Shown here piece after piece: positions 1 to 27,894 of a stretch of DNA of 27,894 bases. Under the pieces are notes generated by a model. It made no database searches and was not told the origin of the DNA. It saw nothing but the letters and a program-made list of their open reading frames with translations. The stretch comes from a virus. The translations under genes and the position numbers were made by a program. Position 1 is the first letter of the stretch, and every line of letters starts with the position of its first letter. Where the stretch lies: positions 1-27,894 of IMG/VR virus record IMGVR_UViG_3300017593_001694; one strand, 5' to 3'.

Positions 1-2
1 AT

Positions 3-545
3 ATCAATGTATCAATTGGAATTACAAATTCAAATGGCGAGCCGGTCGAGCCAGATTCGGCCTGGGCATATTTTTTTAAATTGGATCAAAATTCTGGAAC
101 TTTATTTCCAGACCCAGCATTAGGAAATAATGGAACCTTTACGCTAGAAAAACAGTTTAATATAAAAGGGTTCTTTGGAACCTCAATTTACGTTGGAACT
201 TTACCATCGGCTCAATATACGCTTCTTTTTCGGGCGCTTTATAATGGCATGGAGACTATAAGTGTTGAAACATTATTTTTAGATCAATCAAAAAAGAAAA
301 TTTTCGAGATTTCTGATTCTCTAGACGTTCTTGGTTCTATGACAAAAAGAGTTCTAGGGTTGACGCAAGAAAATTTTAAAATTTATGACCAACAATATGA
401 TAATAATTATCTTACTTCATGTAAAATAAGAATATATGAAAACAAGGACGATCTTGAATTGGATCAAAATGAAATTGCCGAGTATCACATGTCGGCAACT
501 TATGATAATGGAAACTGTATTCACTATCAAGTAACGAGGGTTTAA
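3..545 (+). CDS. Phage structural protein, 5' end outside window (partial)
   Basis: The reading frame is open from the first complete codon at position 3, so the gene starts upstream of the window. A TTG at 81 is an internal codon, not a convincing start, because sensible sequence continues before it (VSIGITNSNGEPVEPDSAWA). The visible 180 residues are rich in beta-forming and aromatic residues, with a PDSAxAYFxKLD stretch followed by ALGNNGTFTL. They contain no membrane segment and no catalytic signature. The gene overlaps the next one through TAATG. Together with the BppU-like gene at 717 this suggests a virion surface or baseplate-type beta-sandwich protein. The specific role is unknown. 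Confidence 0.7.
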   Translation: MNVSIGITNSNGEPVEPDSAWAYFFKLDQNSGTLFPDPALGNNGTFTLEKQFNIKGFFGTSIYVGTLPSAQYTLLFRALYNGMETISVETLFLDQSKKKIFEISDSLDVLGSMTKRVLGLTQENFKIYDQQYDNNYLTSCKIRIYENKDDLELDQNEIAEYHMSATYDNGNCIHYQVTRV

Positions 546-730
546 TGAAAGCCATTTCAATAGTTACAAAAGGAATTTTAAGAAAAGGACGAGGCTTACC
601 ATTGGTCTCAAAGGGATTTTTATCTAGAATTTATCATATCCCACCCTCAATATTGAGTCTCATCCCATTATATATAACCAAGAAAATAGTAGAAATTTTT
701 ATAGCGGGTATTGAAAATGACTATTCTTAA
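545..730 (+). CDS. Small hypothetical phage protein (61 aa)
   Basis: The ATG overlaps the stop of the preceding gene (TAATG), and the gene's own stop overlaps the next gene, which is the tight packing of a real phage operon. The product is basic at its N-terminus, with a KGxLRKGxGLPLVSKGFL pattern. Its second half is hydrophobic (around residues 33-55) and could be a short amphipathic or membrane-associated helix. I do not recognise a family. Translational coupling and the packing are the main support that it is expressed. Confidence 0.55.
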   Translation: MKAISIVTKGILRKGRGLPLVSKGFLSRIYHIPPSILSLIPLYITKKIVEIFIAGIENDYS

Positions 731-1049
731 ATATAAAAGACACGATACCTTACCAGCGCTTAGAGCTGTTATAAAATATTCAGATACAGGTGAAGTTGTT
801 AATTTTGGAACTCATGCTACGGTTTTCTTTCATTTAAGAGAGAATCAAACTAATTCCCTTTATCTAGCTTCAATGGCTACCATTTTAGATTCGAATGGAA
901 CCGTTGAATATAATTGGAATTCAGGCGATCTTAGAAAGTCTGGAATTTATTGGGGGGAATTTGAAATTGAGATGTCTGGCGGCATACTTACCGCACCAAC
1001 AGAAAACTCTTTAAAGATAGTAGTTTTCGATGATTTTGATAATGCTTAA
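717..1049 (+). CDS. BppU-like N-terminal domain protein (baseplate upper protein type)
   Basis: The 110-residue product has the pattern of the N-terminal beta-sandwich of phage baseplate upper proteins (BppU family). It opens with LPALRAVIKYSDTGEVV, has a VFFHLRE strand, then GTVEYNWNSGD and a final YWGEFEIEMSGG strand pair. In BppU this domain docks the protein to the baseplate, and a C-terminal receptor-binding part normally follows. Here only the docking-type domain is present, so it may act as a stand-alone adaptor. I chose ATG 717; a TTG six bases earlier (711) is possible. The gene lies upstream of the head genes, away from the tail-tip cluster, which is an odd place for a baseplate-type domain. 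Confidence 0.6.
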   Translation: MTILKYKRHDTLPALRAVIKYSDTGEVVNFGTHATVFFHLRENQTNSLYLASMATILDSNGTVEYNWNSGDLRKSGIYWGEFEIEMSGGILTAPTENSLKIVVFDDFDNA

Positions 1050-1065
1050 AAAAAAGGAGGAAAAA

Positions 1066-1245
1066 ATGAGTGAGAAAACCTGTTGGGATTGTATCCATTT
1101 TCAAAGTGCTGGTTTAAAATGGCTTAATGATTTTGCCTGTTTAAAGTTTCCAAACAAAATTTTTAAAAATAACGATTTCAAACCCTGTGAACACTTTCAA
1201 GAAAGAATTAGAAAAAGAAAAAATAGTCAAGGAGCCTTAAAATGA
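1066..1245 (+). CDS. Small four-cysteine putative zinc-binding protein (59 aa)
   Basis: The start at ATG 1066 is set by a strong ribosome binding site (AAAGGAGG, 1053-1060). An in-frame ATG at 1030 overlaps the previous gene and has no such site. The product has cysteines at 6, 9, 25 and 41 in a CxxC-x15-C-x15-C arrangement with an aromatic-rich core, which is compatible with one structural zinc. The C-terminal tail is strongly basic (residues 48-59). The stop overlaps the ligase start (ATGA at 1242), indicating translational coupling with the ligase-phosphoesterase gene. Nucleic acid binding is plausible but is only inferred. Confidence 0.65.
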   Translation: MSEKTCWDCIHFQSAGLKWLNDFACLKFPNKIFKNNDFKPCEHFQERIRKRKNSQGALK

Positions 1246-3824
1246 AGTTTTATGCACAGAAAAAGTACGATGGAATAGCCTCTTCTATTCATTATGATGG
1301 TAAGGATAAGGTTTTAATTTTTTCTGATGACGGCTCCGATATTACCTCAAGGCTTCCCTGTATAGTCAAGGAAGTTAAGGAGATCCTTAAATCTCACTCT
1401 GCAATTTTATTGGCCGAGATTGAAAAGTGGAAGGGCAATGAACATCTTGGACGCGAATTCATGTCAGGTTATTTGCATGAAAAGAGCCCGCCTGAATGCG
1501 AAGGTTTAGTGGCTAATGTTTTTGATATAGTTTATTGGGACGGAAAGGATATTCACAATTTACCCTTTGAAGAAAGATTACTTTATCTCAAGAAAATCCC
1601 TTTCAAAGAATCGACTATTGGTGTACCCAGAAAAGATGTTTATCTCAATTTGTCTCCGACCTATTTTGTAGATTCTGAAGAAAAAGCTAAAACTGTATTG
1701 AATAAACTAGCTAACGCCCCAGCCTCCGAGGGCGCTATGCTGAAACTTCCAGATTTTAAATACTCATTAAGTGGGAGCACGACAGGATTAATTAAATACA
1801 AAAAATATGCCGAGATTCATGCAATTGTCTGGGCTAAACAGAGAACGAAAGATGGAAAGGCTTACAATTACTACTTTGCAATTAAATTTGATCCAAATGA
1901 TAATGTTGAACCAAATAGCGTAGTTGAAGTCAAGGGCAAAGAATATCTTAAGGCTGGGCGGACTTATAATACTAAAACAAAATGTGATATTGGCGATAAA
2001 ATTACAGTAAGATTTCATTCTTTGAATTTATATAAAAATTATAAGACCGGAAAAATAAGAGTACATTTATATGAGCCTATATTTTATGAGAAGCTAGATG
2101 AAGATGCTTCCATTGATTCGGTCAAAACCGTTCTTAGCATAGGAAAAGAATCCGGCCTTTTGAATGAGAAGCTGATCAAAAATCCTCAATTTTTGAGAAT
2201 CGAACCCGGCACGGCTATCTTAACTCATTCAGTTGTATTGCCTGTCAATATATCCCATTGTAAAATCCTAACTTCGAATCCATTTTTCCAGAAAGTTTTA
2301 GAAAATGAAAACGACTTCAAAGGTTTTTCATCTTTTCTAAAAGCTGAACTTCCTCCTGATTTCAAGGGTTTGAATAAAGTGGGTTTTATCCATCCTAGTT
2401 TCTTATATGCAATTCAAACAGAACAGATTTCTTATGATGAGGCTCGAAATTTAATTACAAAACTTCTCTTTGTCGCTGAGGAAATTGAAGGTCCAACTGA
2501 AAAACTCAAAAGCTTAGGAATTTTCAAAGCAGCTAATATATATTTAGTTTATCCTGATGAATCCAAGAATTACAAATATGTAATTCAAGCCCACTTCAGA
2601 GGAAAGTCGGTTCATTGGGACTTGAGGATGGAAAGTTCCGATAAAGATCATTTAATAGGTTGGACTATTGATGTTCAAATGCCGGGTGTTCTTAAAAAGC
2701 CGGTTCTTACCATGGAAGATGCCAGAGAAGCCTTGAAAAATTCCAAACTATGGAAAATAAATCCCCTAAGCGGCGAATGGGCTAAGAGAAAAAGAGGTTC
2801 CAAATATGTAAATGTATCAGTTCTTTGTGAAACTAAAGCTAAAGAACCCCTGCCCTGGATGGATTTCGAGGGGGTTACAAGAGCCGGCGGAAGAGAGGGC
2901 GAGCCAGGCTCTACTAAACAATACCCTGGAGTATTTATAATCATAGATAGGGGCGAGGTTGAGTATCTTGCGCAAAAAACCTATGTCCATGAATACTTCT
3001 TTCACGGCAAGATTCTCAAGGGAAGATATGTAATGAGACAACTTGAAAATATTTGGAGAGAAGAAAACAAAAATCTTGATTTTTTTGAGAAAAATGCTAT
3101 ATTATCAGTAGAAGATCAACTATTTGAAAAAAAGATTGAAGCACCAATAGAACCGCCAGTTGGACAGAGCCCAAAGGGTAAGGCTGCTTGGTTTTTTATA
3201 AGACCTAAGGATCAGACTCCTTATGTTCTTTCAAATAGGGCTGTCAAAAAAGAATGGTTGCCACCTAAAGGGATTTCGGCAATTCAGAGAGAACTAAGAA
3301 AGAAGGTTCCAAAAGAACTTCAGTATTGGAAGGTTGCCGACAGAAAAAAGGCTTTGGAACTTCGGAAGGAACTCAGAAAAAAATTTCTTGATTTGAAACT
3401 TATTAAATCCTTACCAACTGGAAAGTTTGTTTTACAATATCAATACTGGAGAGGTCCTATCATAATCAGAGAGGGTCCGTCCAGAGAACAATGGAATCTT
3501 CTGTTGGATTTTGGTGGTAAATTACTTAAATTTGTTTTAAATGATAATATTTTAGAAGTTAATAAAACGGCGGGCTATGAGGATAAAGTTAAGGCTGAGG
3601 ATTTTTCAGCTGAGGGTGAAATTAAGCCTAAAACTCGCCTGAATCCGACAAAGGAAACACCTTGTTGGATTGAAAAGTTAGATTCTGGTTCATTCAAAGT
3701 ATTTGATAAAAAACCCTCCTTTATCAAAGTTGAGTTTAAGGGTAAGAAGTTAGGAGGGCTTTGGGCTTTTTCTAAAAAAGAAAATGTTTGGGAAATAGAA
3801 AGATCAAAACTTCCAGGAGAATAA
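1242..3824 (+). CDS. ATP-dependent DNA ligase fused to LigD-type 3'-phosphoesterase domain plus a degenerate second copy
   Basis: The 860-residue protein begins with a ligase nucleotidyltransferase core: KYDG at 8-11 (motif I, with K8 the predicted adenylated lysine), FDIVYWDG at 94-101 (motif III), EGAMLK at 163-168 (motif IV) and IKYKK at 184-188 (motif V). An OB-fold-like stretch covers about 190-285. Residues about 440-605 match the LigD 3'-phosphoesterase fold: H451, then HWDLRME with H458, D460, R462 and E464, closing with HGKILKGRYVM (588-598). Residues about 725-860 repeat that layout with altered key residues. Residues 320-430 are unassigned. Very little precedes motif I, so there is no N-terminal DNA-binding domain. 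The gene ends two bases before the prohead protease. A role in sealing or trimming genome ends or nicks during packaging or entry is inference; nucleic acid ligation and end-trimming are the family activities. Confidence 0.82.
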   Translation: MKFYAQKKYDGIASSIHYDGKDKVLIFSDDGSDITSRLPCIVKEVKEILKSHSAILLAEIEKWKGNEHLGREFMSGYLHEKSPPECEGLVANVFDIVYWDGKDIHNLPFEERLLYLKKIPFKESTIGVPRKDVYLNLSPTYFVDSEEKAKTVLNKLANAPASEGAMLKLPDFKYSLSGSTTGLIKYKKYAEIHAIVWAKQRTKDGKAYNYYFAIKFDPNDNVEPNSVVEVKGKEYLKAGRTYNTKTKCDIGDKITVRFHSLNLYKNYKTGKIRVHLYEPIFYEKLDEDASIDSVKTVLSIGKESGLLNEKLIKNPQFLRIEPGTAILTHSVVLPVNISHCKILTSNPFFQKVLENENDFKGFSSFLKAELPPDFKGLNKVGFIHPSFLYAIQTEQISYDEARNLITKLLFVAEEIEGPTEKLKSLGIFKAANIYLVYPDESKNYKYVIQAHFRGKSVHWDLRMESSDKDHLIGWTIDVQMPGVLKKPVLTMEDAREALKNSKLWKINPLSGEWAKRKRGSKYVNVSVLCETKAKEPLPWMDFEGVTRAGGREGEPGSTKQYPGVFIIIDRGEVEYLAQKTYVHEYFFHGKILKGRYVMRQLENIWREENKNLDFFEKNAILSVEDQLFEKKIEAPIEPPVGQSPKGKAAWFFIRPKDQTPYVLSNRAVKKEWLPPKGISAIQRELRKKVPKELQYWKVADRKKALELRKELRKKFLDLKLIKSLPTGKFVLQYQYWRGPIIIREGPSREQWNLLLDFGGKLLKFVLNDNILEVNKTAGYEDKVKAEDFSAEGEIKPKTRLNPTKETPCWIEKLDSGSFKVFDKKPSFIKVEFKGKKLGGLWAFSKKENVWEIERSKLPGE

Positions 3825-3825
3825 A

Positions 3826-4767
3826 ATGGAAAAAGAAAAACCAAAATTCAATTTTCCTCTTCTAATCGAAAAAAGCATGGACGAAGATGGCGATTGGATT
3901 GTGGAGGGATTTGCTACCACCTCCGACCTTGACCTTGAATATGAAATAGTTTCTAAGGAGGCATATACAGATGCCGCTAAAGATCTCCTCAAATATTCTA
4001 CGGTTCTCTTCAACCACGAAGTAGATAGGCCAATAGGCAAAGTTATAGAAGCTGAGCCCAGAGATGAGGGCCTCTTTGTCAAAATTCTGATTTCAAAGAG
4101 TGTTCCTGAAATTTGGACTAAAATCAAAGAGGGGATCTTAAATCACTTTTCCATCAGGGCTTGTATCGAAGACTACGAAAAGGAATATAATCAAGATGTT
4201 GGACGTGAAGTTCTTATTGCTACTAAGATGAGAATTTTGGAGGTCAGTTTAGTTTCCGTTCCCGCCAATCCTAATGCTAGATCTATTAGATGGTACGTCC
4301 AAAAAGCTTTTAAGGAGCTAGAAGAGAAAAACAAAAAAGAGGTAAAGAAAAACGAGAACGAAAAAGAAAAGGAGAAAAAGATGGGTGCAATTGAAATAAT
4401 TCTAGACTTGCTGAAAGAGTTAAAACAGAAAGTCAAGGATGACTTAAAAGATGAGGTGGAAAAGATCATAACAGAGATGGGTAAGCTTCAGCGAAGAGGG
4501 CAGAATTATCCTTATCCCTATCCGTACCCTTATCCATATCCTTATCCAGCCCCGAAAAAAGAAGCAGATCCTAACAACGAACCAGAAATTCAGAAAAATG
4601 GTGATCCAGAGCCAAAACCGAACGAAGAAGATATAGAAAAGAAAGTTGAGGCTAAGGTTCAGGAAAAAATCAAAGAATTGGAAGAGGGTTGGAAGGAAAA
4701 AGAAAACAAGATCTTAGATGCCCTTTCTTCGCTTAACCAATTAATTCAAGACTTAAATAAAGAATGA
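3826..4767 (+). CDS. HK97-type prohead protease (S78-like) with C-terminal scaffold-like region
   Basis: Residues 1-155 match the HK97 prohead protease family: IVEGFATT near the N-terminus, LFNHE at 61-65 (catalytic His64), FSIRA at 108-112 (candidate nucleophile Ser109) and EVSLVSVPANPNA at 139-151. The protease cleaves scaffold and capsid delta domains inside the procapsid and then itself. Residues 165-185 are a Lys/Glu linker. Residues 186-313 are scaffold-like: a charged helix, an uninterrupted Pro-Tyr tract (about 229-241), a Pro/Glu-rich linker and a long C-terminal coiled coil (about 265-310). The ribosome binding site AGGAGA lies at the end of the ligase gene. The 3' third probably also makes a separate scaffold protein from an internal start at 4381. 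Confidence 0.92.
   Translation: MEKEKPKFNFPLLIEKSMDEDGDWIVEGFATTSDLDLEYEIVSKEAYTDAAKDLLKYSTVLFNHEVDRPIGKVIEAEPRDEGLFVKILISKSVPEIWTKIKEGILNHFSIRACIEDYEKEYNQDVGREVLIATKMRILEVSLVSVPANPNARSIRWYVQKAFKELEEKNKKEVKKNENEKEKEKKMGAIEIILDLLKELKQKVKDDLKDEVEKIITEMGKLQRRGQNYPYPYPYPYPYPYPAPKKEADPNNEPEIQKNGDPEPKPNEEDIEKKVEAKVQEKIKELEEGWKEKENKILDALSSLNQLIQDLNKE
4381..4767 (+). CDS. Putative nested scaffold protein from an internal in-frame start
   Basis: ATG 4381 is codon 186 of the protease frame. It is preceded by AAAAGGAGA (4367-4375), with six bases between GGAG and the ATG, as good as the ribosome binding sites used by full genes here. The predicted 128-residue product contains only the scaffold-like part: helix, Pro-Tyr tract, Pro/Glu linker and C-terminal coiled coil. 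The same plan is known from lambda, where Nu3 is made from within the protease gene C. I see no separate scaffold gene between protease and capsid, which supports the idea. Purine-rich DNA coding for Lys/Glu can mimic such sites by chance, so this remains a prediction. Confidence 0.5.
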   Translation: MGAIEIILDLLKELKQKVKDDLKDEVEKIITEMGKLQRRGQNYPYPYPYPYPYPYPAPKKEADPNNEPEIQKNGDPEPKPNEEDIEKKVEAKVQEKIKELEEGWKEKENKILDALSSLNQLIQDLNKE

Positions 4768-4781
4768 TGGAGGAATAAGAA

Positions 4782-6017
4782 ATGGATAATATCTTAAAAG
4801 TCATAAAAGACATCGAAAACGGAATCCAAAAACTCAGTGAAAGAGAAAAAGAAACAACTAAGATGGCAAAACAATATTTCAACTCTACTCTTCGAAAGGG
4901 CGAGTTCTTAATTGATGAAAAAACTAAAAATTTGCCTATCGAGTTCCAGAAGGCAGCCGATTATGCCTACATTGCCTCTATTCTTTTAAATAAAAAGGTC
5001 TCTGATTTAAGATTGTGGAATGAGGTCGAAAAAGAATTTTCTGAGATTAAGAAGGCGATGAGTGATACCGCTGGTGTTGGTGGGGACTGGGTTCCTACTG
5101 GCTTTTCGACCGATCTGATCAAGAAAGTTCGTTTGGATACGAAGGTTGCCTCTTTGTTTAGGCGAATTGACATGCCTAGAGATCCTTATACTTTGCCAAC
5201 TGCAACCGGGGATGCTACCGTTTATCTGCAGGGTGAAGCTAAAAATGATTCGCCCTCTAAATATAAGGCCTCTACCCCCACGACCGGGAATCTGCAGTTA
5301 AGTGCTAAAAAGCTTGCGGCTCGGGTTGTTTTTTCTGAAGAACTCGATGAAGATTCCTTAATTCCCATTCTGCCTTTTGTAAGGGACAATATCATAACTG
5401 CTTTAGCCGAGGCCGTTGAAAATGCAATCGTGAATGGCGATGATTCTGCGTCCCACATGGATTCTGATGTTACCGATTCTGATGATGTTCGTAAGGCGTT
5501 TAAGGGGCTGAGAAAACGCGGGATTATGTTGACCAACAGTCAGGTTGATGCCGGGAATTCCAAAATCACAAAAACCCTTTTAGCTCAACAAAGAGCAAAA
5601 ATGAAAAAGTATGGAATCGATCCTTCCAAATTGGCTTATGTTGTAAGTCCATTAGTTTACAACCAGTTCTTAAGTGAACTCGATAATGTTCAGACTCTTG
5701 ACAAATATGGTCCAAAGGCTATCGTTTTTACCGGTGAGTTAGGAAAATATATGGGTGTTCCCATAATCGTTTCCGACTTTATGAGAGATGACCTGAAGAG
5801 CGATGGCACTTACGGTGGAAGTCTAGGTGCTGTTCTTTTAGTCTATCGTCCTGGGTGGTTAATTGGTGATCGACGCAAGATTACCTTCAAGACCAAGGAA
5901 GACATTGATACCGGGCAAAATGTGGCTGTTACCACGCAGCGTCTTGATTTCATTTATCTATATACTGGTTCTACTGATTATGTAGTATCCTTAATGAGAA
6001 ACGTAAAATTGACTTAA
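4782..6017 (+). CDS. Major capsid protein, HK97 fold
   Basis: The 411-residue protein has the standard layout of HK97-type capsid proteins. Residues 1-90 form a charged helical region that fits the cleaved delta domain. Then comes AMSDTAGVGGDWVPTGFSTDL (92-112), followed by the N-arm and the E-loop/P-domain region (EELDEDS 186-192, helix PFVRDNIITALAEAVENAIVNGD 198-220). The end reads as the A-domain and a beta-rich C-terminus (about 300-411). Cleavage near K90-K91 by the upstream protease is plausible but cannot be fixed from sequence. A strong site GATGGAGGAA (4767-4776) precedes the ATG. The gene sits directly after protease and scaffold, the usual order. Confidence 0.93.
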   Translation: MDNILKVIKDIENGIQKLSEREKETTKMAKQYFNSTLRKGEFLIDEKTKNLPIEFQKAADYAYIASILLNKKVSDLRLWNEVEKEFSEIKKAMSDTAGVGGDWVPTGFSTDLIKKVRLDTKVASLFRRIDMPRDPYTLPTATGDATVYLQGEAKNDSPSKYKASTPTTGNLQLSAKKLAARVVFSEELDEDSLIPILPFVRDNIITALAEAVENAIVNGDDSASHMDSDVTDSDDVRKAFKGLRKRGIMLTNSQVDAGNSKITKTLLAQQRAKMKKYGIDPSKLAYVVSPLVYNQFLSELDNVQTLDKYGPKAIVFTGELGKYMGVPIIVSDFMRDDLKSDGTYGGSLGAVLLVYRPGWLIGDRRKITFKTKEDIDTGQNVAVTTQRLDFIYLYTGSTDYVVSLMRNVKLT

Positions 6018-6034
6018 AATAAAAGGAGATTAAA

Positions 6035-6391
6035 ATGGCTTTTCAATTTGATCCTTCTGAATTAGATGAACGATTTGGTTGGAATGAAGGTCCAAGTGGC
6101 TTCGGCCTCGGGACTGTTATAGATGAGATTGAAAATGGTTTAAGCGGAATCTATTCCGTTGGTGTAGCTGGTGGGACTAAGTATGGTACTATAACTTCTG
6201 GGAATATTCTTTCCACAGATGATATAGTGCTAGGAGGGTTAGCGGCCAAGTTAAATGGAGGCACTGCTGTTAACCTTAATGCGGTTTCTGGCTATACCAT
6301 ACATTCTACCGGGACTAAAGGTGTGGTTCATTCCGCCAATGATTATTCCAGTTACGATTCTGTAATTCTTTTTGTCGTTCCTGTTAGCTAA
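6035..6391 (+). CDS. Small capsid-associated protein, possible decoration protein
   Basis: The 118-residue product directly follows the capsid gene, with its own strong site (AAAAGGAGA, 6021-6029), and is the last gene before a terminator-like hairpin. The N-terminus is acidic and aromatic (FDPSELDERFGW). The rest is rich in Gly, Ser, Thr and Asn with alternating hydrophobic residues, which suggests a compact beta fold. There is no signal peptide or membrane segment. Position and composition fit a head decoration or stabilising protein, but I recognise no family. Its high Ser/Thr/Asn content makes it one candidate target for the neighbouring glycosyltransferases, which is speculation. Confidence 0.6.
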   Translation: MAFQFDPSELDERFGWNEGPSGFGLGTVIDEIENGLSGIYSVGVAGGTKYGTITSGNILSTDDIVLGGLAAKLNGGTAVNLNAVSGYTIHSTGTKGVVHSANDYSSYDSVILFVVPVS

Positions 6392-6401
6392 AATAGGTGG
6401 G

Positions 6402-6466
6402 GGAGTTGAACAAGAGAAAATGGTTTTGGCCTCCTTTCCATGAGTATCTTGTTCAACTCCTCTTTT
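6402..6466 (+). terminator. Strong hairpin with U-tract after the capsid genes
   Basis: A perfect 14-base inverted repeat, GGAGTTGAACAAGA (6402-6415) and TCTTGTTCAACTCC (6447-6460), is followed at once by TCTTTTTT (6461-6468). This is the form of an intrinsic terminator, although the 31-base loop is long. It lies 11 bases after the stop of the putative decoration gene and separates the capsid genes from the glycosyltransferase island. Partial read-through would let capsid mRNA exceed that of downstream genes. Confidence 0.75.
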
Positions 6467-6482
6467 TTGAATGAAAGGAGGC
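6429..6482 (+). promoter_or_regulatory. Hairpin-loop anti-Shine-Dalgarno pairing with the next gene's RBS
   Basis: The loop of the hairpin contains GCCTCCTTT (6429-6437), an exact complement of AAAGGAGGC (6474-6482), the ribosome binding site of the glycosyltransferase gene at 6487. A flanking G-C pair (6473 with 6438) and a G-U pair (6483 with 6428) could extend it to 11 pairs. With the 14-base stem this gives a pseudoknot-like fold in which read-through RNA hides the ribosome binding site. This is a prediction from complementarity alone. Any CCTCC-containing loop near a GGAGG site could pair by chance. Confidence 0.4.
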
Positions 6483-6486
6483 TAAA

Positions 6487-7134
6487 ATGTTACCTATTAG
6501 TGCTTGTTTGATTGTTAGAAATGAAGAAAAATATATCAAGCGATGTCTTCAGTCACTACCAGAGGTTAAAGAAATTCTGATAATCGACCAAAACTCAACT
6601 GATAATACTTTAGAAGAGATTCGTTCTTTGAAAAAAGATAACATCAAAGTTTTTCAGCGTCCCAATATAGGGAATGCCGATCCGATGCGAAATTTTTTAT
6701 ATTCTCTTGCATCTCAACCTTGGATCTTAGCTCTTGATGCTGACGAGTATCTCAGCAAGAAGACTAAATCAGTAATTCCATATTTAATTGATCTGAAACC
6801 CTCTTATGATGTTTTTTGGTTCTTTTTTGAGAACTTAGTAGAGGGGAAGAATATAAGAGAGATTTTAGGCGATGATCCCCACCCCCGCCTTTTTAGAAAA
6901 GGTGCTCTGGTTTGGCCTACCACTTTACATACATACCCTGAAATAAAAAGTCCCTTCCAATTTTGGGTTGACCGTCAATATAAGATAATACACGATAGAA
7001 CTTTAGAAGATATTAGAAGGAGCCATAAAAATAGAAAAAAACTTTTAGATCCAAGAGCAAGACAACAAGAGTTAGTTTTTCTAAAAAAACTTATGGCTTA
7101 TTTAGGAGTTGAGGACAACTTAGAATGGTTTTAA
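6487..7134 (+). CDS. Family 2 glycosyltransferase (215 aa)
   Basis: The N-terminus ISACLIVRNEEKYIKRCLQSL (4-24) is the nucleotide-sugar binding start of GT2 enzymes. IDQNSTDNT (33-41) and the metal-binding LDADEYL (83-89, D84 and D86) follow. The C-terminal 90 residues include an HPRLFRKG stretch seen in bacterial GT2 enzymes of this size, and a basic helix. No membrane segment is present, so it should be a soluble enzyme transferring a sugar from a nucleotide donor. The acceptor is unknown. It is the first of four glycosyltransferase genes and is preceded by AAAGGAGGC, which may be masked by the upstream hairpin loop. Confidence 0.9.
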   Translation: MLPISACLIVRNEEKYIKRCLQSLPEVKEILIIDQNSTDNTLEEIRSLKKDNIKVFQRPNIGNADPMRNFLYSLASQPWILALDADEYLSKKTKSVIPYLIDLKPSYDVFWFFFENLVEGKNIREILGDDPHPRLFRKGALVWPTTLHTYPEIKSPFQFWVDRQYKIIHDRTLEDIRRSHKNRKKLLDPRARQQELVFLKKLMAYLGVEDNLEWF

Positions 7135-7162
7135 TTTTAATTTTAAAAAGGAGGTATTAAAT

Positions 7163-8764
7163 ATGTTTATGGCAAAACCTATTAAATCGGCTCTTATCCA
7201 GAGATACGGGGGAATTGGGGATTCGATGATTTGCACTTCATTAGCAAGAATCATCAAAGAAGTTTATAAGTGCAAGGTTGATTTTGCAGTAAGAGATACT
7301 CTTGCTCCCTTATTTGAAAATCTTGATTGTTTTGATAAAGTGTTTCCCATTCAAAGGTTTCAACCTGGACATGTTGATACAATAAAAACAAAGTATGGAT
7401 ATGCCGCTCTTTCCAGTTTCAAGAGAAAATATGATCTTGATGCTGATATGAAAAATTCTATCGAAAACAATAAGAGTGGCAATAATTTTCATTTAGGTCC
7501 CTGGGCCAATTCAGTTAATTCCAACTATTTCCATTGGTTAGATATGCATCTTAGTTGGGTTAACATAGATTGGACCAAAATTCCAGACGAGTGGAAAAGA
7601 CCAATTTATAGGGTGAAAGATGAAGAATCAAATTGGGCGGAATCTATTTTGAATGATTTTAAGACGAGAATTGGCGTCCAGATGGTTGCAAGTTCTCTGG
7701 CTAGAACTTATTATGCAGCCCATTTTTTACCACCCTTACTAGCAAAAAGATTCTCAGCTATTGTTTTGTTCTGGGATGGAAATCAATGGCTGATTTTTAC
7801 GAAAGAAGGAAGGATTGGTAATCTAAAATGCACCTTACGACAATCCGCTGCCTTAGTTTCTAAACTGAATCTGTTTATTTCGGCCGATTCTGGCTTTTCT
7901 CATATTGCTGAAGCTTTAGGCGTTCCTTCTATTTCGCTTTATTCAACTGTTCCCTCTTGGACTAGGGTTAAATATTATAAATACACAATTCCATTAGAGG
8001 TTGATATACCTTGTAGGCCATGTTTCACTCTTCAAAGATATTGTCCGGCCCGGCAAAAACAAGCAATTGATTCGCTTAGCAAAAGAGAAAAAAGAATTCT
8101 TTGGGCACAAAAAACCGGAGTTCCAATTCAAGTCGTAGCCCAGGAATTAAATACCACGGTTGAAGGCATTTCAAGAGAGTTTGCATCAATAAAGGAAAGG
8201 CTTGAGTCTCAATCTATGATTCAGGCTAAGTGCTTGAATCTAATTTCCATAGATGAGATTTTACTAACGGCTGAAAATATTTTGAAAGGAGAATTCAAGG
8301 CCTTTCAAATTAAAAGGCCCATCAATGTTTTCATAGAGGGAACCAAAGAAACCAAAATCAAGAAAATCAAGAAAATCCTTTCTAATGAAAAGGTTGAAAT
8401 TCGTTTTCTTAATTCGATTGGCGAGGCTGATCCTTCTTATCATCTTTTAATTTTAACAGAAGATGTGATTCCGCCTCAGTTTTTTCTTGAGAGAATGGCG
8501 AAAAGGCTTGAAACCTTAAATTGTGACGCCTTGGTTCCACAAATTCGCTTTTGCAAGGTGAATGAGATTGAAAAGGTCTCAGAAGACTTTATGTCACAAA
8601 TTCAAAATATTCCAATAGAAGAAACCAAAAAGGTGACACTGATTTCAAGCGCGGTTCTCAGGAAGTTAAATCAGCTTTCTAAAAAGAGTATTATTAATCA
8701 CTTACATTCTATTTTTGAGGCCAAAGATATTTTTATATATGACAAAAAAGGAGGAAAAATATGA
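7163..8764 (+). CDS. GT9 (heptosyltransferase-like) glycosyltransferase with an inserted HTH-like segment and a C-terminal extension
   Basis: RYGGIGDSMICTSLARIIKE (14-33) is the GT9 N-terminal glycine motif, and SADSGFSHIAEALGVPSISLY (240-260) is the GT9 donor-binding motif with D242 and H247. A Cys cluster CxxC-x6-C (284, 287, 294) follows. In GT9-like phage proteins I would expect it to lead shortly into a segment like CLNLISIDEIL (357-367). Here about 55 residues (298-352) intervene and resemble a sigma-70 region 4 or LuxR-type helix-turn-helix. Residues about 385-533 look like a worn GT2-type domain without a clear metal motif. At 533 residues it is clearly longer than a plain GT9. Its stop overlaps the next start (ATGA). 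A strong site AAAAGGAGG lies upstream. Confidence 0.82.
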   Translation: MFMAKPIKSALIQRYGGIGDSMICTSLARIIKEVYKCKVDFAVRDTLAPLFENLDCFDKVFPIQRFQPGHVDTIKTKYGYAALSSFKRKYDLDADMKNSIENNKSGNNFHLGPWANSVNSNYFHWLDMHLSWVNIDWTKIPDEWKRPIYRVKDEESNWAESILNDFKTRIGVQMVASSLARTYYAAHFLPPLLAKRFSAIVLFWDGNQWLIFTKEGRIGNLKCTLRQSAALVSKLNLFISADSGFSHIAEALGVPSISLYSTVPSWTRVKYYKYTIPLEVDIPCRPCFTLQRYCPARQKQAIDSLSKREKRILWAQKTGVPIQVVAQELNTTVEGISREFASIKERLESQSMIQAKCLNLISIDEILLTAENILKGEFKAFQIKRPINVFIEGTKETKIKKIKKILSNEKVEIRFLNSIGEADPSYHLLILTEDVIPPQFFLERMAKRLETLNCDALVPQIRFCKVNEIEKVSEDFMSQIQNIPIEETKKVTLISSAVLRKLNQLSKKSIINHLHSIFEAKDIFIYDKKGGKI

Positions 8765-9432
8765 AATTCAGTATTATAATTCCAACTTACAACGCTTCTG
8801 AATTTCTTGAATTCACATTGCAAGATTTGGTGAATTTCACAAATGGCGATTTCGAAATTCTATTAGGATTTAAGAACGCAACACCAGAAGTCAAGGAGGT
8901 AGCCGATAAATTCTCAAGAAAATATCGGTACATCAAGAAAATGAGAACTTCTTCAGATGAGGTTTATCAGAAAATTAATGAGCTAGTTAAGCTATCTTCT
9001 AATGAAAAGGTTGTATTTTTAAACGATGACATGGCTTTTTCACCCGATTGGAATGTAGATTTGGTTTCAAGAATCAGGAAAGATACTTTTGTGGTTGCTC
9101 AGGTTTTCGATTCAAATTATTTGAACGATGGGATTGAGGCAGGTAATCATCCAAAGGAATTCAACAGAGAATACTTTTATAGTAAAATTAAAGAGTATCA
9201 AAGACGAAAAATTAAAACTAGATTCTTTCCTATGCCGCTTGGTTTTATGAAGGCAGATTTTTTAGAGGTTGGAGGTTATCCCAACTCAAACTATTTTCCC
9301 TACCCCAATGATCTTGAGTTTTTGAATAAATTGGGAATGCTTAACAAAAAATTTGATTTTGCTGAGAATTCTTTTGTGTATCATTTTATAAGAGGCTCTC
9401 AGCGCGAAGATAATTTAGGCTTAACGTATTAA
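8761..9432 (+). CDS. Family 2 glycosyltransferase (223 aa)
   Basis: FSIIIPTYNASEFLEFTLQDL (3-23) is the canonical GT2 opening, and VFLNDDM (85-91, with D89 and D90) is the metal and nucleotide-sugar site. A later MPLGFMKADFLEVGGYP segment and the PYPNDLEFLNKL helix match the acceptor-side region of GT2 enzymes. The protein is soluble, with no membrane segment. The ATG overlaps the preceding stop (ATGA), with GGAGG inside the end of the GT9 gene, so the two are translationally coupled. The donor sugar cannot be told from sequence. Confidence 0.88.
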   Translation: MKFSIIIPTYNASEFLEFTLQDLVNFTNGDFEILLGFKNATPEVKEVADKFSRKYRYIKKMRTSSDEVYQKINELVKLSSNEKVVFLNDDMAFSPDWNVDLVSRIRKDTFVVAQVFDSNYLNDGIEAGNHPKEFNREYFYSKIKEYQRRKIKTRFFPMPLGFMKADFLEVGGYPNSNYFPYPNDLEFLNKLGMLNKKFDFAENSFVYHFIRGSQREDNLGLTY

Positions 9433-9443
9433 AGGAGGCTAAA

Positions 9444-10205
9444 ATGTATATAGTGATTCCAAGTTATAATGCACCTCACAAATTGGAAGCTCTTTTAAAA
9501 GATTTGTCAGCATATAATTTGGATACAATTGTGGTTGAAAACTCAACACCAGAATACCAAGAAAAATGTTTAGAAGTTTGTAAAAAATTTCCCTTTGTGA
9601 TGCCGCTTTCCTTTCCGGGACCACTAGGTTTTACAGAGGCTGTTAATCATGGCTTAAAATGGGGTGGCGTACAGGATGTCTGGCTCTTGAACCAAGATTG
9701 TCGATTAATAGGTGATCCAATTACACCTCTAACTACTTTTATGGCGTCAAATCCCAAAGCTGGAATTATTTCCTCAATTTTATTGGATATGAATTGTCAT
9801 TCCAAAGTGGTTTTTGGCGGTGGGTTGTCAATTTTAAGGGGGCAGCATAAAACCGGTTTGGTTCAATTCTTCCAAAAGCCAACTAAGGAATCATGGGTCA
9901 CTTTTGGCTCAGTTTATCTTAGAAGAGAAATGATAAGAGAGGTTGGCTTACTAGACAAGAAGATGAGAATGATTTTCTCAGATTCAGACTATTGTTTAAG
10001 AGCTAGATATGCCGGATGGGAAGTCTGGGTTGAGCCTAAAAGCAAGGTCGCCCATCTTGAGGAGGAGGGATTTTCAAGAGCCAGCAATCCCGATAAAAGC
10101 AAAGAAAGACTTTGGATATTACAAAGGGATTCATTTTATTTTCATTTGAAATGGGCTAATTCTTTAATTTTTGCTGATTTAGAAAATGAAGTATTGGAGG
10201 AATAA
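9444..10205 (+). CDS. Family 2 glycosyltransferase, rhamnosyltransferase (WbbL)-like
   Basis: YIVIPSYNAPHKLEALLKDL (2-21) opens the GT2 fold, WLLNQDC (80-86) is the metal-site region, and GLLDKKMRMIFSDSDYCLRA (168-187) is the acceptor/base motif of WbbL-like rhamnosyl or related transferases. It is followed by GWEVWVEPKSKVAHLE (191-206). The AAAGGAGGC site before the ATG is identical to that of the first glycosyltransferase of the island. The gene ends with a TAATG overlap into the next, connector-like gene, so the island is fused into the structural operon and not simply inserted with its own borders. Confidence 0.88.
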   Translation: MYIVIPSYNAPHKLEALLKDLSAYNLDTIVVENSTPEYQEKCLEVCKKFPFVMPLSFPGPLGFTEAVNHGLKWGGVQDVWLLNQDCRLIGDPITPLTTFMASNPKAGIISSILLDMNCHSKVVFGGGLSILRGQHKTGLVQFFQKPTKESWVTFGSVYLRREMIREVGLLDKKMRMIFSDSDYCLRARYAGWEVWVEPKSKVAHLEEEGFSRASNPDKSKERLWILQRDSFYFHLKWANSLIFADLENEVLEE

Positions 10206-10963
10206 TGTATTCTTTGATCTCGGAATGGAACCTAATAGTAGAAGATATAGATGATTATTGGGTTGGTTCGCAGGGTTCTATGATGGGCTCTTTCGTGTTT
10301 AGGAAAATTAACGAAGAGCTTAGAAGTATAGGATATGAAACACCTATTGGTACTATTGAAGAAACGGGGAGATTCCCTCAGAGCCTATCAGAATGGGAGG
10401 CTGCTTGGGCTTGTTATTATCTGATAAGAAGGCGCTTTCTCGGTGAATCTGCTGAGGTTCCAGAATGGCTTAATTCCTTATGGGAAATTGGAAATTTAAT
10501 TAAACATAAAATTCAAAAAGGACAAATTGTTTTAAAGAGTGACTATTCACCATTTCAAACTGGAATTCAGCCCCCACAAAAAGGATCGGAAAACCAAGGT
10601 GAAGCCACTCTTCATAATAATTTCTCGGGATATAATGGTCCTAGCTGTGCTACTGATTATACCAGAACTTATGTAGTTAAAATTGCAACTAAGGGTTCTA
10701 ATTTTCTGAGTTCCGAATTTGAATGGTCTTGGGATGGCGGTCTGTCCTGGTTTGAGGGTACTTATTGTGCTACTGATTGGGTCTCATTAGGAACTGGCGA
10801 TAAATTCAGGAATGTTTGGATTCGCTTTGAATATACTTCAACCGAGGTTCAGGTCGAAGAGGGAGATATTTGGTCTTTCATTGTATATCCAGATTATCTA
10901 ATAGTTCGTGGCGATCAAGACCCTAAAACTAATTGGGTTGCAAGGAAAAGATTTTTTGCATAA
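10205..10963 (+). CDS. Phage structural protein, possible head-tail connector with C-terminal beta-sandwich
   Basis: This 252-residue protein has two parts. Residues 1-115 are mostly helical and acidic, with SQGSMMGSFVFRKINEEL and EWEAAWACYYLIRRRFLG, in the size range of head-completion adaptors. Residues about 135-250 form a beta domain with YVVKIATKGSNF, EFEWSWDGGLSW, GDKFRNVWIRFEY and EGDIWSFIV, a pattern seen in adhesion or decoration beta-sandwiches of phages and surface proteins. It sits between the glycosyltransferases and the tail terminator-like gene, where connectors are expected. The sequence CATD occurs twice, once in each half of the beta domain, and the coding DNA repeats exactly at that point. 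The assignment is tentative. Confidence 0.55.
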   Translation: MYSLISEWNLIVEDIDDYWVGSQGSMMGSFVFRKINEELRSIGYETPIGTIEETGRFPQSLSEWEAAWACYYLIRRRFLGESAEVPEWLNSLWEIGNLIKHKIQKGQIVLKSDYSPFQTGIQPPQKGSENQGEATLHNNFSGYNGPSCATDYTRTYVVKIATKGSNFLSSEFEWSWDGGLSWFEGTYCATDWVSLGTGDKFRNVWIRFEYTSTEVQVEEGDIWSFIVYPDYLIVRGDQDPKTNWVARKRFFA

Positions 10964-10974
10964 GAGGAAAAAAT

Positions 10975-11421
10975 ATGGACACCAGCTTATCAACCGTTTT
11001 AAAAAAATTAAAAAGTGAAATTCAATCAGTTTGTACCGAGTCTGAAATTATAATTTCGGAATCACCTTCACTTAAGAAATATAAGTTTAAGCGATCCTTA
11101 ATTCTTCTGGTTCCATTGCGAGAGCCCAGAATTTTGTTAAAGGTAGGTAGGATTCAAACTAAGGTTTTTGAGATTGGGATCAAAATAATAGTCAAGGGAC
11201 CATCGCCAAAAGAGCGTGTAATAGGTGTTATCAGAGAAGGATTGCTTGATTTAGTTAGACGAATAGTACAAAAAATAAAATTGACCAATTTAGGGGGGCT
11301 TTTAGATACTTCACCAGTTTCTCAGGTTGGTGATATTCAGTACATAAAAGAAGATGAGGATAGGATTCTTTCAGCCTCATTCATTTGGACTGGAAAAATC
11401 TCAGAGGAAATTAATTTTTAA
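10975..11421 (+). CDS. Putative tail terminator / tail completion protein (148 aa)
   Basis: I chose ATG 10975, preceded by AGAGGAAAA, over an in-frame upstream codon inside the previous gene. The protein has an N-terminal helix (residues 3-20), a beta strand RSLILLVPLREPRILLKVG, a strand pair FEIGIKIIVKG, a helix KERVIGVIREGLLDLVRRI and a C-terminal hairpin ending SASFIWTGKI. This alpha/beta order, the length and the position just before the tail tube gene match tail terminator proteins of long-tailed phages, which cap the tail tube. There is no family-defining residue, so the call rests on position and architecture. Confidence 0.55.
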   Translation: MDTSLSTVLKKLKSEIQSVCTESEIIISESPSLKKYKFKRSLILLVPLREPRILLKVGRIQTKVFEIGIKIIVKGPSPKERVIGVIREGLLDLVRRIVQKIKLTNLGGLLDTSPVSQVGDIQYIKEDEDRILSASFIWTGKISEEINF

Positions 11422-11436
11422 GAAAGGAGAATAAAA

Positions 11437-12534
11437 ATGGTAGGTTGGGAAGGAAGAATAATCATATTTGAAAACTATAAGGGTTGGGATTCTTCGGATG
11501 TTAATCGAGGAATCATTCCCTGGTTGGATTCCGACGGGTTAACTGTCGGACAAGAAGTCAAAGAAAGAGATGACAAGATGGTTGGTGCCCGCCTCTCCGA
11601 CGCTGTGACTTACTCTGTCGAACAAAGAAAGCCAGGAGGGAATTTTCAGTTTCAACCTAGAATAGATGACTTGCTCTTAATTTTAATGTCTCATTTTCAA
11701 GCCGTTTCATTTCAGGGTACAGTCATAGGCTCTGCTGAAGTAGGTACTGGAACTTTTTCGTATTCATATATCGAGAAACAACCATCTTGGACTGGATCGA
11801 AATGGGGTACTTTGTTAGGCGGAACTTCTCCAGTTGCATATTCTGTTTATCCCGTTTCTGTTTTAAGACATTATGGTTTTTCGGTCCAAGGGTCAAACTC
11901 CTTATTTTTCAGAAATGGGATCGTTGATGTTTTAGAGATTACTCAAGAATATGGTGCTGATTTAGTAGTGAACCCCACCTTCAAATTTCTAGATGTAGAT
12001 TCGACTCATGTTTCCGAAGCTGGAGTAGAATCTATTGGCTCTCTATTCAAGGTAAGCCAATATACAGACTGGAAAGGCACTCTTTCTTTTACCAGGCGCG
12101 GTGAAAGTGTGAATTTGGAAATAAGTAAATTTGCTTTTACTTCGAATTTAGGGCTTTCTGAATTTGGAAAGATTGGAAAGAAAGGTTTTTCCAAATTTCC
12201 GTTCCAGAATAAGGTAATTACAGAAGTTTCATTGGATCTTGAGTTTACCGATTCTTATTATCTCAATCAGCTTATCCATTTTGACGGTTCCTGCTCCCTT
12301 ACAATGCGGTGGCAGAATTCTAATAAGGACTGGATGGAAATTACAATGAATTGTCTCAAGTTAAGACCTTTTGAGCCTCAGCTTCCTGGTGGGCAGGCTG
12401 TTTTGAATTACACTTTGCCGTTTCGGGCCTATCCGGATTCTAATGGACTTCAGGCCAAAGTTTCGGTTTGCAAGGTTTTTGGAACTGCTTTTCAGACCCA
12501 ATATCTAGGAAGTGGCGTTGATCAACAAACTTAA
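11437..12534 (+). CDS. Major tail (tube) protein
   Basis: The 365-residue protein is rich in beta strands and in Gly/Ser/Phe. It lies after the terminator-like gene and before the chaperone pair and tape measure, the standard place of the tail tube protein. There is an N-terminal region with LTVGQEVKERDDKMVGARL, a middle section with repeated aromatic strands, and a C-terminus LRPFEPQLPGGQAVLNYTLPFRAY typical of tube proteins, where a last strand pair closes the ring subunit. It is longer than the roughly 200 residues of simple tube proteins, so an extra surface domain is likely. It starts after a strong AGAAAGGAGA site. No membrane or enzymatic motif is visible. Confidence 0.8.
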   Translation: MVGWEGRIIIFENYKGWDSSDVNRGIIPWLDSDGLTVGQEVKERDDKMVGARLSDAVTYSVEQRKPGGNFQFQPRIDDLLLILMSHFQAVSFQGTVIGSAEVGTGTFSYSYIEKQPSWTGSKWGTLLGGTSPVAYSVYPVSVLRHYGFSVQGSNSLFFRNGIVDVLEITQEYGADLVVNPTFKFLDVDSTHVSEAGVESIGSLFKVSQYTDWKGTLSFTRRGESVNLEISKFAFTSNLGLSEFGKIGKKGFSKFPFQNKVITEVSLDLEFTDSYYLNQLIHFDGSCSLTMRWQNSNKDWMEITMNCLKLRPFEPQLPGGQAVLNYTLPFRAYPDSNGLQAKVSVCKVFGTAFQTQYLGSGVDQQT

Positions 12535-12560
12535 TCTAAAAAAAAGAAAAGGAGGTTCTT

Positions 12561-12950
12561 ATGTTAAAGACCTTAGATTTCGAAGTCAAAGAATTCATTC
12601 CCTCTAGCGAGAGACATCAACTAAAACCGACTACAATATATGCCAAACCTCTCTCTAAGGGAGAATATGACAGGTACCAAGACTCTATTTCGTCCTCATT
12701 CAAGGGTAAAGAAGTAAGAGTTAAGAGGGCTCAGGCGCTGCATAAAATTTATCGGGAGAGAATCGTAAAGATCAAGAATGTTGAGATTGATGGCACAGTT
12801 TATGATGAGATCACCGACAAAGATAAGATTCTTTACTTTATGACTCATCTCTCGGATGTTGAAGCTGGCGCCGAGATCGACAATTTCTTGCTTGGAATCT
12901 CTAGCCTAAACGAGGATGAGAGAAAAAACTCAGAAGAGGAGTCCGATTAA
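12561..12950 (+). CDS. Tail assembly chaperone G (short form)
   Basis: The 129-residue helical protein lies between the tail tube and tape measure genes and starts after AAAAGGAGG. It has two short beta strands at the N-terminus, a basic helix (KAQALHKIYRERIVKIK region) and an acidic C-terminal tail (DERKNSEEESD). This is the form of the G-type chaperone that coats the tape measure during tail assembly. A slippery heptamer near its 3' end leads into an open -1 frame, so a fraction of ribosomes should make the longer GT form. Free G and GT act together in lambda-like tail assembly. Confidence 0.82.
   Translation: MLKTLDFEVKEFIPSSERHQLKPTTIYAKPLSKGEYDRYQDSISSSFKGKEVRVKRAQALHKIYRERIVKIKNVEIDGTVYDEITDKDKILYFMTHLSDVEAGAEIDNFLLGISSLNEDERKNSEEESD
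12923..12929 (+). other. Programmed -1 frameshift site (A AAA AAC)
   Basis: The heptamer A-AAA-AAC is in the exact phase of the chaperone G frame (AAA 12924-12926, AAC 12927-12929), the classic X_XXY_YYZ arrangement. The -1 frame is open from 12920, just after a TGA at 12917-12919, and runs to 13399. The G frame ends at TAA 12948-12950, so slippage must occur in this window and this is the only canonical heptamer in it. GAGGA (12912-12916) lies six bases upstream and could act as a stimulatory internal Shine-Dalgarno. A weak downstream stem (12932-12939 with 12964-12970) is also possible. Confidence 0.85.
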
Positions 12951-13399
12951 ATTTAACGGTCGATCCTTCTAAGTATGATTGCGAGCTTTGTGAAAAGCGA
13001 ACAATGAAGAATCGGACTCCTGGGAGACTATGCTTATTAAACCGGGATCTTGAAAAGGAACCCTTAAAGGTAAGGAGTGGAAAGGTCTTGCATTCTTTCT
13101 TAGAGCTAGATTCAGAATTGGAGGAACTAGAAGAAAAATATCCAATCGAATTAGCTCTAAGAAAGTTGGGAATTTGCCCCAAGAGCTTTCCACTCGACCA
13201 CTTTACTTTAAGGGCACTTGAGCTTTATGATTTAACCCATGGCGGACCCAATGGAACCGACTTAATAAATCTTCCTTGTGCGCCTGTTGTGTTAGACAAC
13301 CCAAATTTATTCTTTGAAATTAGGGAAATTATTACCGTTGAAAAACTTAAAATTTTAAAGGAGAAAGAAGAGGAAAATGCCCGTAAAAGCAAAAATTAG
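12929..13399 (+). CDS. T extension of the tail assembly chaperone GT fusion
   Basis: After -1 slippage, translation continues from CTC at 12929 and gives a GT protein of about 279 residues (12561-12929 joined to 12929-13399). The first ATG in this frame is 13004, but sensible coding sequence precedes it (LTVDPSKYDCELCEKRTMKN), so independent initiation is unlikely. The part contains a CxxC pair plus a third Cys (DCELC ... GRLC), which may bind metal, then an acidic helix (LELDSELEELEEKYPIELAL) and a helical C-terminus. T-type extensions bind the tail tube protein and link it to the tape measure complex. It ends 23 bases inside the next gene. Confidence 0.8.
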   Translation, partial: LRRGVRLNLTVDPSKYDCELCEKRTMKNRTPGRLCLLNRDLEKEPLKVRSGKVLHSFLELDSELEELEEKYPIELALRKLGICPKSFPLDHFTLRALELYDLTHGGPNGTDLINLPCAPVVLDNPNLFFEIREIITVEKLKILKEKEEENARKSKN

Positions 13400-13883
13400 A
13401 CATACCGTTGATGGGCACGTTATGAACTTTTGGTTAGTACTTCCCAAGCGGTTTAATATACCGATTCAGAGAGAATTAAAAAGAAAAATCGCAGCTCTAA
13501 TGGTAAGAGCCCTTAAGGGTCTTTCAGGGTTTAATACCGGCTTATTAAAAAATAAGGAACCTAGCGGGAAATCTTTTGCACCCTTATCTGAGACTACTTT
13601 AGAAATTCGGAAGAAAAGAGGAATAAGAGCCGGCGCCGATCAGATCCTGAAAGAAACCAGAAAACATATTTACAACCAAATAGACTACAAAATCGAAGAA
13701 AGTAAAGTTAGGGCTGGTGTTTTTACAGAGGATAAATGGATCGCGGGCCTGCATGACAAGGGATATACCACCAAAATTTTTGGCAAAAAAACTGTTAAAG
13801 TGCCTTCTCGAAAAATATTTGGTTTTTCAAAGACTTTAGAAGAAAAGATTTTAAAAGAACTAAAGGATCATTTCTATGCTTAG
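13377..13883 (+). CDS. Tail completion / virion morphogenesis protein (Phage_tail_S-like)
   Basis: The 168-residue protein has the pattern of phage virion morphogenesis proteins: an N-terminal helix, then GKSFAPLSETTLEIRKKRG, ILKETRKHIYNQIDYKI, a VRAGVF strand, a LHDKGYTT segment and PSRKIFGFS near the end. In the family these match GxxWxPL, LxxTGxLxxSI, VxxG, HQxGG and PARxFLG. The family acts in tail completion or in joining head and tail. Its place between the chaperone pair and the tape measure is unusual, because such proteins normally precede the tail tube. Its start overlaps the end of GT, and its end overlaps the tape measure start. Confidence 0.72.
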   Translation: MPVKAKIRHTVDGHVMNFWLVLPKRFNIPIQRELKRKIAALMVRALKGLSGFNTGLLKNKEPSGKSFAPLSETTLEIRKKRGIRAGADQILKETRKHIYNQIDYKIEESKVRAGVFTEDKWIAGLHDKGYTTKIFGKKTVKVPSRKIFGFSKTLEEKILKELKDHFYA

Positions 13884-16800
13884 AACTGAGATTCAAGTTA
13901 CCTTTGATGTTCAGCGAGCGAAACAGGCCGAATCTGCCATAGAGGGCGTTTCTAAAAGTATTGAAAAGCATAACTATTTTGTGGATTCCATGCTCCATAG
14001 ATGGGATTCTGTGGCGAAGGCTTATGTTTCGTTTCAAATCATCAGAGGATTAGGATTACTTTTCAAGGAGGTCGGATATGGCATTATAGAAGCAAACGCC
14101 CAGATGGAGTATTTTAGGGAGCAATTAAGTGTTGTGGCAGGTTCGCTTCCCAGGGCGCGAGAGCTTTTAGATTGGCTCACTAAATTTGCGATCGAAACCC
14201 CCTTTGTTATAAAGGATGTAATCGACGCTTCTATTCGAATGCAGTCCTTTGGTGTTGCCACTCAGAAATATCTAAAATATGTAGGTGATTGGGCTGCGAT
14301 GATGAGAACTAGCATATCGGACATGGCCGTTCGGTTTGGAAAGGTTGTTCTGGGTTCGCAACAGACCAATCGCTTGCTTGCCAGAATGGGTATTAGTATG
14401 AGTGAATTCAACGCTGCCCTTATGAAAACTGGTGACAGAGCCGAGGCCCTCGCATCGATAATTCGGACCAAATTTCCTGATGCCATGCACAAAATGGTTT
14501 TCACCTTTAAGGGGTTGCTCTCTAACCTTGAAGACGTTTTCTTTATTTTAAAATACAAAATTGGACAAGCAGTTTTCACCCTAGTGAGTGAAGATTTTGC
14601 AAATCTTCATAAAAGATTAAGAGAAATTGCTACTAGTCGAACTGCGCTTTTAAGAATAGCTGAATCTATTAAAGAAATTTATATTAGGGCTAAAGAGGCT
14701 GCCATTAGCTTGGGAAATTTTTTCATTACAACCAAAAAAATAGTAGATTTGGTGACTTTAAGAGGAGGTTTAGGTGCTATATTCTGGGCTTCATTTATGC
14801 CCTTATTAATCACAGTCATTGAAAGAAGCCGAATTTTCCTTGCGCTTGAAAAGGCTTGGTTGACTTATTTTGTGGCCTGTAAAGGTTCTTTAGGGCAAAT
14901 AGTTGGAATTCTAAAGCTAGCCCTGAAAGGTTCTATTGGAATCAAAGATGCTTGGCGAGCAATTTCTCTTGTGACCCTTCCGGTCAGGGGAACTTTAATG
15001 GGAATCTTGGTCCTGACCGGTTTGATTGGGAAAAAGATAGATGATTCTTTTAAAACCTGGAAAGAAACGAATTCTGTGCTTTCTAAAAGCTCTGAACTTC
15101 TAAATCAAATAGTCTCATTTTATTATAGTGAAACCGAAGCCTCTGAGCAGGGTCTAGAAATTCTTAGAAATCAAAAAGCAGCTCTTGAATTAAGAATAGC
15201 AGACATCCAACGAACTATAAGCCAATATGATAAGCTAACTTATCTTCAAAAATTCATTCTCAAAGGTGATGAAAAGGCAATAAGGAATCTTGATACTCTT
15301 CGCTCTACCCTTGAAAAATTAACTGAGTACTATACTAAGATTTCCGAAAGGGAAGCTGAATGGTCCAGATTGCTGAGTTCAAATGAGATTACAAGCCGGA
15401 AAATTACCGACACATGGTACAAAATGGTACTTTTCAAGGCCGAGGCTGGAAAATATAATCTGGAATGGGGCATCTCGCTAGAAAAGGCTCGTTCTCTTCT
15501 CACTGATGCACTTGAAAAATTAAAAGAACGAAACGAGAATTTTGAACTACAACTAAAAATCGCAAAGCAATTAGATCTTTGGAATAGAAAAGACCTCAAA
15601 GGTGAAACTGATAGGCTTACCAAACTTATGAGTCAGTTCAATGAAGAATTCAAGATTTTAAAACTGAAAAGAGATACGCATCAGATTACGGTAGAAGAGT
15701 TCAAAACACTTGGTGATATTTTAATCGAAAAGATAAAGAAAGCTGAATTAACTGCAAATGAGATTCAAAAACTAAAGCTAATTTCCCTTCAGCTTAAAAT
15801 TCAAAAAGAAATTGAATCCACTATTGAGGAAACTAGAAGACAAGCTATTTCTAATATTACTGAGGAAAACAGAGCCCTTTCAACCACCATTAGAATTCTT
15901 GAATTAAAAAGAAAAAGAAACCAAATATCTCAAAGGGAGCTTTTAAGTGGATATGAGGAAGCGATTAAGGTTCTCAACGACCAAATAAAGCGACTCGAGA
16001 AAATTGGTGGTGCTAATCAGGAAATTCTTTCTTTGATGCAAAATAGGGAAGAGATTGAAAAGAAAATTTATCAACTCAAAAATTATATCAAAGAAGGAAT
16101 AAATGAAAATTTATATTTGGAAAATAAAGTCAATAAGTTTTTAAACGAAAGAGAGTTAAGCCTTCTTAGAATCCATGATAAAATGGTGGTCTCTAAAGAA
16201 GAGCTGCGAGAACAAGTGGAGGCGGCCCTAGAATATTATAGAGCCCATCAAGATGCGGCGAATTCAATAGAACTGCAAAAAGAAGCCCTGAGAGCCCTAA
16301 AAGATATTGGATTGGCCCCATCTGATTGGTTTAATAGGGAGTTTTGGGATTCTCTTAAAGCTGAGCTACTTGCTTATTATGAAGATATTACCAATAGAGT
16401 CAGGGATACGATGGTCAGCTCTTTTTCAGAGATGGAATCTATTCTTTCTGATTTCTTCGTTTCAGCCATGGATAAAGAAACTACTTTCAAAGAAGTCAGA
16501 GAGGAATTATGGACCTCTTTCTTTGATTTTCTAAAAAGAAAAATTTCTGAGATAGCTGCAATGTGGTTCTTACAGAAGACTCTAGAATTATTTGGAATTA
16601 GAAGCCTTTACCGAAGTGAAGAGGGAAGATTAGATCTTATGAAACAAATAAGAAAAGAAGCTGTTGTAACTCAGGCCATTCAGGTTGCTGGTTCAGTTGC
16701 TGCCTACAAACTTACCCAAAAAACGGCAAGTGAGATGAAAAGGGCTGCCTATTGGGCACTGGCTAAATCTGCTTTCTCTAGTTTTAATCCCTTTGTGGCA

Positions 16801-17076
16801 TTTGCTACATTAGCCACAGGCGCTGGTGTGCTGAAAGCTGGCGAGAAAGCATTTATGAAAGCAGCTCAAGGGTTTGAGGGTATGGTTACCAGGCCAACTC
16901 TTTTTCTGGCTGGCGAAGCTGGCCCGGAAAGAGTAAGTATAACACCTGAGGGTGCTTTACCCTCCCCAACTGAAGGTGGTGTGGTTATTCAAGTGATGGG
17001 CGATGTCTATGATTTTCAAGATTTTGTAGAAAAGGTTCATACGGCGAAAGCTGAAATTATAAAGGAAACTTTGTAA
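13876..17076 (+). CDS. Tail tape measure protein
   Basis: At 1066 residues it is the longest protein in the window and directly follows the chaperones. Residues 1-240 resemble the N-terminal tape measure domain: AQMEYFREQLSVVAGS (75-90), FAIETPFVIKDVIDASIRMQSFG (104-126), then LLARMGISMSEF (167-178). Residues about 297-385 hold hydrophobic segments that could form membrane-active helices at DNA entry. Residues 390-900 are long coiled coil. The C-terminus has a hydrophobic Ala-rich stretch and GFEGMVTRPTLFLAGEAGPE, the usual tape measure ending. Using the known ratio of about 0.15 nm per residue, the tail would be near 160 nm. No lysozyme or peptidase domain is visible. Confidence 0.93.
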   Translation: MLRTEIQVTFDVQRAKQAESAIEGVSKSIEKHNYFVDSMLHRWDSVAKAYVSFQIIRGLGLLFKEVGYGIIEANAQMEYFREQLSVVAGSLPRARELLDWLTKFAIETPFVIKDVIDASIRMQSFGVATQKYLKYVGDWAAMMRTSISDMAVRFGKVVLGSQQTNRLLARMGISMSEFNAALMKTGDRAEALASIIRTKFPDAMHKMVFTFKGLLSNLEDVFFILKYKIGQAVFTLVSEDFANLHKRLREIATSRTALLRIAESIKEIYIRAKEAAISLGNFFITTKKIVDLVTLRGGLGAIFWASFMPLLITVIERSRIFLALEKAWLTYFVACKGSLGQIVGILKLALKGSIGIKDAWRAISLVTLPVRGTLMGILVLTGLIGKKIDDSFKTWKETNSVLSKSSELLNQIVSFYYSETEASEQGLEILRNQKAALELRIADIQRTISQYDKLTYLQKFILKGDEKAIRNLDTLRSTLEKLTEYYTKISEREAEWSRLLSSNEITSRKITDTWYKMVLFKAEAGKYNLEWGISLEKARSLLTDALEKLKERNENFELQLKIAKQLDLWNRKDLKGETDRLTKLMSQFNEEFKILKLKRDTHQITVEEFKTLGDILIEKIKKAELTANEIQKLKLISLQLKIQKEIESTIEETRRQAISNITEENRALSTTIRILELKRKRNQISQRELLSGYEEAIKVLNDQIKRLEKIGGANQEILSLMQNREEIEKKIYQLKNYIKEGINENLYLENKVNKFLNERELSLLRIHDKMVVSKEELREQVEAALEYYRAHQDAANSIELQKEALRALKDIGLAPSDWFNREFWDSLKAELLAYYEDITNRVRDTMVSSFSEMESILSDFFVSAMDKETTFKEVREELWTSFFDFLKRKISEIAAMWFLQKTLELFGIRSLYRSEEGRLDLMKQIRKEAVVTQAIQVAGSVAAYKLTQKTASEMKRAAYWALAKSAFSSFNPFVAFATLATGAGVLKAGEKAFMKAAQGFEGMVTRPTLFLAGEAGPERVSITPEGALPSPTEGGVVIQVMGDVYDFQDFVEKVHTAKAEIIKETL

Positions 17077-17077
17077 T

Positions 17078-17830
17078 GTGGCTGATACTTCTAAACTTTT
17101 AAATACAGAAATAGGACTTTCTAATCCATCCACTGGTTCTCAATCCGCTTCGTTGATTGATTTCGAGATCGGTCTAGGTGGATATTCTGAGAAGTCTCCT
17201 GCAAAGCTCTTTGACATTGAAATCGGTCTTGGTGGAAAGGCTTTTGCCTTACCTCCTCGGCTCTTTGAAGTTGAAATTGGTCTTGGTGGAAAGGTTTTAG
17301 TTTCACCATCCCAGCTTTTTGAAGTTGAAATTGGTCTTGGTGGAAAGGTTGAAAAGGTTTCTGCTAAGTTATTCGATATAGAAATCGGAAAAATCACGGC
17401 CGAAGGCATTACCCCGTTTACTTATTTTACTAAAATTGGAGTAAAGAGACGCGAGAACAACCCTAAGGTTTTTTTCGTAAGAATTGGAGCCTTATATTAT
17501 GTTCCACCATTACCAGCCTCTACAAAAGGGGTTTCCACCTTACCTAGGCGACCTAGAAGAGAAGTTTATAAAAGAGTACCAATTCGAAAGGGTTTTGCGC
17601 AGCCTAATATTCCAAGGGTAAAAACACCAAAACCAATTGCGTTTGAGACTTCTCAGAGAAAACTTTTGGAAAGACCTAAAAAGGCAAAAGAATTCATTTT
17701 TAAACCAGTTGAGGGGCGAATGATTCCAACTGGCAGAAAAGTTTTAATAGTAAGAGGTGAAAGATTGCCATCAAAAGTAATTGCAAATATAAAACAAGTT
17801 TTAAGCACTGAAAAGGAAAGAGAGCTATGA
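17078..17830 (+). CDS. 18-residue tandem repeat protein of the tail-tip region
   Basis: GTG at 17078 begins two bases after the tape measure stop. Residues 1-137 consist of eight units built around (F/L)-[DE]-[IV]-E-I-G-L-G-G-K, with the Gly of EIG at 13, 32, 50, 68, 86, 104, 121 and 137, that is, spaced 16-19 and mostly 18. The central units are nearly identical, and outer units are diverged. Residues 145-250 are a basic, Pro-rich tail (RRPRREVYKR, LERPKKAKEF) ending in VLIVRGERLP. I recognise no family. A repeated beta-strand/turn unit could make a solenoid or an array of docking sites for the propeller proteins encoded next. The stop overlaps the next gene (ATGA). Confidence 0.75.
   Translation: MADTSKLLNTEIGLSNPSTGSQSASLIDFEIGLGGYSEKSPAKLFDIEIGLGGKAFALPPRLFEVEIGLGGKVLVSPSQLFEVEIGLGGKVEKVSAKLFDIEIGKITAEGITPFTYFTKIGVKRRENNPKVFFVRIGALYYVPPLPASTKGVSTLPRRPRREVYKRVPIRKGFAQPNIPRVKTPKPIAFETSQRKLLERPKKAKEFIFKPVEGRMIPTGRKVLIVRGERLPSKVIANIKQVLSTEKEREL
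17108..17488 (+). repeat. In-frame 54-bp (18-residue) tandem repeats
   Basis: The DNA behind the repeat protein shows a 54-base period. Two units share an exact 33-base stretch (17264-17296 and 17318-17350), and a third (17210-17242) differs from it at only a few bases. Outer units match only at protein level. This gradient, identical in the middle and diverged at the ends, is what recent unit duplication inside an older array would produce, so copy number may vary between related phages. Confidence 0.85.
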
Positions 17831-19260
17831 ATATTAATGACCTAGCCTTTATAGCCGAAGTTCAAAGGACTGTCGGTGAATCTCGAAGATTTATGGCATT
17901 TCAATCCAATCTTCAAATTGGTTGGTACACAGAAGAGCTTAGCCTAATTTCAGGAATTGCTATCAATCCTAGAGGCTCAGTTTTTTATGCAAGAGTTAGA
18001 AAAAGCTCTGAAAATTATCTTCAGAAACGAAACCTTGAAAATGGAAGCCTTATTTCTGAAATTACAGGAAGTTATCAACCTATTATAGTCGATTCAAACG
18101 ATCGTTTGTGGGCTTATAATCCTGACTATTCTACCACTTTATTTTTATTTAACTCAGATCTTTCTTATGCTACCATTGATTTGGATTCAAATATAGATTC
18201 CATTAGACCTTCTAAAGATTTTCGCTATTTAGTTGGAAATGACTCAAGCGGCTCACATCTAAAGACTTTTTTTGCGAATGGGAGTTTTATCAAATTTATT
18301 TGGAATGATGCTTGTAAGTGTTTTGCATTCGATGATGAATCCAATGTGATACTGAGTAAGGCTGATGCAGATTTTATTGCTCGAAAGGACGTGTTTGGCA
18401 CTTCTAAATGGGGAAAGGCATGGCTTGCAGACTGGATCCTCACACCATGGAACCGAACTCGAACCGCTACTGAGTTCTTGACGGCATATAATCCTGTTTC
18501 GGAAGGTACTCTTATAAAATATAATCTTCAAGGAACTGAGTTAGGTTCTTTAACCTTTTCTGATTATATTCATGGTTTTTGCTTTGATAGAACTAATCAC
18601 GATAAGTTTTATCTTGCTATTGGTGGAAAAATTCAGAAAAGAAATTTTTCCGATCTTAGTTTAGATTCTTATTCAACCTCTTTCTATCTGGTTCAGTTCC
18701 GTAAAGATCCCCAAGATCCCTCTGGTTATTATAATGCTCAAGCCTTCCCTCCTTGTGTTTTAGGTCCTAAGGTTCAAATAGGCTCGGTAGGGTGCAATTA
18801 TTACTTTACTGATTTTGGACCTGCTACGATGGCTGGTTCATCTTTATATGATACTGAAATTGAGGGAACGTCTGGAACTGAGCAAAGGGTTGAGCTTGCG
18901 GGTTCTGAAGGCAATTATGCAACTGAAGGTACTTTTATTTCAGGCGTAATTGATGTGGGAACGACTGGATTTGCAACCTCACTTTCATTTAGGAATTGGG
19001 AGGGCTCAAATTCTTACTTAGGCACCTGGCATGGTGGCACTAAACTTTGCATCTATTATCGCACGGCTTCAGTGGCCCCTTCTTATGATTCCGATGGAAA
19101 TTCTTGGGATAACTTAGACATGCCAAGGGGCGATGATCCTAATTTTGGAACGGATGGGACTGGAAAACCCTGGGATTTAATTTCACCCTCTGAGATTTTT
19201 CCTCAGGCAAGTTGGGCTAGATATATTCAATGGATGGTTCCATTTAAAATAGAGGAATAA
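17827..19260 (+). CDS. Beta-propeller tail-tip protein A
   Basis: The 477-residue protein has a repeated blade-like pattern over residues about 40-290: LQKRNLENGSLISEI (65-79), YNPDYSTTLFLFNSDLSY, and IQKRNFSDLSLDSYS (269-283). It resembles PQQ or NHL-type propellers in which a hydrophobic strand is followed by a (K/R)(R/K)NxxxLSL turn. Residues 329-477 form a separate beta domain with FISGVIDVG (370-378) and a Trp-rich end. This domain and the blades are shared with the next gene, so the two are tandem paralogs. Propellers in phage tails serve as rigid scaffolds or ligand binders. A role in receptor or glycan contact is inferred from the tail-tip location. Confidence 0.65.
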   Translation: MNINDLAFIAEVQRTVGESRRFMAFQSNLQIGWYTEELSLISGIAINPRGSVFYARVRKSSENYLQKRNLENGSLISEITGSYQPIIVDSNDRLWAYNPDYSTTLFLFNSDLSYATIDLDSNIDSIRPSKDFRYLVGNDSSGSHLKTFFANGSFIKFIWNDACKCFAFDDESNVILSKADADFIARKDVFGTSKWGKAWLADWILTPWNRTRTATEFLTAYNPVSEGTLIKYNLQGTELGSLTFSDYIHGFCFDRTNHDKFYLAIGGKIQKRNFSDLSLDSYSTSFYLVQFRKDPQDPSGYYNAQAFPPCVLGPKVQIGSVGCNYYFTDFGPATMAGSSLYDTEIEGTSGTEQRVELAGSEGNYATEGTFISGVIDVGTTGFATSLSFRNWEGSNSYLGTWHGGTKLCIYYRTASVAPSYDSDGNSWDNLDMPRGDDPNFGTDGTGKPWDLISPSEIFPQASWARYIQWMVPFKIEE

Positions 19261-19261
19261 A

Positions 19262-20719
19262 ATGCAAATAGGTTCTTTTGGAGTTTACGGTTTTTATCAA
19301 TATCAGTACGAGAGAGAGGAAGGTTGGTTCGAAAGATTTGCAATTGATGGAAGTGTCCATTGGTCTTCTGGTGAAGAATACTGGGGCGAATATTTTGGTG
19401 CTGCCGTTGATTTCAACGCTAGTTACGTATATTATAAAAGAACAGATACCGATGTCTGGGTTCAAAAAAATCTTGTAAATGGCGATTCTACCCATATTAG
19501 TATAACGGGCAAGTTTTATCCAGTTGAAGTTGATTTCTGGGGTTCCATTTGGGGGCGTGAACATGATGGTTCCAGATTTTGTAGAGTCGATCCGAATGGT
19601 ACGGTTCAAATTTACAATATCTCTACACTTGCCACCGTTTCTGGTTTGAAACTTTTTTCCAACTCAGCCACTCTTCTAATTTCTGGTGGGTCTAAAGTTG
19701 CCCTTTCTCTCGTTTCTAGTCCCACCCAACCTTTTAAGATATTTATGGCCTCCAATTCTGAGTTTCAAGATGTTTATGATGATTATGATGGAGCATTAAT
19801 TACAGAGGAATTACAAAATGGCACAAAATATCTCAGGCGGAGAAATTTGACTGATTTTTCTGTTCTTTGGTCTCGTCAAATCAACTGGAATGAGGAAATC
19901 GCTATTTCGACCTGCGGTACTTTGTATGTTCCAAATGGAAAAATTGAGAATGCAACCGCTGGTTTTAGAATTTGGCGCTCCTCTGGTTCTATTACTGGGA
20001 TCTTGAAGGGAAAATATTTGAATAAAGTTTTTCTGTCGGCAGCCATTGATAGATACAAAGATTTATATATTTTTGGTTCCGGATGGTACGGTGGCATTCA
20101 AAAATATAAAACAAGTACTTGGAATGATTCTAAGCCCCTCGAGAATGTTTGGGGTAGCTTTGGAAAATATGGCCGAAGAGTTAGAGGCGATTTTTCTGGA
20201 TATAGAAATCTTCATCTTGCTACGATTGAAGCCCCCGGGACTGAAACTTTCTTTCAGGTCGGCTCGTACGAGATGAGCATTAACTGGGATATGTTCGGTC
20301 CTGAAGCCTCAAGTGCTAGCTGCCTTTTTGAGACTGCTATCAATGGAACGGGGGCAACCGAGGTTGTTCAACTTAAAGGAACTTATCCCCTTTATAGCGA
20401 ATTTGGTTCTTTTATTTCTGGTGTTATTGATTTGGGTGAGAACTGGATCGCAACCTCTTTTTCATGGGGTGCTACTGAAATTTCAAATTCAACCGTTGGT
20501 TCAATAATAGATGGAACCCGAAAATTCTTTTATAGAACTTCAGAATATCCCCCAATGTGGAATTCTAATGGAAGCCCATGGCAAAATTATGATTTTCCAA
20601 TAGGTAACGATTCCGTTTTTGGAAGTTCGGCACCATGGTACCCCATTGCTTCCGGGGAAAGTATTCCAGCTAACAAGAGTAGGCGATATATTCAATTTAT
20701 GTTTCCACTTTGGAGTTAA
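19262..20719 (+). CDS. Beta-propeller tail-tip protein B (paralog of protein A)
   Basis: The ATG follows GAGGAATAA one base after protein A ends. Blade-like segments include VQKNLVNGDSTHISITGKFYP (67-87), which aligns with LQKRNLENGSLISEITGSYQ of protein A, and LRRRNLTDFSVLWSRQ (191-206). The C-terminal domain (344-485) matches residues 329-477 of protein A over its whole length: FGPE, FETAINGT, FISGVIDLG, YRTSEYPP, WNSNG and RRYIQFMFPL line up with FGPA, YDTEIEGT, FISGVIDVG, YRTASVAP, YDSDG and ARYIQWMVPF. The N-terminal halves are far more diverged than the C-terminal domain, as expected if the C-terminus docks to the virion and the propeller varies. Confidence 0.65.
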   Translation: MQIGSFGVYGFYQYQYEREEGWFERFAIDGSVHWSSGEEYWGEYFGAAVDFNASYVYYKRTDTDVWVQKNLVNGDSTHISITGKFYPVEVDFWGSIWGREHDGSRFCRVDPNGTVQIYNISTLATVSGLKLFSNSATLLISGGSKVALSLVSSPTQPFKIFMASNSEFQDVYDDYDGALITEELQNGTKYLRRRNLTDFSVLWSRQINWNEEIAISTCGTLYVPNGKIENATAGFRIWRSSGSITGILKGKYLNKVFLSAAIDRYKDLYIFGSGWYGGIQKYKTSTWNDSKPLENVWGSFGKYGRRVRGDFSGYRNLHLATIEAPGTETFFQVGSYEMSINWDMFGPEASSASCLFETAINGTGATEVVQLKGTYPLYSEFGSFISGVIDLGENWIATSFSWGATEISNSTVGSIIDGTRKFFYRTSEYPPMWNSNGSPWQNYDFPIGNDSVFGSSAPWYPIASGESIPANKSRRYIQFMFPLWS

Positions 20720-20721
20720 AA

Positions 20722-21300
20722 ATGAAAAAACTTGTTTCAAAGATTTGTTTTTATTTGATTTTACTAGGTTTGATTTATATCGGAATTTTAAAGTTTTTGC
20801 ACGAGCCAGAAGTCAAGACTTTCAATCAGATTACAAAAATCAACAAAATCATTAAAAAAGAACCAGAAAAGAAAGAAATCAAGCGATTAGCTAAAAAACT
20901 GAACTCAAATAAAATCCTAAAAATTGAAAAAACTACGATTTCTGAAATTAGTATTCAAGATTCAATTCAGATAAAAAGAAAGAAAATTCCAGCCGAGGGT
21001 AAGGTATTTCTTACTTATGATAAGAAAAGCAATCAATTTAAATTCATAATAAAAAATAAAGGTTTGTGCATGAAACCCTTAATTGGAATTGCTTCTAATT
21101 TAGAGCCCGAGGTTGGAATTAGGTTTTTATATTGGAATCAATTTGGACTTCATGCGCTCGTGCAAAGAAAGGGGCTTCTAGTGGGGTTTGGTTTCCGACC
21201 TTATGGATGGAACTTTTTATTAGGTTTTGAGTATAATTTGATTCCTTTTAAATATGATAGTCCAAGATTTTTTCTTTCATTTCTAATTGCATTGAGGTAA
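20722..21300 (+). CDS. Single-pass membrane protein with basic linker and C-terminal beta domain
   Basis: ATG 20722 is preceded by TTGGAGT (20710-20716), part of the previous gene's end. Residues 1-5 are basic, and 6-26 form one clear hydrophobic segment (LVSKICFYLILLGLIYIGIL). Residues 30-100 are Lys-rich and probably helical, and the rest (about 100-192) is beta-rich with FGLHALVQ, GLLVGFGFRPYGWNF and LGFEYNLIPF. The segment has no signal peptidase or lipobox site, so it should act as an anchor. A membrane protein inside the tail-tip operon is unexpected. Possible roles are an inner-membrane component of lysis (spanin-like), superinfection exclusion, or tail assembly. I do not recognise the family. 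Confidence 0.6.
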   Translation: MKKLVSKICFYLILLGLIYIGILKFLHEPEVKTFNQITKINKIIKKEPEKKEIKRLAKKLNSNKILKIEKTTISEISIQDSIQIKRKKIPAEGKVFLTYDKKSNQFKFIIKNKGLCMKPLIGIASNLEPEVGIRFLYWNQFGLHALVQRKGLLVGFGFRPYGWNFLLGFEYNLIPFKYDSPRFFLSFLIALR

Positions 21301-21303
21301 GCG

Positions 21304-21690
21304 ATGGGTGATTGGACAATACGTATGGATAATACCCCTTTTGGCGGGGATGTTCAATATGATATACCCTGGTTCGACTTCCCTGGTTACCCATGGGAAG
21401 AATCCATTGAACTTCGGAGGGAAATTCGCAGGAGTCTGACTGGAAAGGTTTTTAGCCATGAAATATGGCGAAAAAAACATTGGCGATTGCATTTTCGGGC
21501 TGTTTCACCCGACTGCGCAGCAACCTTTAAGATGATAGCCGAATCGAATCTCCCTTTTCTTTTTCTATGGACTTTTGATGATGTTACTGGAACTGCTACT
21601 TGTGTTTTCACGGAAAGAAGTTTTCTTCCGCCTGAGAAGATGAAAGATTTATTTGATTTTGATTTTAAATTCGAGGAATGGAATGAATGA
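21304..21690 (+). CDS. Small tail-tip protein (128 aa), unknown
   Basis: The gene starts three bases after the membrane protein ends, with GAGG (21293-21296) as binding site, and its end overlaps the hub gene. The protein is rich in Trp, Phe and Asp: IPWFDFPGYPWEESIELRR, EIWRKKHWRLHFRAVSP and FLFLWTFDDVTG. The last segment has alternating strand residues and an acidic aromatic C-terminus (DLFDFDFKFEEW). Size, position just before the hub and strand content would suit a distal-tail or minor tail protein linking the tube to the hub, but I see no signature that proves it. Confidence 0.5.
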   Translation: MGDWTIRMDNTPFGGDVQYDIPWFDFPGYPWEESIELRREIRRSLTGKVFSHEIWRKKHWRLHFRAVSPDCAATFKMIAESNLPFLFLWTFDDVTGTATCVFTERSFLPPEKMKDLFDFDFKFEEWNE

Positions 21691-24400
21691 ATTTTCCACA
21701 CTCTGTTATAGAGTAGAAATAAAGGAAGGCTCTACCGAAGCCACTTGGGTTGATTTTCATTCTAGAAATTTAAAGGGCATACCTCCTATTAGGAAATCTT
21801 TTACTCTGTGGGACGGTAAAATTCCAGTTTCTAATTTAGCCCTTACCTTTGCAGATGACGGGGAAATTCTAGGGAGCTGGAATGAGAATGCTCTTGAAAA
21901 TAAAGAAATTAGACTGATGTGTGATTATCAGAATGCCCTCTTTATCCACGATGGGTTCTCGACGCTTTGGAAGACGGCCAAAGATTTTGATAGCATCGAG
22001 GGAAGTTCTAAGCTAGAAACCTCTACTCAATGCTTCCAAATGAAAATTTTTGAAGATGATTTATATATCGCAAATTGGAACTATATTTTAAAATATGACA
22101 AAAACTCTCTTGAGTTTAAAGAAAAGCTTTTGGACGGCGAAGGCTATTCAGAAATCCAGGGAATTGCTATTGATAGATCCTATTTTTATTTTAGTGCCAA
22201 GAAAGGTAGTCTTTATGGGGTTTTCAAATATTCTCACGAAAAAGAGCTTTGTGGCTCTAATGTCTCTACAACGGCTTTCTCTGGTCGGGGTTTGTGGGTT
22301 AATTCAAGTGGTACTTTATTCCTTTGTGAATATTGGCCTTCAGATAAAATTAGTCTTTTTGATAGCTTGACCTTATCTAATATAGGAAGTATTGAAGAAA
22401 GTGTTGCACCTTATTATATTACTGGAGATGAAAACTTTTTATATTATTCTTTATACAACGGTACTATCATAAAGCGGAAACAGTCCGATCTTAGCTTGGT
22501 CCAAAGCACGGTTTACTCCGATTGTGAGGATGGAATTGATTGTGATCCGGAGTTTCTTTATATTGGTTTTCCTAGTGGACATTCTTATTACGTAGTAGAT
22601 AAAGATGATTTAAGCTTGGTTGCAACCCATTATACCTATCCCGGCCTTCATATAATGAGAGGTTTGTGCTGTGACAATCTTCAAAATGAAATAATCTATC
22701 AAGGAAACATTAGACAACTTAAGTTCCAAAACGGTGTAACTCAGATTCAATTAGCAGACAAGGGTAGAAATCTTTCACTAAGCCCGATCCGATATGATTT
22801 TGCCTGTCTTTCGGAGGGCGAGGGTAAAAGCGGAAATAGAGTAAAATTTACTTTTAAGAACAAGGTTTTCTTAAAACCAGCTAATAGGATTATTTTTCCC
22901 CATTTTTATTTTTATGCTAAGGGGGCTGATACTCTAAAGGGTTGGACGATGCTCAACTGGACTGAAACCGACATAGTTCCATCTAGGTTTAAATATCCTC
23001 AGGAAACAGAAAGATATTTTTATAGTGTGATTCGGCCCTTGTGGGAAAACCTTTTCAAAGGGACTTTCGATGCTTTATTTCAAGGTGATATAGTTAAATT
23101 CGCCTCTGTTTATTTCGAAGGCACTAGCGGGGGCAGCTCCTTAGATCCATTTCCTATTTATAAAATTGAAGGTGGCACCTTTGTTAAAGAAAATTTAGCC
23201 GCTACACTATTTTTGAAAGATTTTCCAGATGAGGTCAAAGAGGATGATTTTCTTTATATGAGAAAAGGCATTGAACTTGCTGGAAAGCCTGCTGAGATTA
23301 TCAAAAAATTTTTTATGGGATCTAACTTTTATTTGCCATTGTCAGAGGATGATTTTGATAGATACTCTTTTGAAATGGCAACTGAATCTCAAACATTCCA
23401 AATTAGAAATACTTTTGTGGGGGAAAATGTATCAGATCTTCTTAATAGAATTTGTCAAGAAGGACGGATCTCATTTTTCATTAATGAGAAAAATCAAATT
23501 TCCTTCTTTGCTATTCGTCCCTTTCGAAAGCTATCATTTTCCCTTAATGCAACCAACTTAGAATCTATTAGTCGCTCAAGAAGTCTAAGTAATATTTTAA
23601 CCAAAGAAGAACTATCCTTTAAAACAAAAAAGTTCAAAAATGTAATTGTAAAAGGAAGTGCGGCTACCGCTTTCAACGATTTCCATTCTTCAAGAAAAAC
23701 CAAGGCGGAATGGATAAAAGATTTTGCTGAGGGTGAAACCTGGGTCGAAAGAGAAATATTAGAGAATTCCTTTCTTACCAATGAGTTGGAGATTACTACG
23801 GCAACTAAATTGAGAATCAAATTAGGTGAATTAGGTATAGTTGAATATCCAAAAGCCTCCTTGAGTGGAACTTATGTGGTTTTGGGCTACCATAAAGATT
23901 TTGAAAAGGGTATATTTTCTTACTCTTTGATGGATTTTCAGTTTTATACCGAGAAGGGAATCGGTTATTTCGAGGAGGGAAGTTGGAACGGTACTGAGCT
24001 AGTGGAAAGAGATGTTAGCTCAACCTCTCTGAGTGGATGGGCAATAGCAACATCTTCAAGTGATCTACTGCTGATTAACTTAAATGAAAAGAATGCAAAT
24101 TTGTTTGATAACCAAATTCATGCCACCTCTTATGGGGCTACCGGAACGGTTGATTGGGTTCAAAAGGATGACTTTATCTATGCAAGCAAGGCTGGAGATT
24201 CGTATAAGTTCCCTGAAATTTTAAGAGTTGAAAGAGTTAAAAGTACAACTGTCGGCGAGGCTATTTTGTACGTTGATAGAGGTGCTGTTGGAACAATTTC
24301 AACTCTTTCATCTATGGCATCCTTATATAAAATTACATGGGAACAAGGCGCAGCAACCTGTTTTAATTTTGAATTTGGTTCAATAACGAGGTTTTTCTAA
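21683..24400 (+). CDS. Tail hub / tail-associated protein with inserted beta-propeller
   Basis: The start is ATG 21683 with GAGGA (21672-21676). A TTG 30 bases upstream is in frame but has no binding site. Of about 905 residues, the first 90 (YRVEIKEGS, WDGKIPVSNLALTF, ENKEIRLMCDY) look like the first domain of a baseplate hub. Residues about 95-355 are a propeller with blade motifs IIKRKQSDLSLVQS and VVDKDDLSLVATH, like those of proteins A and B. From 360 the hub resumes: FVGENVSDLLNRICQEGRISFFINEKNQISF and ISRSRSLSNILTKEELSFKTKKFKN are hub-type segments. The final 150 residues form a beta domain. No lysozyme or peptidase motif is visible. Position and layout suggest the tip component through which DNA passes. 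Confidence 0.65.
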   Translation: MNEFSTLCYRVEIKEGSTEATWVDFHSRNLKGIPPIRKSFTLWDGKIPVSNLALTFADDGEILGSWNENALENKEIRLMCDYQNALFIHDGFSTLWKTAKDFDSIEGSSKLETSTQCFQMKIFEDDLYIANWNYILKYDKNSLEFKEKLLDGEGYSEIQGIAIDRSYFYFSAKKGSLYGVFKYSHEKELCGSNVSTTAFSGRGLWVNSSGTLFLCEYWPSDKISLFDSLTLSNIGSIEESVAPYYITGDENFLYYSLYNGTIIKRKQSDLSLVQSTVYSDCEDGIDCDPEFLYIGFPSGHSYYVVDKDDLSLVATHYTYPGLHIMRGLCCDNLQNEIIYQGNIRQLKFQNGVTQIQLADKGRNLSLSPIRYDFACLSEGEGKSGNRVKFTFKNKVFLKPANRIIFPHFYFYAKGADTLKGWTMLNWTETDIVPSRFKYPQETERYFYSVIRPLWENLFKGTFDALFQGDIVKFASVYFEGTSGGSSLDPFPIYKIEGGTFVKENLAATLFLKDFPDEVKEDDFLYMRKGIELAGKPAEIIKKFFMGSNFYLPLSEDDFDRYSFEMATESQTFQIRNTFVGENVSDLLNRICQEGRISFFINEKNQISFFAIRPFRKLSFSLNATNLESISRSRSLSNILTKEELSFKTKKFKNVIVKGSAATAFNDFHSSRKTKAEWIKDFAEGETWVEREILENSFLTNELEITTATKLRIKLGELGIVEYPKASLSGTYVVLGYHKDFEKGIFSYSLMDFQFYTEKGIGYFEEGSWNGTELVERDVSSTSLSGWAIATSSSDLLLINLNEKNANLFDNQIHATSYGATGTVDWVQKDDFIYASKAGDSYKFPEILRVERVKSTTVGEAILYVDRGAVGTISTLSSMASLYKITWEQGAATCFNFEFGSITRFF

Positions 24401-24979
24401 ATGAAAGATGAAAACTTTTTCAGAGCGCATTTTGCTTCAGTAGGCATTGTACCCGAGGATGAAGATTATTTGGACCTTAATTGGGGCAAACGAATTGAAA
24501 AAAATATAGTTTGGATGGTAAGACAAGGAATCTCTATGCCGATTCCATTTAATTGTGAAAGAACTAGGCGAATGAACTCTAATCCTTGTTGTTTTGGCTA
24601 TGTTTCAATGCCAATTAACAGGAGAGTGCTCTATCTAAGAGGTTGTTATTCGCATTTAAATTTCAAGGGTAAGCTTAAAATTTATAATATAAAAGGTGCC
24701 ACTTTATCCCTAATTGTTAGTTCCTCGCCTTCCTATCCAACTGTTTGGGGTACAAACGCAGCTACCCAGATTCTTGAATATTTTCCGGCCGATCTTTCAG
24801 GGTGGAAGGACAACGATATAAATACTGGCTTCAATCTTTATAATTTTCTCGACGAAAATTTCACAGGAACTGAGAAAATTCTGAGGGCATATTTAAGGTA
24901 TTATGAAGGAAGCTATGATGCTAATCGTCAAGCTACCTTGAGTTATTTATATTCCTTTATAGGAGGGCCCTTTGAATGA
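24401..24979 (+). CDS. Tail-tip appendage protein 1 of 3 (shared N-terminal motif)
   Basis: The ATG follows the hub stop directly. Residues 19-39 contain W-x2-R-x3-N (W28, R31, N35) in the context YLDLNWGKRIEKNIVWM, the same motif found at the N-terminus of the next two proteins. The rest (residues 45-192) is beta-rich with SMPINRRVLYLRGCY and YLRYYEGSYDA and has no enzymatic motif. The shared N-terminus with a variable body is the usual sign of an attachment segment carrying different surface domains. The protein is likely to be a minor tail or receptor-contact component, by position only. Confidence 0.55.
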   Translation: MKDENFFRAHFASVGIVPEDEDYLDLNWGKRIEKNIVWMVRQGISMPIPFNCERTRRMNSNPCCFGYVSMPINRRVLYLRGCYSHLNFKGKLKIYNIKGATLSLIVSSSPSYPTVWGTNAATQILEYFPADLSGWKDNDINTGFNLYNFLDENFTGTEKILRAYLRYYEGSYDANRQATLSYLYSFIGGPFE

Positions 24980-25506
24980 AATACTTAGACTTTTCAGATG
25001 CTTCGTATAACCCTCAAGGGATAATAGTCTCGCCCCACAAGGAAATTTCATATTCCTGGGGTAGTAGATTAGTTGAAAATTTAGGCTACCTAAAATATAC
25101 TTTTAATATAACCCATTTTCCTATTTTTAATGGCGCAATACTTCGAAGCGTTTTAAGAGGGCTAAATGATGGAACTGTATATCAACCTCTTCAAATATAT
25201 CTTCCAGAATCGGTGTTTGAATGGGGTGGGCACATTCAAATTAAGTATGGGATCAACAAATCATTCTCAGCACCTCATAGAAAGGTAATGACCTGGTTAA
25301 CCTTGAACGGAACCGCGGCTGGATCGTTTTTTCTTTACGATCCCTTAAATTATTCACCAATTTCTTATCCTTCTTATCAGATTCCAACCGAGGATTTTTT
25401 AGTAGGTTTAAATAAAATAGAGGTTTGCGCCAGCGTGGCTAACTATGATGCAACCTCATACTTTTCGCGTCTCAGTATAGAATATTATGGAGGAACAAAT
25501 GTCTGA
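24976..25506 (+). CDS. Tail-tip appendage protein 2 of 3 (shared N-terminal motif)
   Basis: The start overlaps the previous stop (ATGA), with a strong AGGAGG site (24961-24966). Residues 24-40 read ISYSWGSRLVENLGYLK, with W28, R31 and N35 in the same spacing as in protein 1. The C-terminal part has strands such as GHIQIKYGINK, KVMTWLTLNGTAAGSFFLYD and KIEVCASVANYD, which fit a jelly-roll or similar beta-sandwich. This plan (edge strands and a G-x2-F-x-LYD turn) is often seen in carbohydrate-binding beta-sandwiches, but this is a weak resemblance. Confidence 0.55.
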   Translation: MKYLDFSDASYNPQGIIVSPHKEISYSWGSRLVENLGYLKYTFNITHFPIFNGAILRSVLRGLNDGTVYQPLQIYLPESVFEWGGHIQIKYGINKSFSAPHRKVMTWLTLNGTAAGSFFLYDPLNYSPISYPSYQIPTEDFLVGLNKIEVCASVANYDATSYFSRLSIEYYGGTNV

Positions 25507-26041
25507 ATGGTGCCGTTGGTCAACTTCTTTACTTAATCCTAGGATCAATGATGCATTAGACTATGATTGGGTCAGAAGACTTAATAATAATTTAGAATTT
25601 TTAAGAGAATATCTAAATTTTTTCCCTAGAATGGCCTATGTTGGAAGTTCTACTTCACCTATGGAGTTGGCTGATGGATGGACCGGTTCACTGGAATTCG
25701 GTTTGGCCCTTGAATTTGATAGGGAGGAAGTCAGAAGGTTAGGTAGCCTCGCCACCTTCCATGTATATGTTTGTGCACAGAGTTGGAATTGGTCCGAGAA
25801 AAGCACCTTTTATGCCTACTTTGAAGGAACACCAATGGGAAGCAAGGTTGCTGATTTTTCTACTCTGTCCCATGAGCTAGAGGAACTTGATTTCCATATA
25901 GGAATCAACTATGATGGAATTGAAGATGGAACCAAAAGATGGATCTTAAGAAAAGGTGGTTCTAGTTCTCAAGAGGCTGAACTTTTCTGGGTCCTGGCCT
26001 TTTGGGGCGCAACTGGAGACTTTTCAACCAATCCGCCCTAA
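25499..26041 (+). CDS. Tail-tip appendage protein 3 of 3 (shared N-terminal motif)
   Basis: ATG 25499 is chosen because GGAGG (25489-25493) lies five bases upstream. An ATG at 25487 would put that site inside the gene. Residues 17-36 read NDALDYDWVRRLNNNLEFLR, with W24, R27 and N31 in the spacing W-x2-R-x3-N shared with proteins 1 and 2. The body is a beta-rich domain with TFHVYVCAQSWNWSEKSTFYAYF and a long acidic loop. It is the last + strand gene, and its final 80 bases overlap the 3' end of the - strand nuclease gene. Confidence 0.55.
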   Translation: MSEWCRWSTSLLNPRINDALDYDWVRRLNNNLEFLREYLNFFPRMAYVGSSTSPMELADGWTGSLEFGLALEFDREEVRRLGSLATFHVYVCAQSWNWSEKSTFYAYFEGTPMGSKVADFSTLSHELEELDFHIGINYDGIEDGTKRWILRKGGSSSQEAELFWVLAFWGATGDFSTNPP

Positions 26042-26345
26042 GCTTTCCCTTTAAATCAAAAATCTCGATTTCCCCGCCGTAAGAGAAAAAGCAAATCAGA
26101 GAAGTGCCACCAGCCTTTTCAAATTGTTCTAAAAAGGCTTCCTGGTGCTTAGTTAGGTAGCGAGTTGGATTTTTAATTGATTTTACCTTTTTCATCTTGC
26201 ATTCGATTGCAAGTGGCACGCCATTATTAACACAGAATATATCAAAAGGCTTTATGCCAGTACTGAGATCTGGTACCTTATAAGCAAAGGAGCCGCCTTC
26301 TTTCAATTTCTTAACCAGTTTTGATGTATAATATCTTTCATTCAT
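25962..26345 (-). CDS. PD-(D/E)XK nuclease, Holliday-junction-resolvase or VRR-NUC-like
   Basis: The 127-residue protein has the core of the PD-(D/E)XK fold: an N-terminal helix YYTSKLVKKLKEGG with E3, then D35 in KPFDIF, the ECK motif in PLAIECK (E48, K50), Q68 in LTKHQEAFLEQF, and the strands SLICFFSY and GEIEIFDL. D35, E48 and K50 are the metal and catalytic residues, and Q68 occurs in resolvase and VRR-NUC members. Small enzymes of this type resolve recombination or replication junctions before packaging. The last 26 residues overlap the + strand tail gene and extend past the conserved core. The ribosome binding site is weak (AGAG). Confidence 0.78.
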   Translation of the reverse strand: MNERYYTSKLVKKLKEGGSFAYKVPDLSTGIKPFDIFCVNNGVPLAIECKMKKVKSIKNPTRYLTKHQEAFLEQFEKAGGTSLICFFSYGGEIEIFDLKGKLRADWLKSLQLRPKRPGPRKVQPLEN

Positions 26346-26356
26346 AATGGTTCTCT

Positions 26357-26406
26357 AAGGGAGGATTGACTTAAAAAAAGTCTTTCCTCCCTTCATCCTT
26401 CTTTTT
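26357..26406 (+). terminator. Likely late-operon terminator between converging units
   Basis: AAGGGAGGA (26357-26365) pairs with TCCTCCCTT (26385-26393), and inside them GACTT (26368-26372) pairs with AAGTC (26378-26382) across a five-base A loop and a small TT/TT internal loop. On the + strand a T-tract (26402-26406) follows after eight bases, so + strand tail transcripts are the likely target. On the - strand no T-tract follows, so it would be a poor terminator for the lysis genes, although its stem lies just before the nuclease start. No promoter is apparent nearby. Confidence 0.5.
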
Positions 26407-26737
26407 ATATCTGAAAGTGATAAATATCATTAAATGTCCAATCTCCTCCCCAGGTTCCACCTAAATCCTTCCAATATTTACCAAGTTTTTCGTATTGCTC
26501 ATTTCGGCTCCAAATGGGATTTCCTCTTTCATCTAGAATCACCAAATCAATAGCTCGCCATTTCTGATGGTAAGATTTTTTCTTGTACCCATCAATTTGG
26601 CTTTTTCTTTCTTTGTACATTTTATATTGCTCTTCCGGCGACCGATAGAAAGTAAATACAATAAATCTAATGTTTTGGCTCTTTGCAAATGTAACAAGCT
26701 CACTAAACTTTTGAAGAAAAATTTCTCTCTTAGTCAT
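26405..26737 (-). CDS. Peptidase M15 endolysin (D-Ala-D-Ala carboxypeptidase / L-Ala-D-Glu endopeptidase fold)
   Basis: The 110-residue protein carries the M15 motifs: FTFYRSPEEQYKMY with R32, the zinc motif H-x6-D in SYHQKWRAIDL (H57, D64), and DIYHFQ at the C-terminus (D104 as catalytic acid, H107 as third zinc ligand). A GGTWGGDW segment precedes it. The common SxHxxGxAxD motif has Trp (W60) in place of Gly here. It cuts peptide bonds in peptidoglycan stems and should be the lytic enzyme. There is no signal peptide or cell-wall binding domain, so release would depend on the holin-like gene upstream. It overlaps that gene and has an AAGGAGAA site. Confidence 0.85.
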   Translation of the reverse strand: MTKREIFLQKFSELVTFAKSQNIRFIVFTFYRSPEEQYKMYKERKSQIDGYKKKSYHQKWRAIDLVILDERGNPIWSRNEQYEKLGKYWKDLGGTWGGDWTFNDIYHFQI

Positions 26738-27020
26738 TTTCTTTCTCCTTCAGTTTTGAAAGTTCTGAAATGATAAAATTTTTTTCTTGGCGAATTGATC
26801 TTTCTTTAAAATACCATTCATAAATTCCTAAGGCCCAACTACAAGTATAAATTAAACTAACAAAAAATACGCCCCATTGTTCATTGGCTATTGAAGTTAT
26901 GAACCAAAATGGTTGACTCATTAATCCAATTACAAAGCCCCATTTGTTTTTCCTGGCAACTAAAATGATTGCTGTGGGACCTAAAATTGTTATGGCTATC
27001 TGAGATATATTATCCCACAT
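26730..27020 (-). CDS. Three-helix membrane protein, PnuC/holin-like
   Basis: The 96-residue protein has three hydrophobic segments: residues 6-22, 28-44 and 49-70, followed by a charged C-terminal helix. The pattern ILVARKNKWGFVIGLMSQPFWF with WGVFFVSLIYTCSWALGIYEWYF resembles part of the PnuC nicotinamide riboside transporter family, but at less than half its usual length. Short proteins of this kind next to endolysins are treated as candidate holins. Here it directly precedes and overlaps the M15 gene, which supports the holin role. A strong AAGGAGAAG site lies before the ATG. Holin activity is inferred from context. Confidence 0.65.
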   Translation of the reverse strand: MWDNISQIAITILGPTAIILVARKNKWGFVIGLMSQPFWFITSIANEQWGVFFVSLIYTCSWALGIYEWYFKERSIRQEKNFIISELSKLKEKEND

Positions 27021-27030
27021 TTTCTTCTCC

Positions 27031-27399
27031 TTATTCGGTTAATTTGGTGATTTCTTTGGATTTTTTAAGTAGTTCTGTAATTAAAGGGTTTATTTCTTTA
27101 GTGTTTTTAAATTGCTTTTCCCTGTCTTTGTAATCCAAAACTTGAAGAAACTCGGGTAATAATTTCTTTCTCTTGATAAGAAAAAACATAGTATCAAAAC
27201 ATCTTTTAAATCCCGCTTCGGCCAAAGCACACAAAATCCGGATTAATTTTTCCAATTCTTCCTTTTCGAGATCCTCTGAAATGCTTTCGAAAACCACTCC
27301 AAATTCCTTGAAGAATTCATATTGAGTTTCTAAATTTGATGCAACCAGGAGCAAATCCACCTTTTCCTCGTCAGCTTCATTATAAGTTATCAAGTTCAT
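27031..27399 (-). CDS. Helical protein of unknown function (122 aa)
   Basis: The ATG has a strong GAGGAG site and overlaps the end of the upstream gene by 20 bases. The protein is acidic in its first half (EADEEKVDLLL, SEDLEKEELEKLIRILCALAEAG) and basic in the second (FLIKRKKLLPEF, KDREKQF), and seems all-helical. I see no catalytic or binding signature and recognise no family. It is encoded between the possible AAA+ gene and the lysis gene pair, so a regulatory or chaperone-like role is as plausible as any. Confidence 0.5.
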   Translation of the reverse strand: MNLITYNEADEEKVDLLLVASNLETQYEFFKEFGVVFESISEDLEKEELEKLIRILCALAEAGFKRCFDTMFFLIKRKKLLPEFLQVLDYKDREKQFKNTKEINPLITELLKKSKEITKLTE

Positions 27400-27894
27400 C
27401 GCTTAACTCCTCTAGTTTTTTGAGTTCATCTATATATTTTTCTATAAATTCCGGAACCCTTCCGTCTTCTATTTGGTATAAAAAACCAGGTTCAATCGAG
27501 AATAAATCCTCTACATAAAATTCGGGCTCAAGAGGAAAAGAGTTCCAAACCAAACTTTCGTTTTCTATTTTCAAAATTCCTTTTTCTAATAAACTTTTTA
27601 TTCCTTCTAAGTCAGAGAATTTCTTTTCAATTTTTCCGAATTTTCTTAGTACTTTAAGTGTTCTTTTTTCAGAATCTGAAAATTTCGAGAAAAAATTAGA
27701 AAGAAAAAATGCTGGTCTAAGTTGTTGAATAATATAAAGGTCATCAAGTTCAATTTTTTCCTTTCCATGAAACCACGCCACCGTTTCAACTAGTTCGCGC
27801 AATCTTGAGGGTACTTTATCTAAAAGGGAACTTCCCCTAATTTCTGAAAAGCGCCTTTCCTTCAGGACTCGATTAGCAAAAGCGGAAAAAATAG
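27380..27894 (-). CDS. C-terminal part of a larger protein, possible AAA+ ATPase lid region (partial)
   Basis: The frame is open to the window edge, so its start lies beyond 27894. A TTG at 27802 is internal, because sensible sequence continues upstream (FANRVLKERRFSEIRG). The beginning, SSLLDKVPSRLRELVETVAW followed by IELDDLYIIQQLRPAFFLS, resembles the C-terminal lid of AAA+ proteins, where an arginine-rich helix is followed by a (V/I)xxxDx(Y/V) helix. Residues further on form a winged-helix-like part (SEKRTLKVLRKFGKIEKKFSDLEGIKSLLEKGIL) with a short acidic tail. No Walker motif is within the window. The assignment is weak. Confidence 0.5.
   Translation of the reverse strand, partial: IFSAFANRVLKERRFSEIRGSSLLDKVPSRLRELVETVAWFHGKEKIELDDLYIIQQLRPAFFLSNFFSKFSDSEKRTLKVLRKFGKIEKKFSDLEGIKSLLEKGILKIENESLVWNSFPLEPEFYVEDLFSIEPGFLYQIEDGRVPEFIEKYIDELKKLEELSDELDNL

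Follow-up and report, generated by a model that had tools for sequence, protein, structure and literature searches.

Bacterial LigD and the archaeal NHEJ Lig/PE of M. paludicola combine a DNA ligase (LIG) with a phosphoesterase (PE) fold, either within a single polypeptide or through neighboring genes, and both carry the PE metal triad and Arg, features that they share with the viral protein described here. The phosphate-binding residues His84 and Tyr88 are described as strictly conserved in LigD PE (PMC4797286), and in P. aeruginosa LigD both are essential, with mutation inactivating PE (PMC8656161). Among viruses, the mycobacteriophages Omega and Corndog use end-joining for infection (cited in PMC7719229); a published screen of about 3,000 actinobacteriophages turned up no NHEJ components (PMC7719229). 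In T4 and SPN3US, internal proteins cut by the prohead protease remain inside the head until they are ejected (PMC7411985). For the polyvalent proteins of phages and conjugative elements, Iyer et al. 2017 (PMC5512222) propose packaging and injection, and they report such proteins to be scarce in archaea. In the literature searched, we found no description of the ligase/LigD-PE combination, nor of a family of head-operon DNA-end-processing proteins such as the domain chemistry predicted from sequence would make this one.

The window, 27,894 nucleotides from IMG/VR virus record IMGVR_UViG_3300017593_001694, encodes the protein upstream of head and tail genes:

1242..3824, plus strand: whole gene, LIG - linker - PE1 - MID - PE2, 860 aa (ORF call)
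1242..2156, plus strand: ATP-dependent DNA ligase catalytic core (nucleotidyltransferase and OB), residues 1-305 (Pfam, Foldseek/VIA, motifs)
1263-1265, plus strand: codon of the motif I lysine, Lys8 (motif conservation)
2178..2549, plus strand: low-confidence linker, residues 313-436 (AF2 pLDDT <50)
2562..3059, plus strand: PE1, LigD-PE-like, residues 441-606 (profiles, motif)
2592-2594, 2613-2615, 2619-2621 and 2625-2627, plus strand: PE1 key codons H451, H458, D460 and R462
3159..3407, plus strand: MID module, residues 640-722, P-x-DQTPYVL...PP.G.SA... (family-wide conservation)
3417..3815, plus strand: PE2, second PE-like domain, residues 726-858 (VIA, profile homology)
3826..4767, plus strand: prohead serine protease, Peptidase_S78 (Pfam E 2.2e-9)
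4782..6017, plus strand: HK97-type major capsid protein (PF05065, E 1.6e-15)
13377..17076, plus strand: tail completion/neck protein and tape measure protein (annotation by search)

A first-pass annotation had placed an 860-residue protein at 1242-3824 in a head gene cluster. The ORF is real: it starts with ATG on the plus strand, overlaps the end of the preceding ORF by 4 bases, and has the Peptidase_S78 protease and then the HK97-type capsid gene directly downstream. The gap to the protease, given as two bases, is in fact one (stop at 3824, protease start at 3826). Because capsid, glycosyltransferase, neck and tape measure genes follow, we assign the gene to a late morphogenesis operon. The glycosyltransferase genes (families 2 and 9) occupy positions 6487-10205, between the capsid and tail genes. 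No portal gene was detected in the window, which may begin downstream of its portal gene.

The N-terminal third of the protein is recognizable as a DNA ligase. DNA_ligase_A_M (PF01068) matches residues 2-187 (E 2.7e-17), and the structure model of residues 1-305 superposes on the cores of archaeal and human DNA ligases with Z about 22 (Foldseek/VIA). The hallmarks of ATP-dependent DNA ligases are present, namely motif I (KxDG), the Glu after motif I, motifs IV (EG) and V (K), and an OB domain. Across 58 aligned ligase rows, K8 is kept in 56 and E59, E163 and K185 are each kept in all, and this conservation, with the Pfam match, bears out the motifs I, IV and V read by the first-pass annotation. 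The window LIG lacks an N-terminal DNA-binding domain and is also N-terminally short, since only 7 aa precede the motif I Lys, compared with at least 45 aa in 54 of the 58 rows; residue 1 aligns to human LIG1 561 and M. tuberculosis LigD 474. Without the stretch that relatives have ahead of motif I, the window LIG is less certain to be active. A frameshifted N-terminus was considered and rejected, as no ligase-like N-terminal sequence lies upstream in any frame. The linker, residues 313-436, is mostly missing from the other eight members of alignment A2.

PE1 bears HFRGKSVHWDLRME, in which the HWDLRME motif spans residues 458-464. Its metal ligands H451, H458 and D460 are conserved in 52, 54 and 54 of 55 aligned members, respectively, and the adjacent R462 in 54, corresponding to the metal triad His42/His48/Asp50 and Arg52 of LigD PE. 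Further near-invariant residues, K532, E584, R595 and R599, are new. The equivalents of LigD His84 and Tyr88, in a register that depends on the alignment, are E535 (Glu or Gln in the family) and W539 (Trp in 55/55), and PE1 thus differs at two of the six positions said to be strictly conserved in LigD PE. With these two equivalents lacking, 3'-phosphatase chemistry should therefore not be assumed. By sequence, PE1 is a PE relative with an altered phosphate pocket and not a standard LigD PE.

Several searches connect this region to LigD. Pfam LigD_N is marginal on the window protein alone (E 0.003-0.08) and matches five of 26 members, the best at 1.1e-5. A 55-sequence PE1-MID-PE2 profile finds LigD PE domains of known structure (PDB 3p43, 3.6e-9; 3p4h, 3e-7). 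A PE1-only profile matched the PDB weakly (0.028), and the identity of PE1 therefore rests on PE1-PE2 homology, the LigD_N matches and the motif. MID has no sequence match in the PDB. In the AF2 model (pLDDT 88), the PE2 region (residues 726-857) matches LigD PE structures with VIA Z scores of 12.7-16.9, including 16.9 to 3p43 (1.7 Å over 116 residues) and 16.1 to 3p4h; Foldseek ranks 1-6 are all LigD PE, and the next VIA row, an unrelated protein, scores Z 4.6. Because a profile of PE1 aligns with one of PE2 (hhalign 97.4%, E 1.2e-11), we conclude that the PE is duplicated within the protein. PE2 is degenerate in most family members: HWDLR is kept in about ten of 55 and reads QWNLL in the window. 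Thus a PE domain with HWDLRxE stands as first described, supported by the family profile, and neither profile nor structure searches placed residues 440-605 in an unrelated fold. The description of the protein as a LIG and PE pair holds for both modules and fails for a simple LigD-like pair, given the changed PE1 residues and the PE2 and MID modules, neither of which the first-pass annotation had recognized.

Single-sequence searches with the window protein or its homolog from the ANMV-1 virus found almost nothing, and it was an alignment of two sequences that opened the family. An alignment-based scan of IMG/VR yielded 89 relatives; the 80 that were kept represent 78 distinct loci. The set of LIG, PE1, MID and PE2 occurs in the ANMV-1 virus, the only full-length relative among 50,697 phage records, and in at least 70 IMG/VR contigs; five contigs of archaeal and bacterial MAGs carry relatives as well. 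Members are about 25-50% identical to the window protein and encode the modules, at times with a third PE, in one ORF or in neighboring ORFs. Foldseek against viral models gave a single match below 1e-3, long and loose. The archaeal marker TBP was present in only 2 of 26 records; we consider the hosts to be archaea and probably bacteria. PE1-MID occurs without LIG at six loci whose ORF starts are intact (L038, L060, L069, L071, L079 and L094), and ligation therefore cannot be the sole function of the family. Additional domains on family polypeptides include Dam (10 of 40 ORFs), metallo-beta-lactamase (6 of 40) and 2H (2 of 40), and two ORFs (L008:1316-5221 and L010:6406-11202) have an N-terminal match to queuine tRNA-ribosyltransferase (TGT-like, phrog_887, about 3e-11 and 5.5e-11). 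In the window copy, the enzymatic modules are LIG and PE only.

The family ORFs also show an assortment of rearrangements. At six loci (L028, L029, L030, L031, L032 and L052) the ligase is divided between two adjoining ORFs at about the same point, with the motif I half upstream and the second half opening the PE ORF (4-base overlap in L031 and L032), an arrangement that could represent a naturally split DNA ligase. An in-frame interruption of about 310 aa in the LIG of L081:6068-10636 is likely an intein; Pfam intein/Hint and LAGLIDADG domains occur once among the 40 ORFs scanned. About 2.1 kb of other sequence separates the ligase-gene halves at 6784-8905 of L020 (same record as L058). L016:6373-11187 has about 550 added residues between its N-terminal region and NTase motif, absent from its close relative L015, and the PEGA domain match among the 40 ORFs may come from this insert. 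Upstream of LIG, about 25 of 76 family ORFs (for example, L010:8461-8937) carry GGxxxxGxTxGDIDxL, a pol-beta-type nucleotidyltransferase-like motif with a weak profile match to one NTase (E 0.0048).

The position of the gene is conserved across the family. A head gene was detectable in 38 of 48 other IMG/VR records, as well as in ANMV-1, always on the strand of the family gene, contrary to any absence of the gene from the head clusters of all relatives. Detected prohead proteases were either fused to the family polypeptide (13 records) or encoded at most 220 bp downstream (9 records), with no other arrangement. Capsid genes lie downstream in 16/16, mostly 0.9-3.7 kb away, whereas MuF is upstream in 16/17 records and portal in 19/20, the sole exception for both being L033, whose gene sits at a contig end. 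In ANMV-1, the portal is directly upstream, and a weak MuF match is found downstream instead of upstream. This portal (AJP62005, L003:1913-3193; PF06381, 6.5e-24) is annotated 'MutT-like phage hydrolase', and the gene after the ligase (L003:5868-9368) encodes a large Cys-rich repeat protein with the weak MuF match at its C terminus.

The fused protease, XkdF, is C-terminal and in frame in all 13 records. Fusions cluster on the tree, where four changes are needed and at least two are forced by well-supported branches; the tree group 'XkdF_fused' takes in L025 as a presumed fusion. As an apparent precedent for fusion we considered, and rejected, the 'DNA methyltransferase' labels of Pseudomonas phages such as Kassivere. 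The Kassivere CDS (L098:3003-3467, 465 bp) is only protease-sized and matches XkdF prohead protease; its label is probably a misannotation.

Conserved placement in dozens of distant viruses, often with protease fusion, suggests that the protein resides in the particle and mends DNA on delivery. We give a probability of roughly 0.5 to the reading that it is a new subtype of polyvalent virion protein, predicted to be packaged, processed in the head and ejected, and to repair or close incoming DNA. The protein, which is one polypeptide with the prohead protease in many relatives, would co-assemble with it in the procapsid core and would be freed by it during head maturation. It would then stay with the packaged DNA and be ejected with it. 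We regard this as the simplest model, and the T4 Alt and internal proteins and SPN3US E proteins provide a precedent for such a route (PMC7411985). In the new host, metal-dependent PE1 would trim 3' ends and LIG would seal nicks, gaps or genome ends of the incoming DNA, so that the linear genome would be kept or made intact before viral gene expression. We infer this repair of the entering genome from the ligase and PE-like domains. Consistent with it, the LIG motifs and PE1 metal triad are near-invariant despite about 25-50% identity to the window. Counting against it are the PE1 lacking His84/Tyr88 equivalents, the short window LIG, the mostly degenerate PE2, the six loci lacking LIG, and the MuF-containing gene downstream in ANMV-1. 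The virion- or packaging-linked role first proposed for the gene from this one locus gains strong support from its context in relatives (placement between portal/MuF and protease/capsid, repeated XkdF fusion); the specific jobs suggested for it, namely nick sealing, 3'-end cleaning and genome closure, stay conjectural. A more specific version, to which we give somewhat less than even odds, is a kit for Ku-independent DNA end-joining or nick repair that is delivered in the virion. It would be synthesized as one polyprotein with the prohead protease, be released by that protease during capsid maturation, use a PE domain with a new phosphate-binding site, and occur widely among uncultivated tailed viruses.

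Location in a late operon and coupling to the protease would also suit a procapsid-associated protein that acts in the producing cell, repairing nicks or 3' blocks in the concatemer or trimming terminase-cut ends and keeping the motor unstalled, with ejection unneeded. We regard this as rather unlikely: protease fusion would put the protein inside the procapsid, away from the terminase, and the Dam, metallo-beta-lactamase, TGT-like and 2H fusions look more like ejected polyvalent proteins than a packaging factor, a pattern that makes injection a good fit for the family. Alternatively, PE1-MID may mainly be an internal core, a scaffold-like or DNA-binding module carrying passenger enzymes into the prohead, with PE catalysis secondary or lost. 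Its persistence without LIG in those six loci, the catalytic degeneration of PE2, the two replaced PE1 residues and a gene position where scaffold or core functions sit are all in keeping with this. Near-invariance of H451, H458, D460 and R462 in 55 divergent members is nevertheless hard to explain without metal-dependent chemistry, and we consider such a module improbable as the main function.

It is also conceivable that this is an ordinary viral replication or repair ligase whose gene lies in the late region by chance, as the family ligase is the only ATP-dependent ligase found in most records. However, two clades that diverge deep in the tree share the slot and strand of the gene, and fusion to the protease is repeated; because strand and order are identical across many divergent records, we do not attribute the position to chance. 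One 107-kb relative also encodes a second, separate ligase, and the family ligase therefore need not be replicative. We judge this explanation highly improbable.

If the polyvalent reading is correct, the entering genome would bring its own DNA ligation and 3'-end processing instead of relying on synthesis in the infected cell, which would offer a new explanation of how linear viral DNA escapes host nucleases and is closed when it enters. Polyvalent proteins would then also include ones for DNA end repair and would reach into archaeal viruses, in which they were considered scarce. Repeated fusion of the prohead protease to DNA repair enzymes gives a direct, testable hint as to how cargo gets into a capsid.

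Compared with LigD and the M. paludicola Lig/PE, the viral protein has PE in tandem, a MID module, a head-gene location, and His84 and Tyr88 of LigD PE changed to Glu/Gln and an invariant Trp. The first-pass annotation had remarked on the absence of a polymerase module and Ku from the protein, and neither was found in the records tested, which may be incomplete: the LigD POL (AEP) module (TIGR02778) in 0/25 and Ku (PF02735) in 0/28, where Ku could be supplied by the host. The protein is therefore at most like part of LigD, and we do not file it as LigD. Omega and Corndog bring Ku and borrow host LigD, whereas here the virus encodes a ligase of its own and Ku was not detected. The T4 Alt and internal proteins and the SPN3US ejection proteins serve as a model in which the prohead protease matures head proteins that leave together with the DNA (PMC7411985); there the protease is a separate gene, and the likeness drawn here is one of role. 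With polyvalent proteins, described in passages of PMC5512222 as large, multidomain products of late or virion genes with methylase, 2H, NTase and protease domains, the family shares several unrelated enzymatic domains per polypeptide and a virion-gene setting in a portal-terminase virus. The passages found there on ligases concern RNA ligases and mention neither LigD-type PE nor XkdF, and we found no constant LIG-PE1-MID-PE2 core or in-frame XkdF fusion in that paper. Closest is ANMV-1 AJP62006 (KP703175), annotated as 'ATP-dependent DNA ligase' only and not mentioned in the 2015 ANMV-1 paper. It is a full-length homolog with the same modules, encoded directly after the portal gene, and differs by an N-terminal region with the pol-beta-like motif.
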